Below, in pieces: positions 1 through 64,000 of a DNA stretch of 64,000 bases (its first letter is position 1; every line of letters starts with the position of its first letter). Source of the DNA: Goleter apudmare HA4340-LM2 (GTDB lineage Bacteria; Cyanobacteriota; Cyanobacteriia; Cyanobacteriales; Nostocaceae); assembly GCA_019359495.1 (NCBI GenBank), contig JAHHHF010000083.1:62001-126000 (forward strand), in the 5' to 3' direction. The translations under genes were made by a program, and so were the position numbers. The notes under the pieces are model-generated. The model was not told where the DNA came from. It did not search any database and saw only the letters and a list, made by a program, of their open reading frames with translations.

Positions 1-436
1 GCTGCATTAGCACCCAACCCAAGTTATTCAGGGCTTCGAGATAGTCGGGGTTTGAGTTTAAAGCTTGCCGAAAACTACTGACTGCTTCATCTAACTTGTC
101 TTGCTTAATCAGTAAAAGTCCTAAATTATAAGCAACTTCCGGAAAGTTTGGTTGTAACTGCAAAGCTTGACGATAACAAGCAATGGCTTCTTCAACCTTT
201 CCTTGGAGAGAAAATAAGACTCCCAAGTTACTGTAAGCTTCTGAATACTCCGGATTGATATCCAGAGCCTGCTGAAATGCAGATACCGCCTTGTGATTTT
301 GACTACTCAATGCCAAGGCGGTTCCGAGATGGAAATAAATTTCAGATTCATTTGGACTTTTAGTAATCCCTTCCTGAAAGTAGGCGATCGCCTCTGAGTA
401 ATGCCCTTGGGTTAGCAAAGCAATACCGTCATTCAT
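1..436 (-). CDS. TPR-repeat protein, N-terminal part (runs off the left edge)
   Basis: Translating the minus strand from the ATG at 436 gives an open frame to the window edge (about 145 codons), beginning MNDGIALLTQGHYSEAIAYF. It is made of about four 34-residue tetratricopeptide repeats with the usual W/L-G-Y/A-F-A-P positions, for example EIYFHLGTALALSSQNHKA and EAYSNLGVLFSLQGKVEEA. TPR arrays are protein-binding scaffolds, so no enzymatic role can be given. The C-terminus lies outside the window, so further domains (sulfotransferase, glycosyltransferase, CHAT) cannot be excluded. There is no signal peptide. The upstream ATG at 441 is followed directly by a stop, which leaves 436 as the start. 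Confidence 0.8.
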   Translation of the reverse strand, partial: MNDGIALLTQGHYSEAIAYFQEGITKSPNESEIYFHLGTALALSSQNHKAVSAFQQALDINPEYSEAYSNLGVLFSLQGKVEEAIACYRQALQLQPNFPEVAYNLGLLLIKQDKLDEAVSSFRQALNSNPDYLEALNNLGWVLMQ

Positions 437-1142
437 TACATCTAGCCCTAACTTGGTAAAGTAAATTTAAAAACATTACGCCATAAGCAACTTTCGCCAG
501 CAGTAAGTTGGACAAAGCGCCAGCACACCTGGCATCAAACGCCACTGTTAACCCAATACGGTTCGGTTAGTATGTTTGGCTTTCAGAGATCCCTCCAATC
601 TCCCTTAAAAAGCAGGACTTTTCCTCCTATTTACCCCCTTAAAAAGGGGGTCGCCGTAGGCGGAGGGATCTTAACCGAACTGTATTGGCTGTTATCCCCA
701 ACTCAACTCTATTGCCCAAAAAATTACTTTTCCATCAAGCAACTTAAGAGAAAGTTGCATATCGCGTAAATATAGTAAGTGTTAATTAGTACACCATTAA
801 ATCCTATGTGTGACATCAGTAATTATGCTTAAATAAATACTAATTCTGGAGATTTTTTATGTAAAAATACAGAGCATGATGGGATAGATTTTCTCATCGC
901 TTTCGATGTAATCTCCTGTAAATCAAGGCATTACATATCCTCGTAATCAGTAAATTCATTACTCTCAAATCATCACTATTAAATATTTCAGGTTTCTAGC
1001 AAGAAATTATGCTTATTAACGTTTTAAATTAATTACTTAACCAATTTTGATAAACTTAAGTATATACACTGAAAACACTTGTAAAAGTGAAGGCTATATT
1101 AATAACGCAAAGGTACATAAGTAAACAAGGAGATCGTCAGTC
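437..1142. other. AT-rich intergenic region
   Basis: No credible gene is present. The stretch holds an inverted-repeat element (553-688) and, near its right end, the leader of the first secreted-protein gene, with an AAGGAG ribosome-binding site about ten bases before the ATG at 1143. A 14-base motif, GTATATACACTGAA (1060-1073), recurs upstream of two other genes in the window. Confidence 0.6.
553..688. repeat. MITE-like element, TIR CAATACGGTTCGGTTA
   Basis: The left end CAATACGGTTCGGTTAG (554-570) is the near-perfect inverse of the right end TTAACCGAACTGTATTG (671-687). The core also contains internal complementarity (GATCCCTCC against GGAGGGATC, and CCCCCTTAAAAAGGGGG). A second element with the same ends lies at 29428-29587. 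There is no coding capacity, so this is a small non-autonomous repeat. Confidence 0.65.
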
Positions 1143-1571
1143 ATGAAAGTATCTGCAATTGTTAAAGGAAGCTTTTGTTTGTTAGGTTTGGTTGGTGTTA
1201 CAAGCCAATTGGCAGCTCCTGCTAGAGCACAGCAAGCTGCTGCTCGCGCTGCTGCTTCTGTTACTAGACCCAGTGGTTTAACTGAAAGCCTCAGTGGTGA
1301 AGTATTACTACCTAGTGGTTTTTACTTTGAAGGCACAGGCGGTAACACTTTAACTGTTACACCTACTTACACAAATCCAGGAACAACTAATCAATCTCTA
1401 GCTAGCTTATCCTTCAACGCTGGTGCACCTATGCCTACGAACAACGTAGGTACAATTGCTGGTGTTGTTATCGACATCCTACAAGGTGGCAATGATGGGG
1501 TTAATGCTGCAACTATCGATGATGCATCTGCTATCATCAAGGCTGCTGCTGGTGCTGATGGTTTAGAGTAA
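1143..1571 (+). CDS. Small secreted protein, paralog 1 of a local four-member family
   Basis: A 142-residue protein with a clear Sec signal peptide (hydrophobic stretch at residues 8-24, predicted cleavage after ARA at about residue 29). The mature part starts QQAAARAAASVTRPSG and continues with a Gly/Ser/Thr-rich, beta-prone middle containing LSGEVLLPSGFYF and LTVTPTYTNPGT. It ends in an Ala-rich stretch (DDASAIIKAAAGADGLE). It has no cysteine in the mature part. The genes at 2847, 5288 and 6364 share all these blocks. I do not recognise the family and assign no function; the composition fits an exported surface or structural subunit. The start is supported by AAGGAG upstream and by the conserved MK-S start of the paralogs. 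A hairpin with a T-run follows the gene. Confidence 0.85.
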   Translation: MKVSAIVKGSFCLLGLVGVTSQLAAPARAQQAAARAAASVTRPSGLTESLSGEVLLPSGFYFEGTGGNTLTVTPTYTNPGTTNQSLASLSFNAGAPMPTNNVGTIAGVVIDILQGGNDGVNAATIDDASAIIKAAAGADGLE

Positions 1572-1775
1572 ACTGTGTTTTGCAAGGCATACGTACACAG
1601 TATTACTACAATAGAAAAATCTGGATAAAATCTTTACAAGAGGCTTAGGCTAACTCAAGAAAGCAAGATATCAATTTCAAGCTAAAATCTGGGTTATTGC
1701 CTCTAATCAGTAAAAAATTATTCAGGTTATCTAACAAAAATTAGCAACCGCTAGATTTAACTTTTGAGTAAAACA

Positions 1776-1825
1776 CGTGTAGGAAAGGGCAGTAATTATA
1801 TTACGCATCTTTTCTACATGTTTTT
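1776..1825 (+). terminator. Hairpin with T-run downstream of paralog 1
   Basis: The arms CGTGTAGGAAAG (1776-1787) and CTTTTCTACATG (1809-1820) pair almost fully and are followed by TTTTT, as in a rho-independent terminator. An equivalent hairpin follows paralog 3 at 5799-5843, so gene and terminator were apparently duplicated together. It lies about 200 bases past the stop codon. Confidence 0.6.
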
Positions 1826-2223
1826 CACGCACAACTAGTTTTATTTAAAGCTATCTCATTCAATTTTCCTGCTTATAAAAAGCAGTAATTTATGCTTGAT
1901 AGTCAGACAATTTAATTAAGTAAATGTGTGAAATATCTCAAACTTCTAAAGCTGTTACAGCATTATATCAGTCATAAAAAATTCTATTGGTGTGGCACAA
2001 CTAAATTAGTGCAAGCTAAAATTTTTGTAGTTGAGCTTTAGTGCTGAATAAACTACAAAGTACATGAGAAAACTTCTGTAGGACTAGCCTCTAATCCATC
2101 TAGTACCGCACTACCAGAAAATCTACAGCATTAATTCAGTCGTGCCACGCCATTAGTGGTTTACTTCCATAGGCTCTTAGTAAGGACTTTATTCCTTACT
2201 ATGGGCATCTCATGATTTGTGTC
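1826..2223. other. Intergenic, no gene seen
   Basis: AT-rich sequence without a supported gene. The only local structure noticed is a short hairpin, TAGTAAGGA / TCCTTACTA (2178-2201), just left of the MITE that begins at 2224. Confidence 0.5.
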
Positions 2224-2609
2224 TATAGGACTCATATTTGATTTTTGAAAAACACGTAGGAGAGCCAGTTACATGGGCGGGTTTCCCGACTTGTAGACAC
2301 CGCAGGCGGCTACTCTACGAGAACGCTTTCAGCGAACCCGCAGGGTACAAACTGACGTTGTGTTATGGCGCAGCGTAACGCACCTTTTAAAAGGGTTTGG
2401 TGCGTTAGACTAAAGTCATCACGCACCCTACTGGCGTGTCAAGGCTAACTAAAATGGTGCAAAAAATTTTCTTGTGGTGCGGGCATCTTGCCCGTTCTAA
2501 CTAGCGGGCAAGATGCCCATACTACAAGAGATTGCTAATACACAAAATTAGCTTAGACACGCCACTAAAAATACTTAATTTTTTTCAGAAATCAAACCGG
2601 ATTCCTATA
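2224..2609. repeat. Composite MITE-like element, copy A (ends TATAGGA...TCCTATA)
   Basis: The left end TATAGGACTCATATTTGATT and the right end AATCAAACCGGATTCCTATA (read inverted) form terminal inverted repeats shared with elements at 3673-3916 and 6901-7185. The interior carries other repeats: a GTAACGCACC...GGTGCGTTA hairpin and a complete second-family element (2432-2564). It is therefore a nest of repeats without coding capacity. Confidence 0.65.
2432..2564. repeat. Nested repeat, ends TGGCGTGTC...GACACGCCA
   Basis: Terminal inverted repeats TGGCGTGTCAAGGCTAA and TTAGCTTAGACACGCCA (read inverted) enclose a GC-rich hairpin built of GCGGGCATCTTGCCCG / CGGGCAAGATGCCC. Related copies lie at 3707-3874, 6935-7068 and 22624-22757, in either orientation. 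Confidence 0.65.
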
Positions 2610-2846
2610 TCTATTTACAACGTTTTGCAGGTAAGTGAAGTAAATCTGTAGAGGCATAGCTTGCTTTTCCATTAGGAGTACAGTTGTTTGCCCTGATAGT
2701 AATGTCTACCTCACCAAGTTGCAATCTGCTGTAATATTCAAGGTGCTAAATTGCAAGTACTGTTACTAGAATTCAGTAGCAGTGCTAGGCAAAAATCAAG
2801 TAATTTCAACTACATTCAAATAACTAAAGTAAGTAATTTCACCACC

Positions 2847-3485
2847 ATGAAAATCTCTACAGTCATCAAAGGCAGTGTTTATCTATTAGGTTTAGTTGGT
2901 GTAAGTAATTTCTTGATTACCCCTGCACATGCAGACCAAGCAGCAGCAAGATCCGCCGCTTCAGTTACTAGACCTAGTGGAGTGACGGAAAGCCTTAGTG
3001 GTGAGGTGCTTGCACCTGTTGGTTTGTATTTCCAAGGAATACCAGGAACTCCTGGAACTCCTGGAACTCCTGCAAATCCTGGTAGTCCGCATTATAATCC
3101 TGGTAGTGGTTTTATTCCCGTGCCTTCTTCAGGAGGTACTACTACTACTTGTGCTGGCAGTCCATGTTATTCACCGACTGGCACTACTCCATTTTTCGAG
3201 TTAAACCCAACTTTTGGAGCATCGCCAGCAATTCCTGCAACACCAGGAACACCTGGTACAACCTTAACAGTAGCACCCACCTACGCCAACCCAGGAGCAA
3301 CAAACCAATCCCTAACAAGTCTATCCTTCAACGCCGGCACACCTACAGCCGTGAACACCGCAGGCACGATCGCAGGCGTTGTAGTAGATATACTACAAAG
3401 TGATAATGCTGGCGTGAAAGCTCCGACTATTGATAGTGCCGCAGCTATCATTCAAGCTGCTGCTGGCGCTAATGGCTTGGAATAG
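2847..3485 (+). CDS. Small secreted protein, paralog 2, with collagen-like insertion
   Basis: A 212-residue protein when started at the ATG at 2847, whose MKISTVIKGS matches the N-termini of paralogs 1 and 3. An in-frame start at 2751 would add 32 residues with no counterpart. The signal peptide is predicted to end after AHA (about residue 29). The mature protein keeps QAAARSAASVTRPSG and the C-terminal AGTIAGVVVDILQ...AAAGANGLE block. Between GLYFQG and TLTVAPTYANPG it has about 70 extra residues rich in Gly-Thr-Pro triplets (coded by a nine-base unit repeated at 3045-3071), plus Ser/Thr/Gly and two cysteines in CAGSPCYSP. The insert is low-complexity and probably extended. Function unknown. 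Confidence 0.8.
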   Translation: MKISTVIKGSVYLLGLVGVSNFLITPAHADQAAARSAASVTRPSGVTESLSGEVLAPVGLYFQGIPGTPGTPGTPANPGSPHYNPGSGFIPVPSSGGTTTTCAGSPCYSPTGTTPFFELNPTFGASPAIPATPGTPGTTLTVAPTYANPGATNQSLTSLSFNAGTPTAVNTAGTIAGVVVDILQSDNAGVKAPTIDSAAAIIQAAAGANGLE

Positions 3486-3553
3486 ACTGAGTTTGTCATA
3501 AATACGTTTACTACACTACAACCATCTAAACACGATAGCCCTAATCTCTCACG

Positions 3554-3673
3554 AGTTTATCCTTCAATGTCAGTACACCTACAGTCGTGAATACCGCAGG
3601 CACTATTTCTGGTACTGTAGTGAATATACTCCGATGTGATAATACTGGCATTAAAGTTGGTTTTATCGATTCT
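3554..3673 (+). pseudogene. Decayed fragment of a fifth secreted-protein paralog
   Basis: Forty codons read SLSFNVSTPTVVNTAGTISG followed by TVVNILRCDNTGIKVGFIDS. Without gaps this matches paralog 2 (SLSFNAGTPTAVNTAGTIAG, then VVVDILQSDNAGVKAPTIDS). There is no start codon, no signal peptide and no C-terminal AAAG-LE block; the similarity stops where the MITE at 3673 begins. It is a remnant of a tandem duplication, apparently truncated by repeat insertion. Confidence 0.8.
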
Positions 3674-3916
3674 ATAGGACTCATATTTGATTTTTGAACA
3701 GATACGTAGTGGCGTATCAACGCTAAAATGGTGCAAAAATAAAATTTGTAGTGGGAGCATCTTGCTCCCTAATGTCCAGGAAGCGGGCTAGAAGCCCGCA
3801 CTACAAAAAAATAAATTTACACATTTGGGATGCTCCCAAATTGTTTGCAACATTTTAGTCTAGACACGCCACTACAGATACTAAGATTTTTTCAGATATC
3901 AAATCGGATTCCTATA
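3673..3916. repeat. Composite MITE-like element, copy B
   Basis: The ends TATAGGACTCATATTTGATT and ATCAAATCGGATTCCTATA match copies A and C. Inside it lies another inverted-repeat element (about 3707-3874) with ends TAGTGGCGTATC / TAGACACGCCACTA and a core of GGGAGCATCTTGCTCCC and GCGGGCTAGAAGCCCGC hairpins. The same core forms the element that interrupts the gene at 21168-21301. Confidence 0.65.
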
Positions 3917-4391
3917 GTAGCCTGAAAGTCTGCCATCACCCTAGCTGTTGTACTAGTAAGAAAAAACTCAGAAACGCTCCCGGTATAAGATTTGCAAATC
4001 CTGGGGGTGTTTTCGTCGTAGAAGCCAGTTCACCTTCACTCTTCGTGACTAGTGCAGGTCGGCGGAAATAGCGCCAAGTTGAGCCAGTGTGTTGGACGGG
4101 TTCCCAAGGCAGCCGCTTGCGGGGGTTCCCCCCGTTGTGCGGACTGCCGCCGGCTTAAAGCAACTGGCGTTGGCGGTGTCGGTTTCCGTCTCGCCAAACT
4201 TTGTAAGAGAGACAACCCATTCCAAATGAACGAAACGCCTACGCTGTATTCATTTTGAATTTTGAATTCCGCTTTGCGGTACTAGTAGTTTGTCAATTTT
4301 GTTTTGAGGGATTTTTGGTAGTGTGAGCGTCTCGCTCACGCGGGTAAGATGCCCGCACTACAGTCTCGCTCACGCGGGCAAGATGCCCGCA
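3917..4391. other. Intergenic region of dispersed repeats
   Basis: No gene supported. It contains a GC-rich repeat (about 4030-4200), a 43-base dispersed repeat (4244-4286, nearly identical to 40119-40161), and at 4318-4396 two tandem GC palindromes of the GTAGTGCGGGCATCTTGCCCGC type that run up to the 3' end of the broken Uma2 gene. Confidence 0.55.
4244..4286. repeat. 43-base dispersed repeat, copy 1
   Basis: It begins CTGTATTCATTTTGAATTTT and ends TTGCGGTACTAGT, and recurs with two differences at 40119-40161. The two copies have unrelated surroundings, so this looks like a dispersed chromosomal repeat, not a regulatory site. Confidence 0.55.
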
Positions 4392-5036
4392 CTACAGTAG
4401 TGAGCCAGATTTTTGCTGTCTTACCCAAGCACGAAAAGCGCTCTTTGCTGCTAATTGACCAACTTTTTTGCTTTCTTGAATAAATCGGGGGATATCCTCT
4501 ACTAGTATCGGCGCAAAAGTAGGACTTAGATCAACTTCCGAGTATTGGCTATCTGAAAGGGTATAAACTTGCAACAAAGTACCGTTGTATCTCCAAAACT
4601 CAGGGATACCCATTCAGGCATAGAGAGATAACTTATTTATCTTGGGTCTGGAATATTCCACCTCAAGTACTAAATCTGGTGGTGGGTCAGTTGCTAAATC
4701 AATATTTTCTTTGTCCCTAATCAATGACTCATTTTGAATGTAGTAGCTGCTATCTGGCTCACCTCCTTTCTCTAGGTCATCCCGTGTCAATGTTAATGAA
4801 CCAGCGCTTTTGACTTCTAAACCAAATTCCTCGCACAACACAAGAACAAAACCTTCAATAACACGGTTTGAGTTCTCGTGTGGCATTAGTGGAGTCATAA
4901 TTTCTACTATTCCATTTTCATAAGCAAATCGAGAGTTCCGCTCGACTCCCATTTCAGCCAGCATAGTTTTAAACGTCTGCCAACTGATGTTTTTAATCAA
5001 AGTTCTTGTTTCTGCAAGTGGTGCTGTAGCGGCCAT
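4392..5036 (-). pseudogene. Uma2-family (DUF820) endonuclease-like gene interrupted by an in-frame TGA
   Basis: Two directly adjacent frames, 5036-4614 (140 aa) and 4613-4392 (73 aa), are in the same reading frame and separated only by TGA at 4616-4614. Read through, they form one Uma2-type protein of about 214 residues, the usual length. The core is PDLVLEVEYSRPKINKLSLYA, stop, MGIPEFWRYNG; family members normally have one residue at the stop position. The PD-(D/E)XK-type elements (EPDSSYY, DLVLEVE) lie before the stop, and the conserved GIPEFWRY strand after it. The family is much expanded in cyanobacteria and its role is uncertain. It is probably a nonsense-mutated gene. Readthrough or a sequencing error are the alternatives. 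Confidence 0.8.
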
Positions 5037-5287
5037 ACCAGTTCTTCTAATTAATTGTTGCTTTCATCTCAACATCATTGTGTCGCCTATTCGCTGATTC
5101 GGCATAACGGAGGTGAAAAAGCGCATAAACCCACTCTAACAATACTACGGAGACTACGGTTGGTATCTGTGACTAGTTTTATACTACCTATAGTGCCACA
5201 AAATTCAATATTAATACTGAGACTAGTGTTCATTTTCAAAGTTATATTGAGAACATAAAAATCTGAGATACGGAGATTTGGTTAACT

Positions 5288-5722
5288 ATGAAACTATCTA
5301 CACTTTTTCAAGCCAGTATTTGCTTACTAGGTGTGGTAAGCGCTGCTAACTTCCTTGTAGCTCCGGCTAATGCACAGCAAGCAGCAGCACGAGCTGCTGC
5401 TTCTGTTACCAGGCCTAGTTCTTTAACAGAGAGCGTCAGTGGTGAAGTCCTTTTGCCTGATGGCTATTATTTCACAGGCGCAGGTGGGGCAACTTTAACT
5501 GTTACACCTACTTACACAAATCCAGGAACAACCAGTCAATCTGTAAGTGCTTTATCATTCAACGCAGGTGCACCTTCAGCAATAACCGTCCCAGGTACTA
5601 TTGGTCAAGTTGTCGCCGCCATACTTAAAGGTACTAACGCTAGCCCTGGTGTTAATGCTGCAACTATTGATGATGCATCAGCAGTTATCAAAGCTGCTGC
5701 TGGCGTTGATGGTTTGGAGTAA
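5288..5722 (+). CDS. Small secreted protein, paralog 3
   Basis: A 144-residue protein very similar to paralog 1: signal peptide with predicted cleavage after ANA (about residue 29), then QQAAARAAASVTRPSS, VSGEVLLPDGYYFTGAGG, LTVTPTYTNPGTTSQS and a C-terminal IDDASAVIKAAAGVDGLE. It is the closest copy to paralog 1 and also shares the downstream hairpin. No known domain is recognised. The ATG at 5288 follows GGAGATTTGGTTAACT, a reasonable ribosome-binding site. Export to the periplasm or cell surface is the only supported statement. Confidence 0.85.
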   Translation: MKLSTLFQASICLLGVVSAANFLVAPANAQQAAARAAASVTRPSSLTESVSGEVLLPDGYYFTGAGGATLTVTPTYTNPGTTSQSVSALSFNAGAPSAITVPGTIGQVVAAILKGTNASPGVNAATIDDASAVIKAAAGVDGLE

Positions 5723-5798
5723 GTTTGTTTTGACAGTGAAGGTTTACAGCTCATGACAACCGTTCCGACAAGGGTTGTATTGGCAGTTGAAATAAAAA

Positions 5799-5843
5799 CA
5801 TGTAGGAAAAAGTAGTAACAGTTGTACACCTTTTTTCTACATG
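5799..5843 (+). terminator. Hairpin downstream of paralog 3
   Basis: CATGTAGGAAAAAG (5799-5812) pairs with CTTTTTTCTACATG (5830-5843). It is the counterpart of the hairpin behind paralog 1, although the T-run here lies inside the stem, not after it. Confidence 0.5.
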
Positions 5844-6363
5844 CCCATAAATTAAATTGTTGATGCTATTGTAGCATTTCTCCAAACTTAGGCTAATTGT
5901 AATTCTGTCAATCCCACTATGTATTTTGTTGCAAGGTGGGATTTACTGTTTTAATGTTTCTACTTGATTTCTTCATGAAGTCAAGTTTTTTTTATTTTAC
6001 TTAGCATTGTTACGTATTTAGATTGTATATTTTTATTCCTGTTAAAAATTCTCTATTGCCTTCTCCATTTAAATAGTTACTGCTTTTATTCACTACAAAA
6101 GTTAAATAATTTACTGTAATTTTATCTTCATAATTCCTAATTTACATTAATTAGGAAAAATTTCTGTATCTTACTACGCAAATCTCACTGAAAAGTAAAG
6201 GATATAAATATCTAACAACAGGTAGATTTGCGGTGCTGTGGAAGGGAAATTAAGGTTAAAAAAACTAGGAACAATCAGTCCTGTGAATACTGCCTGATTT
6301 TCTCGTACTTATAAAAACTTCATTGCACATCTAACGAAGAATAACATAAGGCTCTGATGAAAT
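5844..6363. other. AT-rich intergenic region
   Basis: No gene, repeat element or clear promoter could be supported. It is the leader region of paralog 4. Confidence 0.45.
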
Positions 6364-6810
6364 ATGAGTAAAGTTTTTGATCAACTATCTTCAGCAATTA
6401 AAGCTAGTGCATGTCTATTGAGTGTGATTAGTGTCGGTAATTGTGTGGTAGCTCCAGCCAATGCACAACAGGCTGTTGTTCGTAGTGCTGTGACGATAGT
6501 TAGACCGTCTGGCGCTTATCAAAGTCTTAGCGGTGAAGTGTCTTTACCCGAAGGTACGTATTTTAACTCTGGTAGTAACCCTACTTTAACAATTACGCCT
6601 ACCTTTACCAATGCAGGAACTAACAACGAAAGCATACAATCTCTTTCCATTTCAGCAGGAACACCTGCAAGTACTGCAACAATTAACGCTAATCCTTCAG
6701 TTTCTCAGACTGGACAAGTACAAACAATACAAAACGTCACCCAAATAGAAGACGCAGCAGCACTCATTCAGGCAGGTAATGGAGTTCCAATCTCAGGAGC
6801 TTTAGAATAA
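6364..6810 (+). CDS. Small secreted protein, divergent paralog 4
   Basis: A 148-residue protein with a signal peptide of about 34 residues (cleavage after ANA). It keeps QQAVVRSAVTIVRPSG, LSGEVSLPEGTYF and LTITPTFTNAGT, but its C-terminal half differs: an Asn/Thr/Gln-rich stretch, then IEDAAALIQAGNGVPISGALE. The common ending (acidic residue, Ala-rich helix, -LE) is retained. It is the most diverged family member and lies nearest the convergent outer-membrane protein gene. Unknown function; probably exported. Confidence 0.8.
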   Translation: MSKVFDQLSSAIKASACLLSVISVGNCVVAPANAQQAVVRSAVTIVRPSGAYQSLSGEVSLPEGTYFNSGSNPTLTITPTFTNAGTNNESIQSLSISAGTPASTATINANPSVSQTGQVQTIQNVTQIEDAAALIQAGNGVPISGALE

Positions 6811-6900
6811 ATCAAAGCTTAAATCAAAGCATCTACCATGCATAATTAAAAGTTTGTAGTAATAACTTTGGCCCTTATCAATTTTTTGTTGATTATCATC

Positions 6901-7185
6901 TATAGAACTCATATTTGATTTTTGAACAGATACGTAGTGGCGTGTCTAAGCTAATTTTGTGTATTAGCAATCTTTTGTAGTACGGGCATCTTGCCCATTT
7001 TAATTAGCGGGCAAGATGCCCGCACCACAAGAAAATTTTTTGCATCATTTTAGGCTTGTCAGTCCAGTAGGATGTGTTAGCGACAGCGTAACGCACCCCC
7101 CCAAAGCTTTCGGTGCGTTACGGCTTGCGCCTAACACACCCTACACATACTGAGATTTTTTCAGATATCAAATCGGATTCCTATA
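6901..7185. repeat. Composite MITE-like element, copy C
   Basis: The ends TATAGAACTCATATTTGATT and ATCAAATCGGATTCCTATA match copies A and B. Inside are a second-family repeat (about 6935-7068, GCGTGTCTAAGC...GGCTTGTCAGTCC) and a GTAACGCACC / GGTGCGTTAC hairpin. It fills the gap between the convergent genes ending at 6810 and 7211. Confidence 0.65.
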
Positions 7186-7210
7186 TGTTAGATTATCTGT
7201 AGTTAAGAAA

Positions 7211-10192
7211 TTAAAAACGATAGCTACCTTGAAGTTGAAAATCAAAGCCATTCTCTCCAGTACCAATCTTAGCTTCTAAACCTACATTATTAACTGGAAG
7301 ATTATACTTAAAAATAGCTCCATAATTAAACCCAGAAACTCTATTATTTACACCCTGATCAACCACACTAGAGTTTTTGAAGTAAACCCCAGCAACAAAG
7401 CTATAACTAATTTTATGTAGAGCTTGTATTTCAAAAAAAGTTTGTTTACCCACCTCCAGATTTGTCTTGAAATTTAGACCAGTTCTAGTACTAAATTGTC
7501 CATTAAATAGTCCCAAAAATTCACCATTAGCATTATCTTCTACATATGCTATTCCAGGTGCTAAAGAATAACCAAAACTTTGTTCTTGGTGTTCAAAGAA
7601 ATAACTTAAAAAAGCAGTTATAGGGTTATTTCTGTTAGAGGTACTATTCCAGCTAAGTCTAAAGAATGGTGAATGGTTGTTGATGGCTATAGGTCTTTTG
7701 TTTGAGTCCAACACTACATATGTTTTAAGATGATTAACTAAGATATTAGAATATACGCCTACAGTTGGTTCTGTAATCCCTACATTATTATCAGAAACTC
7801 CTCCTGGAGCAGAATTAGCATCTATATTTAACCAGGTTCCTAAAGTAGCACTATAGTTAAGATCTCCATAAGTACCAGCAGCTAAGAACTCGACACTAGG
7901 TAATAATATATTGCCACTAAAACTATTAAAACTTATACCTATTTTATCAACTCTAGTGAGTTCCATATAATCAAATGCTAAGTCAAATGTCCTGACATTA
8001 AGTGGAACGATAGTATTATCGGTTGAACTAAAAGTCTGTACAATCTGTCTACCAGCAGAGTCAACTAAAATCACTTCTGCTGCAGAAGATTCGTTAATAG
8101 GATTAATAGCAGTATTATTTAAGGGATTGGGAATTCCCACAAAGGTCAGAGGCCCGAAAATGCGATTAGATAGCTTGAGGTCTGAAAAGAATGTTTCCCC
8201 TGGTTCTAAAAGCTCTATTTGTCTTTCCAAAAATTGGATGACTCGCCTGTGATTTCCTGTCCTAATTTGGAAGATATTAGAGCTATGAGGATTAATCTTA
8301 CTTGGTAATGTGATAGTCCCAGATACCTGCTCTAGTCCACTAGCTGAATTAGCATAAGCTAAAGTACGATTGAGTCTTTGATTAATTTGTCTTCTTTGAT
8401 TAGGCGTAGCAGTAGTATTTAAAGAAGTAAAACTTTCTCCATCTTGAAATTTTTGTCTAGCTTCTGCTAATCCTTGGTCAATTTCATCAATTTTAATTAT
8501 TTTAAAAATACCACCTAATGCCATGCCTAGTGAAGTATTGATTGATTGTGTAGAATCAATACTAAAATCAGAAAAATTAGTAGTTAGAGAAAAACCTGGA
8601 CTGGCAAAAATATTAGAGTAAGTAGCACTAATGGCTAGTGGATCATATTGAATAATACTACGATTGTGAGGATAGTTAAGATAGAATCTGTGCCAGTTAG
8701 CAGAACTTTGTGTTTGAGATAAGGTTTCAAATTCAGGTTGTCGTTTACCAAAAGATATCCAAAATAGAGAATTGAGATAACTTAAGTCCTTCTCTACTGG
8801 AGTCAGGAAAGGATTGGTGATTATTTTTAATAAATCAACATTATCAAATCTGCCACGTTGAGCAATTTTTATTCCCGGTACGGAAGAAACGGGAGCCGCA
8901 AAACCAAAACCTTCTCCAGTCAAGATATCTCCCCAAAAAATACCAGATGCTTCTAGCACACTGTTAGGGATAGTTTGCCCTACTACCAGTTGAATATTAC
9001 CGTCATCTAGTAGAGGTTTCAGGTCAGTTGTAGGAAAAGCTTGGATAATTTGGGGCGTGTTACTAGCATCTAAAGCATCAAATAAAGCTCCACCACCATC
9101 TGGACTGAAAGTGGAGCCACCACCAATAAGTGGTGTAGAGTTCCTTAAAACTGTAACGTTAGGATTTTCTGGATCAATACCACTATTAATTACTACTCTA
9201 CCAGCTGGTATACCTTCAGGATTAATTACCTGTCCGGCTGTGGAAATAACAGTTAAATTATTGATGTCAACTTCTCCAGTTAATTCCTCAAAGTTGGGAG
9301 GTAAAGCCACCAGAGATTGCAAACCCCAAAAGGATTGCACTGATGTCATATTTTGTGTGATGTAAGTATTGCTACTTCTTCCTTGATACGCGATTCCTAT
9401 TTGTGAGCCTTTGGTTTCAAATACCAATCTATTATTGCTAAGTAACCAATAAAATTGCTCATTTTTCGGAAAGTTAGCATAAGTGAATTTGTCAATGTTT
9501 TGACTGGTTTGTGAAGAGTTAATACGTAAATCTGTATCTATATAGTTTTCATCTTCATTGGGTTTAAATAGTTGGGTAGGAAAGGTATATCTATCTGTTG
9601 GGTTAGTAATCCAGGGATATCTACTAGCACTGGATGTTAAAGCATCAAGAATTGTTACCCTTGTTTGCTCTCTGGTACTTTTAGATTGTCGTAGCTTTTG
9701 TATTAGCAGTTGTTGTGATAGATTATACGGTTTTTTTGTTGTTTCCGGCTGCTTTTCTGCTTCATTAGATAGGGGTGGAATAGTAGTATTTGGTTCTGCT
9801 TCATCCTCATCTTTTTCAGGTTTTTCTGGAGGTTCAGCCTTAAAATCATCAATAGGGATAACCTGAGCTATTGTAAATTCAGGCGATCGCTCTGATTCTG
9901 GTACGCTAGGTTTGATATTATTTAAACTTTGTTTGAGGTGTGGGGCTATTTGAATACTTTCAGCTTTAACTAAGGTGTTTCTTCTGGAATGAGCTATTTG
10001 TAAATTGTGATTTATATCTGTACTGCTGCGTATATTAACATCAGTATAATTCTGACTTTTACTAGTTAAAGCGCATATAGGTAATTCTAGTAATATTACT
10101 TGGATTAAAATAGCGGGTGAGAGTACTACTGTTAGGAATAAATGTAATTTTGTTTTAATCAACAACATAGATTTTCGAGCATATTTTGACAT
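7211..10192 (-). CDS. Large predicted outer-membrane beta-barrel protein
   Basis: A 993-residue protein. Residues 9-45 form a long N-terminal hydrophobic signal region. Residues of about 110-160 are a Pro/Glu/Lys-rich spacer (EPPEKPEKDEDEAEP) like those that span the periplasm. The rest is rich in short alternating polar/hydrophobic strands with Asn/Ser/Gly turns, and the chain ends QLQGSYRF with a terminal Phe, the usual beta-signal for outer-membrane insertion. The last third (NYSATLGTWLN, FEIQALHKISYSFVAGVYF) reads like barrel strands. I cannot name the family; a surface-protein exporter or usher-like role is possible. It faces the four secreted paralogs, which may be its clients, but that is inference from position only. 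Confidence 0.75.
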   Translation of the reverse strand: MSKYARKSMLLIKTKLHLFLTVVLSPAILIQVILLELPICALTSKSQNYTDVNIRSSTDINHNLQIAHSRRNTLVKAESIQIAPHLKQSLNNIKPSVPESERSPEFTIAQVIPIDDFKAEPPEKPEKDEDEAEPNTTIPPLSNEAEKQPETTKKPYNLSQQLLIQKLRQSKSTREQTRVTILDALTSSASRYPWITNPTDRYTFPTQLFKPNEDENYIDTDLRINSSQTSQNIDKFTYANFPKNEQFYWLLSNNRLVFETKGSQIGIAYQGRSSNTYITQNMTSVQSFWGLQSLVALPPNFEELTGEVDINNLTVISTAGQVINPEGIPAGRVVINSGIDPENPNVTVLRNSTPLIGGGSTFSPDGGGALFDALDASNTPQIIQAFPTTDLKPLLDDGNIQLVVGQTIPNSVLEASGIFWGDILTGEGFGFAAPVSSVPGIKIAQRGRFDNVDLLKIITNPFLTPVEKDLSYLNSLFWISFGKRQPEFETLSQTQSSANWHRFYLNYPHNRSIIQYDPLAISATYSNIFASPGFSLTTNFSDFSIDSTQSINTSLGMALGGIFKIIKIDEIDQGLAEARQKFQDGESFTSLNTTATPNQRRQINQRLNRTLAYANSASGLEQVSGTITLPSKINPHSSNIFQIRTGNHRRVIQFLERQIELLEPGETFFSDLKLSNRIFGPLTFVGIPNPLNNTAINPINESSAAEVILVDSAGRQIVQTFSSTDNTIVPLNVRTFDLAFDYMELTRVDKIGISFNSFSGNILLPSVEFLAAGTYGDLNYSATLGTWLNIDANSAPGGVSDNNVGITEPTVGVYSNILVNHLKTYVVLDSNKRPIAINNHSPFFRLSWNSTSNRNNPITAFLSYFFEHQEQSFGYSLAPGIAYVEDNANGEFLGLFNGQFSTRTGLNFKTNLEVGKQTFFEIQALHKISYSFVAGVYFKNSSVVDQGVNNRVSGFNYGAIFKYNLPVNNVGLEAKIGTGENGFDFQLQGSYRF

Positions 10193-10890
10193 AACAAATA
10201 ATATTTATTCCATCTTGAAATTAAAGAATGCAATTACAGCCAATCGGTGATCAAAACAAAACTATGAAAAGCAATCTAAAACTTATTTATTTGCTGCTTA
10301 ATTGCACTTAACTACTAAAAGCAAGTGCAAAATATCTGTTATGAATCTTTATGATCTTGCTGACACCATTCTTTAATAGGATTAAGAAAAATAGCAGACA
10401 CAGCAAAATTAGAACTTCTAAAAGGCTTGTTTGAATAGATTAATTGTTATTTCATTCAAGCTTAATCAACAATAATCTCAGCTAATCCCAACACCAGTAA
10501 TATAATTCCTGTGTGAATACAAACAAGATTTGTCAAACTTGCTTATATAGATTTTCTTTACTCTTCAGTTTGAGGTTTAACATCTTCACAGAGAATTGGT
10601 ATAAGCCAAGAAAACCGATTTCGATACTCCATCTAAAAGAAATAAAATCAAGTAATACGTATCTGCTGCAAAAAAACTTTAACCCGATGCCCAAAATTTA
10701 ACTTCGGTAAATTTCCTGAAATTCAAAAACTATACCAGTGCTTTACCGTATATACACTGAATATATATTTTTATTATGAGAAATTAAAATATTAAATTTC
10801 TATTTAATTTTGGCAAATTTTAGTATGAATTAGGTTTTGTCATTTGTCATTGCTTAAGAGTCAGGATAAGTCTATTCGCCATTCACCATT
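10193..10890. other. AT-rich intergenic region
   Basis: This is the divergent upstream region of the outer-membrane protein gene (minus) and the histidine kinase (plus). A 62-codon frame at 10513 has no ribosome-binding site or recognisable content and is not called. The 21-base motif at 10741-10761 lies 130 bases before the kinase start. Confidence 0.5.
10741..10761 (+). repeat. 21-base motif, copy 1
   Basis: CTTTACCGTATATACACTGA plus A recurs in inverse orientation at 46784-46804 with one mismatch; a 14-base part also occurs at 1060-1073. All three lie in intergenic DNA upstream of genes. It could be a binding site or a fragment of a dispersed repeat. Confidence 0.45.
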
Positions 10891-12327
10891 ATGTTTCAAG
10901 CTACTCGCCGCCGTCTCGCCATTTGGTACACTACTGTTACTGCCGTGTTACTACTACTGTTTGCCAGTGGTGTGTATTTATATGTACGTAGTACGCTGAT
11001 TGAGCGCATTGATGATACCCTTAGTCACGTAGTAGAAGTGGTAGAGCGGTGTTTAACGACTAGTCGCTGTGCATCTGGTCTGGTAATTGACCCACTCAAC
11101 AACGATTCTGATAAGTTACGGATTAATTTAGAAGCTAGTTTGCGCGATCGCTCTGACACGGTAGATGATGACCACATTGACCTAGAATGGTTCAGTCCTA
11201 CTGGTGAGTTACTTTGGTCAACTTTATCTGAACCCCTAAATATTCCTATTCACGCTAACCGGACTGGGGAAACTGTGCGTATAGTGAAACAAGACAATAG
11301 CACATGGGAAGACTCAGGACTTTTATTGCGACAAGTAACACAACGCGTAGAAGTGGGACGGCGGGTATTGGGATATCTGCGTGTTAGTCATCCCTGGTTT
11401 GAAGTGACGAAACCCAGCCATCAATTGATTTTTGATTTGGCTTTGGGGACTGGATTAATGGTGTTATCTGTAGCAGCTAGTGGTTGGTTTCTGTCTGGTA
11501 AAGCAATGGAACCAGTGGGTGAGTCTTACCAACGCCTCAAACAATTTACTGCTGATGCTTCTCATGAACTCAGAAGTCCAATTACCTTGATTCAAACTAA
11601 TGTACAAGTTGCACTTGCTGACTTGGAATCAGTAGATACAGAAGCTACTGCAAATTATCGCCAACAATTAAGGGTGATGGAACGGCTAACTCAGCGATTG
11701 GGTAAGTTAGTGAATGATTTACTGTTTTTAGCACGACAGGATAGTGGAATTAGTAAAGATAATTTTTCTTCTTGTCCACTAGATGCGTTATTGATGGAAG
11801 TGCTGGAAGAACAACAATTATTAGCGACTGAAAAAGATATTATTTTGACTTTAAATTTAGTTGATCCTCCTAGCTCAGAAATTAGCCCAGAATTGCTAGA
11901 AAATTGGTTCACATTTATGGGTAATTGGGATCAATTAGTCAGGTTATTCACAAATTTAATCAGTAATGCTTTGCAATACACACCACCAGGTGGACAGGTG
12001 AATGTGGAGTTAGCACGTCTAGACGGAGTCAATCGCATATCTGGACTGCGTTATGCTACAGCACAATTGCAAGTTAAGGTCAGTGATACGGGAATTGGTA
12101 TTCCCACGGAAGCATTACCACTGTTATTTGACCGCTTTTATCGAGTAGATCCTGCACGTACTCATAACACTAGGAATAGGGCGAGAGAAAGTAGCATTGG
12201 CTCAGGATTAGGACTAGCGATCGCTCAAGCTGTGGTTGAATATCATCAAGGTTTAATGCAAGTTGAAAGTACTCTGGGTAAAAGCACCACTTTCACCGTC
12301 ACTTTACCAGTCACAATTGAAACTTGA
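10891..12327 (+). CDS. Membrane sensor histidine kinase
   Basis: A 478-residue two-component sensor kinase. TM1 is about residues 11-33 and TM2 about 178-201, with a periplasmic sensor region of about 145 residues between them. The H-box is DASHELRSPI with the phospho-acceptor His225. The ATPase domain has an N-box (NLISNALQYTPPGG), G1 (SDTGIGIP), F-box (LFDRFYRVD) and G2 (GSGLGLAIA). It senses an unknown periplasmic signal and would phosphorylate a response regulator. No regulator gene lies beside it, so the partner is elsewhere. It resembles cyanobacterial RppB/NrsS-type kinases, but the signal cannot be read from sequence. The ATG at 10891 gives a normal N-terminus just ahead of TM1. Confidence 0.92.
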   Translation: MFQATRRRLAIWYTTVTAVLLLLFASGVYLYVRSTLIERIDDTLSHVVEVVERCLTTSRCASGLVIDPLNNDSDKLRINLEASLRDRSDTVDDDHIDLEWFSPTGELLWSTLSEPLNIPIHANRTGETVRIVKQDNSTWEDSGLLLRQVTQRVEVGRRVLGYLRVSHPWFEVTKPSHQLIFDLALGTGLMVLSVAASGWFLSGKAMEPVGESYQRLKQFTADASHELRSPITLIQTNVQVALADLESVDTEATANYRQQLRVMERLTQRLGKLVNDLLFLARQDSGISKDNFSSCPLDALLMEVLEEQQLLATEKDIILTLNLVDPPSSEISPELLENWFTFMGNWDQLVRLFTNLISNALQYTPPGGQVNVELARLDGVNRISGLRYATAQLQVKVSDTGIGIPTEALPLLFDRFYRVDPARTHNTRNRARESSIGSGLGLAIAQAVVEYHQGLMQVESTLGKSTTFTVTLPVTIET

Positions 12328-12652
12328 TTTTCTCAAAAATTACCGTTTGATTAATTTATTTGTCTCTGGCTAGAGGCTGAAAAATAAATTTGGAATTTGA
12401 TTTATTCTTCAGCCAGTGGTCAGATACGAATAAAATTTGCAATTACTAATATTTAATTATTAGACTTGTTATTTAACATTTGCACAGACGTTATTCTGTA
12501 ACAATTTTTATTATCCCTATTACTTATAGCGGTTTTCAGACGAGTGAAGTACAGTTTTAAATCGCAAAACCCGTAGGGGTTTCCCCGCCCTTGATTGTAT
12601 TGCGTTCAACCGAGAAAGGCTATATTACCCATTTACAATTTAGGAGTTAAAT
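12328..12652. other. Intergenic, no gene seen
   Basis: The stretch holds only AT-rich spacer and a short GC-rich patch (GTAGGGGTTTCCCCGCCC at about 12571-12588). AGGAG just before 12653 serves the next gene. Confidence 0.5.
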
Positions 12653-13405
12653 ATGAACAAAAAATCTCCCAATTTTCCCAAGCCTGTTGGAGTATTGAGT
12701 GCGATTTGTGGAGGCTTATTGATGAGTCTTCCACTCTTTACACAAGTAGTAAAAGCGCAACAGCTTACCCCTCAAGTTAATCCCTGTCCGCGAATATTCT
12801 ATGAGGAACCGCATAACAACAGGGTTTTAGTACCGCAGGGATGTCCTCCCAATGCTTTCACTCAACAATTGTTAAATCAAGGTCTGATCACTCCATCACC
12901 AGACCAAATTAGAATGGGCGTTGGTGGTGAAGCGCCTCCTTCTGTACTTAATCCTAATCCTCGTATTTTCCAGGAAGCACCCTACAATCGCTCCCAGCAA
13001 CCCTTAACAACTCCTAGCGCTGTACCTGTACCTCCAGTACCAAGAAGTTCTGTAATTCAACCACCCTTACCGGGACAACAACAGTCTCCCATTGCTACAG
13101 TCTTACCCACAAATAACGTCGTCAATGTCCGCTTGGTCAACGATTCAGGAGCGAATATTACTTATCAAATAATTGGGGATACTGCACCGCGATCGCTGCC
13201 AGGTAGGTCAAATACTACACTAAAAGGCTTACGGACACCAATTACCGTAACATTTTACCGTGAAGATGGTGGATTAGTGGCAGTGGCAGCCCAAAGAACT
13301 TCTCAACAAGGAACTTTGTCAGTTACTTTACGCGAAACCACGGAAGTCGGTAAAGATAGAGGTACGCTGAGAATTGCAGAAAATGGATCTGTGTTTTTGA
13401 ATTAG
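12653..13405 (+). CDS. Exported protein of unknown function
   Basis: A 250-residue protein with a signal peptide (hydrophobic stretch at about residues 12-31, cleavage after VKA near residue 35). A motif occurs twice, CPRIFYEEPHNN near the mature N-terminus and PRIFQEAPYN about 55 residues later, followed by a Pro/Gln/Ser-rich linker. The C-terminal domain of about 90 residues starts at VNVRLVNDSGANITYQIIGD and looks beta-rich. I do not recognise the family. The ATG at 12653 has a strong AGGAG six bases upstream. It is convergent with the TPR gene, with a shared hairpin between them. Confidence 0.75.
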   Translation: MNKKSPNFPKPVGVLSAICGGLLMSLPLFTQVVKAQQLTPQVNPCPRIFYEEPHNNRVLVPQGCPPNAFTQQLLNQGLITPSPDQIRMGVGGEAPPSVLNPNPRIFQEAPYNRSQQPLTTPSAVPVPPVPRSSVIQPPLPGQQQSPIATVLPTNNVVNVRLVNDSGANITYQIIGDTAPRSLPGRSNTTLKGLRTPITVTFYREDGGLVAVAAQRTSQQGTLSVTLRETTEVGKDRGTLRIAENGSVFLN

Positions 13406-13406
13406 T

Positions 13407-13430
13407 AGGGGCGAACGGTTGTTCGCCCTA
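13407..13430. terminator. Hairpin between convergent genes
   Basis: GGGCGAAC (13409-13416) pairs perfectly with GTTCGCCC (13421-13428) around GGTT. It sits between the stops at 13405 and 13458 and could end transcription from either side, although there is no long T-run. The palindrome may equally be a dispersed repeat. Confidence 0.4.
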
Positions 13431-13457
13431 GGATCATTGTGAGAGATATCTAATTTG

Positions 13458-14594
13458 TTATCGCTTCAACATCCGAGTAAGGCGATCAACTAGCAACAAT
13501 TCTCGCTTATCGTCTGATAATGTCCGCGCTAGGATAATCGCCCTTTCGTAAAAATTACGCGCAGTTGAGTAATTACCCAATTGCTCATACAAAAGAGCAT
13601 AGGACTCAAAAGATTTTAGTTCTTCGCGGGTGTTTTGTAATTCATTAGCGATCGCCAAACGCTGTTCTAGTAAATCAAAGGCTCTCTCATAACGTCCCAC
13701 AGAACTGTGTGCTGTCACTAAACCATCAATTGCTCGTAAATAATTAGTGCGATCGCGGTTCGTTTTTGCTAACCTTAATGCTGCGCCGTATGTCCCAATC
13801 GTATCTGGATAGTTACCTGCGACTAGATAAGCATCACCCAAATTGTTGAGAGTATTAGCCTCACCAATCACATCGCCAGTTTGACGCCGAAAAGATAAGG
13901 CAGTTTCATACAATTTAATTGCCTTATTGTAGTCTCCCAACCTAGCAGATACCAAACCCAAATTACTCAAAGACAGTCCTTCACCTTCAATGTTCTTCAC
14001 GTTACGAGCAATTGTCAATGCCTCCTCAACCGCTTGTCCGGCTGGGGCCGCTTCTGCTTGTTGCAGTAGTAAGCTACTAATATTATTGAGGGCAAAAATT
14101 TGAGCTTGAAAGTCTTGGGTATCACGAGCGATTGCTAAACGACGACGCAAAGCATCTTCTGATTTCTTAAAACGACCTAGCTGCACATAAGCCTTAGCCA
14201 GCAAATCATAGGTGATTCCCTGCGCTTTGAGATCACGAATACCATGATAAATCTCCAGTGCTTCTAAGCAAGAATCAACAGTTTTCTCAGGATATCCAGA
14301 ATTGTATTGCTGTTCACCAATTCGTACTAAGCTATCTGCGTGATCTCGTGATTCTCGCACTACCGAACTATGCAAAGGACGGTGGAGTTGTTCGGTGATA
14401 TCAACCGCACCAACAACAACAGGACTGAAGAGAGAACTAAAAAATAGCAGAGAAAAAGTCAAAAACTGGAATTTACGACTCTGGCGCGTGGCTAAAGTTG
14501 CTAAATTTAAAATCCCCAACCCGTGGCGTCTTGATTTCAGGGTGGGATTTAAATGCAAAATTGTCTGTCCTGGGATTATATGCTGTTGTTTCAT
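13458..14594 (-). CDS. Exported or membrane-anchored TPR protein
   Basis: A 378-residue protein with a hydrophobic segment at about residues 43-62 (FQFLTFSLLFFSSLFSPVVV) after a basic N-terminus, suggesting export or an N-terminal anchor. About seven tetratricopeptide repeats of 40-residue (Kinesin-light-chain-like) spacing follow, for example LSLSNLGLVSARLGDYNKA and NTLNNLGDAYLVAGNYPDT. It is probably a periplasmic protein-interaction scaffold; no catalytic domain is seen. The start is uncertain: the ATG at 14594 leaves a long basic leader, and a start nearer the hydrophobic segment is possible. The sigma-like gene upstream is on the same strand about 110 bases away. Confidence 0.78.
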   Translation of the reverse strand: MKQQHIIPGQTILHLNPTLKSRRHGLGILNLATLATRQSRKFQFLTFSLLFFSSLFSPVVVGAVDITEQLHRPLHSSVVRESRDHADSLVRIGEQQYNSGYPEKTVDSCLEALEIYHGIRDLKAQGITYDLLAKAYVQLGRFKKSEDALRRRLAIARDTQDFQAQIFALNNISSLLLQQAEAAPAGQAVEEALTIARNVKNIEGEGLSLSNLGLVSARLGDYNKAIKLYETALSFRRQTGDVIGEANTLNNLGDAYLVAGNYPDTIGTYGAALRLAKTNRDRTNYLRAIDGLVTAHSSVGRYERAFDLLEQRLAIANELQNTREELKSFESYALLYEQLGNYSTARNFYERAIILARTLSDDKRELLLVDRLTRMLKR

Positions 14595-14704
14595 GGAACG
14601 CAGCCGTGAAATTTCGGGATTAAGTATTAGAGTTTAATAAGAGGTTTTTAATTTTTATATTTAAACCCAGATAATACGCATTTACACTTAGGAAGTTAAT
14701 AGCA

Positions 14705-15322
14705 TTAAGCTTCACCTAAGTAGATGGTGCGGACATCTCCAGGTAATTTGTCCTCTAACATACGATATCCTTCCCGCAGAAAATTGGCTACTTCAATAGG
14801 CGTAATATTTTCTCCTTCAGCTTGCAGATAGGCAGCAATTCTAGTTTCACTCCAATGGAAAGTTTGAGCCATCAAAACCACAAAGCGCAAAACAGCCGGC
14901 AGTTGTTCTAATGCTTGTTCGACATAGCACCATAAAGGCGGTGAAGTCGTCTTTAGAGAATAATGAATAGCTTCTGTTGGTGGTAGTTTGATTTCGTTAA
15001 TGCAATAGGCTGTCATGTTAATCAGCCAATTTTGCAGAGTCAGGTTTTCCAGATCTCCTTCCACGCTGGTTAAATCCAGTCCTCCGAGTTCATAGTAAAT
15101 GTGTCGCCAAGTCAGGGCAAACAGATAATCTGCTTGCACAGGCGATCGCGCCGAGTGGCAAATCAGGGTGTAGACTATAGGGCTATAGCGGCAAAAAATC
15201 GCCGTAAAGTATTTACCTGTGTCGGGATAGCGCTGAAACAGATTCAGCAATTCCTCGTCACTTTGGTGAAACAGCGATTTAACTAAGGGGTGGTTAGCTT
15301 CGGAAAAATGAGGTATTTGCAC
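14705..15322 (-). CDS. Sigma-70-like regulator (cyanobacterial family)
   Basis: A 205-residue soluble protein. Residues of about 20-85 (EELLNLFQRYPDTGKYFTAI then FCRYSPIVYTLI) resemble region 2 of ECF-type sigma factors. Residues of about 135-190 (LEQLPAVLRFVVLMAQTFHW, then SETRIAAYLQAEG and ITPIEVANFL) resemble region 4, with a helix-turn-helix. The -10 and -35 contact residues are less conserved than in standard ECF factors, so it may be a divergent sigma factor or a sigma-like regulator. No anti-sigma gene is adjacent. Assignment rests on family resemblance only. Confidence 0.55.
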   Translation of the reverse strand: MQIPHFSEANHPLVKSLFHQSDEELLNLFQRYPDTGKYFTAIFCRYSPIVYTLICHSARSPVQADYLFALTWRHIYYELGGLDLTSVEGDLENLTLQNWLINMTAYCINEIKLPPTEAIHYSLKTTSPPLWCYVEQALEQLPAVLRFVVLMAQTFHWSETRIAAYLQAEGENITPIEVANFLREGYRMLEDKLPGDVRTIYLGEA

Positions 15323-15519
15323 AAGCTTGGAGGTTTATGGTTATTAGAATCTTCTGGGAAACCCCAGTCTCCCGTTCCAGCGCATAATATCTTAATGCTG
15401 GTCAATTTGTGGTTAAGACTCAGACTGGTTTAGTATTGATACACTATAAACAAGGACTTGACTTTAGTCTTCATCAAAAATAAGAAAACTCCCTACTTTA
15501 TACAATATTTGCTTTATTC

Positions 15520-16116
15520 ATGGTCATAGCAGCTAGTGTGATACCGTTCCTGCCCAGTACGTTTACTTTAGGCTCATTTCTACCTTCCCTGCCCCTGGAT
15601 AGCCTGTTGTCTACCCAAGGCATTATGGTGTTGCTGCTGGCTGCTTACGCCGGTGCAATGTGGATGTTCCTCACTAGTGCTCCTAAAGTCCACACTGTTA
15701 TGGTGTCAGATTTGGAGATTGCGCGACAATTGTATGAAGGGCTGCTGGATTTACCCGCAGCTGAAGTACCTTTGCACTACTACTACAACTACGAGCAAAC
15801 CATAGGCGCAACAGGTATTGATCCTCTTTATATGTCCACAGGCCCTAGCTTTGCTGGCAAATCAATGAATAATGCCAGCGAGGGGTTGTGGTATCAACTA
15901 AAGAAGAATACCCAGCTGCACGTCATCACTGGAGCAAGTTTAGGTGCTAAAAATCAGCAGCGTCACGTTTGTTTCGACCGCGACTGCTTAGAAATGATTT
16001 TAATGCGAGTGGAAACACGCGGTTTAAAGTTCAAAATTCGCAACCAAAAACCCTTGAATTTTTTGGTCAAGGATTATGAAGGGCGCATTATTGAATTGGC
16101 GGAAGTAGCGAATTAA
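15520..16116 (+). CDS. Glyoxalase/VOC-fold domain protein
   Basis: A 198-residue protein. The N-terminal part holds a hydrophobic segment (GIMVLLLAAYAGAMWMFLTS, about residues 34-53) that could anchor it to the membrane. A vicinal-oxygen-chelate-like domain follows, with the typical opening VSDLEIARQLYEGLLDLPAA and the closing strand FLVKDYEGRIIELAE. A His lies at QRHVCFD and a Glu near the end, as in metal-binding VOC folds, but a complete metal site cannot be established. Substrate unknown. The gene stands alone, about 200 bases divergent from the sigma-like gene. Confidence 0.65.
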   Translation: MVIAASVIPFLPSTFTLGSFLPSLPLDSLLSTQGIMVLLLAAYAGAMWMFLTSAPKVHTVMVSDLEIARQLYEGLLDLPAAEVPLHYYYNYEQTIGATGIDPLYMSTGPSFAGKSMNNASEGLWYQLKKNTQLHVITGASLGAKNQQRHVCFDRDCLEMILMRVETRGLKFKIRNQKPLNFLVKDYEGRIIELAEVAN

Positions 16117-16319
16117 AAAACATAATTTTTGTTTTTGATGTAATTAATTCGTTAACTAGTTCCCATACTCTGTATGGGAATGAATTCTCAAGGCTCCACC
16201 TTCAATAAAACAAAGGCGGAGCTTCTGGTGATTGCATTTTCAGTCAGAGACTGGAAACGAGATAAAACATAATTTTACAAATTAGCGATGTGCGGGTTAA
16301 TAGTGTCCCAACCAGACGG

Positions 16320-16370
16320 GTTTCGACTTCGCTCTACCCTCAGATGTCGAGAGTTGAGCGAAGTCGAAAC
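16320..16370. repeat. Inverted repeat with perfect 15-base arms
   Basis: GTTTCGACTTCGCTC (16320-16334) and GAGCGAAGTCGAAAC (16356-16370) pair perfectly around a 21-base loop. It lies just beyond the 3' end of the 155-aa gene and could stop its transcript, but it also looks like a dispersed palindromic repeat. Confidence 0.55.
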
Positions 16371-16405
16371 TCGGTTTACTGGTACTTTCTTTTCACGCAA
16401 GTCCC

Positions 16406-16873
16406 TTACGTCTTTTCAAATATTTCTGCCAATTTCTTGATTGTTTCTGCTGCTAAATGCTGGATTTCCAGATCGTACACATCACTGGCATTCTCATAAA
16501 CTCTTATACTCATCACTCTCCCCGCCAAAAAGTTACTCAAACCATTAATTTGGTCTTCTTGAGGGAAATTCCAGTATTTTTCTAATTTAGTAGCAATTTC
16601 CGCAACATCTTTATCTGGTAGCTGTTTTCTTAACCTCACAGCTAGCCAGTCATCAGTTTGTAGAAAAGTTGTTACTAACTCTACAAAACTTCGTTGCTCC
16701 TCTTCGTCTTCCCCCCACTTTTCCAACCAATCTCCGTCTACATCTTCAAAATATAAATGAGCAGCCTCTAACCCATATTTCAGTATGTCATCCTGTAGTT
16801 TCCGAGCTGCTGCTAAATGCTGACGAAATCTCTCTAATTTTTGTAGACGGTCAGTTGGTGTGCCGTTAACCAT
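16406..16873 (-). CDS. 155-aa protein with a domain shared with the nearby antitoxin
   Basis: An acidic soluble protein of 155 residues. Residues 1-62 contain a helical stretch and the motif HLYFEDVDGDWLEKWGEDEE. Residues 65-155 match the C-terminal extension of the XRE antitoxin (21362-22075): FLQTDDWLAVRLRKQL against LLESDDLVAVKVRERL, VAEIATKLEK against IPEIAIELEK, then ED-I, N-L-G and LA-E---KLA-I. A disrupted paralog of the whole protein lies at 20973-21347. It is the last gene in the minus-strand CHAT cluster, 61 bases after the 231-aa gene. Function unknown; an adaptor or inhibitor domain is possible. The ATG at 16873 is conserved in position with the pseudogene copy. Confidence 0.72.
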   Translation of the reverse strand: MVNGTPTDRLQKLERFRQHLAAARKLQDDILKYGLEAAHLYFEDVDGDWLEKWGEDEEEQRSFVELVTTFLQTDDWLAVRLRKQLPDKDVAEIATKLEKYWNFPQEDQINGLSNFLAGRVMSIRVYENASDVYDLEIQHLAAETIKKLAEIFEKT

Positions 16874-16934
16874 AATGACTCACTTTGATAAATGATGTTG
16901 CTCTACAAACCCAATTCATGAAAGTATCCGACAA

Positions 16935-17630
16935 CTAGAGATTAAATTTTAAATAAATACCTGTGTTGAGATGATCACCGTTATATAGTGTTAAGTTCAC
17001 CATCTGAGTCATAAAATCTTTTGCACCAGGAGTGTAATTTAAAAACAATCCTCTATCTATTTGCCAAAAACGCAGAGTAACTTCCCAATTGTGAGATTTT
17101 TCTGGAGAGAATTCTTGAGAGACACTGGTAAGTTGAGTGCAAAGCGGTTTCTCTTGCCTGCTACTGATAATTATATCAGTTGCCATCGACAGGTCTGCAA
17201 CATAACGTTGTACAACTGTACCACCACGCTGCCTAATCAAATTAGCCAGAGAGTCAATTAATTTTGTGTCCTCCTGATGGAATTCTCCGGACATTAGTTT
17301 TTGTCTCCAAATATAAAATTTGGGATCATGTTCATTTAACCATTGGGGAAATAATTGAGTGTACCAATATTTTTCTGTCGGTGTCATTTCCTCATAAGCT
17401 TGCGATTCTCCTGCTTCAGCAGCCAGGCTTTTAATATCCAGCCAAGTTTCCGCATCCGTGATAATTTGTTGCAAAAATAGAATGACAAATCTTTTAGCAG
17501 TCAGGGAACCTGTTTTAACATCTTTAACCCAGCGATTTATTTCTGTTAATCTTTTCGCTAAATTAGGGTCGATAACAGACGCTTCCTCTATGAGTAATTT
17601 TAGTTTATTCTTAATTTCTTGAGCTTGCAA
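16935..17630 (-). CDS. Unknown 231-aa protein in the CHAT cluster
   Basis: A soluble 231-residue protein with no recognised domain. The N-terminal 80 residues are helical and charged (IKNKLKLLIEEASVIDPNLA). The C-terminal part contains RYVADLSMATDIIIS and a beta-like end (EVTLRFWQIDRGLFLNYTPG). No signal peptide or membrane segment. It sits between the CHAT protease gene (117 bases upstream) and the 155-aa gene, on the same strand, so the three may be co-transcribed. By position it could be a substrate or partner of the protease, but nothing in the sequence proves this. Confidence 0.65.
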   Translation of the reverse strand: MQAQEIKNKLKLLIEEASVIDPNLAKRLTEINRWVKDVKTGSLTAKRFVILFLQQIITDAETWLDIKSLAAEAGESQAYEEMTPTEKYWYTQLFPQWLNEHDPKFYIWRQKLMSGEFHQEDTKLIDSLANLIRQRGGTVVQRYVADLSMATDIIISSRQEKPLCTQLTSVSQEFSPEKSHNWEVTLRFWQIDRGLFLNYTPGAKDFMTQMVNLTLYNGDHLNTGIYLKFNL

Positions 17631-17747
17631 ACAATGATCAACCTTATGGATGGTGTGGCTTCAGGAATTAAAGATAATTTTATAGCATTATCAATACCAA
17701 ACCTGTATAAACGCAAAATTTTACGTCACTCTCCAGCAAAACACCCC

Positions 17748-20666
17748 TCATCGTAAACCTTGGCAGATAAAAGCAGACCAGTATCGCGGGTGTGAAAAGG
17801 GAAACTTTTCAGTGGAAGTTTCGGTTTGTTGAATTAATCTATTGACTCTGGCGTACATATTGTATTCACGCTCCCATTCTCGATATTCTACAGAACCACG
17901 GCTGTATTGTTTTCTACTTTGTATTAGTTGCTTTTCCCTCGCCTCTATTTCTGGAAAAATTTCTTTGCAATCCTGTTTCCTCAAGTTGCGTAAGTTCATT
18001 TGTGCTTGCTGTAAAGCTTTGGAACAGCTTTTACCTTGTTTTCTGTGTTGGTAGTAAAAGATGGATAATATAGCTGTAGCCAGATCATCTACTTTCCACA
18101 GAGTACTGACAACACTTCTTGCACCTGCACACAAAAAGCCCGTAGATAGGGTAAGAATGTCATCAGTCAGGGAAGTAGTACCTAAATTTGTCTCACAGCA
18201 GGACAGAAAAATATCCCAAAGATTAGGTAAACGCCATCCTGGCGTCATCAATTGCCCTAATGTAATATTGCCATCGCCTAATTGCAAATAAGATTCGAGT
18301 GGATTGTCAAGACGGGATGCAGCATGATGACAGCAGTGAAGTACCTGGACTTGTTCAGCTAGCTGGCGATATCTAGCTTTAGTGGCTTGATTACTACCTC
18401 TAAGCCTTTGAACGCTGGGGATTTCGTACAATTTAGCAAGCTGTTCACCTTCAAAACTGGCACAGGGTAAATCATCTGTGGCATTTTCTACAATGCCGTA
18501 TGAGCGATCGCTGCTTTCTATCTTGTCTCGTTGTTGACAAAATTCCAAGATTTGGCAGCTAGGAGTATAGCGAATGAGAAACTTATCTCCTAGATATTGA
18601 TTATTAGCAATAGGTAAAGCCGCGAAGGGAATTTGGTGCAGTACCAAATGAGGTACTAAGATTAGTTCTTCTATATCTTCTAATTTTTGGGAAATTAGTT
18701 CAGGCAGTTGCAGGCGTTGAGCTAGTTCGCTGAGAATATGATTGATTTGGCTTCCCCATGTTTTGCGATCGCCTACATACACTAATAACCAATTCTCAAA
18801 AATCCAGTTTTGCAGCGTTTTTAGTCCTTGTCCGATGCAAGTGTGGAGGGTAATTTGGTTTTGTCGCAGGATAAAGATATGGGTGTCGTTATCGGTAGTG
18901 TAGAAACTGAGGATAGCGGTATTAGGCTGGTCGATCAGCTTTTGTATGGCTGAAAAATTAGGGGCGCTAACTTGAATCTCGCCAGCTAAAACGGGATCTA
19001 AGCGTCTGAGTTGTTCCCAAACTTGCTGTTTTTCTGTTTCTAAAGATGCGATCGCTTCGTTGTAAGCTTGGAATGCAGCGCGTGTTTGACTACGATTATC
19101 GTTGGATTTTGGGCGATCGCGTTCTCGATCAATTTGCTGTTGCAGTTCTTCATACTGCTGCAATAAATCTTTGACTGCTGGGGGAATTTCGCCGCTTTGG
19201 TACAAGTCGTTACTTGCCATTAAGTCTACCAGACGTTTAGAGCGCGATCGCTCGGCATATTCAAAAGCTTTTTCTATTTCACCCGCGTTGATGCAGGCTT
19301 GTACCATCTCTTGGTAAACATCAATCGCTGCTTCGAGAATTTCTTGGCGACGAAATTCAGAAGTTGCCCAAGTACGACTGGTTTCTACTGCTTCAATAGC
19401 TAGACTATATCCTTCGATAGCTTCTAACCAAAGTTTTGCATTTGTAGCAATTTCACCTAGTTGCTTAGAAGTTGTTAAGCACTCCAAAGGAAAGGCTGTA
19501 GCTGTGAAAATTTCTAGGGCTAACCGACAACAGGCGATCGCTTTATCAAGCTTACCTAAATGTGTGTAAGCAATAGCCAGATTACTTTGATTTTTTGCCC
19601 AATATTCAGGAAGACTATTGCGGGTAAAAACTTGGAAGGCTGCTTCATAATATTTAATTGCTCTATCCAAATTTTCTGCTTTGTTACCTATTATCCTTTG
19701 GCTATAGACAATACCCAAATTTTTTTGAGCCATTGCCCAATCCATAGGAAATGTCTCTTGAGTGTAGATTTCCAAAGCTGCTTCAAAAGCTGCGATCGCT
19801 CGTTCCTGATATTTCTTATGGTAGATATACGGCGATTTTAAATATGCTATTCCCAAATTGTTTTGGGTTATAGCCCATTCTCTAGGAAGTGCCTCCTTAG
19901 TATAAACTTGCAAGGCAGCTTTATAAGCTTCAATAGCTATTGTTAAATTTTCGACTGGATTACCTCTAATTCTCTCGCGGTAGGCGTTTGCCAAATTGAT
20001 TATTGTCTGTGCCCAATCATAAGGTAACGCCTCACAGGTGCGGACTTGTAGGGCTGCTTGAAAGCAACTGATCGCCATTTCTAAATTTTCTGCGCGATCG
20101 CCATGAATTCTTTCAACAAATATAGCACCTAACGTGTTGAGACTATTAGCCCATAATGTTGGAAAAGTTTCTTTTGTATAAACTGATAAAGCTGAACTAA
20201 GATAATGTAAAGCCTTGTCCAAATTTTCTGCTTTATCACCCTTAACCCTTTTAAGGAAAGCTTCTCCCAAGTTGTGTTTTAACTTTGCCCACTCTTTAGG
20301 AAATGATTGGCGTGTGTGAATTGATAACGCAGCTTTGAAAAGGCTAATTGCCTGTTCTAAATTCTCAGCTTTATCTCCATAAATACGGTCACAGTAAGCC
20401 CTTGCTAAGTTATTTTTTATTGTTGCCCACATTTCGGGCATATCTTCGCGTTTGATTATTTTTAAAGCTTCATGACAAGCTGATATTGCTTTTTCTATAT
20501 TCTCGTGTTTATATCCATATATCCGGCTAACATACACTAGACCAAGATTACATTGCATCTCTGCCCATACAAGTTTTGTCCAAGTTCCTTTTTGATGACT
20601 TATAAATTCAGCGCAAATTTCCCATCCGCTCACAGCAATTTCTAAATTGAATGCTCTGTTACCCAA
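17748..20666 (-). CDS. TPR-CHAT caspase-like protease (main frame)
   Basis: A 972-codon frame. Residues 1 to about 440 are at least nine TPR-like repeats of about 50 residues, each with the pattern (W)A--QNNLG-AY--RI-G--AENLE-AI--(Y/F)-AAL. A coiled segment (QQYEELQQQIDRERDRPKSN) follows, then a C-terminal CHAT domain (about 620-972). Candidate catalytic residues are His781 in LHCCHHAASR and Cys824 in LSCCETN, matching the His-Cys dyad of clan CD peptidases. TPR-CHAT proteins cleave partner proteins in bacterial immunity or cell-death systems. The listed start is TTG and unlikely to be real: the frame is open upstream without a start (FSEIINYFPLGNRAFNLE) and joins the fragment at 20711-20947 by a frameshift. 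Same strand as its unknown downstream genes. Confidence 0.85.
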   Translation of the reverse strand: MGNRAFNLEIAVSGWEICAEFISHQKGTWTKLVWAEMQCNLGLVYVSRIYGYKHENIEKAISACHEALKIIKREDMPEMWATIKNNLARAYCDRIYGDKAENLEQAISLFKAALSIHTRQSFPKEWAKLKHNLGEAFLKRVKGDKAENLDKALHYLSSALSVYTKETFPTLWANSLNTLGAIFVERIHGDRAENLEMAISCFQAALQVRTCEALPYDWAQTIINLANAYRERIRGNPVENLTIAIEAYKAALQVYTKEALPREWAITQNNLGIAYLKSPYIYHKKYQERAIAAFEAALEIYTQETFPMDWAMAQKNLGIVYSQRIIGNKAENLDRAIKYYEAAFQVFTRNSLPEYWAKNQSNLAIAYTHLGKLDKAIACCRLALEIFTATAFPLECLTTSKQLGEIATNAKLWLEAIEGYSLAIEAVETSRTWATSEFRRQEILEAAIDVYQEMVQACINAGEIEKAFEYAERSRSKRLVDLMASNDLYQSGEIPPAVKDLLQQYEELQQQIDRERDRPKSNDNRSQTRAAFQAYNEAIASLETEKQQVWEQLRRLDPVLAGEIQVSAPNFSAIQKLIDQPNTAILSFYTTDNDTHIFILRQNQITLHTCIGQGLKTLQNWIFENWLLVYVGDRKTWGSQINHILSELAQRLQLPELISQKLEDIEELILVPHLVLHQIPFAALPIANNQYLGDKFLIRYTPSCQILEFCQQRDKIESSDRSYGIVENATDDLPCASFEGEQLAKLYEIPSVQRLRGSNQATKARYRQLAEQVQVLHCCHHAASRLDNPLESYLQLGDGNITLGQLMTPGWRLPNLWDIFLSCCETNLGTTSLTDDILTLSTGFLCAGARSVVSTLWKVDDLATAILSIFYYQHRKQGKSCSKALQQAQMNLRNLRKQDCKEIFPEIEAREKQLIQSRKQYSRGSVEYREWEREYNMYARVNRLIQQTETSTEKFPFSHPRYWSAFICQGLR

Positions 20667-20710
20667 TGGAAAATAGTTAATAATCTCACTAAAGCAGCAA
20701 ACTCCTCTGA

Positions 20711-20947
20711 CTAAATAAAGTGCTTTCTATCAACTTTAGACAGAGTATTTGGCAGCCATTGCTGAAAATACTTAATAAATTTATAATTTAATTTATTTAA
20801 ATTTGCTTTTAAAAATGGGTATACCAACTCAGGTCTACGAATGTTTTTATAGCTTGCTTGTGATGCTTCTTTGAGAAAAAAATAAAATTCAGTGTTGCGA
20901 TTTTGTTGAAATTGTTCTTTTTTGGAATTACCGAAACCTTTTCCCAT
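20711..20947 (-). CDS. Frameshifted N-terminal piece of the TPR-CHAT gene
   Basis: A 78-codon frame starting at an ATG (20947) and ending TLSKVDRKHFI, stop. From memory of cyanobacterial TPR-CHAT proteins, the segment PELVYPFLKANLNKLNYKFI followed by FQQWLPNTL resembles their N-terminal region, which continues with a ...NFS..I..FPLGN(R/K)..NLE segment. Exactly such a segment (FSEIINYFPLGNRAFNLE) lies immediately downstream in another frame, without a stop back to about 20712. One inserted or deleted base near 20705-20715 would join them into one protein of about 1065 residues. It could also be a real small gene, or a sequencing error may be involved. Confidence 0.6.
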   Translation of the reverse strand: MGKGFGNSKKEQFQQNRNTEFYFFLKEASQASYKNIRRPELVYPFLKANLNKLNYKFIKYFQQWLPNTLSKVDRKHFI

Positions 20948-20972
20948 ATTGATTCAGCTAATATCTATTTAG

Positions 20973-21347
20973 GCTCACGGAAACATCATTTTGCAAAAAA
21001 TTAGTCACTAATTATAGAAGAATTTGCTGCCTATATTCGTCTTCTCCCCATGTTTCTAGCCAATCTCCATCAATATCATCACAATATAAATGTGTGGCTG
21101 CAAGCCGATACTTAATGATGTAATCCTGTAATTTTTGAGCAGCTTCTACAGCTTGTAAAAAGTTGTCGGGAGCATCCCAAATGTGTAAATTTATTTTTTA
21201 GTGCGGGCTTTGTAGTGCGGGCTTCTAGCCCGCTTCCTTTGCATTAGGGAGCAAGATGCTCCCACTACAAATTTTATTTTTGCAAAATTGGGATGCTCCC
21301 AAGTTGTCTAATCTCTGTTGATGCTCAGATTGTTTTTCCTGAACCAT
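20973..21347 (-). pseudogene. Paralog of the 155-aa gene, destroyed by MITE insertion, nonsense codon and truncation
   Basis: It starts at the ATG at 21347 (MVQEKQSEHQQRLDN), is interrupted by a 134-bp element, and resumes as FLQAVEAAQKLQDYIIKY, then LAATHLYCDDIDGDWLETWG. With the element and one 7-base target copy removed, the two parts join in frame and align without gaps to the first 60 residues of the 155-aa protein at 16406-16873. Further on, TAA (21014-21012) replaces a Glu codon; the frame then still reads LVTNFLQND before similarity ends near 20973, so the C-terminal domain is lost. The upstream bases AAAGTGAGT before the ATG are also shared with the intact copy. Confidence 0.85.
21168..21301. 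mobile_element. 134-bp MITE with terminal inverted repeats and a 7-bp target duplication
   Basis: The ends GGGAGCATCCCA (21168-21179) and TGGGATGCTCCC (21289-21300) are perfect inverted repeats. The element is flanked by direct copies of AGTTGTC (21161-21167 and 21302-21308). The core consists of GCGGGCTTCTAGCCCGC and GGGAGCAAGATGCTCCC palindromes. The same core occurs at about 3730-3850. There is no transposase, so mobilisation must be in trans. Its insertion point inside a coding frame is exactly defined by the 16406 paralog. Confidence 0.85.
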
Positions 21348-21361
21348 AAGAACTCACTTTG

Positions 21362-22075
21362 TCATCCTAAAATATCTGCCAACTTCTCTAGCAATTCCTC
21401 AGCTAAATCCAATAACTCAATTTCATCAATTTCATTACTGGTTCCGCGATTACTTTCTCCCACTACTAAACTACCTGTTAATACATTTTTTACAGCAAAA
21501 ATCCGGTCTTCTTCTTCAAATAAACTTAAACATTTTTCCAACTCTATAGCAATTTCTGGAATTGTCTTTGTATTTAAACGCTCTCTTACTTTCACAGCTA
21601 CCAAATCATCACTTTCCAGTAGTTTTACTAAAGCTGTTCTCACTCCATTATCTTGGCTAGCAAACTTATCAATCGCTGCACGAACATATTCCCGCACACT
21701 CATGTTTGCCGCTAATGCCTTTTGTGCAACTACATCTGGTACATCTACAAGCAGTACACCATCGTTATCGCTAGCTTGATATAAGTCATCACCTTGTTTG
21801 ATGACTACGAGTAAATCTGCACCCAATGTATGTAAATAGTGCAACACTGATTCCAATTCATGATCCTTTAAAGCTGATTCCAACTTGGACACTGCGGCTT
21901 GTTGCACGCCCAGTTTTTCCGCTAACTGCGCTTGAGTTAATCCGGCTTTGTTGCGTATTTCCCGCATGGCATCAGTAAGATAAAGACGCAGATACTCTAG
22001 CTTTCCTGCCAAAATCACCTCTGGATCTTCGCTGACTTTCTGCTGTAACCAAGCTTGAAAATTAGGCTTTTTCAT
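21362..22075 (-). CDS. XRE-family antitoxin with a 90-residue C-terminal extension (HigA-like)
   Basis: A 237-residue protein from the ATG at 22075, which has AGAGG four bases upstream. The listed GTG at 22096 adds seven residues without support. Residues of about 33-92 are an XRE helix-turn-helix (EIRNKAGLTQAQLAEKLGVQ then QAAVSKLE), as in HigA antitoxins that bind DNA and neutralise a RelE-fold toxin. Residues 100-145 are a linker with a possible small domain (SVREYVRAAIDKF). Residues 148-237 repeat the domain of the 155-aa protein at 16406. The start lies inside the last 14 bases of the toxin gene, so the pair is translationally coupled, toxin first. Usual HigA proteins are about 100 residues, so the extension is unusual. 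Confidence 0.82.
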   Translation of the reverse strand: MKKPNFQAWLQQKVSEDPEVILAGKLEYLRLYLTDAMREIRNKAGLTQAQLAEKLGVQQAAVSKLESALKDHELESVLHYLHTLGADLLVVIKQGDDLYQASDNDGVLLVDVPDVVAQKALAANMSVREYVRAAIDKFASQDNGVRTALVKLLESDDLVAVKVRERLNTKTIPEIAIELEKCLSLFEEEDRIFAVKNVLTGSLVVGESNRGTSNEIDEIELLDLAEELLEKLADILG

Positions 22076-22475
22076 GATTCCTCTGCTGCAATTCACGCAA
22101 TCTCACTCTTGCAGGTTCTTTGTCTCTCTCTTTGATAGCGTCGTTGTATTTCTTCATAAAGGCGTACAGCACCACAAACCTTTGAGGAGTGACAGCCGTT
22201 AAGATAAACCGTGGATTATGTTCGCTCTTAGTCATCCGTAACTCATACAGGCCATCTTCCAACTTCTCAAAGATGCCGCTTGTAAGTGATGCGAGTCCTT
22301 TGTTGCACAGGTAGCCTAGGTTAACTTGCAAACGCCTGGTTTCGGAAGCACTCAATAATGGCTTTGGTGGATTTTCTGGTTGTTCCTCTTTGGGAATCAT
22401 CCTCATGAAAAAAGCAAGTAAATCTTTGGGTATTTTCTCATTGACATCTTGATAAAGTTCCCAAGTCCAGGCCAC
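22062..22475 (-). CDS. HigB/RelE-fold toxin of a type II toxin-antitoxin pair
   Basis: A 137-residue basic soluble protein. The C-terminal half has the signature of the HigB/Gp49-type family: LEDGLYELRMTKSEHNPRFI, then RFVVLYAFMKKYNDAIKERD, ending in an Arg-rich helix. Toxins of this fold usually cleave mRNA on the ribosome; that is family knowledge, not shown here. The GTG at 22475 is the only plausible start. The gene overlaps the antitoxin by 14 bases, in the toxin-first order typical of higBA. Two identical palindromes lie 21-64 bases upstream and probably mediate autorepression. The N-terminal 70 residues (KIPKDLLAFFMRMIPKEEQP) extend beyond the minimal toxin. Confidence 0.8.
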   Translation of the reverse strand: MAWTWELYQDVNEKIPKDLLAFFMRMIPKEEQPENPPKPLLSASETRRLQVNLGYLCNKGLASLTSGIFEKLEDGLYELRMTKSEHNPRFILTAVTPQRFVVLYAFMKKYNDAIKERDKEPARVRLRELQQRNHEKA

Positions 22476-22495
22476 TTCCTACCTCACAATATATT

Positions 22496-22539
22496 ATTCC
22501 TTATAAGGAATGTCAAGCGTATTATTCCTTATAAGGAAT
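22496..22539 (-). promoter_or_regulatory. Twin palindromic operator upstream of the toxin-antitoxin operon
   Basis: The perfect 16-base palindrome ATTCCTTATAAGGAAT occurs at 22496-22511 and again at 22524-22539, 28 bases apart (close to an integral number of helical turns). The nearest edge is 21 bases from the toxin start. Such paired sites upstream of a toxin-antitoxin operon are typical antitoxin-dimer operators and probably overlap the promoter. Confidence 0.8.
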
Positions 22540-22623
22540 ATCATATTGAATAAGTGAGAGCAAGTAAGATAATAAAAGGTAGAGTGATAAAAATGGTGCG
22601 TTAGGCAAAGCCATAACGCACCC

Positions 22624-22757
22624 TACTGGCGTGTCTAAGCTAATTTTGTGTATTAGCAATCTTTTGTAGTACGGGCATCTTGCCCGTTCTAATTAGCGGG
22701 CAAGATGCCCGCACCACAAGAAAATTTTTTGCATCATTTTAGGCTTGTCAGTCCACT
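22624..22757. repeat. MITE-like repeat, family TGGCGTGTCTAAGC
   Basis: Nearly identical to the inner element of 6935-7068: it starts TACTGGCGTGTCTAAGCTAA, has the palindromic core GCGGGCAAGATGCCCGC, and ends GGCTTGTCAGTCCACTA. Just left is an AACGCACCCTA repeat. It fills the space between the toxin operon and the 3' end of lysS. Confidence 0.65.
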
Positions 22758-22780
22758 ACTGTTGAATGGGACTTACTATC

Positions 22781-24466
22781 TCAACTCAATTGTTCATACT
22801 TAAATTTCCCTTTAATAAACTTGTTAAAATATTGACCTTTAGACGGTGCATTGTCTAAGTCTTCCTTGACACTAGGAGGTACTTTGAAATACTCGTAAAC
22901 ACTTCCACTATCAAATTCAATAGTCAGTGTTTGAGTTTTTGGATCGTAGCTAAATTCCTTAATAACACTGCCTTCAGGTTTGAGGAGGGGGAAAGCGATC
23001 GCATCCCGAATACTGGCACAATCTGTTAATAACATCACCAAGCGATCAATCCCAATCCCTAAACCACCAGTGGGCGGCATACCATATTCTAGGGCTGTCA
23101 AAAAGTCTTCGTCTACGCCTTGGGCTTCCAAATCACCGGCGGCTTTTTTGGCAGCTTGGGCTTCTAAACGTTGTCTTTGATCAATCGGATCGGTAAGTTC
23201 TGAGAAGCTATTAGCAGTTTCTCGCCCCACGATAAATAACTCAAATCGTTCTACCAAACCAGGTTTAGAACGATGCGGTTTTGCTAAAGGTGAAATTTCT
23301 ACAGGATAATCAATCACAAAGGTAGGTTGAATTAATGTAGTTTCTACCTTTTCTTCAAAAGCCAAATTGAGTAGCTTACCTATAGATTGGGCTGCATCTA
23401 CACCAGGAATCCCCGCATTTTTACTTGCTATTTTTGCCTCCTCCAAGGTTGAAAAAGAATTGAAATCCAAGCCTGTAGATTCTTTCACTAAATCGTGCAT
23501 TGTCACCCGTCGCCAAGGGGGTGTTAAATCTACAGTTTGCCCTTGATAGGTAATTTCTAGTGTGTCGAGTACTTCTTGGGCGACAGTGGTAATAATCCCT
23601 TCTGTCAGCGCCATCATATCGTTGTAGTCGGCGTAGGCTTGGTAAACTTCAATCGAGGTAAATTCAGGATTATGGCGGGTGGAAACTCCTTCATTACGGA
23701 AAATCCGCCCTAATTCAAACACCTTTTCAAAACCACCGACAATCAACCGCTTGAGATGGAGTTCTGTGGCAATTCGCAGATACAACTCCATTTCTAAGGT
23801 GTTGTGGTAAGTGACAAATGGACGTGCATCTGCACCGCCTGCTTCACTCTGCAAAACTGGCGTTTCAATTTCCAGAAAATCCCGTTGTTCCAAATAGCGA
23901 CGAATACCCGCCGTAATTTGAGCACGACGGCGGAAGTTTTGGCGCACTTCCGGGTTGACAATCAAGTCAACGTAGCGCTGACGGTAGCGCTTGGCGACAT
24001 CCGTCAACCCATGCCATTTGTCTGGTAGGGGCAGCAGAGATTTAGTCAGAATAGTATATTGTTTGACGTAAACTGATAATTCGCCCTTTTCAGTCCGTTT
24101 AATCGTCCCTTTGACCCCTAATATATCGCCTGCATCAGTGAGTTGCTTAATATGGTTGAAGGCTTCAGCATCAATATCTGCCATGCCTTCCTGGATGCGA
24201 TTTTTCTCTAAATAAATCTGAATTGTGCCTGTTTCATCTTGCAAAGTGAAGAAAGCCAGTTTACCAAAGACGCGGCGCGCCATAATGCGTCCGGCGATCG
24301 CAACTTCTAATTCAACTTCTTCGCCACTGGGTAAATCAGCAAATTTTTCTTGTAGTTGTGCTGCTTGATGGGTAGATTCCCAACGATAGGCATATGGATT
24401 AAAACCTAGCTGTTTGATTTGTTCTACTTTTTCCAGCCTAGCGGCACGGATATCTTCTTCCGCCAT
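22781..24466 (-). CDS. lysS: Lysyl-tRNA synthetase, class II, with C-terminal KTSC domain
   Basis: The enzyme charges tRNA-Lys with lysine in the cytoplasm. From the ATG at 24466 it has 561 residues. The OB-fold anticodon-binding domain (about 50-155) contains [20 protein letters not shown]. The class II core follows, with motif 2 [20 protein letters not shown] and motif 3 [12 protein letters not shown]. Typical bacterial LysRS stops soon after motif 3, at about 500 residues. Here a further 60-residue module starts at [20 protein letters not shown] and includes [11 protein letters not shown] with the conserved Y-x-Y (YEY), the KTSC domain known at the C-terminus of some lysyl-tRNA synthetases and suspected to bind RNA. 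The GTG two codons upstream of the ATG is less likely. Monocistronic. Confidence 0.96.
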
Positions 24467-24669
24467 GATCACGAACTAAAGAGGGCAAGATTAATTATAG
24501 ATGCTGCGCTCCAATCGGGTGATTAACTGCAATCTTGTCAAAAAAATTAATGTAGATGCGATCGCCAAAGAATTTATTTTGAGATCAGGGTATAAAATTT
24601 TCTGGGACAAAGCCTGTCATCATTAAAGCGATCGCTTCTACTCAAAATTTCGCAGTACCATTGAACCTT

Positions 24670-25080
24670 TTACTTTTGCCCTACTGGTAGTAAATGCCTG
24701 GTGGAAATAGCTCTTAACTTTAAGTTAGTCAACTGCATAATTGCTTTGACAAAATCCTGCTGTTCTGGTCTTAAATTCAGTGTTCTGAGGGCTTGATTGA
24801 GGTCATCACCATGTCGCAGATTGTGAGCCAGTTTGGCACGTTGGGATGAGTCTAGGATAGCGACAATTTCCCGATTTCTGCGTTGACGTACAGCCTGGAG
24901 TTCTTGACGCTGTAGGGGAGTCAGGTCAACACTGGGGTCTGGGATGGTAGCTTGGGCAAGAATGATGGTTTGGGTAGTGTGGATGGGAGTTGTTGCGGCT
25001 AGGGCTATTCCAGGTATGAAAAAGACAAGGGCAAGAATAGTAGCTAATGTAGATAGTCGTTTTGTAAATTTACTTGACAT
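24670..25080 (-). CDS. Exported LTxxQ-motif-like protein
   Basis: A 136-residue protein from the ATG at 25080. The signal peptide is residues 1 to about 26 (STLATILALVFFIPGIALAA). The mature part is helical and charged, with LTPLQRQELQAVRQRRNREI, then a second helical repeat RPEQQDFVKAIMQLTNLKL. The LTxxQ pattern is typical of the Spy/CpxP family of small periplasmic envelope-stress proteins, but similarity is limited to that motif. A longer frame begins at 25203; the added 41 residues have no signal-like property, so the internal ATG is preferred. Confidence 0.65.
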   Translation of the reverse strand: MSSKFTKRLSTLATILALVFFIPGIALAATTPIHTTQTIILAQATIPDPSVDLTPLQRQELQAVRQRRNREIVAILDSSQRAKLAHNLRHGDDLNQALRTLNLRPEQQDFVKAIMQLTNLKLRAISTRHLLPVGQK

Positions 25081-25340
25081 CTTGAGCAGTTCCTGAATCA
25101 GATTAGAAGTAGAGATACAATCAAGCAATTTGGGATTTTCGCCATCCACAAGGTGATGTTTCTCTAACGATGTGCTTACTAAGGAGTCAGTAGCCCACCT
25201 CAAGTATTATCGGGGCTGAAGTCACCCAGACAATAATTTATGTCCTGGAGCGTCAGTTTTATCTTGCCCTAGCTTTGCCACCTGGGAATGCTTGCTGTAA
25301 ACAACTCAAAATCCCTGATGGGTTTAGTCCATACCATAAA

Positions 25341-25370
25341 AAATTCCCCACCCTACATGCAGGGTGAGGT
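25341..25370 (-). terminator. Rho-independent terminator of the M48 peptidase gene
   Basis: On the minus strand CTCACCCT and AGGGTGGG form an eight-pair stem around GCATGT, followed by GAATTTTTTA. It starts ten bases beyond the stop codon at 25380, so it is placed exactly where a terminator for that gene is expected. Confidence 0.8.
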
Positions 25371-25379
25371 AGTTCTGAT

Positions 25380-26363
25380 TTACTCAGACCTTTTCATTTT
25401 GTTAATTTCTCGTTGTAATTCTTCAATTTGACGGCGCAAATTTTCAGCATCATTCTCGGATGCTTGGGCAGCAACATTTACTGCTCCGGAAGCAGGCGTT
25501 GGCGTAGCCTGCCATCGGCATCGCTGATAGTTACCTCGGCGAATTTGCTGGTATTCTTCTGATACTGCCCACTCTCGTAGATAGTGTATGCGTTCAACGG
25601 CAAAAGGATGGCTCAACATCTGTTCTGGAGAGCCGTTGTATAGCAAAAATTTATATACTTGATTCAGTCCATCTGCATCCAAAGCTTGATAACTTTCTGA
25701 CTGACGGATGAATTCCTGCAAACTACATTCGTTGGCATATTTGATACTACCACCAGATACTTTCATCATCGATGACATCACTGGATTTAATTCATCTATG
25801 ACTAATAGGGCAGCCCGATCTGCTGATAACTCAGCTTTGCGTCGCCATTCAAAAAAAGCATAGATCAAAGCTTGAGTCACAAAATTACCAATACCAAAGG
25901 TCAATTCACCAAGGGCGGAAGCAGCACTCATTGCCCACATCGCCATTTGAATTAAAATAGTATGACCACATTTAATATGCCCCAGTTCATGGGCTAGCAC
26001 CGCCCGAATTTCGACTTCATCCAGTAAGTCTAGTATCCCTGTATTTATTACTATGTAAGGATTCTCTTGACCTAGTGCATAGCTATTTGCTTGTGGATTT
26101 TGTGAAACAAACAGTGTAGGTTCTGGGTAAATATCCAAATCCCGCACACATTCCCGAAACATCTGGTAAATAGTGGAATATTGTCGCGGCCCGACTTGGA
26201 TGGTGTTGCCCATTAGATAGATTAACTGAGGGCGTTCGTAGATAAATTCCACAAATTTGCGAGCAACTAAATCAAATCCCGGTAAATTTCGTAAAGCTTG
26301 CTCGGCTTGGCGATCCAGTGGATGTCTGAAGGCTTCGCTGGAAATTCCTGTGTAGATTGGCAT
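25380..26363 (-). CDS. M48-family zinc metallopeptidase
   Basis: A 327-residue protein. The zinc site HELGH is at residues 125-129 (AVLAHELGHIKCGH); the third ligand is probably the Glu in KAELSADRAAL. A hydrophobic stretch (WAMSAASALGELTFGIGNFV) follows the zinc site and could be a membrane segment, as in HtpX/Oma1-type peptidases that degrade damaged membrane proteins. The C-terminus has a coiled coil (AENLRRQIEELQREINKMKR). There is no obvious signal peptide. The ATG at 26363 gives the normal N-terminus. A good terminator follows the gene. Confidence 0.88.
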   Translation of the reverse strand: MPIYTGISSEAFRHPLDRQAEQALRNLPGFDLVARKFVEFIYERPQLIYLMGNTIQVGPRQYSTIYQMFRECVRDLDIYPEPTLFVSQNPQANSYALGQENPYIVINTGILDLLDEVEIRAVLAHELGHIKCGHTILIQMAMWAMSAASALGELTFGIGNFVTQALIYAFFEWRRKAELSADRAALLVIDELNPVMSSMMKVSGGSIKYANECSLQEFIRQSESYQALDADGLNQVYKFLLYNGSPEQMLSHPFAVERIHYLREWAVSEEYQQIRRGNYQRCRWQATPTPASGAVNVAAQASENDAENLRRQIEELQREINKMKRSE

Positions 26364-26507
26364 AATTCAGGGTGATTGGTTAGTAGTCATTGGTCGTTCG
26401 TCATTAGTCATTGGCAACTACAAAGGACAAATGACAAATTACTAATGACAAGATAATAGAAATGGGGCTTTGTTTGTAAAAGTCACTTTGTATGGGATTA
26501 AAAGCGT

Positions 26508-28067
26508 GTGATAGAGGCAGAAGTTCATTTGTCATTACATAACTTCCTGCGATCGCAGGCAGGTTTTCCTTCCTGGCACCATCATTTGACGATGGCACGG
26601 TTGGTAGCACGGGCCTTGCGCGTAGGACGTAGTGCCCTGATTCAAGTAGGGGCAGTTTGTGGCTATCAAGGGCGATATCGCACTAGTTTTGTGGCATCAG
26701 CATTGATGTGGCATGGCCCTGTAATTATTGTTGCCCCTGAAGCGGTGCAGCAACGCTTACTAAAAGTGGAAATTCCTCGACTACAACAGTGGCTACAAGC
26801 CACAAAGCCCATCAGAACAGGTGACGCTTGGCCTGGTGCTGAGTTCCAAGGACTCTTACTTATTTCCCCGGAAGCTTGGTTAAAAGTGCAACTAGATACC
26901 AGGGAGTTTTTTCCTCCAAGTATACCCACAATTATTGATGGAGTAGATGATCTAGAAGATTGGGTACGTCAGCAACTGACCCAAAATATTCAACCCGATG
27001 ACTGGGAACAACTCATGCTAGCTTGTCCCCAACAAGCTGATTCTATTCGTTCTGCACGGGCACAATTAACACATGAACTCTTCCAACACCCGGCTAATCC
27101 TTATGAGTGCTATCTGATCACCCAGCCTGAATTAGAAATTTTACATCGTCTCTATCTGGCTTTAGAACAAGTTGACCTCCCAGATAGTTGGCAATACTTT
27201 TGGCAACAATTTTCAAATAGTCACGAAAACTCTTCTCTCGCCGTCTCCTCACCTCACCTCCTCTGGGCAACTATTGCCCGTCGTCAAGGTTTATTTTCTT
27301 TACACTGCGCCCCCATTGAGTTAGGCAAAAGACTCATGCCGATTTGGCAACGGCAGCCTGTGGTGTTGATTGGTAGTGCTTTAGAACCAGAAACAGAGGC
27401 GCCTTTATTCCGCCAACGCCTAGGTTTGGAGGATGTGACTTGCTTGAAGTTCTCATCTGATAATCAAGGAGAAGCGATTCAACTATATTTACCCTATAAG
27501 TTGCCTTTACCCAATACGCCGGAATTTCAAGCGGCATTTATTCACAAAGTCCGGACATTGCTTTGTTTAAGTGCTACAGCACCAGGCTTAACTGTGATCT
27601 TGGTGGGGGATGTACCACTCAAGGCGCAAGTGGGCGCAGTTTTAGCGGCTGAGTTCGGTTCACGAGTACAGGTAGAAAAAACTTGTTTGGACGAAAATGG
27701 GATTTTAATTAGTGGTTGGGAATTTTGGCGAGAACATCAAGGTGTCTTGCCTGCACCCCAGTTGTTAATTATTGCCACCTTGCCCCTACCATCCTTAGAA
27801 AGCCCCTTAGTAGCTGGGAGAGTGGCTCACTATAAGCGATCGCATCAAGATTGGTTCCGTTTATACTTACTACCGGCGGCTTTAAATGAACTACAACGGG
27901 CGATCGCTCCTGTGCGAGAAAGTCAAGGGATTGTAGCTTTACTTGATGGTCGCGTAGTTAACCGTAGCTATGGCGCTCAAATTCTCTCGGCTCTTAGTCC
28001 CCTCGCACGCATTAACTATCTTGATCCCAGTTTGTTCTCTCACTCCAACGAAGAAGATTCTGCTTAG
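26508..28067 (+). CDS. Degenerate DinG/helicase-C2-like protein
   Basis: A 519-residue protein from a GTG start. The N-terminal region around residues 40-90 sits where a helicase Walker A and motif Ia would be (LIQVGAVCGYQGRYRTSFVA and PVIIVAPEAVQQRLL), but the GKT/GKS residues are missing. IIDGVDDLEDW is in the place of a DEAH box. The C-terminal part (LLIIATLPLPSLESPLVAGR, then SQGIVALLDGRVVNRSYGAQ) strongly resembles the end of DinG/XPD-type helicases. It appears to be a cyanobacterial helicase homologue that has lost ATP-binding residues, perhaps a DNA-binding or structural protein. It has no signal peptide and stands alone. Confidence 0.6.
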   Translation: MIEAEVHLSLHNFLRSQAGFPSWHHHLTMARLVARALRVGRSALIQVGAVCGYQGRYRTSFVASALMWHGPVIIVAPEAVQQRLLKVEIPRLQQWLQATKPIRTGDAWPGAEFQGLLLISPEAWLKVQLDTREFFPPSIPTIIDGVDDLEDWVRQQLTQNIQPDDWEQLMLACPQQADSIRSARAQLTHELFQHPANPYECYLITQPELEILHRLYLALEQVDLPDSWQYFWQQFSNSHENSSLAVSSPHLLWATIARRQGLFSLHCAPIELGKRLMPIWQRQPVVLIGSALEPETEAPLFRQRLGLEDVTCLKFSSDNQGEAIQLYLPYKLPLPNTPEFQAAFIHKVRTLLCLSATAPGLTVILVGDVPLKAQVGAVLAAEFGSRVQVEKTCLDENGILISGWEFWREHQGVLPAPQLLIIATLPLPSLESPLVAGRVAHYKRSHQDWFRLYLLPAALNELQRAIAPVRESQGIVALLDGRVVNRSYGAQILSALSPLARINYLDPSLFSHSNEEDSA

Positions 28068-28477
28068 TCGCCAAGGAAAGGCAGGAGGCAAAAGGTTCTA
28101 AAAAATAACAATTCCTCCCTGGAAGCAGAGGTTTTGAGTACAAATAAATTTATTTATGGAGATTGTAATTTTGAATTTTGCGAAAAATTCTGTAGGCGGG
28201 TTTCCCTCTGTAGGAAACTTTTAAAGACGAATTTTGAATTCCCCGTTCGCGTCAGCGTCTCCGTAGGAGAAGGGGTTGACTCTTTACATTTTGTCAACAG
28301 GAGTGCGATTCGGTTCATAGCAAGCGCTATCATCTGTTTGTTCGAGAAATTTCCTGTTTCATCAGCTGTCGCACATCCGGTTTGTCGTCAGAGTATACAT
28401 GACATTGCCTCTCTGGTTTCGCCAAGATGCCTACCAATCTAGATTCATAACCTAAGTTGATTTTAAAATTGCTGATT
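28068..28477. other. Intergenic region with repeat sequence
   Basis: A 102-codon frame at 28134 is rejected: it is built of repeat DNA (GTAGGCGGGTTTCCCTC, GAATTTTGAATT and CCGTAGGAGAAGG motifs that also appear in other gaps). No other feature is supported. Confidence 0.5.
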
Positions 28478-28693
28478 ATGGGTGAAGCAAAGCGTCGTAA
28501 AACATCTCTCGGAGAACAGTACGGTCAAGATACTCGCATCTTACCGTGGGTTCCCATCACCAAAAACCAAGCAGAATTATTCGTTAGCTGGACAACTCGC
28601 GGTGCCTGGATAGGTATCGGTGCTATGGTTGTGGCGTGGCTGACCATCCGTTTTATCGGCCCTGCTTTCGGTTGGTGGCAAGTAGTAGCATAG
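28478..28693 (+). CDS. DUF2839 small membrane protein
   Basis: A 71-residue protein starting MGEAKRRKTSLGEQYGQ at the ATG at 28478. The track-length start at 28457 adds seven residues without family support. The basic N-terminus is followed by a soluble PWVPITKNQAELF part and one hydrophobic helix (IGIGAMVVAWLTIRFIGPAF), so the C-terminus is in or across the membrane. This matches the cyanobacterial family DUF2839, whose function is not known. It is a single-gene unit. Confidence 0.85.
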   Translation: MGEAKRRKTSLGEQYGQDTRILPWVPITKNQAELFVSWTTRGAWIGIGAMVVAWLTIRFIGPAFGWWQVVA

Positions 28694-29169
28694 ATCTGCA
28701 AGACTTCTCCATAGGATAGTTTTGGAGATGTGTATGGTATTTTTTTGCTTGGTAGTAAGGTGGAATGGCACTTACTCAAGTAAAAATTACTGCCTAAATC
28801 CACCTCAAGAAGTTGGGGACATAAATCTAGCTGATAAAAATCTAGACTTCTGAATATAGCTGGAAATATTTGCCCCGACTTACTTAGATGCTACTTTCCT
28901 AACTTATTAGTGATATCAATAAATTTAATCAGCAGTTGGACAGATTGGTCTAAGTAATTGGAACCCATATAAATCATCAGTTTTTACGGTTGTTCGCAAC
29001 TCATACCTATAACTCTCGGTAGAGTAAAAAAATTACAGTCCTCAAATATTATTGAGCAGCAAGACTTTCACAAGATCAACTCCTCTGGCTATCAGATGAT
29101 TAATACACCTAATATTTAAGGAACTTCCAATTAAAAACACACCCATCTGGGTAGGCTCATATCTTGCAC

Positions 29170-29290
29170 TAGGCGACTGGAAGTCACGGCTACACAGGCC
29201 AAACCCGCCAACGCCGGTTGAAAACCCTTATTTTTCCGTGAGTCTGCGGAGGCAGACTTAGTTTGTATAGCCGCGATTTCTAATCGCCAG
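29170..29290. repeat. Inverted-repeat element TAGGCGACTGGAAGTC
   Basis: The left arm TAGGCGACTGGAAGTCACGG (29170-29189, continuing CTACAC) matches the inverse of the right arm GTATAGCCGCGATTTCTAAT (29265-29284, continuing CGCCA) with a few mismatches. The core has an AAGTCTGCC / GTCTGCGGAGGCAGAC hairpin. A small MITE-like repeat. Confidence 0.55.
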
Positions 29291-29427
29291 GCTTTGGTGC
29301 TTCCCGGATCATTTACTTTTAGGACTTACGCAAGTGTCATATTTTTTTTCGTTGACCTTGTCAAGGTCAAGAGTCCAAAAAACCTGAATTTTAGATCCTT
29401 GACCGGAGACGCTCCGCTCTTGACTCC

Positions 29428-29587
29428 CAATACGATTCGGTTAAGCCCGAAATCCCGCCCTAAAATAAATTTTGGGCTAATAGCTAAAGTAAGCTAAAAG
29501 CTTACTGGGGAGTTTTTTAACCCATCTTTATGGGTTTAAACTTCGGTTCCGGAAATTTATTTCACGGCTCTTAACCGAACCGTATTG
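29428..29587. repeat. MITE-like element, TIR CAATACGATTCGGTTAAG
   Basis: CAATACGATTCGGTTAAG (29428-29445) is the near-perfect inverse of CTTAACCGAACCGTATTG (29570-29587). It has the same ends as the element at 553-688 but a different interior, as expected of a TIR-defined family. The flanks GACTCC and TCTTGACTCC hint at an insertion into repeated sequence. Confidence 0.65.
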
Positions 29588-30394
29588 TCTTGACTCCTAT
29601 GGCAGAAGATAGGTGTGAGAGTTGCGTAAGTCCTGACTTTTATGAGTTCCCTAACCTCATGCTCAGTCTTGAGCATAGCTAGGTTCGGATGTATCAATCA
29701 GCTTTTTTGTATTCTAGGTAACTGTTAACCATGATCTCCATCAGACTTTCAGTAGCCTATGTAACGATTTCGCCATCATCTTAGGAAGTGCGAAAATACT
29801 GCCTAAATGGCAACATAGCCATCCTGAGTTTAGTTATTCTCAGTATGGATTCTATAGATTTTGGGTTTAGATTTTTTCCTGGGCGTTAAGTAATACTTTG
29901 TATAATCAGGAACTTTTTACTTAATCACCCGTCCCTAACTTCAAGCCGAAACCAGGCATGGTCAACTACAAAAGCTCACTTAACCTAACAGAAATAGACT
30001 TAGTCTACCCAATATTGGAGCTATACTAACTCTCTGGGATTAGTAGCTTAGGTGGCATATAAGCGATAAAAATGCAATATGTATCTTTTATGTAGTTGAC
30101 GGATGCCAAATTTAAGTTACTCTTAAGTCGGATTAGTCTCACAAGCACCCATCATGGCAGAGAAGTGTAAAGATAATCTTAATCTTGACTGTTCTGTCTG
30201 ATATTCTGATTTCACAAACTGAATAGTTTGATACGGTATGTGGAACCGTTATCTACTACCCTAAGCAAGGTAGTTACTAAACAACTTCGTAAGTGTCTGG
30301 CAATTGTAATGGATAGTTTACAATACCAGTAGATGAGAAAATCTAAAGAAAATATAAAAGAAACTCAAATGACTGTGGTGTCTGGAGGAAAAAC

Positions 30395-30739
30395 GTGTTT
30401 CTAAGACTAGCGCATCAACACCGACAATTTGTCCAAGATTTGGTAATGAACCTACAAGCATTGGCGATCGTACTAGAGCGACGCGGATACCCTGCGTCTT
30501 GTTATACTTGTGGCGACCAGATGAACAGTGCTTCATTTATGGTGAGCTTGGGAGACAACCACCTGATTCGGTTTTTGGTGTCCGATTATGGAATTACTTG
30601 GACAGAAATGCGGGATGACCGCGAATTAATGAAATTAGAAGGTGCAGAGGCAATTAATCAGTTACAGGAATTGGCCAATATTGTCAAACAGCCTGCAACA
30701 ACTTCTACAGCTAATAAAGCCCTAGCTAAAAAGTTCTAA
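30395..30739 (+). CDS. DUF1815 conserved cyanobacterial protein
   Basis: A 114-residue soluble protein starting at GTG (MFLRLAHQHRQFVQDLVMNL). GGAGG about nine bases before the start supports it. The family DUF1815 is nearly restricted to cyanobacteria and very well conserved; characteristic stretches are RGYPASCYTCGDQMNSASFM and FLVSDYGITWTEMRDD. Two Cys in CYTCG might bind metal or form a disulfide. Function is not known. The last 20 residues (TTSTANKALAKKF) look variable. It stands alone after a long gap. Confidence 0.88.
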   Translation: MFLRLAHQHRQFVQDLVMNLQALAIVLERRGYPASCYTCGDQMNSASFMVSLGDNHLIRFLVSDYGITWTEMRDDRELMKLEGAEAINQLQELANIVKQPATTSTANKALAKKF

Positions 30740-31546
30740 GGATTTATGTCCAAAAGCATTAGTAATTCTGAGATGGTTGCCGATCATCCATTAATATTTA
30801 CTATCACCTACTGTGAAGTGATTGGCAGACTATTGGGCTGTAAATTATATTTCAGCGTAAATTGGAAGGTACATCTCAGAATTGAGTTTGGGATCTGTCA
30901 ATGTATGTGACTCTCGCTCTCAAAAAAAGAACTTTATAGATTTGGCATTTTCCTGGGAACTTGTTCGTCCTGTGTTTAATTCCCGTTTTCGGCAATGAGA
31001 TAATTGCTGGATATTTAGCTGGTAGTCATTACAACCCGTTTCCAATTAAAATCAAAGGTACTCAATAGTAGGGATGATCGAAGCTACTATTTACAGTCAC
31101 CGATATATTTTTACTTTTTAGCTGCAAGTTTCCAGTAATCAGTGCAATTTGAGCTTGTCATAAGGCTGCAACTTTAGTCAAATTACCTGAAGTTGGCAAG
31201 GCGTAAAAAGCACTTATTCATGCTTGAGTACCGCTATCATCCACAGTATATAAAGAAGTAATAGCTGCTACAGCTTCCACTTCCCAGGCTGCAAATGGCA
31301 ACCTAGGAAAAACTAACTGTCGGTTAGCTACATTGACAAACCCGTTTTGGGGCGGGAATAGGGGTGGGAGAACTCGATCAATAAAATCAACTCCAAGCAA
31401 TCCGATTTGGGTTCAGCGTTGTATATCAGATGAGTCTTGAAACAGGCAGCGAGTTTTACAGTTGGTCGCGCTCCAACTGTAAAGTCGCAGGGACTGCCTG
31501 CTCTCAGGATGAGTTTTCTGTCGATAACCAACGATTCGCAAGAACC
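30740..31546. other. Intergenic region; leader of the Spondin/RTX gene
   Basis: No supported gene. The plus frame to 31430 is upstream extension of the next gene without a domain. A short minus frame at 31218-31400 is unrecognised and not called. At 31399-31431 lies a 33-base sequence repeated before the thioredoxin gene. Confidence 0.5.
31399..31431 (+). promoter_or_regulatory. 33-base direct repeat, copy 1 (possible shared promoter)
   Basis: Twenty-six of 33 positions are identical, without gaps, to 32770-32802: AATCCGATTT at the left and TGTATATCAGAT at the right with a variable middle. Both copies sit in front of genes of the same module and in the same orientation. A shared ECF-sigma promoter is one reading; a dispersed repeat is another. 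Confidence 0.4.
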
Positions 31547-32683
31547 ATGCAAACTCAAATCACGATCGAAATCGAAAATTTAGCACCTACTAATAGTACG
31601 CTGCTGACCCCGGTTTGGTTTGGATTTCACAATGGCATCTTTGACACCTATGATCGCGGCCGCCCTACTTCCCCGGGATTGGAGAGTGTTGCAGAAGATG
31701 GCGCAGTTAATTTAATCAACCGTGAGTTTAACCTGGCAGGGTTTGGTACAGTACAGGGCGTAGTTCTGGGTACAGCAGGTACACCAGGACCAATAGACTC
31801 CGGCGAAACGGCAAGCTTTACGGTTAAGCTGGATGGCAGCGATCCCACGAGTCGCTTCTTCAGTTATGCCTCGATGATTATCCCCAGCAATGATTTCTTC
31901 ATCGCGAATGGGAATGAGCGGGCACACCAAATATTTGATGACCAGGGCAACTTTTTAGGAGCCGACTTCACTGTTCTGGGTAGTCAAGTGCTGGACGCTG
32001 GCAGCGAAGTGAATGATGAAGTGCCGGCAAATACTGCTTTCTTTGGTCAGCAAACCCCAAACACAGGTGTTACCGAAAATGGTGTCGTTCAGTTAGCAAC
32101 TGGGTTTATTCCAGGTGGTTCCATTCTCAGCACACCTCGATTTGCTAATGCTGACTTTACCGCGCCCAATTATCAGGTTGCTCGCTTCCGCATTTTCAAT
32201 ACGATTAATGGAGATGATGGCAACAACAATCTGACCGGAACTGATCGCGACGATTTGATCAACGGCAATGACGGCAACGATCGCCTCTACGGCAGACTCG
32301 GCAACGATAAGCTAGTTGGGGGCTTGGGTGACGACTTGCTCGCAGGGGGCAGAGGCAATGATTTTCTATATGGCAATGAGGGGAACGATCGCCTGCTCGG
32401 TGGTGAAGGCAACGATCGCCTGATTGGTGGCGAAGGATTCAATCGACTCACGGGCGGCGCAGGTAGTGATCTATTTGTTCTAAGTACAGGTGTAGGATTT
32501 GACAACATTACGGACTTTAGCCTGGGCAGCGGCGATCGTTTAAGCCTATCCGAAGGCTTAAGCTTTAGGGATTTGAGCATTACTGGAGTTGGACGGAATA
32601 CGATTATCAGTTTTGGCAGCGATGAACTGGCCTTGCTAAGAAATGTCAGTGCTGCCAGCATTACTGAATTGGTCTTTGCCTAA
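31547..32683 (+). CDS. Secreted protein with Spondin_N domain and RTX calcium-binding repeats
   Basis: A 378-residue protein from the ATG at 31547 (MQTQITIEIENLAPTNSTLL). The in-frame ATG at 31430 adds 39 residues that match nothing. Residues 3 to about 215 are a Spondin_N-type domain (TPVWFGFHNGIFDTYDRG, ASFTVKLDGSDPTSRFFSYA, SMIIPSNDFFIANGNERAHQ). Residues of about 225-310 are eight to nine glycine- and aspartate-rich nonapeptides (NGNDGNDRLYG, GGLGDDLLAGG), which bind calcium. The C-terminal 60 residues (FDNITDFSLGSGDRLSLSE) are a standard RTX end, so export by a type I system without an N-terminal signal is expected. No exporter genes are adjacent. Probably extracellular. Confidence 0.88.
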   Translation: MQTQITIEIENLAPTNSTLLTPVWFGFHNGIFDTYDRGRPTSPGLESVAEDGAVNLINREFNLAGFGTVQGVVLGTAGTPGPIDSGETASFTVKLDGSDPTSRFFSYASMIIPSNDFFIANGNERAHQIFDDQGNFLGADFTVLGSQVLDAGSEVNDEVPANTAFFGQQTPNTGVTENGVVQLATGFIPGGSILSTPRFANADFTAPNYQVARFRIFNTINGDDGNNNLTGTDRDDLINGNDGNDRLYGRLGNDKLVGGLGDDLLAGGRGNDFLYGNEGNDRLLGGEGNDRLIGGEGFNRLTGGAGSDLFVLSTGVGFDNITDFSLGSGDRLSLSEGLSFRDLSITGVGRNTIISFGSDELALLRNVSAASITELVFA

Positions 32684-32734
32684 TACTGGGTCAGGTCACT
32701 TGCATAAGCTCACCTGAACGTGGATTTTGAATTG

Positions 32735-32768
32735 GCATCTTGCTTGTAAATTACGAGCAAGATGCTTT
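32735..32768 (+). terminator. Long perfect hairpin after the Spondin/RTX gene
   Basis: GCATCTTGCT (32735-32744) and AGCAAGATGC (32756-32765) pair perfectly, and the GTAA / TTAC loop can extend the pairing. It is followed by TTTAAAT, so the T-run is weak. Probably a terminator, though similar CATCTTGC palindromes occur in the repeats. Confidence 0.5.
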
Positions 32769-32769
32769 A

Positions 32770-32802
32770 AATCCGATTTAGTTCTGGTGCTGTATATCAG
32801 AT
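32770..32802 (+). promoter_or_regulatory. 33-base direct repeat, copy 2 (possible shared promoter)
   Basis: AATCCGATTTAGTTCTGGTG then CTGTATATCAGAT, 25 bases before the thioredoxin start. See copy 1 at 31399-31431. If it is a promoter, the untranslated leader would be very short. Confidence 0.4.
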
Positions 32803-32826
32803 AAACCCTAATTGATGAGGTCAACA

Positions 32827-33324
32827 ATGAAGCGTCTGTCTCAATCATTCTTGCTCCTGAGTCTAACCGCAGGTAGTCTAGTTGCTACATTCATGCAAAC
32901 AGGGTTAGTAAATGCTAAGTCAGAATCGAGCACGCCTCAACCCGTCCAAATTGCTAAAGCAATGGCGAAGCCTTTGGCTCAACAACTGCAAGGGAAACCG
33001 GTTGTGGTTGATATTTATGCTAGTTGGTGTCCAGGATGCAAAAATATCGCACCTACGCTATCTAGCCTGAAGCAACAGTATCAGGATCAAGCAAACTTTA
33101 TTGTGTTTGATGTCAGCGATCGCAAAACAACCCAAATGGCACAGGCAAAAGCCAAACAACTGGGACTGAGCGAGTTTTTGATGGCAAACAAAACCCAAAC
33201 GTCGATGGTTGCGATCATTGATCCGGCGACAGGCAAAGTGTTGAAGCAGTTCCGCAACAATCCCAATCAAGGAGACTATATGTCCGTGCTGGATACCGCG
33301 ATCGCCCAAATGTCGAAGCAATAA
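32827..33324 (+). CDS. Periplasmic/lumenal thioredoxin-fold protein with CPGC active site
   Basis: A 165-residue protein from the ATG at 32827, which has TGAGG six bases upstream. The frame's earlier TTG start is not needed. The signal or anchor segment is residues 7-30 (FLLLSLTAGSLVATFM). The thioredoxin domain runs from about residue 45 to the end, with the redox motif YASWCPGCKN (Cys68 and Cys71); CPGC replaces the usual CGPC. The cis-Pro region is less clear (SMVAIIDPATGKVLK). It is followed 21 bases later by a CcdA-type gene, which would pass electrons to it. Role: thiol reduction or disulfide handling in the periplasm or thylakoid lumen. Confidence 0.88.
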   Translation: MKRLSQSFLLLSLTAGSLVATFMQTGLVNAKSESSTPQPVQIAKAMAKPLAQQLQGKPVVVDIYASWCPGCKNIAPTLSSLKQQYQDQANFIVFDVSDRKTTQMAQAKAKQLGLSEFLMANKTQTSMVAIIDPATGKVLKQFRNNPNQGDYMSVLDTAIAQMSKQ

Positions 33325-33345
33325 ATTTCAGAATGAATAAACTTC

Positions 33346-34182
33346 ATGCACAAAAACTCTGATCTATCCATCCCCCCTCAGAGGCGATCGCCCAAATGGT
33401 TCCTGCCTGGATTTTTGTTTACTGGAAGTGTGCTGCTGATTGTGATAGCTAGCCAGTTTACAGCACTTTCCACTGGCATTGACCATTTCATTTCAGTGAT
33501 TGAAAATGCTTATCAGCAGTGGTTTGATCAGCAAGACACTAGCAATCCCTTCATTCTCTTGACGTTGGCGTTCCTAGGAGGGTTGCTTGCCAGCTTCTCT
33601 CCCTGCATTTTGGCGCTACTGCCTGTGAATCTCAGCTACATTGGGACGCTCGGTCTAACTTCTCGTGGGGATGCGTTCTTCAAAGCGGGTTGGTTTGTCC
33701 TGGGAACCGTGACAGTCTTGAGCCTGTTTGGGCTACTTTCCTCCTTTGCGACCACCATCATTGTGGACTTTAAAGGGGTGGTGCATTTAATCATTGGTGC
33801 GATCATTCTACTGATGGGATTGAGCTTTGCTGGATTGATTCATTTGCCGTTGCCCCAAACGCAAATATCCCTACCCATCTCAGGTTCCTACGGTGTGGGA
33901 ATGACGTTTGCTTTGGTCAGTTCACCCTGTGCCAGTCCCATATTGTTTGCAGTGTTAGCTGCTGCTGCTGCCAGTGGTTCTCAGCTTCTTAGTGTGCTAA
34001 CGATGGTGAGTTATGCACTGGGATACACAGGGATTATCTTTTTCGCCAGCTTGTTTACTGGGCTAGTGAAGCAAAGTCGGGTGTTGCTCCAGCATTCTGA
34101 TCGAGTGATGGGTCTGGGGAGTGTGGTGTTGATTTTAGCAGGGGTATACTATGTGGTCAATGGAATTCGTTGGTTCTTCTAA
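33346..34182 (+). CDS. CcdA/DsbD-type thiol electron transporter
   Basis: A 278-residue membrane protein with an N-terminal TM (about 20-40), then six core helices. The two conserved intramembrane cysteines are visible: Cys87 in SFSPCILALLPVNLSYIG and Cys195 in VSSPCASPILFAVLAAAAA, each in the typical SPC context. CcdA proteins move reducing equivalents from cytoplasmic thioredoxin to a periplasmic or lumenal partner, classically for cytochrome c maturation. Here the partner is probably the adjacent CPGC thioredoxin. The extra N-terminal helix and the linker to the core (ENAYQQWFDQQDTSNPF) are not part of the minimal family. Close spacing to the upstream gene suggests co-transcription. Confidence 0.9.
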   Translation: MHKNSDLSIPPQRRSPKWFLPGFLFTGSVLLIVIASQFTALSTGIDHFISVIENAYQQWFDQQDTSNPFILLTLAFLGGLLASFSPCILALLPVNLSYIGTLGLTSRGDAFFKAGWFVLGTVTVLSLFGLLSSFATTIIVDFKGVVHLIIGAIILLMGLSFAGLIHLPLPQTQISLPISGSYGVGMTFALVSSPCASPILFAVLAAAAASGSQLLSVLTMVSYALGYTGIIFFASLFTGLVKQSRVLLQHSDRVMGLGSVVLILAGVYYVVNGIRWFF

Positions 34183-34287
34183 TACCAAACTGCAATCTAA
34201 AACGTAACATTGAATCTCATGCAAGGGTGGGGAAACCCCACCCCTACCAAAATCTTAATTACATATCAGAACGCGGATTGGTATAAC

Positions 34288-34845
34288 ATGTCATTTGCTG
34301 ATCATGACGATGTAACGATCGTTCAGGCAATGAAAATCGGCGATTTAGCTGCTTTGAAAGTGCTTTATCGTCGCCATGGGGAAGGAGTTTTCCGTCTGGC
34401 ACTGCGGATGTTAGGCAATACTCATGAAGCCGAAGACTTGACCCAAGAAGTATTTCTCAGCTTTTGGCGCAAAGGAGCCTATGATCCGTCTCGTGGTTCG
34501 GTGCTGGTGTTTCTGCTGACGATGACGCGATCACGAGCAATCAATCGCCTAAATCAGGTGAAATCAAAACAAAAACTCTTGCAACGGTGGCAACAGCATC
34601 AAATGCCCAACACGCCTAATCTGCCCCTGGAAAAAGCCTCTCTGGAAGAACTCTCTGATCATGTTTCGGAAGCTTTGCAACAGTTGACAGACACTCAGCG
34701 GCAAGTATTGGAAATGGCTTACTATGAGGGGCTGAGTCAATCACAAATTACCGAACAATTAAACATCCCGCTAGGAACTGTAAAAACGCGATCGCGCCAG
34801 GGACTCTTAAAACTAAGACAATTTTTGAAAGACTGGGTGGAGTAA
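34288..34845 (+). CDS. ECF sigma factor (SigK-like)
   Basis: A 185-residue protein started at the ATG at 34288 (MSFADHDDVTIVQAMKIGDL). The in-frame ATG at 34210 adds 26 residues from sequence that looks like leader. Region 2 is LKVLYRRHGEGVFRLALRML then EAEDLTQEVFLSFW; region 4 is LTDTQRQVLEMAYYEGLSQS then QITEQLNIPLGTVKTRSRQG. It directs RNA polymerase to a small regulon, held inactive by the anti-sigma factor encoded three bases downstream. The regulon probably includes this cluster. Nearest relatives by reading are SigK-type sigma factors. Confidence 0.92.
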   Translation: MSFADHDDVTIVQAMKIGDLAALKVLYRRHGEGVFRLALRMLGNTHEAEDLTQEVFLSFWRKGAYDPSRGSVLVFLLTMTRSRAINRLNQVKSKQKLLQRWQQHQMPNTPNLPLEKASLEELSDHVSEALQQLTDTQRQVLEMAYYEGLSQSQITEQLNIPLGTVKTRSRQGLLKLRQFLKDWVE

Positions 34846-34847
34846 CA

Positions 34848-35684
34848 ATGGAACCCCTTGAACATTCTGAACAATTAGAAAGCCTGCTCGCAGGGTACGT
34901 TCTGGGCAACCTGACTCCCGAAGAAACTGCCCAGATGAAACAGCTTCTAGAAAGCAACCCAGCCCTGCTGACTGACCTGCACCAGCTACAGACAACTCTG
35001 GCACTGCTACCGTTGTCCCTGCCGATAACCTCCCTATCTGAGCAATTAGAAACCCGAATTCTGCAAGCTGCTGAGGCAGAAAGCTCTGCTGTGCTCAATC
35101 CTCTCACAAAGCCGCAAAGTCCAGTTAAGCTACACTTCTGGAAATGGGGAGGAGCGATTGCAGCAGTAATCATTGCAGGTTTAGGAATTGCAACTTATCA
35201 ACTGCATCAAAAATTGGTAATCACTCAACTGGAAAATCAACGCCTGCATCAACAGTTGACAACTGCTCAGGCAATGCTTGATCGCCTTCGTCGAACTGAG
35301 TTAGCAACAACCCGTCAGCAGCTATCTCGCTACCAGAAAGCTCTGAACCTGCTACGGCAACCCAACAATCGCTTCCTGACCTTGAGAGGCACAAGTCCAA
35401 AGTTGCAGTCTTCTGGAAGTCTGGTGATGGTTCCCACAAAAGGTGCTGCTATGCTGGTCTTACAGGATGTTGCTCCATTGCCAAAGGGTAAAGTGTATCG
35501 TTTGTGGGCATTTGAAAATGGGCAGAAAATATCTTGTGGAGATTTTCTACCAAACAATCGAGGTGAAGTATTTTTGGAACTGCCACTAGATAAGTGGGGT
35601 GGGACGACAGAAGTTGTGGTCACGATTGAACCAGACCGAGCACTGCCTATGCCCGTAGGTGAAATGGTGATTACGGGAAGTTAA
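34848..35684 (+). CDS. Transmembrane anti-sigma factor (RskA-like)
   Basis: A 278-residue protein. The N-terminal cytoplasmic domain (residues 8-75; LESLLAGYVLGNLTPEETAQ) is the sigma-binding part, without the zinc-binding HxxxCxxC motif. One TM helix is at about residues 98-118 (WGGAIAAVIIAGLGIATYQL). The coiled linker after it contains LTTAQAMLDRLRRTELATTR. The periplasmic C-terminal domain (MLVLQDVAPLPKGKVYRLWA, ending VGEMVITGS) is the RskA type. It should release its sigma factor on an envelope signal, possibly by regulated proteolysis. It starts two bases after the sigma factor stop codon, so the pair is co-transcribed. Confidence 0.92.
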   Translation: MEPLEHSEQLESLLAGYVLGNLTPEETAQMKQLLESNPALLTDLHQLQTTLALLPLSLPITSLSEQLETRILQAAEAESSAVLNPLTKPQSPVKLHFWKWGGAIAAVIIAGLGIATYQLHQKLVITQLENQRLHQQLTTAQAMLDRLRRTELATTRQQLSRYQKALNLLRQPNNRFLTLRGTSPKLQSSGSLVMVPTKGAAMLVLQDVAPLPKGKVYRLWAFENGQKISCGDFLPNNRGEVFLELPLDKWGGTTEVVVTIEPDRALPMPVGEMVITGS

Positions 35685-35890
35685 TACCATTTCGGATTTT
35701 GGATTAGAGAGTGTTGTGTAATCCAGTCAGAAAACTATAAGCAGTAGATGATAAACAAGGTAATTACCATCTATGATAATATCGAGGATCTGTAGCCAGC
35801 GATCGCCTATGAAGAAGATTGTCGATGAAAGATGCGTAATGTAAAAATTATGACTGCTTAGAAAAATCATAGCTGTGCAGAAAGTTGAAG

Positions 35891-36388
35891 ATGTCTGAAG
35901 GAAAACCCAGTCAACCAACACTACCAATCAATGCCCTAGACAGATCCTCTCAACGTGAATTTGAGAATTGGTTTGCATATCCTGTGAGAGTCCAACCCCA
36001 CCATACCGACTATGGTGGTGTGGTTTGGCATGGTTCCTACATAGCTTGGATGGAGGAAGCGCGGAATGAGTGCTTACGCTCAATTGGCATCAATTATGGT
36101 GATTTGGCTGCTATGGGCTGTGACTTACCAGTTGTAGAACTTTCAGTGCGCTATCACCTTCCACTTCAATTAGGTATGGCAGCAGTAGTAAAAACGCGGA
36201 TGGCTGATGTAACTGGTGTTCGCATCAATTGGGATTATGCGATCGCCTCAAGCGATGGGGAACAATTATACGTCACTGCCAAGGCGACTTTAGTGGCATT
36301 AGACCGCGAAAGAGGTAATATCATGCGTCAGTTACCTCCAAGTGTTAAGGATGCCTTGGCACGGGTTTCAACATTACATAATAACTAA
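35891..36388 (+). CDS. Hotdog-fold acyl-CoA thioesterase (YbgC/4HBT type)
   Basis: A 165-residue protein from the ATG at 35891; the TTG two codons earlier is less likely. The active-site segment PHHTDYGGVVWHGSYIAWME has the Asp and the following GGVVWH typical of 4-hydroxybenzoyl-CoA thioesterase-like enzymes, with the catalytic Asp at about residue 40. Substrate cannot be read; in cyanobacteria a related enzyme hydrolyses DHNA-CoA in phylloquinone synthesis, so that role is possible. It has no signal peptide. The gene stands alone between the anti-sigma gene and a convergent small membrane protein gene. Confidence 0.85.
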   Translation: MSEGKPSQPTLPINALDRSSQREFENWFAYPVRVQPHHTDYGGVVWHGSYIAWMEEARNECLRSIGINYGDLAAMGCDLPVVELSVRYHLPLQLGMAAVVKTRMADVTGVRINWDYAIASSDGEQLYVTAKATLVALDRERGNIMRQLPPSVKDALARVSTLHNN

Positions 36389-36522
36389 CTGGGGAATATG
36401 TCAGGGCAGGTTTAACTAACACAGGATTTACACAACTGGCACAGATATTTTCTGGTAGAACAGTCAAGGGTCAAGGGTCAAAAGTCCAAAAACCTTGGCT
36501 CTTAACCCTTGAGAAATTACTA

Positions 36523-36720
36523 TCATTTACCGCCACGTATTTGCGACAGTATTTTAGGTAACTGAAGTATTTGTTCCCAGATGTCTTGAGGAGTAATGCC
36601 AAAAGCTACCTGTAATAAGACCAGGATCATGGCTATAGTTAGTGCTGTTTTAAAGGTTGTTTTTAGAACTTTCCATAAGATGGCGAATACTATCCAGGCT
36701 AAAATCAGGGTAACAATCAT
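36523..36720 (-). CDS. Small two-helix membrane protein
   Basis: A 65-residue protein. The first 45 residues form two hydrophobic segments (LILAWIVFAILWKVL and TALTIAMILVLLQVAFGI), followed by an amphipathic tail (PQDIWEQILQLPKILSQIRG). No known domain is recognised; similar short membrane proteins exist in other cyanobacteria. The ATG at 36720 is the only start. It is convergent with the thioesterase gene. Low-complexity hydrophobic frames can be spurious, but the amphipathic C-terminus argues for a real gene. Confidence 0.6.
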   Translation of the reverse strand: MIVTLILAWIVFAILWKVLKTTFKTALTIAMILVLLQVAFGITPQDIWEQILQLPKILSQIRGGK

Positions 36721-36948
36721 AAATTTTGACTACTTAAAATAGCTCTCGTTGCAGGGGTAAATAATTGAGAAAAACTCAGCCTCTTTGGGGAATTAAAAAT
36801 TCAAAAGAAAGGCTTTGCACAAAATTATAGAAAATATTTTTATCTTTTTGGTAAATATATTTAAAATTTATCAATAAATTTAGACATGACAATTTTGAGG
36901 GTGGCTTGCTTGGCTTACCATCCTCATCAATGTCCTGTTAACAAGTAG

Positions 36949-38145
36949 CTAGCGCAGAGAAATGATCTGCGGGGAATGTTCTAGGGTCTCAGTTGCGATT
37001 AAGACTTCTTGTCGTGCCCATTTATCTGCATTCAAAATGTCATTTAGAGTAGGATTTGTCCGGTTATCATCTTGATGGCGATCGCATACCCATTCGATAC
37101 AACGGGGAATATCTAAAAAGTGAATTTTTTCTGCTAAAAATAATGCCACAACTTGCTCATTAGCAGCATTTAAGACTGCTGGCATAGAACCACCAGCTTT
37201 ACCTGCTGCATAGGCCAATTGCATACAAGGATACTTCTGATGATCTGGTTCCCGGAAAGTTAAATTGCCAGCTTTGACTAAATCTAGTCGTTCCCAGTCA
37301 GTGTAGATGCGATCGGGCCAAGATAGGGCATACAGTAGGGGCAAGCGCATATCGGGCCAGCCAAGTTGGGCTAAAACCGAGGTATCTTGTAGCTCAATCA
37401 GGGAGTGAATAATACTTTGGGGATGGATGACAATCTCGATATTTTCGTAATCCAAACCAAACAGGAAATGAGCCTCAATCACTTCCAGTCCCTTATTCAT
37501 CAAAGTAGCCGAGTCTACGGTGATTTTACGTCCCATTGACCAATTAGGGTGCTTCAAGGCATCAGCAACAGTCACTTCTGCTAACTTTTCCACATCCCAA
37601 TCCCGGAAAGCCCCACCAGAGGCGGTGAGCAAAATCTTCCGCAAGCCACCTTTGGGAACACCTTGGAGGCACTGAAATATTGCCGAGTGTTCTGAGTCGG
37701 CTGGTAGTATTTTTACGCCATATTTTTCAATAAGTGGTAGCACAACAGGGGCACCAGCAATCAAGGTTTCTTTGTTTGCTAGAGCGATATCTTTACCAGC
37801 TTCAATAGCGGCGATGGTGGGTAACAAACCAGCGCAACCAACAATACCAGTCACAACCGTTTGGGCGTCGCCATAGCGAGCGACTTCGATCACTCCGGCT
37901 TCGCCAGCTAGTAGAATTGGTTGAAGATCAAGGTCTTTAATAGCAGCTTGCAATGCTGGCAATTTTTCTTCTGACCAAATCGCTGCTATACTCGGTCGGA
38001 ACTGCCGAATCTGAGCAGCTAAAAGTTCTACATTACTTCCAGCGGCCAATCCCACAATCCGAAACTGATTTGGGTACTGAGCGACAATATCTAGAGTCTG
38101 AGTACCGATAGAACCAGTAGAACCAACAAGAGTAATCGCTTTCAC
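36949..38145 (-). CDS. dxr: 1-deoxy-D-xylulose 5-phosphate reductoisomerase
   Basis: A 398-residue enzyme of the MEP pathway that turns DXP into MEP with NADPH and a divalent metal, the committed step for isoprenoids (carotenoids, phytol, quinones). The NADPH-binding motif [14 protein letters not shown] is at residues 8-21. The metal and substrate region includes [13 protein letters not shown], then [10 protein letters not shown] and [20 protein letters not shown]. The length is normal. It starts at the ATG at 38145, and the C-terminus ends shortly after the helical domain ([20 protein letters not shown]). It stands alone; a perfect palindrome ACGTTGCA-G-TGCAACGT lies about 135 bases upstream. 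Confidence 0.97.
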
Positions 38146-38574
38146 AATTGCTTAAGGATGTACAGACAACTCCCACTATAAATTGCTACGGACGCTTTAA
38201 ATTAACTTGAAAATATTTAATTTCTTCGCTGAGGGTGATGGGAAGACAGGGAATAGGGAACAGACTAATAATTTACAGACGTTGCAGTGCAACGTTTGTA
38301 GCAAATAACAAATAACAAAGCTTCTTTTTATTTGACTCAACAAAAAAATGTGTATATAAATACTATAGTTATAATCAATATTGCTTAGAATTTGAGGAAT
38401 ATTGATTGAGTGGTAATTACTGAATAAATAGTGCTAAGAAGTTTAGTAGTGATTTTTTTAGTTAATTACCAAGTTTGGCAGCAGAGTGTGAGGTGTCGGA
38501 TGTTACATACTAATAAAAAATTTCCAGCCATAAGTAAGAGGATGCACTAAGGAGTCGGTTAAAAACTCAAACTT
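38146..38574. other. Intergenic region, divergent dxr and mannosyltransferase genes
   Basis: No gene. The palindrome ACGTTGCAGTGCAACGT (38279-38295) is the only structure noticed; it may be a repeat or a binding site. The rest is AT-rich. Confidence 0.45.
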
Positions 38575-39882
38575 ATGGCTAAAGTTCAGATAGTTATCAC
38601 AAAAATCTTATGGACAAATGAGTTCATATTCCCTGCAACAATCTGGTTTCTCAGCCGAATATTTATCTGGACTACCATGTTGCTGATTGCGCCACATCTG
38701 TCGGCACCAATACCAGGAAATCCACACAATTTTATTTGGGAAGTTTTCCATGCTTGGGATAGTGTCCATTACAGATCGATCGCTACTTCTGGGTATGAAT
38801 TCGTCGATGACGGCAAGCAGCATAATCTGGCCTTCTTTCCCTTATTTCCCCTAAGTATCTGGGTTTTGATGCGCCTAGGCTTACCGTTTGAAGTGGCTGG
38901 TATCCTGATCAACAACGTAGCGTTTTTCGCGGCGCTTTATTGTTTGTATTTTTGGGTCAAAGAACATTGTGGGATCAATGCTGCACAGTGGACTATCGTA
39001 GTGACCGCTTTGTGTCCCATGTCTTTATTTACGGGGGTAATTTATACAGAAGGGCTGTATTTGTTTTTGAGTACAGCCGCCTTGCGTACTTTCGATCAAC
39101 AGCAATATGGCTGGACTGCCCTTTGGGGTGCAATGGCTACAGCGACTCGTCCTACAGGCATAGTGTTGATCCCAGCATTAGCGATCGCTGCTTGGAAACA
39201 ACATAGACCACCTATTGCATATCTTGCGTCTTTGACTAGTGCGATCGGCATCCTGTTATTCAGTCTTTATTGCGCCATTCATTTTGGTCATCCCTTAGCA
39301 TTTATCCATGCACAACGCGGCTGGCGACCATCTTTAGGGTTTGATTGGCAAGGTTGGTTAAATATGCTGTTGCAAATTCCTTTGGGTGCAAAGAATTGGC
39401 GATATGGTTGGATTTTATCTCCTGATAGCGGGATTCAAGATCCTTGGCATCCCTTGCTGTTTGCGATCGTAGTTGGTCTTGCTTGTGTATTATGGTACTT
39501 CCGTAAACATTTGAGTTCTATCAAAGTGGTTTATGGCTTTTACGTCGGCGTCGGGTTTTTGTTGATTTTGGCGGATGAACGATTAATCAATAACTTACTC
39601 AATACTTTAATGGTCGTGGGTGGTGGCTATCTCTTGTGGCGCTTACGCCGGGAACTCACACCAGTCACTGTAATCTATGGCTTTTGTGGTCTAGGTTTGC
39701 TACTGGCCTCTGGAGGAACAATTTCCTTAAGTCGTTTAGCTTATGGAATTGTTTCCCTGTGCGTAGCCTTGGGTGTATTGCTATCTCGTTATCCTCGCCA
39801 AGGATATTTGATGTTGGGTTTGTTTATAACGTTACTAGCCAAGCTATCCGTGGGTTTTGCTCAAGAACTTTGGGTAGGTTAG
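38575..39882 (+). CDS. PIG-V-like membrane mannosyltransferase
   Basis: A 435-residue membrane protein with about ten hydrophobic helices. The first loop after TM1 has the family motif HAWDSVHYRSIATSGYEF, as in PIG-V-type (GT76-like) mannosyltransferases that use a lipid-linked sugar. The second helix region reads NLAFFPLFPLSIWVLMRLGL, and the third loop contains TGVIYTEGLYLFLS, also typical. It probably adds a sugar from polyprenyl phosphate on the outer side of the membrane. It is the first of several membrane glycosyltransferases in the next 8 kb, but separated from the rest by 485 bases. Confidence 0.8.
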   Translation: MAKVQIVITKILWTNEFIFPATIWFLSRIFIWTTMLLIAPHLSAPIPGNPHNFIWEVFHAWDSVHYRSIATSGYEFVDDGKQHNLAFFPLFPLSIWVLMRLGLPFEVAGILINNVAFFAALYCLYFWVKEHCGINAAQWTIVVTALCPMSLFTGVIYTEGLYLFLSTAALRTFDQQQYGWTALWGAMATATRPTGIVLIPALAIAAWKQHRPPIAYLASLTSAIGILLFSLYCAIHFGHPLAFIHAQRGWRPSLGFDWQGWLNMLLQIPLGAKNWRYGWILSPDSGIQDPWHPLLFAIVVGLACVLWYFRKHLSSIKVVYGFYVGVGFLLILADERLINNLLNTLMVVGGGYLLWRLRRELTPVTVIYGFCGLGLLLASGGTISLSRLAYGIVSLCVALGVLLSRYPRQGYLMLGLFITLLAKLSVGFAQELWVG

Positions 39883-40367
39883 AAATCAAGAGTTGAAATT
39901 TCAGAGATGGGAGTGTGTGCTTAGGGATTACTAACTACTCACTCCTAATTTTTTATTATCCTCTTGTCTATCCGTATACTCTAATTACCATACTTATCTG
40001 ATAAGATACCTCATGGTAACTTTCTATCAGATAACACAAAAAACTGAATCTTTATTGTAGTATCTAGTACAGCATGGCGTAAATAGAGATACCATTCAAA
40101 ATTTCTGAAAACCTTACACTGTATTCATTTTGAATTTTGAATTCTGCCTTGCGGTACTAGTGGTTATTTGCAGTCAATATGTTTACTGCTGAAGTAGTTT
40201 CCATTAATTTACCCTGTGAGCAACCAGGGTGCGATTATTTTTATTAAAAGTTCATTGCTTATTCTTGAGATTTTTATCAGAAGTTTAAAGAATCTAGGTT
40301 TAAATGATTTACATACAAAACATTTGCAAGAAAATATTTCATCATTTCTAGATAACAGATAATATTT
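39883..40367. other. Intergenic region with a dispersed repeat
   Basis: No gene. It holds the second copy of the 43-base repeat (40119-40161) and AT-rich leader sequence for the next gene. Confidence 0.5.
40119..40161. repeat. 43-base dispersed repeat, copy 2
   Basis: It begins CTGTATTCATTTTGAATTTT and differs from the copy at 4244-4286 in two positions. Surroundings are unrelated. Confidence 0.55.
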
Positions 40368-41576
40368 ATGACAAAAACTTCAGACAAGAGAACATTGGAA
40401 TCACTAGAAAATAAGTATCATAGGCTATTACGCTCACTTCAACACCCAGTTACAAAATATTTAGTTACAGGCATTATATTCGCCGTACTAATTAGATGGA
40501 TTTGTGTCCCAAACAAATCAGTAGATTACAAATATTTTTTAGATCCCTGGTACGATTTCATCGCTTCTCATGGCGGTTTTAGTGCTTTAAAACATAGTTT
40601 TGCTGACTATACCCCCCCCTATCTCTACTGGATTTTGATTGCAACTACCCTGCTTTCTGGATTACCCAAAATACTGGGAATCAAGCTTTTTGCTATGGCT
40701 GTAGATTTTCTTTGTGCCTTTTTAGTTTACAAAATTGTCCGCATCAAATATCCAGAGGGTAGTAAACCAATCTTGGCATTTTTGGCAATTATATTAAGTC
40801 CTACCGTCATTTATAATAGTGCCCTCTGGGGTCAATGTGATGTCATATATACGACGGGGATAGTGGCCTGTATTTACTTTTTATCCATTCGCAAGCAAAT
40901 TCCAGCATTAATCAGTTTTGGTGTGGGGCTTTCGTTTAAGCTACAAGCGATGTTTTTATCACCTTTACTATTGTTTTTTTTCGTGAAAAGAAAAATCAAA
41001 TGGTATTATTTGCCGATAGTTCCTTTGGTATATGTATTGGCAATATTACCCGCTTGGATTGCTGGCAGACCAATGTCAGATTTGCTGTTAGTATATTTCA
41101 ATCAAGCTAATAAATATAAAGAACTGGCTAAAAACGCACCTAATCTCTATCAATGGATTCCTAATAATTTCTACAATATCGTTGTTCCTATAGGTTTAAT
41201 GGCAACTGTGTTTGCCATATTGTTTTTGGCATACATTGTATATAAAAGTAAGCTCAAAATTACTCAAGATAGACTGATATATTTATCTACTTTATCAGTT
41301 TTTTTTATGCCATATATCCTGCCCAAAATGCACGAGAGATATTTTTACCCTGCTGATATTCTCTCTATTATCTTTGCCTTCTACTTTCCTCGATATGCTT
41401 GGGTAGCTGTAGTGATCCAAATGGCATCATTTTTTAGCTATTTGGGAACACCTGTATTTATCCAAATATTTTCTATACCTTTAGGTTTTACACTATGGTT
41501 TATCGTGCGAAAATGTGACATGATTCATCCACAGTTAAAACCAGATTTTTCTATTAATAGAAGTACTAAATTTTAG
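40368..41576 (+). CDS. Membrane glycosyltransferase (GT87/PIG-M-like)
   Basis: A 402-residue protein with about nine TM helices. The characteristic parts are a periplasmic loop with YTPPYLYWILIATTLLSG, SPTVIYNSALWGQCDVIYT (the WGQ-D motif of polyprenyl-phosphate-dependent mannosyltransferases), and LPKMHERYFYPADILSIIFA (MHERY). It probably transfers a sugar from a lipid carrier to an envelope glycan. It has no signal peptide beyond TM1 (LVTGIIFAVLIRWI). Its stop is one base before the start of the DUF2079 gene, so the two are co-transcribed and may act together. Confidence 0.82.
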   Translation: MTKTSDKRTLESLENKYHRLLRSLQHPVTKYLVTGIIFAVLIRWICVPNKSVDYKYFLDPWYDFIASHGGFSALKHSFADYTPPYLYWILIATTLLSGLPKILGIKLFAMAVDFLCAFLVYKIVRIKYPEGSKPILAFLAIILSPTVIYNSALWGQCDVIYTTGIVACIYFLSIRKQIPALISFGVGLSFKLQAMFLSPLLLFFFVKRKIKWYYLPIVPLVYVLAILPAWIAGRPMSDLLLVYFNQANKYKELAKNAPNLYQWIPNNFYNIVVPIGLMATVFAILFLAYIVYKSKLKITQDRLIYLSTLSVFFMPYILPKMHERYFYPADILSIIFAFYFPRYAWVAVVIQMASFFSYLGTPVFIQIFSIPLGFTLWFIVRKCDMIHPQLKPDFSINRSTKF

Positions 41577-41577
41577 T

Positions 41578-42990
41578 ATGTTCAGTAGTATCAAAGCCAT
41601 AGAGAAACTGCAAAGACATAACACTATTAATGTACTGATTGGTATTAGTGCTTTAATTTTATTTATCTCTAGCAGCCTGAGACATGAATTATTTAACTCA
41701 TCCGGAGATTTAGCATTCTTTGATCAAGGAGTTTACTTAATTAGTCAGGGACAACTACCAATTTCTTCGGTACTCGGTTTTCATGTTCTGTCTGATCATG
41801 CTGCTTGGATTGTATATTTCTTGGCTTTATTGTACAAAATTTACCCCAGTGTTTATTGGTTGTTTGCAGTACAGTCTATTGCTTTAGCTTTAGCTGCTTT
41901 ACCTACATATTTGCTGGCTTTGCAAGCAGGTTTAAGAACAAGTCAAGCTGTAGCAATGGTAGTTGTATATCTACTGTATCCAGTTGTCTTTAATAGCAAT
42001 TTATGTGATTTTCACCCAGATATAATTGCTGTCCCCGCACTGATGACAGCAGTTTTGGCTGCGAGATCGAGAAAAATAATTTGGTTTTGCGTCAGTATTC
42101 TGCTGGTGTTGGGATGTAAAGCTGTACTTTCCTTGACAGTAGTAGCTATGGGAGTTTGGCTACTATGTTTTGAAAAACGACGTTTATATGGTGCGATCGC
42201 TATTATTAGTGGAACAGCTTGGTTTTTGATCGCTAACTGGATGATCATCCCATATTTTGGTAATGAAGCAGCTTTAGTCAACCGTCATCTGTATCGCTAC
42301 AGCTATCTAGGAAACTCATTTACTGAAACATGGCAAATTTTGCTGTCACAGCCAGAAATAATTTTTAAAAATGTTTTTTCACCGATAAATTTAGAGTATT
42401 TGTTTTTTTTATTATTACCTGTGATTTGGGGGTTAAAACCAAAATATATCACACCTCTAATAGGTGCTATTCCTTGTGTGGCAATGAATTTACTTGCTGA
42501 TCATCCCTCACAAAAAAACCTGGTTTTGCATTACTCTTTACCAGCCATTCCATTTCTCACACTAGCCCTAATTGCTAGCCTAGCAGCAGGTAAAGCATGG
42601 ATACAACAACAACGATTAATTATTCTGTGGTCTTTGGTAGGATTTTTAGCTTTAGGTAAATTTGGTTTTTTTACTTCAAGATATCTCAAAGATTGGGATA
42701 ATTGGCAAGCTACAAAAGAGGCGATCGCTCTAATTAAGACTAAAGATAGCGTGCTGACTACAGATAACATTACGCCACATTTAACCTATAGACAGTTAAT
42801 TAGTTTTAAATATAATAATCCTCTAGAAATAGCTCAGTTGCATCAGTTCCATTATATATTACTCAATTTGCGTTACCCAGGCTGGGCTGCTAGTTCAGAG
42901 TCTTATCAAGAATTAGCCAACCATTTAAAAAATCAGTCAGAGTTTCAATTAAAATATCAGCAGGATGATGTTTATTTGTTTATAAAGTAG
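41578..42990 (+). CDS. DUF2079 membrane protein, putative glycosyltransferase
   Basis: A 470-residue protein with about ten TM helices. The family hallmark after TM1 is SSGDLAFFDQGVYLISQGQL, then LGFHVLSDHAAWIVYFLALL. The Asp in GDLAFFDQ corresponds to the acidic loop of GT-C-type enzymes, so a lipid-linked sugar transferase is the best guess, though DUF2079 members have not been assigned a common reaction. The soluble C-terminal 90 residues (KDWDNWQATKEAIALIKTKD) should be outside. It is coupled to the preceding gene (one base between them). Past it, remains of a Uma2 gene overlap the end of the convergent ArnT-like gene. Confidence 0.8.
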   Translation: MFSSIKAIEKLQRHNTINVLIGISALILFISSSLRHELFNSSGDLAFFDQGVYLISQGQLPISSVLGFHVLSDHAAWIVYFLALLYKIYPSVYWLFAVQSIALALAALPTYLLALQAGLRTSQAVAMVVVYLLYPVVFNSNLCDFHPDIIAVPALMTAVLAARSRKIIWFCVSILLVLGCKAVLSLTVVAMGVWLLCFEKRRLYGAIAIISGTAWFLIANWMIIPYFGNEAALVNRHLYRYSYLGNSFTETWQILLSQPEIIFKNVFSPINLEYLFFLLLPVIWGLKPKYITPLIGAIPCVAMNLLADHPSQKNLVLHYSLPAIPFLTLALIASLAAGKAWIQQQRLIILWSLVGFLALGKFGFFTSRYLKDWDNWQATKEAIALIKTKDSVLTTDNITPHLTYRQLISFKYNNPLEIAQLHQFHYILLNLRYPGWAASSESYQELANHLKNQSEFQLKYQQDDVYLFIK

Positions 42991-43020
42991 TAATAGTGAT
43001 CATGATCTACTATATTGTTT

Positions 43021-43140
43021 TGTTCCCTGGAGGAAGGTGAGTATTTAATTCGCAAATTTCGCAGTGATGATCCTATTCAGTCGCCTACTTTTCCAGAGTT
43101 ACATTTAACTGCTCAACAAATTTTTAATGCAGGTTTATGA
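43021..43140 (+). pseudogene. C-terminal remnant of a Uma2-family gene
   Basis: Thirty-nine codons read CSLEEGEYLIRKFRSDDPIQ, then SPTFPELHLTAQQIFNAGL and a stop at 43138-43140. This matches the usual C-terminus of Uma2 (DUF820) proteins (GEY...F...D.I.SPTFP.L.LTA..I..AG). No start codon or catalytic core is present. The last six bases overlap the end of the convergent ArnT-like gene. It is a truncated relic. Confidence 0.72.
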
Positions 43141-44673
43141 TGTTGCTGGTGCAACTAATGTAAATCCTTCCGCTTCTCCCATAATTTTACTATTGCTGAG
43201 ATTTAACTTTGGCAAGGTTTCTTTATCCAGCAACAAATAAGATTCGTTAGATATCATTTGCTGTAAAACAGGTACAGTTGCAGCAGTTACTTGACAATCA
43301 CTGTAAAAGTCTAAACTAGGGCGACTATAGGCAAAAGAAGTGTAAATTTGTGTCCCTGTTGGTACGCGTTGGCGAATTAATACAGCTACTGGTTTGACGG
43401 GAAAAGCTTCATTTAATTCCCAAATCCAGGATTGAGAACTCATTAACAGGGCTAAAACCAAATACATACCAGAAAATAAGACTGGAATAAAATTGCGATC
43501 GCCCTTTTTAATCAACCATGCTACTATCCCCATAATGATTGCTAAAACTATACTCATGGCAATTAAAACAGGCTGAGGATCTGTCGTAGCAAAGTAAACA
43601 CAACCTCCCAACCCAGCAGTAGCAATTATCGCCAAGAATATCGCCCACAGAGGTTCATGAAACTTGCTTCTTTGCCAAACTACACTAAATTTCGCTCCAA
43701 CCGCTAATGCCAAAAATGGATAAACAGGCATAACATACCAGGGTAGTTTTGTTCGCATCAAAGAAATAGTTACTAAATAAACTATTGTGACTATCAGAAC
43801 CAAACAACCCCAGGTAGTATGGCGTTTTTTCCAAGCTAAATAAAAACCTCCTGGCAAAAACAACAGCCAGGGAAAACCGTATTTAAGTAACTCAATTAAA
43901 TAGTACCAAGGTGGGCCACTATTTCCTTCTACAGCTTGTCCCAGACGATCAAAAGCTTGAGACAGAAAATGCACTTGTAAGAAAGCATTACCATAATGTT
44001 GCCATTGTGCCACATACCAAGCGATCGCTGGGGCATTACCTAATAGCATTCCTACCCATAGATAGAGATTTTTTAATAAAGCTATTTGTCGATTTGCTAG
44101 CAGAAATAAACCAGCTATTCCTCCAAGTACCACCACTAACATACCCTTAGTCAAGGTAATTAGCCCTAAACAAAAACCTGCGCCTAGAGCATATTTTTTA
44201 TCATCACGAGCTTTTAGTAGACAAAATAACAACAATAGAAAAAAAGAAATAGTCATCCCATCTAACATTGCCAGTCTGCCGTGACGCACCACAGGCAACA
44301 TTGTCAAGTAAACCAAAGACCCAAACAATGCTGGTAAACTTTGATTAAAGGTTAAACGTCCCACCAAATAAAGTAAAGGAACTCCCAAAGCCGTTAATAC
44401 TGCACCAGGAAACCTGGTAGCGAATTCTTGCACTCCTCCTAGTTGGTAACACAATGCAATTAACCATTGCATTAAAGGTGGTTTTAACAAAAAAGGCTCT
44501 CCCTGAAGAGTAGGATAAAGCCAGTTACCAGTGCGGTAAATTTCTCTGGCAACAATAGCATAAGTGCCTTCATCCCAGTCTCGTAGAGGTGAATTACCCA
44601 AGAATATGAGGAACAAAATCAGAGATGCTATTGATAAGCCTAATAACCATTCTTTTTCTGGGAATGGGTGCAT
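43135..44673 (-). CDS. ArnT-like glycosyltransferase, family 39
   Basis: A 512-residue membrane protein with an N-terminal Asp/Glu loop after TM1 (LRDWDEGTYAIVAREIYRTG), the catalytic acidic motif of GT39/ArnT enzymes, followed by LQGEPFLLKPPLMQWLIALC. About eleven TM helices and a C-terminal soluble part (IYTSFAYSRPSLDFYSDCQV). ArnT enzymes take a sugar from undecaprenyl phosphate and add it to lipid A or another envelope acceptor on the periplasmic side. The acceptor in this organism is unknown. The gene is divergent from the GT2 and SMR-type genes that could make and flip its donor. Confidence 0.88.
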   Translation of the reverse strand: MHPFPEKEWLLGLSIASLILFLIFLGNSPLRDWDEGTYAIVAREIYRTGNWLYPTLQGEPFLLKPPLMQWLIALCYQLGGVQEFATRFPGAVLTALGVPLLYLVGRLTFNQSLPALFGSLVYLTMLPVVRHGRLAMLDGMTISFFLLLLFCLLKARDDKKYALGAGFCLGLITLTKGMLVVVLGGIAGLFLLANRQIALLKNLYLWVGMLLGNAPAIAWYVAQWQHYGNAFLQVHFLSQAFDRLGQAVEGNSGPPWYYLIELLKYGFPWLLFLPGGFYLAWKKRHTTWGCLVLIVTIVYLVTISLMRTKLPWYVMPVYPFLALAVGAKFSVVWQRSKFHEPLWAIFLAIIATAGLGGCVYFATTDPQPVLIAMSIVLAIIMGIVAWLIKKGDRNFIPVLFSGMYLVLALLMSSQSWIWELNEAFPVKPVAVLIRQRVPTGTQIYTSFAYSRPSLDFYSDCQVTAATVPVLQQMISNESYLLLDKETLPKLNLSNSKIMGEAEGFTLVAPATS

Positions 44674-44699
44674 ATTTACAATCCAAATAATTCTTTGTT

Positions 44700-44894
44700 T
44701 TAGCAGTAAATTATTGGTAAAATTTTTATAATACTTAGTATTACTTTTAAAGTTGTTAATCCTGGTATATCTGCCTTGAGTTTTTCTACTACTGTCAATT
44801 TTTGTTCAGCTTGTGTAGGTTGAAAACCATAAAAACTAACAAGAGAAAATATAGCGATCGCGTCTCTAACCAAAAACTTCCTTATTGATAACAT
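44700..44894 (-). CDS. Possible small exported protein
   Basis: Sixty-four residues from the ATG at 44894 (the listed start is TTG four codons earlier). The N-terminus looks like a signal peptide (KFLVRDAIAIFSLVSFYGFQ, cut after TQA), followed by a short charged part and a second hydrophobic end (TLKVILSIIKILPIIYC). No family recognised. It lies 26 bases upstream of the ArnT-like gene on the same strand and could be co-transcribed, but it may be spurious. Confidence 0.35.
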   Translation of the reverse strand: MLSIRKFLVRDAIAIFSLVSFYGFQPTQAEQKLTVVEKLKADIPGLTTLKVILSIIKILPIIYC

Positions 44895-45038
44895 TTTATA
44901 CCGCAATATATTACCGAAAGTAAGTGCATAGTTATGCTACCAAGAAAGTGTATAGTTAAATATTAAAAGTAATACTTACACATATTTTGTCAACTAAAAA
45001 AGCTTAATTAATAGGTTTCTACCAACTAAACAATAACA

Positions 45039-45989
45039 GTGAATCAGCCCATCTACTCTCTGGTCATTCCTATTTATAACGAAGAGGAAAATATTATAGA
45101 ACTATATCGTCGTCTCATTGATGTCATGGAACAGTTAGACGGCGAGGCTGAATTGATTTTAATTGATGATGGTAGCCGCGATCGCTCTTTGAGTATGATC
45201 CGCGAACTCTATCATCAGGATAGTCGGGTGCGCTATCTCAGTTTGGCACGGAACTTTGGTCATCAAATTGCTGTGACAGCAGGGTTGAACTTTGTTCAGG
45301 GCAAAAGCGTCATTGTGATGGATGCTGATTTGCAAGATCCCCCAGAACTACTTTTCCAGATGATTGAGAAATGGCAACAAGGCTACCAAGTAGTTTATGC
45401 CCAGCGTTTATCTCGTAGAAAAGAAAGCTGGCTCAAACGCTTTACAGCCTATGCCTTTTATCGTATTCTCAAGCTTCTAGCCCATGTAGATATCCCGGCT
45501 GATACGGGAGACTTCTGCTTGATGGATCGGCAAGTAGTGGATATTCTGAACGCTATGCCAGAACGTAACCGCTACATTCGTGGTTTACGCGCTTGGGTAG
45601 GCTTCCGTCAAACAGCCGTGCATTTTGAACGAGACCCTCGTTTTGCTGGTACAGTTAAGTATACTTTTGGTAAGTCGTGGGCATTAGCTGTGGATGGCAT
45701 TGTTTCCTTTTCAAAAGTTCCTTTAAGGCTAGCAACTTATATGGGAATGCTATCAGCAGGAGTAGCGATACTCATGATATTACTAGTTCTTTATTGGCGT
45801 TTATTTGAACCGAGTACCCCATTAATTGGATTTACGTTAATTACACTAGCTATGTTTTTTATGGGTTCTGTGCAATTAATTTGTATTGGAATTTTAGGTG
45901 AATATATTGGTCGTATATATGAAGAAGTCAAGGGGCGTCCTATTTACACTTTAAAGGAAACTGGAGGATTTGTGAATACTAATTCCTGA
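45039..45989 (+). CDS. ArnC/GtrB-type polyprenyl-phosphate glycosyltransferase (GT2)
   Basis: A 316-residue protein from a GTG start. The catalytic GT-A domain (residues 1 to about 220) begins [20 protein letters not shown] and contains the nucleotide-sugar and metal motifs [14 protein letters not shown] and [13 protein letters not shown]. The acceptor segment is [16 protein letters not shown]. Two C-terminal TM helices (about 230-255 and 265-290) anchor it. Enzymes of this type move a sugar from a nucleotide to undecaprenyl or dolichyl phosphate on the cytoplasmic face. With the SMR-type gene 98 bases downstream and the ArnT-like gene it forms a complete donor synthesis, flipping and transfer set. 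Confidence 0.92.
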
Positions 45990-46087
45990 TTAGGAAGTGC
46001 CTATATAATTTGATTATTCGTGAAATTAGGCGCAAGTTATAATTAATCTCAATTCATATTCATTGATAAAATATAAAGGCAATCTCT

Positions 46088-46456
46088 GTGACACTGCAAG
46101 AATTTGTTTTACTGCTGATGTCAGTTCTCATTAGTGTAGCAGGGCAGTTTTTTCTGAAGCTAGGTGCTATGAGGCTGGGCAAAGTTAATGCAGGAAATAT
46201 TATCAATCACATTCTCAGCATCGTGACAACACCAGAACTTTTAATAGGTTTAACTTGTTACGCTCTTGGTGCTGTAGCATATATCCTACTGCTAACTAGA
46301 GTTAACTTGAGCGTTGCTGCACCAGCTGTGTCTGTAGGTTATATTTTCTCAGTTTTACTAGGTTGCTTAATCTTAAAGGAGCCAGTTCCACTAATCCGCT
46401 TACTAGGCTTGGGCTTCATTGTCATTGGTGTAACGTTATTAGTCTGGCAAAAATAA
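46088..46456 (+). CDS. SMR/EamA-type small membrane transporter (ArnE/ArnF-like)
   Basis: A 122-residue protein from a GTG start with four TM helices. TM1 contains LLMSVLISVAGQFFLKLGAM, with the Gln-Phe-Leu-Lys pattern of ArnE/ArnF-type proteins; TM3-TM4 read NLSVAAPAVSVGYIFSVLLG and LLGLGFIVIGVTLLVWQK. In the Arn pathway such proteins move the lipid-linked sugar to the periplasmic side; the same role is plausible here because of the preceding ArnC-like gene. A drug/metabolite efflux role is the alternative. No partner subunit of the same type is adjacent, so it would act as a homodimer. Confidence 0.82.
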   Translation: MTLQEFVLLLMSVLISVAGQFFLKLGAMRLGKVNAGNIINHILSIVTTPELLIGLTCYALGAVAYILLLTRVNLSVAAPAVSVGYIFSVLLGCLILKEPVPLIRLLGLGFIVIGVTLLVWQK

Positions 46457-47578
46457 AATCTAGCTACATTTTCACTATCAAAGCTGTTTTGTCTACATTT
46501 GCTGATAGCGTCTGGAAACGAAGTTTTCCCAAGGTTATAGGTTAAATTGACACTGATCTTGTATCGAGGTGGTAAGCACCCAAGTAAGCAACGCTTAAGT
46601 AAGTATAGTGGATGACAACTTGCTAATTTCAGATTATTGTCAGGGCAAAACAACATGCTTACCTGTATACTTAATTTTCAGTAATTATATGCACACAAAT
46701 TATTGCTTTAGCTTATCAGAAAAAGTACTTAAGTAAGTTAATGACTAACATTGTCATACTTAAAATATAAATTTGTTGTAAAGTTCAGCGTATATACGGT
46801 AAAGATATATTAAACTCCTATGTTTAGATGACAATGATCTGTATTAATTAATGGTTAATATTCAGCTTGAAAAAATCTATCTGTTATTGAGCAAAGCTCA
46901 TATTAAAAATAGTACGCAATGGTTTTCTCTCAACACTAAAATTTTAGTGGCGGCGACTGAGTAAACAGTATCTAGGCTAACGAATCATTGCCCCCAAGCA
47001 GTGGGAAACTATATGCAGTTGATAGTTATCTAGCTAATTAACATAGAGATAACAGTCAATAGTGGAAAATTTAACTTTTTCTTAAAAAGGAAGCAATGAC
47101 TCTAAGCCTTACAATAAACTCTATTGGAAATAAAATCGGTGATTTTAGCTAATATCTTTGGTTAGATACTTCGTCCTCAATCAAATAATTGATTAGCCCA
47201 TCTGTAGAAAACGAACCCAAAATTCGCAAATCTCAGGTCTAACTAATCATAAATAGTTGCCGAAGCAATTATTTTGCCTGCTGGAGTTAGCTATATGTAT
47301 TGCAAGCTCTACCTCTTATTAAGTGGGTTGTTATAGATAGATTGGCTGAAATTCAACAACAGTAAATATTTTATAGGCAGTGGTTGGTTCAAAGCAGACA
47401 GGTTAACCTGCTGATTTGCCTAGATGTCCACACGCCTAATTACTGATCTTCTGTTAATCAAGATACATATTTTCAGGATTACCAGAAGGTAACCAGGTAT
47501 CTAAGTATATAGAAAAAATGTGCTATAACTTACCGTCAGCACCCTGGCTGATGGTTAGATCCTTGAAGGAGCTGTGAA
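46457..47578. other. 1.1-kb AT-rich intergenic region
   Basis: No gene supported. The frames at 46339 (minus) and 46363 (plus) are shadows of the transporter gene. The inverse copy of the 21-base motif is at 46784-46804. The rest is unstructured as far as can be seen, possibly a long leader of the deacetylase gene. Confidence 0.5.
46784..46804 (-). repeat. 21-base motif, copy 2
   Basis: On the plus strand TTCAGCGTATATACGGTAAA plus G is the inverse of the copy at 10741-10761 with one mismatch. It lies about 775 bases before the deacetylase start, in AT-rich DNA. Confidence 0.45.
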
Positions 47579-48487
47579 GTGGAAAGCAATAAGTCGTTTT
47601 TTTGGCCGCAAGGAATATTAATTGCGCTAGTCGCCATAACTGGTAGTTTTAGTCTTGGGTTGATGATGCTTCTTAAGCCTAATGCTTCAGATGCACAGAG
47701 TAGAGAAAGTATAAATAAAAACTACATAACTGCCAAAACAGGAACTCAACAACGTCTTGAGGGATTAAAAGCGGCAATGCTGACAACTTGGCAGCAAGAA
47801 GCTAGCACGAAGGGTCTTTCTTCTACGGTGCCAGCACGCTTTCAAGGAGCTACGATCGCTGATGCTAAACTTGCTAAAGATCAAAAAGTCATCGCCCTGA
47901 CCTTTGATGATGGCCCTTGGCCACAAACGACTGTGCAAGTTTTGGATATCCTGAAACAAAATGATGTAAAGGGAACATTTTTTGTTGTTGGACAGAATGT
48001 CAAGAATTATCCAGATTTAATGAAGCGGATAGTTGCCGATGGTCATGGCATTGGGAACCATACTTGGCATCACTGGTATCATGCGATGAATCCACAAACG
48101 GCAGCCTATGAAGTTGAGAACACTACAAATTTGATTTATAAAACCACGGGTGTGAAAACGGGTTTGTTTCGACCACCAGGGGGGATGATGCACAATGGAG
48201 TCGCTGCTTATGCTAGAAATAGCAAGTATGCAGTTGTGATGTGGTCGTCTGACTCTATAGACTACTCACGTCCTAGCGTGCCCAAGCTGATAAATAACGT
48301 ATTTCGGCAGGCAAAACCTGGTGGGATAGTCTTAATGCATGATGGTGGTGGTAATCGTTCCCAGACTGTACAGGCTTTACCAACTATTATTGAAAACTTT
48401 CGGAAGCAGGGCTATAGTTTTGTCACTGTTTCAGAACTTTTAGAAATGCAAGATAAACACCAAAAGTTGATCGCAAACAAGAAGTGA
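47579..48487 (+). CDS. Polysaccharide deacetylase (NodB domain)
   Basis: A 302-residue protein from a GTG with AAGGAG upstream. One N-terminal TM or signal segment (residues of about 11-32, GILIALVAITGSFSLGLMML) places it outside the cytoplasmic membrane. The NodB domain (about 100-290) has the catalytic Asp110-Asp111 (LTFDDGPW), the metal-binding His161 and His165 (GNHTWHH), RPPGG and the C-terminal LMHDGG. It removes acetyl groups from N-acetylated sugars, possibly peptidoglycan or an exopolysaccharide. Neighbouring glycosyltransferases fit a cell-envelope role, although the 1.1-kb gap argues against an operon. Confidence 0.92.
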   Translation: MESNKSFFWPQGILIALVAITGSFSLGLMMLLKPNASDAQSRESINKNYITAKTGTQQRLEGLKAAMLTTWQQEASTKGLSSTVPARFQGATIADAKLAKDQKVIALTFDDGPWPQTTVQVLDILKQNDVKGTFFVVGQNVKNYPDLMKRIVADGHGIGNHTWHHWYHAMNPQTAAYEVENTTNLIYKTTGVKTGLFRPPGGMMHNGVAAYARNSKYAVVMWSSDSIDYSRPSVPKLINNVFRQAKPGGIVLMHDGGGNRSQTVQALPTIIENFRKQGYSFVTVSELLEMQDKHQKLIANKK

Positions 48488-48576
48488 TCATGAAATTGGG
48501 CACAGGTTATTGGGAATAGGGCAAGGGGAATAAACTTAGCACTGCTAGGTCTGTACTCCTTGCCCAATCTCTTGAA

Positions 48577-51500
48577 CTAAACTGTACTTAGTTGTTTTTG
48601 TTCAGCATTAGCTTCTGGACTATCAGCCTCAGAAGGTGGTACTAATTGCCAGAACCTAGGCAAGAATTCTGACCAGTTTTGTAGAATCGCTTTGGCTTTT
48701 GGTGAACCAGTGCGATCGCTATGAAATCTAATTAATTCTTGCAATTGTTTTTCACCAGCTGCCGTACTTACCCGTTGAATTTTGACGATTTCCCGATTGA
48801 CTAAATCTGGGAAGGAACCTTCTTCATCTAGGAAGTATGCGAGTCCACCAGTCATCCCTGCGGCGACGTTGCGTCCTACTTTACCGAGAACAACAATCAC
48901 ACCACCAGTCATATATTCACAGCAATGATCACCCGCACCTTCAATGACAGCGACAGCTTTGGAGTTCCGCACAGCAAAGCGTTCTCCTGCTAAACCGTTG
49001 GCAAACAACACCCCACCGGTAGCACCATAGAGACAGGTATTGCCAATTATCACATTTTCTGCATGGTTATATGTGGCATCAGCAGGTGGTTTAATAATGA
49101 TTTCACCACCGTGCATCCCCTTACCTACGTAGTCGTTGGCTTCTCCTTCCAGCCTGAGAATAATACCGGGAAGGTTGAAAGCGCCAAAACTTTGACCAAC
49201 GCTACCGTGGAAGTTGAGGTTAATTTGTCCGGCAAAACCGCTATCACCGTACTGAGAGGCGATCGCACCGGCTAACCGCGCCCCCACAGTTCTATCGGTG
49301 TTGACTATCTTCAATGTTTTGGTGACAGTAGACTGATTTTTAATAGCCGCTTGAATCTCCGGATCAGCAAGTAACTGATCATCTACAACTGCACCATTAC
49401 TATGAACTTCTTCATGCACCAACCAGTTACGGTTATGCTTGCTATCCGGTAGCTTCAGTAAGCAGTTGAGATTGATGGATTGGGTTTTGGTGAGTTTCAC
49501 CTCATCACGCAATTTCAGCAAATCTGCACGCCCCACAATTTCTGACAAAGAACGGTAGCCAAGTCGCGCCAACAGACTCCGGACTTCTTCAGCGACAAAG
49601 TAGAAGAAGTTGACTACGTGTTCGGGTATACCTGTGAACCGTTTCCGCAGTTCTTCTTTTTGGGAAGCAACACCCACAGGGCAGTTGTTGGTGTGGCAAA
49701 TCCGCGCCATAATACAACCTTCGGCAATCATGGCGATGGAACCAAAGCCAAATTCTTCGCCTCCCATCAATGCACCTATTACCACATCCCAGCCACTCTT
49801 GAGTCCACCATCTACCCGCAGAATGACGCGATCGCGCAGTTCATTATCCATTAAAACGCGATGCACTTCGCTTAAGCCCAACTCCCACGGCGAACCAGCG
49901 TGCTTAATTGAGCTTAATGGTGAGGCTCCTGTACCGCCATCATGTCCGGATATCTGAATAATATCAGCGTTAGCTTTGGCAACACCCGCAGCGATCGTCC
50001 CAATCCCAATTTCTGCCACTAGCTTCACTGATACCTGTGCTTTGGGATTGATTTGGTGCAGGTCAAAAATCAGTTGCGCTAGGTCTTCAATGGAATAGAT
50101 ATCATGGTGCGGTGGTGGTGAAATCAGAGTTACACCTGGTTTTGAGCGCCGTAACATCGCAATGTAAGGACTCACCTTCGGCCCTGGTAGTTGTCCACCT
50201 TCCCCTGGCTTGGCACCTTGGGCGATTTTAATTTCAATTTGTTTGGCGCTAGCTAAGTACCCTGGTGTCACCCCAAACCGTCCGGAGGCGACTTGTTTAA
50301 TCGCACTGGAAGCCGTGTCACCATTCCGCAAGCCTTTTAAGTGCGGTAGGGTGGGTGAGTAGCCAGACTCATCGACATCATTGAGTACTTTATACCGGAC
50401 TGGGTCTTCGCCACCTTCCCCAGAGTTGGATTTACCACCAATGCGGTTCATAGCGATCGCCAGAGTTTCATGTGCTTCCCGCGACAACGCGCCTAAGGAC
50501 ATCCCCCCGGTACAGAAGCGCTGCACAATCTCACTGACTGAGTCTACTTCTTCTAGAGGAATAGATAGGCGATCGCTTTGGAAGTCTAGTAAGTCACGTA
50601 AGGCGGTAACTGGTCTAGTTTGCAGGTGTTGTTTATAAACTTCGTAGTGGTCATATTTTTTACCATCTACCGCTTTATGCAGCGCCTTTGTCAGTTCGGG
50701 GCTGTTCATGTGGTATTCGCCGCCACGACGGTACTGGACAAAGCCCAAGTTTTCTAACTTTTTAGTTGTGAGTTCAGGGAAAGCCTTGTGATGGAAGGAC
50801 AGTACTTCTTGTGCTAGTTCGCTAATACTTAACCCAGCAATGCGGGAAGTTGTACCCCTAAATCCCAGTGCTAATAAATCTCCACCAATCCCAATGGCTT
50901 CAAAAATTTGTGCAGCTTGATAGCTGGAGAGTAAAGAAATCCCCATTTTGGAAAGAATCTTTAATAAACCAGATTCTATCGCTTTCCGATAGTTCGCCAC
51001 AGCCTGCTCTAATGTGAGAGACTTAATTTGACCACGCGTCATAAATTGTTGAGTTTTGGGGTCAGACCACCAATCACGCACAGTTTCTAAAGCCATGTAG
51101 GGACAAACAGCACCAGCACCATAGCCAATCAAACAAGCAAAGTGATGAGTACTCCAGCACTGAGCTGTGTTGACAACTAAGGATGCTTTCATTCGCAACC
51201 CCTCCCGGATCAGATGGTGGTGGACTGCACCTACAGCTAAGAGGGGAGGAATATAGCTGTATTCAGTACCAAGTTGTGAGCGGTCATTCAATATCAAAAT
51301 CTTCGCACCTGCCCGTACTGATTCCGCCGCTTTCGCTTGTAAAGATTCAACGGCTGCTTTTAATCCCTCTGGGCCTTTAGCAATTTCAAACAGTGTTGAC
51401 AACTCAGCCGTCGCAAATCCCGACAACTTAATTGCTTCTAATTCTGATTCAGTCAGAACTGGCGAATCTAGCTTCACCCTTCTGGCATATTCTGGCTTGA

Positions 51501-53247
51501 CTTCTAGTAAGTTACCCCGTTCTCCCAGTTCCACTTTCAAAGACATCACCAGCTTTTCCCTCAAAGGGTCAATAGGTGGGTTTGTCACTTGAGCAAAGCG
51601 CTGCTTGAAATAGTCATACAACAAGTGGGGTTTTTCTGACAGCACTGCCAGGGGAATATCATCTCCCATACAAAAAGTTGGTTCTGAACCTTGCAGCGCC
51701 ATTGGCTGAATAATCATTTCCACATCTTCTGTGGTGTAACCAAAAGCAAGTTGATGTTGCAGCAATGATCGTCTAGCGATTGTCTGTTCTGGATCACTTG
51801 TCGAGTGTCCTTTACCATTGCCATTACCATTAGCAGATGATATGGGTGCTTCACCTTGCCGCAGGGTATGACTCTTGACTAATGATTTTAATTCTTGACG
51901 ATGCTGTTGCAACCATTCCCCATAGGGATGCTGTTTAGCAATTCGCTGCTTAATCTCCCAATTCTTCAGTACTTCCTGGGTTTGTAAATCTACAGCAATC
52001 ATTTGCCCAGGTCCCAGCCTACCTTTTTCGATAATATCAGCTTCTGGGAATTCCACGACACCTGCTTCCGAAGCGACAACGATGTAGTCATCTTTGGTGA
52101 TCACATAGCGCGCTGGTCTTAAACCGTTACGGTCTAATGTTGCACCAACTTTTTGACCATCACTGAACACCAACAGTGCTGGGCCATCCCAGGCTTCTTG
52201 CAGACCACTGTAGTACTCATAGAAATCCACAATTTCTGGATAGTCGCCCAAAGACGGCTGATTTTGGTAGGCTTCTGGGACTAACATCATCAAGGCTTCC
52301 AAGGGGCTACGTCCAGAACGTACCAACAACTCTAATACATTATCTAAGGTAGCTGAGTCACTGTTATCAATGTGAACCAATGGCTTGAGTTCGTCAATGC
52401 GACTACCCCATACTGGATTCCCTAAGCTGGCTTCTCGTGCCATCATCCAGTTAATGTTACCCAAGAGCGTGTTGATTTCGCCATTGTGTCCCAATAGCCG
52501 CATAGGTTGAGCCAAGGGCCACTTGGGCATGGTGTTAGTACTAAAGCGGCGGTGATAGACAGCAAAAGCACTCTTATAAGCTGGATTTTGCAAATCTTGA
52601 TAAAACTCTCCCAACACAGCCGAACGCACCATACCTTTATAAACAATTGTGCGGCTCGACAAAGAGCAGACGTAAAATTCTTCGGAAATATTTTTTGCCG
52701 CCTTCACAATACGGCGACTAGTAATATACAGTTCCCTTTCTAATTGATCGCCACTTTTATTTGCAGCAGCGAGAAAAACTTGTTCTATTTGGGGTTGATT
52801 TTCTTTGGCTTGTACTCCTAATAAATCAGGTTGCACTGGTACTACTCGCCAGCCCAGTACAGTCAATTTTTCCTCAGCCGCTATTTGCTCAACCGCAGAC
52901 CGAGATTTCCGGGCTGCTTCGGGATCTTGTGGTAAAAAAATCATCCCCACAGCTACATTTTCTGTGCTCGTGACTGGGAATTCTGGTTGGAACAACTCCC
53001 AAGGTATCGCTGTCAATATGCCTGCACCATCACCAGAGTCTTGATCTGCACTACAACCACCCCGGTGTTCAAGGCAGGTCAGAGCAACTAAGGCTTTGGT
53101 GACAATTTCGTGGCTGGCATGATTTTGGCGATGGGCAATAAAACCCACACCACAAGCATCTCGTTCTTCTACTAACCACCTTTGCCCTTGGTAATTATCT
53201 TCTGCTAGTGTAACGTGGTGATTTTGATTCATTGGTTGATTATTCAT
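48577..53247 (-). CDS. glsF: Glutamate synthase, ferredoxin-dependent type
   Basis: A 1556-residue enzyme that makes two glutamates from glutamine and 2-oxoglutarate, the second step of ammonium assimilation. The N-terminal amidotransferase has the nucleophile Cys32 (RDACGVGF; about 31 residues are removed if processed). The central domain is followed by the FMN-binding synthase domain ([35 protein letters not shown]). The 3Fe-4S cluster cysteines are in [15 protein letters not shown] (C-x5-C-x4-C). The C-terminal beta-helix domain is GXXGXXXG-rich ([17 protein letters not shown]). No small NADPH subunit gene is adjacent, which favours the ferredoxin type; the sequence cannot fully separate this from the NADPH large subunit. 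Confidence 0.93.
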
Positions 53248-54009
53248 ACCCTGTTCCTGAGATATTGAGTTGCAAATGTTGCCGCTATTTGTGAGGAAAA
53301 TTTTCTAAATTTAGCAAGGGAGAAAGTAAGTATAGAATCACCGAAATTTAGGGAAAAAAAATTTTAACTTCGGTTTTACTTTTTGGTTCACCCGTGTTAA
53401 AATCGTCGCGCTATTTTTTTGTGTGCTTATGCTGAGTTAGACAAATTACTTTGGCTCTAATAGTCTTCTATTCATATGGTGAATGGTGAAGCTAATTTAC
53501 TTCTCTTGATCTCAGATACTTAGTCAACTTTACAGGTATTACCAGGCTCGGCTGACCTGATACAGAACTTAATCTGAATGCTTCACCGATTTTAGTGCCT
53601 AAATTTTCCTGATTCGGCAACAAAATCAGCCTAGTACACTATGTGACCATTTGACAATTCCTAAATATCTCTATTGTTGTCTAGATTTTTGTTAATTATT
53701 AGTTGCCATTTGTGTTACTACTAGCTAGACCTCACTTACAGTAGCAACAATAGCAAACATCGGTGAGGAGGTAATATTTTAATCCAGCTTGGATCAACAA
53801 GACTAACGTCATGATTTGCTGGAGACGTGTGCCAGTTCAAACACTTAGGTGCAGTAGTTTCTTAAGAAAAATGATTGCGGCTTTCTACAAGAGATAAAGA
53901 GCCAATCTATAGACTATCACGTTTTCTTGAAACTTATATCATGATTTCTTTATATTTTCGCATAATTTGATTTACACCTTGAGTGATAGCTTTCAAAAGT
54001 ACCTATTAA
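53248..54009. other. Intergenic region, divergent glsF and NAGPA genes
   Basis: No gene seen. About 760 AT-rich bases contain the promoters of both genes. I looked for an NtcA-type GTA-N8-TAC site before glsF and did not find a clear one. Confidence 0.5.
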
Positions 54010-55971
54010 ATGATGGTGAAAATGCTGAATAGTTGCCTACAAAAATATCACACTGCGATCGCTCTAATTAGTAAAAGTAATTTTTTCTACAATAGTGTCT
54101 CGCCGATACTCTCAGTAGCATTGTGCTTATATACGATCAGTGCTACCAGTGCCCAACAGACCCCAACACCTCCTTTAACCGGAGTCCTCTCCTCAGGTAA
54201 TCAAATTTCTCTCAACGGTCGGACATTATCAGGGGCTTGGTTGCAACAGCCTGGAACTACTGGTAAGGTGACAACTCATCTCAGCGATGGTGTATTAAGG
54301 CAATTAATTGGAGTAGACCTGTTAAGTAGTAGCAATCCAATCAAGCAACCAGTAGAGTGGTTTTCCTCAGCCACAAAGCCAATGGTTTTAGCTGCAAAGT
54401 TATTGGGAGGATATCGCTATCTCGATATTACTAGTTTTTCTCAAATAGCAGGATGGCAGATCCAAACTAATGGCAATACTTTAGTGATTGTCACACCGGG
54501 AGTCGTGGTCAAAGATATTCTTCCGGAGCAAGCATCCTCTAGCAACCGCATCACTATAAATTTAGATCGCCCCACCCCTTGGCAAATCACCCAAGGGTTA
54601 CCAATCACCGCACTTTCCGATCCTGATACCTTAACCCCAAAAGTTTCTACCCTGCCTAATAGAGAGTGGAAAATTACCCTAGATGGTATAGCTGACCCCA
54701 GTTTGCTCCAACGCTATACACCCCTACCGCCCATATCACCACCAACACCCCTCCCTAACCTGCTCAAACAATTATCACCAGCAGCCACCCCAGAACCACT
54801 AATTAGAAAAGTAGAGGTAGTTAAAAATCAAACAGTTATTAGTTTAAGTGTGCCTTTTGGACAATCTCCTCGAATTACCACTTTAGCTAACCCCCATCGC
54901 CTCATAGTTGATATCCGACCCGATGCACTAGTAGAGCGAAATATTACTTGGGCACCAGGATTACACTGGCGGCAAAAGTTTATCAATTTAGGCACAGAAC
55001 GCTTTCCCATTGTTTGGCTAGAAATTAATCCCAAAACCATTGGGTTAACACTGAAACCAATCGTTAGTAACTCTGATGCCGCAGTAGGAACAGCACCACT
55101 AATTCAAACAGCACAAAAATATTTAGCAGTAGCAGCCATTAATGCTGGTTTCTTCAACCGCAATAATCGCTTACCTTTAGGTGCATTGCGTCGGGATGGA
55201 CAATGGTTGTCAGGGCCGATACTCAACCGAGGAGCGATCGCCTGGAATAATTCTGGGCAATTTTACTTAAACCGCCTTGCCTTAGAAGAAACACTTACTA
55301 CTCCTAATAACCTACGGTTGCCAATCCTGTTCCTCAATAGTGGCTACGTGCAAAGCGGTATTGCTCGCTACACCCAAGATTGGGGGACAACCTATACGCC
55401 CCTGACAGACAACGAAATTATCGTTGTCATTGAGAACAACCAAGTAACCAATCAATTACCAGGCGGTAAAGCTGGTGCAACCAACCTTGCCATTCCTCTA
55501 GATGGCTACTTATTAACCTTACGTGGGAATGCTGCTAGTACTGCTGCACAGTTGCCCAGAGGGACAGTAGTCAATCTTACTAGCGCCACTACCCCTACAG
55601 ATTTCAGTCGCTACCCCCATATCGTCGCCGCAGGGCCATTGTTAGTCCAAAATCGTCAAATTGTTCTCAATGCGAAAAGTGAAAAATTCAGTGATGCTTT
55701 TATCGCAGGAAAAGCCATTCGTAGTGGCATCTGCACAACTACTACAGGTAAATTGATGATTGCTGCTGTGCATAATCGTGCTGGTGGTGCTGGCCCTACC
55801 CTGGCAGAACACGCTCAACTAATGCAGCTTCTAGGATGTGTAAATGCTCTCAATTTAGACGGTGGTAGTTCTACTAGTCTTTACTTGGGGGGACAATTAC
55901 TAGACCGTTCTCCTAGTACTGCGAGTCGTGTTCATAACGGCATTGGCATTTTTTTACAACAGAAGCAATAA
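54010..55971 (+). CDS. Exported protein with AMIN-like and phosphodiester glycosidase (NAGPA) domains
   Basis: A 653-residue protein with a signal peptide (residues of about 25-47; VSPILSVALCLYTISATSAQ). The N-terminal half (GVLSSGNQISLNGRTLSGAW, then LGGYRYLDITSFSQIAGWQ) is like copper-amine-oxidase-N or AMIN-type beta domains. Residues of about 275-320 (VEVVKNQTVISLSVPF) are AMIN-like and may bind peptidoglycan. The C-terminal part from about residue 370 is an NAGPA (PF09992) phosphodiester glycosidase domain with AAINAGFFNR, GPLLVQNRQIVLNAK and the ending LDGGSSTSLYLGGQL. It may remodel a cell-wall or exopolysaccharide phosphodiester. Monocistronic. Confidence 0.87.
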   Translation: MMVKMLNSCLQKYHTAIALISKSNFFYNSVSPILSVALCLYTISATSAQQTPTPPLTGVLSSGNQISLNGRTLSGAWLQQPGTTGKVTTHLSDGVLRQLIGVDLLSSSNPIKQPVEWFSSATKPMVLAAKLLGGYRYLDITSFSQIAGWQIQTNGNTLVIVTPGVVVKDILPEQASSSNRITINLDRPTPWQITQGLPITALSDPDTLTPKVSTLPNREWKITLDGIADPSLLQRYTPLPPISPPTPLPNLLKQLSPAATPEPLIRKVEVVKNQTVISLSVPFGQSPRITTLANPHRLIVDIRPDALVERNITWAPGLHWRQKFINLGTERFPIVWLEINPKTIGLTLKPIVSNSDAAVGTAPLIQTAQKYLAVAAINAGFFNRNNRLPLGALRRDGQWLSGPILNRGAIAWNNSGQFYLNRLALEETLTTPNNLRLPILFLNSGYVQSGIARYTQDWGTTYTPLTDNEIIVVIENNQVTNQLPGGKAGATNLAIPLDGYLLTLRGNAASTAAQLPRGTVVNLTSATTPTDFSRYPHIVAAGPLLVQNRQIVLNAKSEKFSDAFIAGKAIRSGICTTTTGKLMIAAVHNRAGGAGPTLAEHAQLMQLLGCVNALNLDGGSSTSLYLGGQLLDRSPSTASRVHNGIGIFLQQKQ

Positions 55972-56441
55972 ATAATTCTAAATTCCTCCATAAGCTCTTA
56001 CCTCAGTGTTCTCAGTGCCACTGGGGTTATATAAAATCACTTTTTAACCGCAGAGGAGGACACTTGCTTAGGTGGCTACTCTACGAGTTCTCCTCTGGAG
56101 TACCCGCAGGCTGCAAAGTGTTTGTCGCGCAGAAAGCACAGAGAAAAAAAGAGATTTTTTGAGTCACCTTGAAAGGGCTAGCCGCTCCGGCTAGACTCTT
56201 GACAAATTACCAATGACTAAGATTCTTTAAAGTTTTGAATAAGGCATCATTGTGCTTAATTAAAGACTTGATGTAGCCACAATTGTTTGCTTAAGGATCT
56301 TTTACAGTACGAAGGCTGATTCCCCTATCTTTGGCCAGGTGGCAACAAATTACTGGTTTTCACGGTTGCAACATTAGGTCAGAGTTTTCCATCAATGGTT
56401 AAGAGTACAGACGGTTTGTTATGTCTTTAAGTGAGGTAATT
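55972..56441. other. Intergenic region with repeat fragments
   Basis: No gene. It contains a GTGGCTACTCTACGAG repeat (about 56074-56089) also present inside the composite element at 2224-2609. Confidence 0.5.
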
Positions 56442-56870
56442 ATGGCTCCATATCAAGAAACAACACAAATTCAAACTCTGCCCCTACCTCTTGCCGTCAC
56501 TCCTAGAGGCGTTGCTGCAACCGAGTTGCGTCCTTGGGGTTCTTTCACAGTTTTGGAAGAAGGGCGCGGATACAAAATTAAACGCATTGAAGTTAAGCCT
56601 GGACATCGCCTGAGTTTACAAATGCATCACCACCGGAGCGAACACTGGATTGTGGTTTCTGGCACAGCCAGGGTTGTTTGTGGTGAAACAGAGGTGTTAT
56701 TGAGCAATAATCAATCAACCTATGTCCCCCAATGTACAACTCATCGCCTAGAGAATCCTGGTGTGATTCCCTTGGTCTTGATTGAAGTGCAAAATGGAGA
56801 ATACCTAGGAGAAGATGATATCATTCGTTTTCAGGATGATTATGCCCGTACGGAAAATAAAAACCGTTAA
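56442..56870 (+). CDS. Cupin domain protein like the C-terminus of type II mannose-6-phosphate isomerase
   Basis: A 142-residue protein from the ATG at 56442, which has GAGG five bases upstream; the listed ATG at 56421 lacks a ribosome-binding site. The cupin motifs are visible: RPWGSFTVLEEGRGYKIKRI, PGHRLSLQMHHHRSEHWIVV, ENPGVIPLVLIEVQNGEYLG. These match the isomerase half of bifunctional GMP/PMI enzymes, without the guanylyltransferase half. It would interconvert fructose-6-P and mannose-6-P and feed GDP-mannose to glycans, in line with the glycosyltransferases upstream. Metal ligands His/His/Glu are in HHHRSEHW. Confidence 0.85.
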   Translation: MAPYQETTQIQTLPLPLAVTPRGVAATELRPWGSFTVLEEGRGYKIKRIEVKPGHRLSLQMHHHRSEHWIVVSGTARVVCGETEVLLSNNQSTYVPQCTTHRLENPGVIPLVLIEVQNGEYLGEDDIIRFQDDYARTENKNR

Positions 56871-57113
56871 ATCCTGACAGAGGCTTTCAAGGTAATAAAT
56901 CCTCTATTTTTAGTTTTGACGCTGATTAAAAGGCAACGAAGCAGGAGGCTAATACAGGTGGGGCTGAAACTCATACTTGTATTTGATACTTCTGAACCGG
57001 CATTTATCTAGGTAGAAAAAAGAGCATTCATCTTGCCTTTTCTCCTCTGATTTTTTTGTCATCCCATCTGTAATATGGGAAATAGAGTTTTCAATTTCCC
57101 ATTTCAGAATTTC

Positions 57114-57440
57114 ATGATTAACTTGAGTCCGTCTGCTACAAGTGAAATTGGGCGATTGCAGTCAAAGCAGCAAATCAACGTCTTCTTTCGTTTGGCAATT
57201 AAGCCTGGTGGTTGTTCCGGGTGGTTTTACGAAATGTCTTTTGACCAAACGGTAGCAACTAGCGATCGCATTTTTAATTTCAACGGCATCCAATTAGTCA
57301 TCGACACTAACAGCCTAGAATATGCTAGCGGTTTGACAGTAGATTATTCAGAAGACTTAATGGGCGGTGGTTTTCGCTTTCACAACCCCCAGGCGATCGC
57401 TACCTGTGGCTGTGGCAATTCCTTCGCAATTAGTCAATAG
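57114..57440 (+). CDS. A-type iron-sulfur carrier (IscA/HesB family)
   Basis: A 108-residue protein from the ATG at 57114 (MINLSPSATSEIGRL). The in-frame ATG at 57075 adds 13 residues not seen in the family. Three cysteines in the standard pattern bind the cluster: Cys34 in KPGGCSGWFYEM, Cys98 and Cys100 in ATCGCGNSFAIS. DYSEDLMGGGFRFHNPQAIA is the conserved segment. It carries or assembles Fe-S clusters in the cytoplasm. The gene lies just upstream of the str operon promoter; no other Fe-S genes are near. Confidence 0.9.
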   Translation: MINLSPSATSEIGRLQSKQQINVFFRLAIKPGGCSGWFYEMSFDQTVATSDRIFNFNGIQLVIDTNSLEYASGLTVDYSEDLMGGGFRFHNPQAIATCGCGNSFAISQ

Positions 57441-57488
57441 TCATTGGTCATTTGTAGTTTGCCACAAATGACCAACTACAAATAACAA

Positions 57489-57518
57489 TTGACATAAAAT
57501 CATAAAAAAAGATATAAT
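57489..57518 (+). promoter_or_regulatory. Consensus promoter of the str operon
   Basis: TTGACA (57489-57494) and TATAAT (57513-57518) match the sigma-70 consensus fully with an 18-base spacer. The rpsL start codon is 50 bases downstream. A group 1 or 2 sigma promoter for high-level expression is expected. Confidence 0.85.
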
Positions 57519-57567
57519 TAGGATTTGTTAAAACTTAGACCCTAAGCAGCTTCACGCGCTGTAACTC

Positions 57568-57951
57568 ATGCCAACAATACAGCAGCTCATACGTAATGAA
57601 CGCGAAAAAGCGCGTCAGAAAACCAAGTCCCCAGCTCTGAAACAATGCCCCCAACGTCGGGGGGTTTGTACCAGAGTATACACAACGACACCTAAAAAGC
57701 CTAACTCAGCCCTTCGCAAAGTCGCAAGGGTAAGGCTGACCTCTGGGTTTGAAGTGACAGCTTATATTCCAGGGATAGGTCACAACTTACAAGAACACTC
57801 AGTAGTAATGATTCGTGGTGGTCGGGTGAAGGACTTACCAGGCGTGAGATACCACATCATCCGTGGCACCCTAGATACAGCCGGAGTCAAAGACCGCAAG
57901 CAAGGCCGCTCCAAATATGGAACCAAGCGCCCGAAAGAAGCGAAAAAATAG
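57568..57951 (+). CDS. rpsL: 30S ribosomal protein S12
   Basis: A 127-residue ribosomal protein of the decoding centre. The sequence is standard: [80 protein letters not shown]. The Lys in KKPNSALRK is the site of streptomycin resistance in other bacteria and is wild type. First gene of the str operon (rpsL, rpsG, fusA, tuf, rpsJ). A consensus promoter lies 50 bases upstream. A 9-base-pair hairpin (CGATTAATC / GATTAATCG, 57960-57983) follows, with no T-run, before a 478-base gap to rpsG. Confidence 0.98.
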
Positions 57952-58429
57952 GAACTAGGCGATTAATCACACCAGATTAATCGTCTAACCTAAAACTAAA
58001 AGCAATCGCCCCGAAACAGCATTTAGTGCTTGTGTCTGATTTCATAAATCAAGCCACACCCTGCACTGAGCGAGCAAGTGTAGGTGGTAGTTAAGCAAGT
58101 GTAGGTGGTAGTTAGGAAAAAAATCCTGTCAGCGACAGCAGCATTTTAATCTAGAAATTAAGGTTTATAATGTCGTCGCCTTGAGTTCCAGCTTGCAATT
58201 AGCAAGTCAACAGATTAGCAAAGCTGCAACTAGTAGAGAAAAATTGAGTCGGTCTAAGCAGTGGTGAGATAGCTTTGCAGGAGGTTTTGCCTCCATAACA
58301 ACTTCTTTAGCGGGTTACCCCGCCGAAGAAAATGCCATTAGGTGACACCAAAAAAGCTGCCACCGCTTTTAGCTGCCAGTGTCTGATAGCATATAATTTC
58401 GTTGCCAAATCTGAATCTAAGGTTGAAGT
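57952..58429. other. Gap inside the str operon with tandem repeat
   Basis: The stretch between rpsL and rpsG holds a hairpin at 57960-57983, a 20-base sequence GCAAGTGTAGGTGGTAGTTA repeated at 58074 and 58095, and TATAAT at 58394-58399 shortly before rpsG. A second promoter for rpsG is possible; the -35 is poor. Confidence 0.5.
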
Positions 58430-58900
58430 ATGTCTCGTCGTGGTGTTATTCAAAAGCGCCCAGTTCCGTCTGACTCGGTGTACAACAGTCGTCTTGTGAG
58501 CATGATCATCAGACGGATCATGCGTCATGGCAAGAAATCGCTTGCTGCACGCATTGTTTATGATGCGTTGAAAACTATTGAAGAACGCACTGGTAACGGT
58601 GCATTAGAAACCTTTGAAAGGGCAGTGCGAAACGCAACTCCTTTGGTAGAAGTAAAAGCCCGACGCGTTGGCGGTGCAACTTACCAAGTACCAATGGAAG
58701 TACGTTCCGACCGAGGAACAACCCTAGCATTGCGTTGGTTAGTGCAATTTTCTCGGTCTAGACCCGGTCGCACAATGGCGAGTAAACTGGCAAATGAATT
58801 AATGGATGCCGCCAATGAGACTGGAAATGCGATTCGCAAACGGGAAGAAACACACCGGATGGCGGAAGCAAACAAAGCTTTTGCCCACTACCGTTACTAA
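58430..58900 (+). CDS. rpsG: 30S ribosomal protein S7
   Basis: A 156-residue primary 16S rRNA-binding protein that organises the 3' domain of the small subunit. The sequence is typical: [77 protein letters not shown]. Normal length. ATG at 58430. It lies between rpsL and fusA in the usual str order; fusA starts 140 bases later. In E. coli S7 represses this operon; no such leader could be confirmed here. Confidence 0.98.
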
Positions 58901-59040
58901 GTGAAGCAGCGATATATCGCGCGCCTGAAATCGGTATATCGCCAATTTACAAAAACAAAGGCGGTTTTCCGTAAAAGTATAGAATCTTAACAAAGAGTAA
59001 TATACAAGATATCATGAGGCAAAAACTATAGGAGGCTACT

Positions 59041-61119
59041 GTGGCACGTACGATCCCGCTAGAGAGAGTACGCAACATCGGTATTGCGGCGCATATAGAT
59101 GCGGGCAAAACAACGACAACAGAGAGAATATTGTTTTACTCTGGGATAATTCATAAAATTGGCGAAGTTCATGAAGGAACTGCCGTAACAGACTGGATGG
59201 ATCAGGAGCGGGAGCGTGGAATTACCATTACCGCTGCTGCTATTAGTACCAGTTGGAAAGATCATCAAATTAACATTATCGATACTCCCGGTCACGTAGA
59301 CTTCACGATTGAAGTTGAGCGTTCCATGCGCGTGTTAGATGGTGTAATCGCAGTATTTTGTTCTGTGGGCGGCGTGCAACCGCAGTCTGAGACAGTGTGG
59401 CGACAAGCAGACCGCTACAAAGTTCCTCGGATCGCTTTCATCAACAAGATGGATCGCACAGGAGCGAACTTCTATAAAGTTCACGAGCAAATGCGCGATC
59501 GCCTGCGGGCAAATGCGATCGCCATTCAACTGCCAATTGGTAGTGAAAACGATTTCCAAGGCATTATCGACTTGGTAAGAAAGCGTGCATATATTTACGC
59601 CAACGACCAAGGAACCGATATTCAAGAAACCGATATTCCAGCAGAAATGCTAGATCAGGTAGAAGAATACCGCGTCAAGCTAGTCGAAGCGGTGTCCGAA
59701 ACCGATGATGCTCTGATGACTAAGTACTTCGATGGCGAAGAACTGACAACAGACGAAATCGCTTTAGCCCTGCGTAAAGGTACAATTGCCGGCACAATCG
59801 TACCCGTACTTTGTGGCTCGGCATTTAAAAACAAAGGCGTACAGTTAATGCTGGATGCCGTCGTTGATTACCTGCCAGCACCAAGCGAAGTACCCCCAAT
59901 TCAAGGCATACTGCCGAATGGCGATACCGTTGAGCGGCGGGCTGATGATAACGAACCTCTGGCGGCTCTGGCATTCAAAATTATGGCTGACCCTTACGGT
60001 CGCCTGACATTTGTTCGTGTTTATTCTGGTGTGTTGAAAAAGGGTAGCTACGTTCTCAATGCTAGCAAGAATAAAAAAGAACGGATTTCTCGCTTAGTTC
60101 TGATGAAGGCAGATGATCGGCAAGATGTCGATGAACTGCGAGCGGGTGATTTGGGAGCAGCCCTAGGATTGAAAGATACCTTGACAGGTGACACTATCTG
60201 TGATGATGGCTCACCAGTGATTCTGGAATCCTTATTCATTCCTGAACCTGTGATCTCGGTAGCGGTTGAACCCAAAACCAAGAACGACATGGATAAGCTA
60301 TCCAAGGCGTTGCAATCTCTCTCCGAAGAAGACCCCACCTTCCGCGTCAACGTTGACCCAGAAACCAACCAAACCGTAATCGCCGGGATGGGAGAACTCC
60401 ACCTAGAAATTCTCGTAGACCGGATGTTACGCGAATTCAAAGTGGAAGCCAATGTCGGTGCGCCACAGGTAGCTTACCGCGAAACGATTCGTAAAACAGT
60501 TACCAACGTGGAAGGCAAGTTCATCCGTCAAAGTGGTGGTAAAGGTCAATACGGTCACGTTGTCATCAATTTGGAACCAGGAGAACCCGGTACTGGCTTT
60601 GAATTCGTCTCGAAAATTGTTGGCGGTGTAGTACCTAAAGAGTACATTGGCCCTGCCGAACAAGGAATGAAAGAAAGCTGCGAATCAGGTATTTTAGCTG
60701 GATATCCGCTAATTGACGTGAAAGCGACGCTAGTTCATGGCTCCTACCACGATGTAGACTCTTCGGAAATGGCTTTCAAAATTGCCGGATCAATGGCACT
60801 GAAAGAAGCTGTGCTCAAAGCTTCACCAGTACTATTAGAGCCTATGATGAAAGTTGAGGTGGAAGTTCCTGAAGACTTTATTGGGAACGTCATTGGCGAC
60901 CTCATCTCCCGTCGGGGGCAGATTGAAAGCCAAAGCACTGAACAGGGACTCGCTAAAGTGGCATCCAAAGTACCACTGGCGACCATGTTTGGCTACGCCA
61001 CCGATATCCGGTCGAAGACCCAAGGTCGGGGTATCTTCACGATGGAGTTCAGCCACTACGAAGAGGTGCCTCGCAGCGTAGCTGAAACTATCATTGCAAA
61101 AAGCAAAGGGAACGCTTAA
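59041..61119 (+). CDS. fusA: Elongation factor G
   Basis: A 692-residue GTPase that moves tRNAs and mRNA during translocation and helps recycle ribosomes. The GTP-binding motifs are in place: [15 protein letters not shown] (G1), DTPGHVDF (G3), NKMD (G4). Switch I contains [11 protein letters not shown]. Domains II-V follow to the end ([20 protein letters not shown]). The start is GTG at 59041 with the strong ribosome-binding site AGGAGG five bases upstream. It is followed 22 bases later by tuf, so both are on one transcript. Confidence 0.98.
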
Positions 61120-61141
61120 TTAGAAAAGGAAACGAGGATTC

Positions 61142-62371
61142 ATGGCACGCGCAAAGTTTGAAAGGAATAAACCCCACATCAATATTGGTACTGTTGGCCA
61201 CGTTGACCACGGTAAAACCACATTAACAGCAGCCATCACTATGACTTTGGCGGCTAATGGTCAGGCTGTAGCTAAGGGCTACGACCAAATCGACAACGCA
61301 CCAGAAGAAAAGGCACGGGGTATTACCATCAATACCGCTCACGTTGAGTATGAAACCGCAAATCGGCACTATGCTCACGTAGACTGTCCAGGACACGCCG
61401 ACTATGTGAAGAACATGATTACCGGCGCTGCTCAAATGGATGGAGGTATCCTGGTAGTTGCAGCTACTGATGGACCTATGCCCCAAACCCGCGAACACAT
61501 CCTACTGGCAAAACAGGTAGGCGTTCCCAGCTTGGTTGTCTTCCTGAATAAAGAAGATTTGATGGATGACGAAGAACTGTTGGAACTAGTCGAACTGGAA
61601 CTGCGAGAACTACTTTCCAGCTATGACTTCCCTGGTGATGACATCCCCATTATCAAAGGCTCAGGTCTACAGGCATTGGAAGCTATGACTGCTAACCCCA
61701 AGACACAACGGGGTGAAAATAAATGGGTAGACAAAATCTACGAATTGATGGACGCTGTAGATGCCTACATTCCCACTCCAGAACGGGACGTAGATAAGCC
61801 CTTCTTGATGGCTGTAGAAGACGTGTTCTCCATCACAGGTCGTGGGACTGTTGCCACTGGTCGGATTGAACGGGGTAAAGTTAAAGTTGGTGATAACGTT
61901 GAATTGGTGGGAATTAGAGACACTCGTAACACCACCGTCACCGGCATCGAGATGTTTAAAAAGAGTCTCGAAGAGGGTCTTGCTGGGGATAATGCGGGTG
62001 TACTACTCCGTGGTATCCAAAAAGCTGATATTGAACGGGGTATGGTGCTAGCTAAACCCGGTTCGATTACACCTCACACACAATTTGAAGGTGAAGTGTA
62101 CGTGCTTACCGAAAAAGAAGGTGGTCGCAAGACACCATTTTTCGCTGGCTACCGTCCTCAATTCTACGTACGGACAACCGACGTAACTGGTACTATCAGA
62201 ACCTTTACATCCGATGACGGAAGTGAAGCAGAAATGGTCATGCCAGGCGATCGCATCAAGATGACTGTAGAATTGATCAACCCGATCGCTATTGAGCAAG
62301 GGATGCGCTTCGCTATTCGTGAAGGTGGACGCACCATCGGTGCTGGTGTCGTTTCCAAAATCCTGAAGTAG
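61142..62371 (+). CDS. tuf: Elongation factor Tu
   Basis: A 409-residue GTPase that delivers aminoacyl-tRNA to the ribosome. Motifs are [14 protein letters not shown] (G1), [20 protein letters not shown] (G3 and the following helix) and NKED (G4). Length and domains II/III ([31 protein letters not shown]) are standard for cyanobacteria. The ATG at 61142 lies 22 bases after the fusA stop with an AAACGAGG ribosome-binding site. A strong terminator follows, so expression of tuf is separated from rpsJ in part. Confidence 0.98.
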
Positions 62372-62391
62372 CACCTTTTTTCTCTCATAAC

Positions 62392-62433
62392 AAAGGAGCA
62401 GAGATGGTAAATTCCCTCTCTGCTCCTTTATCT
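62392..62433 (+). terminator. Rho-independent terminator after tuf
   Basis: AAAGGAGCAGAGA (62392-62404) and TCTCTGCTCCTTT (62417-62429) form a perfect 13-pair stem, followed by ATCTTCCC. It is 20 bases past the tuf stop. The T-run is partly within the stem. Confidence 0.75.
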
Positions 62434-62520
62434 TCCCTTGACTCACTAAAATGGTGATTAGTTATTTTCTAACTCTCCATTCCCTATTATCCTAATTAAT
62501 CAGAACCAAGAAAACTAAAG

Positions 62521-62838
62521 ATGGCAACTCTACAGCAGCAAAAAATTAGAATTCGCTTACAAGCTTTTGACCGTCGTTTGTTGGATACATCTTGCGAGAA
62601 GATAGTTGATACAGCTAACCGCACTAACGCTACAGCTATAGGCCCTATTCCTTTACCCACAAAACGCAAAATTTATTGTGTACTGCGATCGCCTCACGTA
62701 GATAAAGATTCCCGAGAGCACTTTGAAACCCGCACCCATCGTCGGATTATTGATATTTATCAACCTTCTTCTAAAACTATTGATGCTTTGATGAAACTGG
62801 ATTTGCCATCTGGTGTAGATATTGAAGTTAAGCTTTAA
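62521..62838 (+). CDS. rpsJ: 30S ribosomal protein S10
   Basis: A 105-residue ribosomal protein of the 30S head, also the NusE antitermination factor in other bacteria. Standard sequence: [63 protein letters not shown] at 62521. As in other cyanobacteria rpsJ sits behind tuf, not at the head of the S10 operon. A hairpin with T-run follows at 62908, so it ends the str transcript. Confidence 0.98.
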
Positions 62839-62907
62839 TAGCACCAGTCATTAGTCATTAGTTACTGGCAACAGACAAATGACCTTTCTAAGTATGAATA
62901 TTTACCT

Positions 62908-62938
62908 AGCCCTGAGATCAATTTCTTCAGGGCTTTTT
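62908..62938 (+). terminator. Rho-independent terminator after rpsJ
   Basis: AGCCCTGA (62908-62915) pairs with TCAGGGCT (62927-62934) and is followed by TTTTAT. It lies 70 bases after the rpsJ stop and closes the str operon. Confidence 0.85.
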
Positions 62939-63042
62939 ATTAGCTGTGAAACCAATGATAGAATGTAGACAAAGTACGGGAAAAACACAGAAGGCTAAAT
63001 TTTAAAAATTAGATTAAAGATTAAAATTACACCAAAGTACCA

Positions 63043-63693
63043 ATGTCATCTTCTTCTAAAATTGCAGTCCGCGAACTACCTCTGTTCCCGTTACCAGAAG
63101 TAGTACTGTTTCCTAGCCGGCCATTACCCCTACACATCTTTGAATTTCGCTACCGAATCATGATGAACACGATTTTAGAGAGCGATCGCAGGTTCGGGGT
63201 ATTAATGGTCGATCCAGTTAAAGGTACAATTGCAAATATTGGTTGCTGTGCGGAAATCATTCATTATCAGCGACTACCGGACGACCGCATCAAGATGTTA
63301 ACTTTGGGACAGCAGAGGTTCCGTGTTTTAGAATATATTCGTGAAAAGCCATATCGCGTGGGACTGGTAGAGTGGATTGAAGACCAACCACCAACGAAGG
63401 ATTTACGGCCTTTAGCTTCCGAAGTAGAACAACTGCTAAGAGATGTAGTCCGGCTTTCAGCTAAGTTAACCGAACAAAATATTGAACTCCCAGAAGATTT
63501 ACCCGATTTGCCCACAGAGTTATCATACTGGGTAGCCAGCAACCTCTATGGTGTGGCCACAGAACAGCAGGCATTACTAGAAATGCGAGACACGGTGGCT
63601 CGACTAGAACGGGAATCAGAAATATTAACTTCTACTCGGAGTCATTTAGCCGCTCGCACCGTTCTCAAAGACACCTTTAATCAGAAGTTATAA
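63043..63693 (+). CDS. Lon N-terminal (LON substrate-binding) domain protein
   Basis: A 216-residue soluble protein consisting of a stand-alone Lon-N domain. Typical opening: VRELPLFPLPEVVLFPSRPL, then PLHIFEFRYRIMMNTILESD, and the strand GTIANIGCCAEIIHYQRLPD. The C-terminal helical part (LSYWVASNLYGVATEQQALL) completes the domain. There is no ATPase or protease domain. Members are thought to bind unfolded proteins or act as partners of proteases, but the role is not established. ATG at 63043. The convergent pheA end lies 42 bases past the stop. Confidence 0.9.
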   Translation: MSSSSKIAVRELPLFPLPEVVLFPSRPLPLHIFEFRYRIMMNTILESDRRFGVLMVDPVKGTIANIGCCAEIIHYQRLPDDRIKMLTLGQQRFRVLEYIREKPYRVGLVEWIEDQPPTKDLRPLASEVEQLLRDVVRLSAKLTEQNIELPEDLPDLPTELSYWVASNLYGVATEQQALLEMRDTVARLERESEILTSTRSHLAARTVLKDTFNQKL

Positions 63694-63734
63694 GCCAATA
63701 ATTAACGGCTTTATCTAAAATATTGACCGTGGAA

Positions 63735-64000
63735 CTATAGCTGTTGATTACTGATTGGCAAGACACCATAACTGCCAAATATTTTTAAAACTTCTGTGTG
63801 GGGCGTTAATTGTGTCAAGGCAGATTGTGTTTTTGCCTCAGTAGTGTCTGCCTCTATATCCAGAAAAAACAGGTATTCTCCCAGCGATCGCTTAGTAGGA
63901 CGAGATTCGATCCGGCTGAGGTTAATTTCTCGTTGAGCAAATATTTGCAATGGTTCAACTAATGCTCCAGGGATATTGGCTGGCACGCTGAAAGCTAGTG
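63735..64000 (-). CDS. pheA: Prephenate dehydratase, C-terminal ACT domain (runs off the right edge)
   Basis: The last 87 codons read into the window edge in frame (LAFSVPANIPGALVEPLQIF). This is the ACT regulatory domain: the phenylalanine-binding motif ESRPTKRSLGEYLFF is present, followed by the usual C-terminal IFGSYGVLPI. Prephenate dehydratase makes phenylpyruvate for phenylalanine synthesis and is feedback-inhibited by phenylalanine through this domain. The catalytic part and start are outside the window. An internal GTG (Val in SVPANI) is not the start. Confidence 0.9.
   Translation of the reverse strand, partial: LAFSVPANIPGALVEPLQIFAQREINLSRIESRPTKRSLGEYLFFLDIEADTTEAKTQSALTQLTPHTEVLKIFGSYGVLPISNQQL

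Follow-up and report, generated by a model that had tools for sequence, protein, structure and literature searches.

How type II toxin-antitoxin systems are triggered has long been an open question, and the locus described here raises it in a particular form: why does an antitoxin carry at its C-terminus a domain that also occurs in a separate protein encoded next to a caspase-like protease gene? The locus lies within the window, a 64,000-nt stretch of the Goleter apudmare HA4340-LM2 genome. A first-pass annotation made from the sequence had read it as a candidate cassette in which the shared domain might connect the antitoxin to the protease.

Gene content of the locus

All features listed in that annotation between positions 16406 and 22540 were found on the minus strand (Table 1), among them the twin palindromes, the HigB-like toxin gene, the broken paralog of the extension protein and the intact ORFs of 231 and 155 codons. 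The extension of the XRE antitoxin was recovered as well: its last ~95 residues align with the second half of the 155-aa protein, with an E-value of 4.7e-9 in a whole-genome search and with invariant columns in the alignment. We refer to the shared domain as 155C and to the 231-aa protein as u231. In the 6.7-Mb genome 155C occurs at exactly three places, all inside the window, namely in the 155-aa gene, in its broken paralog and at the antitoxin C-terminus. Intact reading frames remain for the toxin, the antitoxin, u231 and the 155-aa protein. The call of a TPR-CHAT protease held for the domain content but not for the integrity of the gene, which is frameshifted near its start, and a short ORF upstream proved to be the N-terminus in another frame. 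Given this frameshift and the broken 155 paralog, we consider the window to hold a partly decayed copy of the cluster.

Table 1. Features of the toxin-antitoxin and TPR-CHAT locus, in order of transcription, with positions in the window
Feature	Position	Strand	Basis
Distal palindrome TATTCCTTATAAGGAATA, putative operator	22523..22540	-	Sequence; same or near-palindrome at equal distance 5′ of the toxin in ~33 loci
Proximal palindrome ATTCCTTATAAGGAAT, putative operator	22496..22511	-	Sequence; kept in relatives
Toxin promoter boxes	TTGACA 22511-22516; TATATT 22488-22493	-	Flank the proximal palindrome
HigB/Gp49-family toxin, 137 aa (module X)	22062..22475	-	Pfam PF05973, E 8e-8
XRE antitoxin with C-terminal 155C (module Y+155C), 235 aa from ATG	21362..22069	-	HTH_3, E 9e-9
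155C domain of the antitoxin, loop arginine in GESNRGTS	21362..21658	-	Alignment of 155C sequences
Broken paralog of the 155-aa gene (stop codon, inserted repeat)	~20976-21345	-	Whole-genome match with internal stop
78-aa ORF, N-terminal piece of TPR-CHAT in another frame	20711..20947	-	Homology to uninterrupted TPR-CHAT N-termini (L212, L078, L097)
Remainder of the TPR-CHAT gene, 972 codons	17748..20666	-	PF12770, E 2e-41; TPRs
u231, 231-aa protein	16935..17630	-	ORF; AF2 model
Stand-alone 155-aa protein, C-terminal half 155C	16406..16873	-	Intact ORF

The toxin-antitoxin pair and its promoter

The toxin gene overlaps the XRE antitoxin gene by 8 nt, and the matches of the two products to PF05973 and HTH_3 are both above cutoff. 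The pair thus has the overlapping Gp49 toxin and XRE antitoxin genes that define type II HigBA (Gp49/XRE) systems, an arrangement kept in relatives, and the toxin shows a median identity of 89% across 32 of these. The proximal palindrome sits precisely between the two boxes (-35 and -10) of the toxin promoter, with the distal one ~29 bp further upstream, and this layout 5′ of the toxin is conserved in ~33 loci. By their position in the promoter, the palindromes fit a putative autoregulatory operator of the kind found in type II HigBA pairs. The locus resembles ordinary HigBA pairs in that the toxin comes first, the genes overlap, the antitoxin is of the XRE type and the promoter holds palindromes; it differs from them in the additional ~95-aa domain and the constant TPR-CHAT neighbour. 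Since the protease gene of the window is frameshifted, its toxin and antitoxin probably function today like any other autoregulated pair.

The TPR-CHAT gene

In the related loci L212, L078 and L097 the TPR-CHAT gene reads uninterrupted across the junction that is frameshifted in the window, so that the 972-aa ORF is a 5′-truncated, probably inactive copy. Despite the frameshift, the catalytic His and Cys motifs of its CHAT domain are intact, and they are conserved in the 36 aligned CHAT sequences that cover them. The TPR repeats preceding the CHAT domain belong to a hypervariable region, with a median identity to the window of 40% vs. 89-92% for the toxin and XRE parts. The genomes sampled encode many CHAT candidates each. 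Membership of Craspase was considered and rejected, as the score with the Csx29-family model NF041237 (82.7 bits) is far under its cutoff of 300 bits.

Genomic association of the antitoxin 155C domain with TPR-CHAT

We sampled 193 Nostocaceae genomes and, at the level of the phylum, 386 cyanobacterial genomes; some of the neighbourhood counts were tallied by hand from coordinates. A full-length XRE antitoxin with 155C is encoded in 30 of the 193 Nostocaceae genomes. At all 30 loci a toxin gene lies upstream, and TPR-CHAT, its remains or a contig end lies directly downstream. The downstream TPR-CHAT is intact in most cases, and it is broken, reduced to a remnant or cut short by a contig end at L219, L221, L226, L227, L231, L293 and in the window. 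The five closest XRE relatives that lack 155C (L294-L298) have no CHAT nearby (0/5), and a Gp49-like toxin adjoins two of them. From the side of the protease, every CHAT of at least ~60% identity in the 193 genomes (38/38) adjoins a 155C protein, 25 being found with antitoxin-155C and 13 with u231-155 only. The antitoxin-protease link is therefore strongly supported genetically. The part of the first-pass annotation that tied the two by a shared domain stands on this association (30/30 vs. 0/5 loci, the 38 CHATs and the other modules described below); as to proteolysis of the antitoxin, the other part, it is a step that we infer.

About 27 of the 30 loci combining toxin-antitoxin and CHAT genes (TA-CHAT loci; hand tally) occupy one site between lysS and an unrelated gene, and most instances thus represent a single vertical lineage with losses, not 30 independent events. 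The clearest separate case comes from Okeania, a member of another family, in which u231-155, toxin, antitoxin-155C and TPR-CHAT genes are found at a different site (L118). The 155C of the Okeania antitoxin groups with a Hydrocoleum 155 and not with the Nostoc antitoxins (96/86 in a tree of ~100 columns), which indicates a putative second fusion or gene conversion.

In the literature searched (subscription papers and preprints apart) we found no description of the 155C domain or of its linkage to CHAT, the precedents being CRISPR and EACC2 systems.

155C domains on other proteins

A further CHAT subfamily of 55-61% identity and ~1600 aa has the gene of a DUF1822 protein directly upstream in 10 of 10 readable loci. 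The C-terminal ~95 residues of these DUF1822 proteins are again 155C (E-values of 1e-10 to 1e-18). Their Pfam match does not extend beyond the first half of the DUF1822 profile, and the gene of a regulator-like protein lies upstream of the DUF1822-155C gene. The more distant CHATs, of 41-50% identity (L245-L248), lack a 155C neighbour.

We ran a 155C profile over the 386 cyanobacterial genomes and examined eight neighbourhoods of matches that were neither antitoxins nor stand-alone proteins. All eight matches adjoin a TPR-CHAT gene or TPR remains, lie 4 kb from a CHAT or are followed by the end of the contig, and all except L289 were of the DUF1822-155C type. The incomplete cases comprise L287 (CHAT 4 kb from the 155C fusion), L288 (TPR-CHAT split by an insertion), L284 (only the N-terminal part of TPR-CHAT left) and L290 (neighbourhood ending at the contig edge). 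L289 presents a fourth architecture, in which a 127-aa gene overlaps a 196-aa gene, whose product joins an unrelated N-terminus to a C-terminal 155C, and TPR-CHAT follows; the 127-aa gene has one weak match, to a hypothetical plasmid protein. The adjacency of 155C and CHAT across the antitoxin, DUF1822 and L289 types establishes a recurring order, [effector-like X]-[variable module Y+155C]-[TPR-CHAT], in which X and Y are exchangeable while 155C and CHAT are constant.

The u231-155 pair

The genes at the far end of the locus show a distribution of their own. The 155-aa protein was found in 167 and u231 in 166 of the 193 Nostocaceae genomes, and, one genome each aside, the listed absences of the two coincide. 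Named genomes scanned independently showed u231 directly 5′ of the 155 gene at 75 of 79 loci, and 58 of the 79 u231-155 loci have no neighbouring CHAT of this clade. A conserved site adjacent to acs accounts for 33 loci, none of which (0/33) has CHAT or toxin-antitoxin genes. At the lysS site, which is also that of the window, 17 u231-155 pairs are solitary, and the others are accompanied by CHAT and/or toxin-antitoxin genes; u231-155 and TA-CHAT units occur together there in ~10 genomes vs. 8.5 expected if they were independent (hand tally).

Present in most Nostocaceae and mostly solitary, u231 and 155 thus form a near-core pair in its own right, with a function of its own, and the 155 protein must either have a role independent of a CHAT neighbour or use a CHAT in trans. 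The solitary acs loci and the near-independent co-occurrence at the lysS site also led us to reject the notion of one fixed six-gene cassette; the first-pass annotation had presented the locus as a candidate cassette. It had further proposed, as a check, co-occurrence of the domain with TPR-CHAT genes and XRE antitoxins in other cyanobacterial genomes; this was found for the fused 155C domains, but most stand-alone 155 genes lack a CHAT neighbour.

A conserved loop arginine and co-divergence with CHAT

The AF2 model of the 155-aa protein contains a low-confidence loop at approximately residues 118-129, before the last helix. An arginine in this loop, within the motif [N/T/Y/S]R[G/D/E], is present in 34/34 antitoxins, 16/17 DUF1822-type and other fusions and 29/31 stand-alone copies beside CHAT, that is, in 79 of 82 fused or CHAT-adjacent 155C copies. 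Among stand-alone copies without CHAT it is found in 0/32 at the acs site, 4/13 at the lysS site and 16/20 of the remainder; the window's own 155-aa protein lacks it. Because the acs-site copies form one clade in the 155C tree, this pattern is a correlation confounded by ancestry and not a proof. Several clan CD proteases usually have arginine at P1, and we regard the loop arginine as a candidate cut site.

Co-divergence was measured over 24 TA-CHAT loci. The mean pairwise distance was 0.11 for the toxin, 0.08 for the XRE part, 0.23 for 155C and 0.24 for CHAT. In Mantel tests the antitoxin 155C correlated with CHAT at r 0.74 (0.73 in a partial test on lysS, p 0.0005), and the values for the XRE part (0.60) and the toxin (0.24) were both lower. 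Nevertheless, the co-divergence of 155C and CHAT is suggestive only, because physical distance along the operon predicts the same ordering.

Proposed mechanism and alternatives

Our preferred reading, to which we assign a probability of about 0.5, is that TPR-CHAT recognises 155C, cuts an inhibitor Y that carries it and frees an effector X, the window representing a decayed copy of this modular system. The variable N-terminal part of Y would bind and restrain X, the Y/X pairs being XRE antitoxin and Gp49-HigB toxin, DUF1822 protein and regulator-like protein, or the 'DGDW' module of the 155-aa protein and u231. The constant C-terminal 155C of Y would be the docking and cleavage domain for TPR-CHAT. 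The hypervariable TPR region could sense a trigger (phage or other stress), upon which CHAT would cut Y, probably after the conserved loop arginine between the last two 155C helices. Freed X might then cleave mRNA and arrest growth, set off a transcriptional response or exert the activity of u231. The gene order, the sharing of 155C, the exclusive linkage of its fused copies to CHAT and the conservation of the catalytic motifs and of the loop Arg are observed; binding, cleavage, trigger and outcome, together with the inhibitor role that a DUF1822 or 155 protein may have by analogy, are what we infer. A broader proposal, which we put forward tentatively and at somewhat under even odds, is a CRISPR-independent, protease-triggered class in which one TPR-CHAT family is wired to interchangeable effector-inhibitor pairs (HigB/XRE, regulator/DUF1822, u231/155 and 127-aa/196-aa) by a portable 155C degradation domain cut at the loop Arg, and which would act in cyanobacterial stress or anti-phage responses.

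A specific, encoded protease is here genetically tied to one antitoxin family via a well-delimited domain that holds a candidate cleavage site, and this makes the idea that a dedicated caspase-like protease triggers a toxin directly testable. If the preferred reading is true, toxin-antitoxin modules, Craspase-like switches and the CHAT/DUF1822 regulator operons of filamentous cyanobacteria would follow one plan, in which the protease and its tag stay constant while the effector-inhibitor pairs are exchanged. The CHAT proteases abundant in these genomes would likewise gain a function, and 155C, which was matched by no library scanned, a name.

The same exclusive linkage to CHAT and the same range of unrelated N-terminal modules would be expected if 155C were an uncut adaptor that docks varied proteins on a TPR-CHAT complex. 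CHAT would then have other substrates, and the antitoxin would be tethered or stabilised there in a protease version of chaperone addiction. Such an arrangement has parallels in the EAD principle of small helical domains shared in multicellular bacteria, where ECF sigma and DUF1822 genes also lie beside caspases (PMC8195603), and in toxin-antitoxin-chaperone systems, whose antitoxins bind the product of a third gene through C-terminal extensions (PMC5105189, PMC6377645). However, the CHAT protein itself is devoid of 155C, which leaves no homotypic contact, and a conserved Arg in a predicted flexible loop of the CHAT-linked copies fits a substrate better; we consider the adaptor unlikely, while still giving it real weight.

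We find it improbable that 155C primarily binds u231, with the antitoxin and DUF1822 proteins having gained the domain for u231 (in cis or in trans) and the CHAT neighbour having arrived by operon shuffling. The near-constant adjacency and near-identical distribution of u231 and 155 point in this direction, as does the finding that almost all genomes with antitoxin-155C encode u231 somewhere. Yet four genomes (G303, G425, G292 and G048) carry CHAT-linked 155C fusions with u231 not detected, for which reason the rule that 155C means u231 was rejected as the whole story. Moreover, fused 155C without an adjacent u231 is common at TA-CHAT loci, but fused 155C without any trace of CHAT was never seen except at contig ends. 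Still more improbable is the absence of any functional link, i.e., a permissive insertion site near lysS that collects toxin-antitoxin, CHAT and u231-155 genes, the shared domain being a relic of duplication or recombination: the concentration of most instances at one site, the roughly independent co-occurrence there, the direct repeats of u231-155 on both sides of CHAT in L034, which could mediate shuffling, and the decay of the window copy would all agree with it, but adjacency of 155C and CHAT recurs at other sites and in other orders, families and N-terminal modules (L118, L148, L234-L244, L285-L291), and the CHATs without 155C are the distant ones.

Comparison with known systems

HetF is a CHAT-type protease. 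In Anabaena, PatU3, a negative regulator, can be cut by the protease activity of HetF (PMC12288457), and the likeness to the preferred reading lies in a cyanobacterial protease directed against a negative regulator. HetF-PatU3, unlike the present system, concerns cell division and heterocyst development and involves neither toxin-antitoxin genes nor 155C.

In the Craspase, or type III-E CASP, system (Cas7-11, Csx29, Csx30, CASP-sigma), the TPR-CHAT protein Csx29 reads Csx30 by the C-terminal domain alone and cuts a flexible loop there, and the N-terminal part of Csx30 binds and inhibits a sigma factor (PMC10028731). Common to both systems are the TPR-CHAT protein and, as proposed here, a two-part partner that restrains an effector with its N-terminus and is read by the protease at its C-terminus; in the DUF1822 branch the effector is regulator-like as well. 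The partner and effector families are nevertheless different, a single C-terminal domain is common to several partner types here, and no Cas7-11/crRNA activator was seen among the neighbouring genes that we read.

Toxin-antitoxin-chaperone systems (TAC, HigBA-SecB) share with our locus a HigB/HigA-type pair, and their antitoxin bears a C-terminal extension that a third gene product recognises (PMC5105189, PMC6377645). Here, in contrast, the third gene encodes a caspase-like protease instead of SecB, and the extension is homologous to a free-standing protein. No SecB match was obtained among the scanned proteins of the window, where the antitoxin neighbours are 155, u231 and TPR-CHAT.

The DUF1822 branch has its precedent in the EACC2/EAD caspase conflict systems. 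Kaur et al. reported caspases with ECF sigma and DUF1822 genes in their vicinity and put forward the concept of small helical domains held in common (PMC8195603), so that components of this branch were already known. EACC2-type caspase systems have the alpha+beta EACC2 domain N-terminal to the caspase; at our locus TPR repeats precede CHAT. The likeness extends to a caspase-like protease accompanied by ECF sigma and DUF1822 and to small helical domains common to the products of a locus, whereas 155C, toxin-antitoxin partners and the u231-155 pair are not mentioned in the accessible part of the paper (PMC8195603).

Predicted structures of the 155-aa protein and u231

Neither the 155-aa nor the 231-aa protein has a significant match in Pfam, NCBIfam, PADLOC or PHROGs, nor is there a sequence relative of either in the PDB apart from one marginal match of u231 to a designed protein (E 0.013). 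The AF2 model of the 155-aa protein, of moderate confidence, is all helical and gave no fold match. u231 was modelled with a pLDDT of 92, and its best Foldseek matches (BsaWI, VRR_NUC, EcoO109I and BamHI) are mostly of the restriction-endonuclease fold, with weak E-values of at least 0.07. We therefore describe u231 as having a predicted restriction-endonuclease-like fold at weak Foldseek E-values; a gasdermin-like identity was rejected on the same matches. The canonical PD-(D/E)XK motif D...(D/E)xK was not found in u231: D152 is invariant, but Q166-x-T168 replaces E-x-K. The helix that follows Q166-x-T168 contains a second invariant residue, K178.

Gene arrangements around TPR-CHAT in related loci

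In two of the fetched loci, L034 (genome G028) and L036, the TPR-CHAT gene lies between two direct repeats, each a pair of a 231-aa protein gene and a stand-alone 155-aa gene. Recombination between these repeats, or between copies of 155C, the shared C-terminal domain, could delete or swap the protease, to be compared with the remnants in L226, L227 and L293. A fourth architecture was observed in L289, where a 127-aa gene and a 196-aa gene overlap (ATGA), the latter has 155C at its end, and TPR-CHAT comes next. The pair gave no family match and looks like a further effector/inhibitor pair.

In several loci the operon of regulator-like, DUF1822-155C and TPR-CHAT genes is directly preceded by a short HNH-endonuclease gene; that of L285 matches PF14279/PF01844. 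Short XRE genes (120-127 aa) related to the antitoxin and lacking 155C occur in G088, G057, G049 and G115 (L294-L297) in a common gene neighbourhood, and a Gp49-like toxin adjoins them in two of these loci.

Surroundings of the cluster

Adjoining the cluster, past an unrelated 198-aa gene, lie genes for a 205-aa protein, with weak likeness to sigma70 region 4 (E 5e-4, under the cutoff), and a TPR protein, both kept at the cluster site in 24 loci. One copy of the 'agcgggcaagatgcccgc' type of short inverted repeat interrupts the broken 155 paralog. The window's LysS carries a fused C-terminal KTSC domain (PF13619, E 2e-23); about 50 of 146 Nostocaceae lysS matches cover the full 563 residues, the remainder stopping near residue 503.

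Coordinates of the features described
Feature	Sequence	Position	Strand
HNH-endonuclease gene	L235	3729-4805	
HNH-endonuclease gene	L285	8750-9775	
HNH-endonuclease gene	L237	11645-12727	
Direct-repeat region	L034	6832-14503	
127-aa/196-aa genes	L289	7989-8959	-
205-aa and TPR proteins	window	13458-15322	
Inverted repeats	window	~21200-21300	
Inverted repeats	window	~22650-22720	
LysS	window	22781-24472	-
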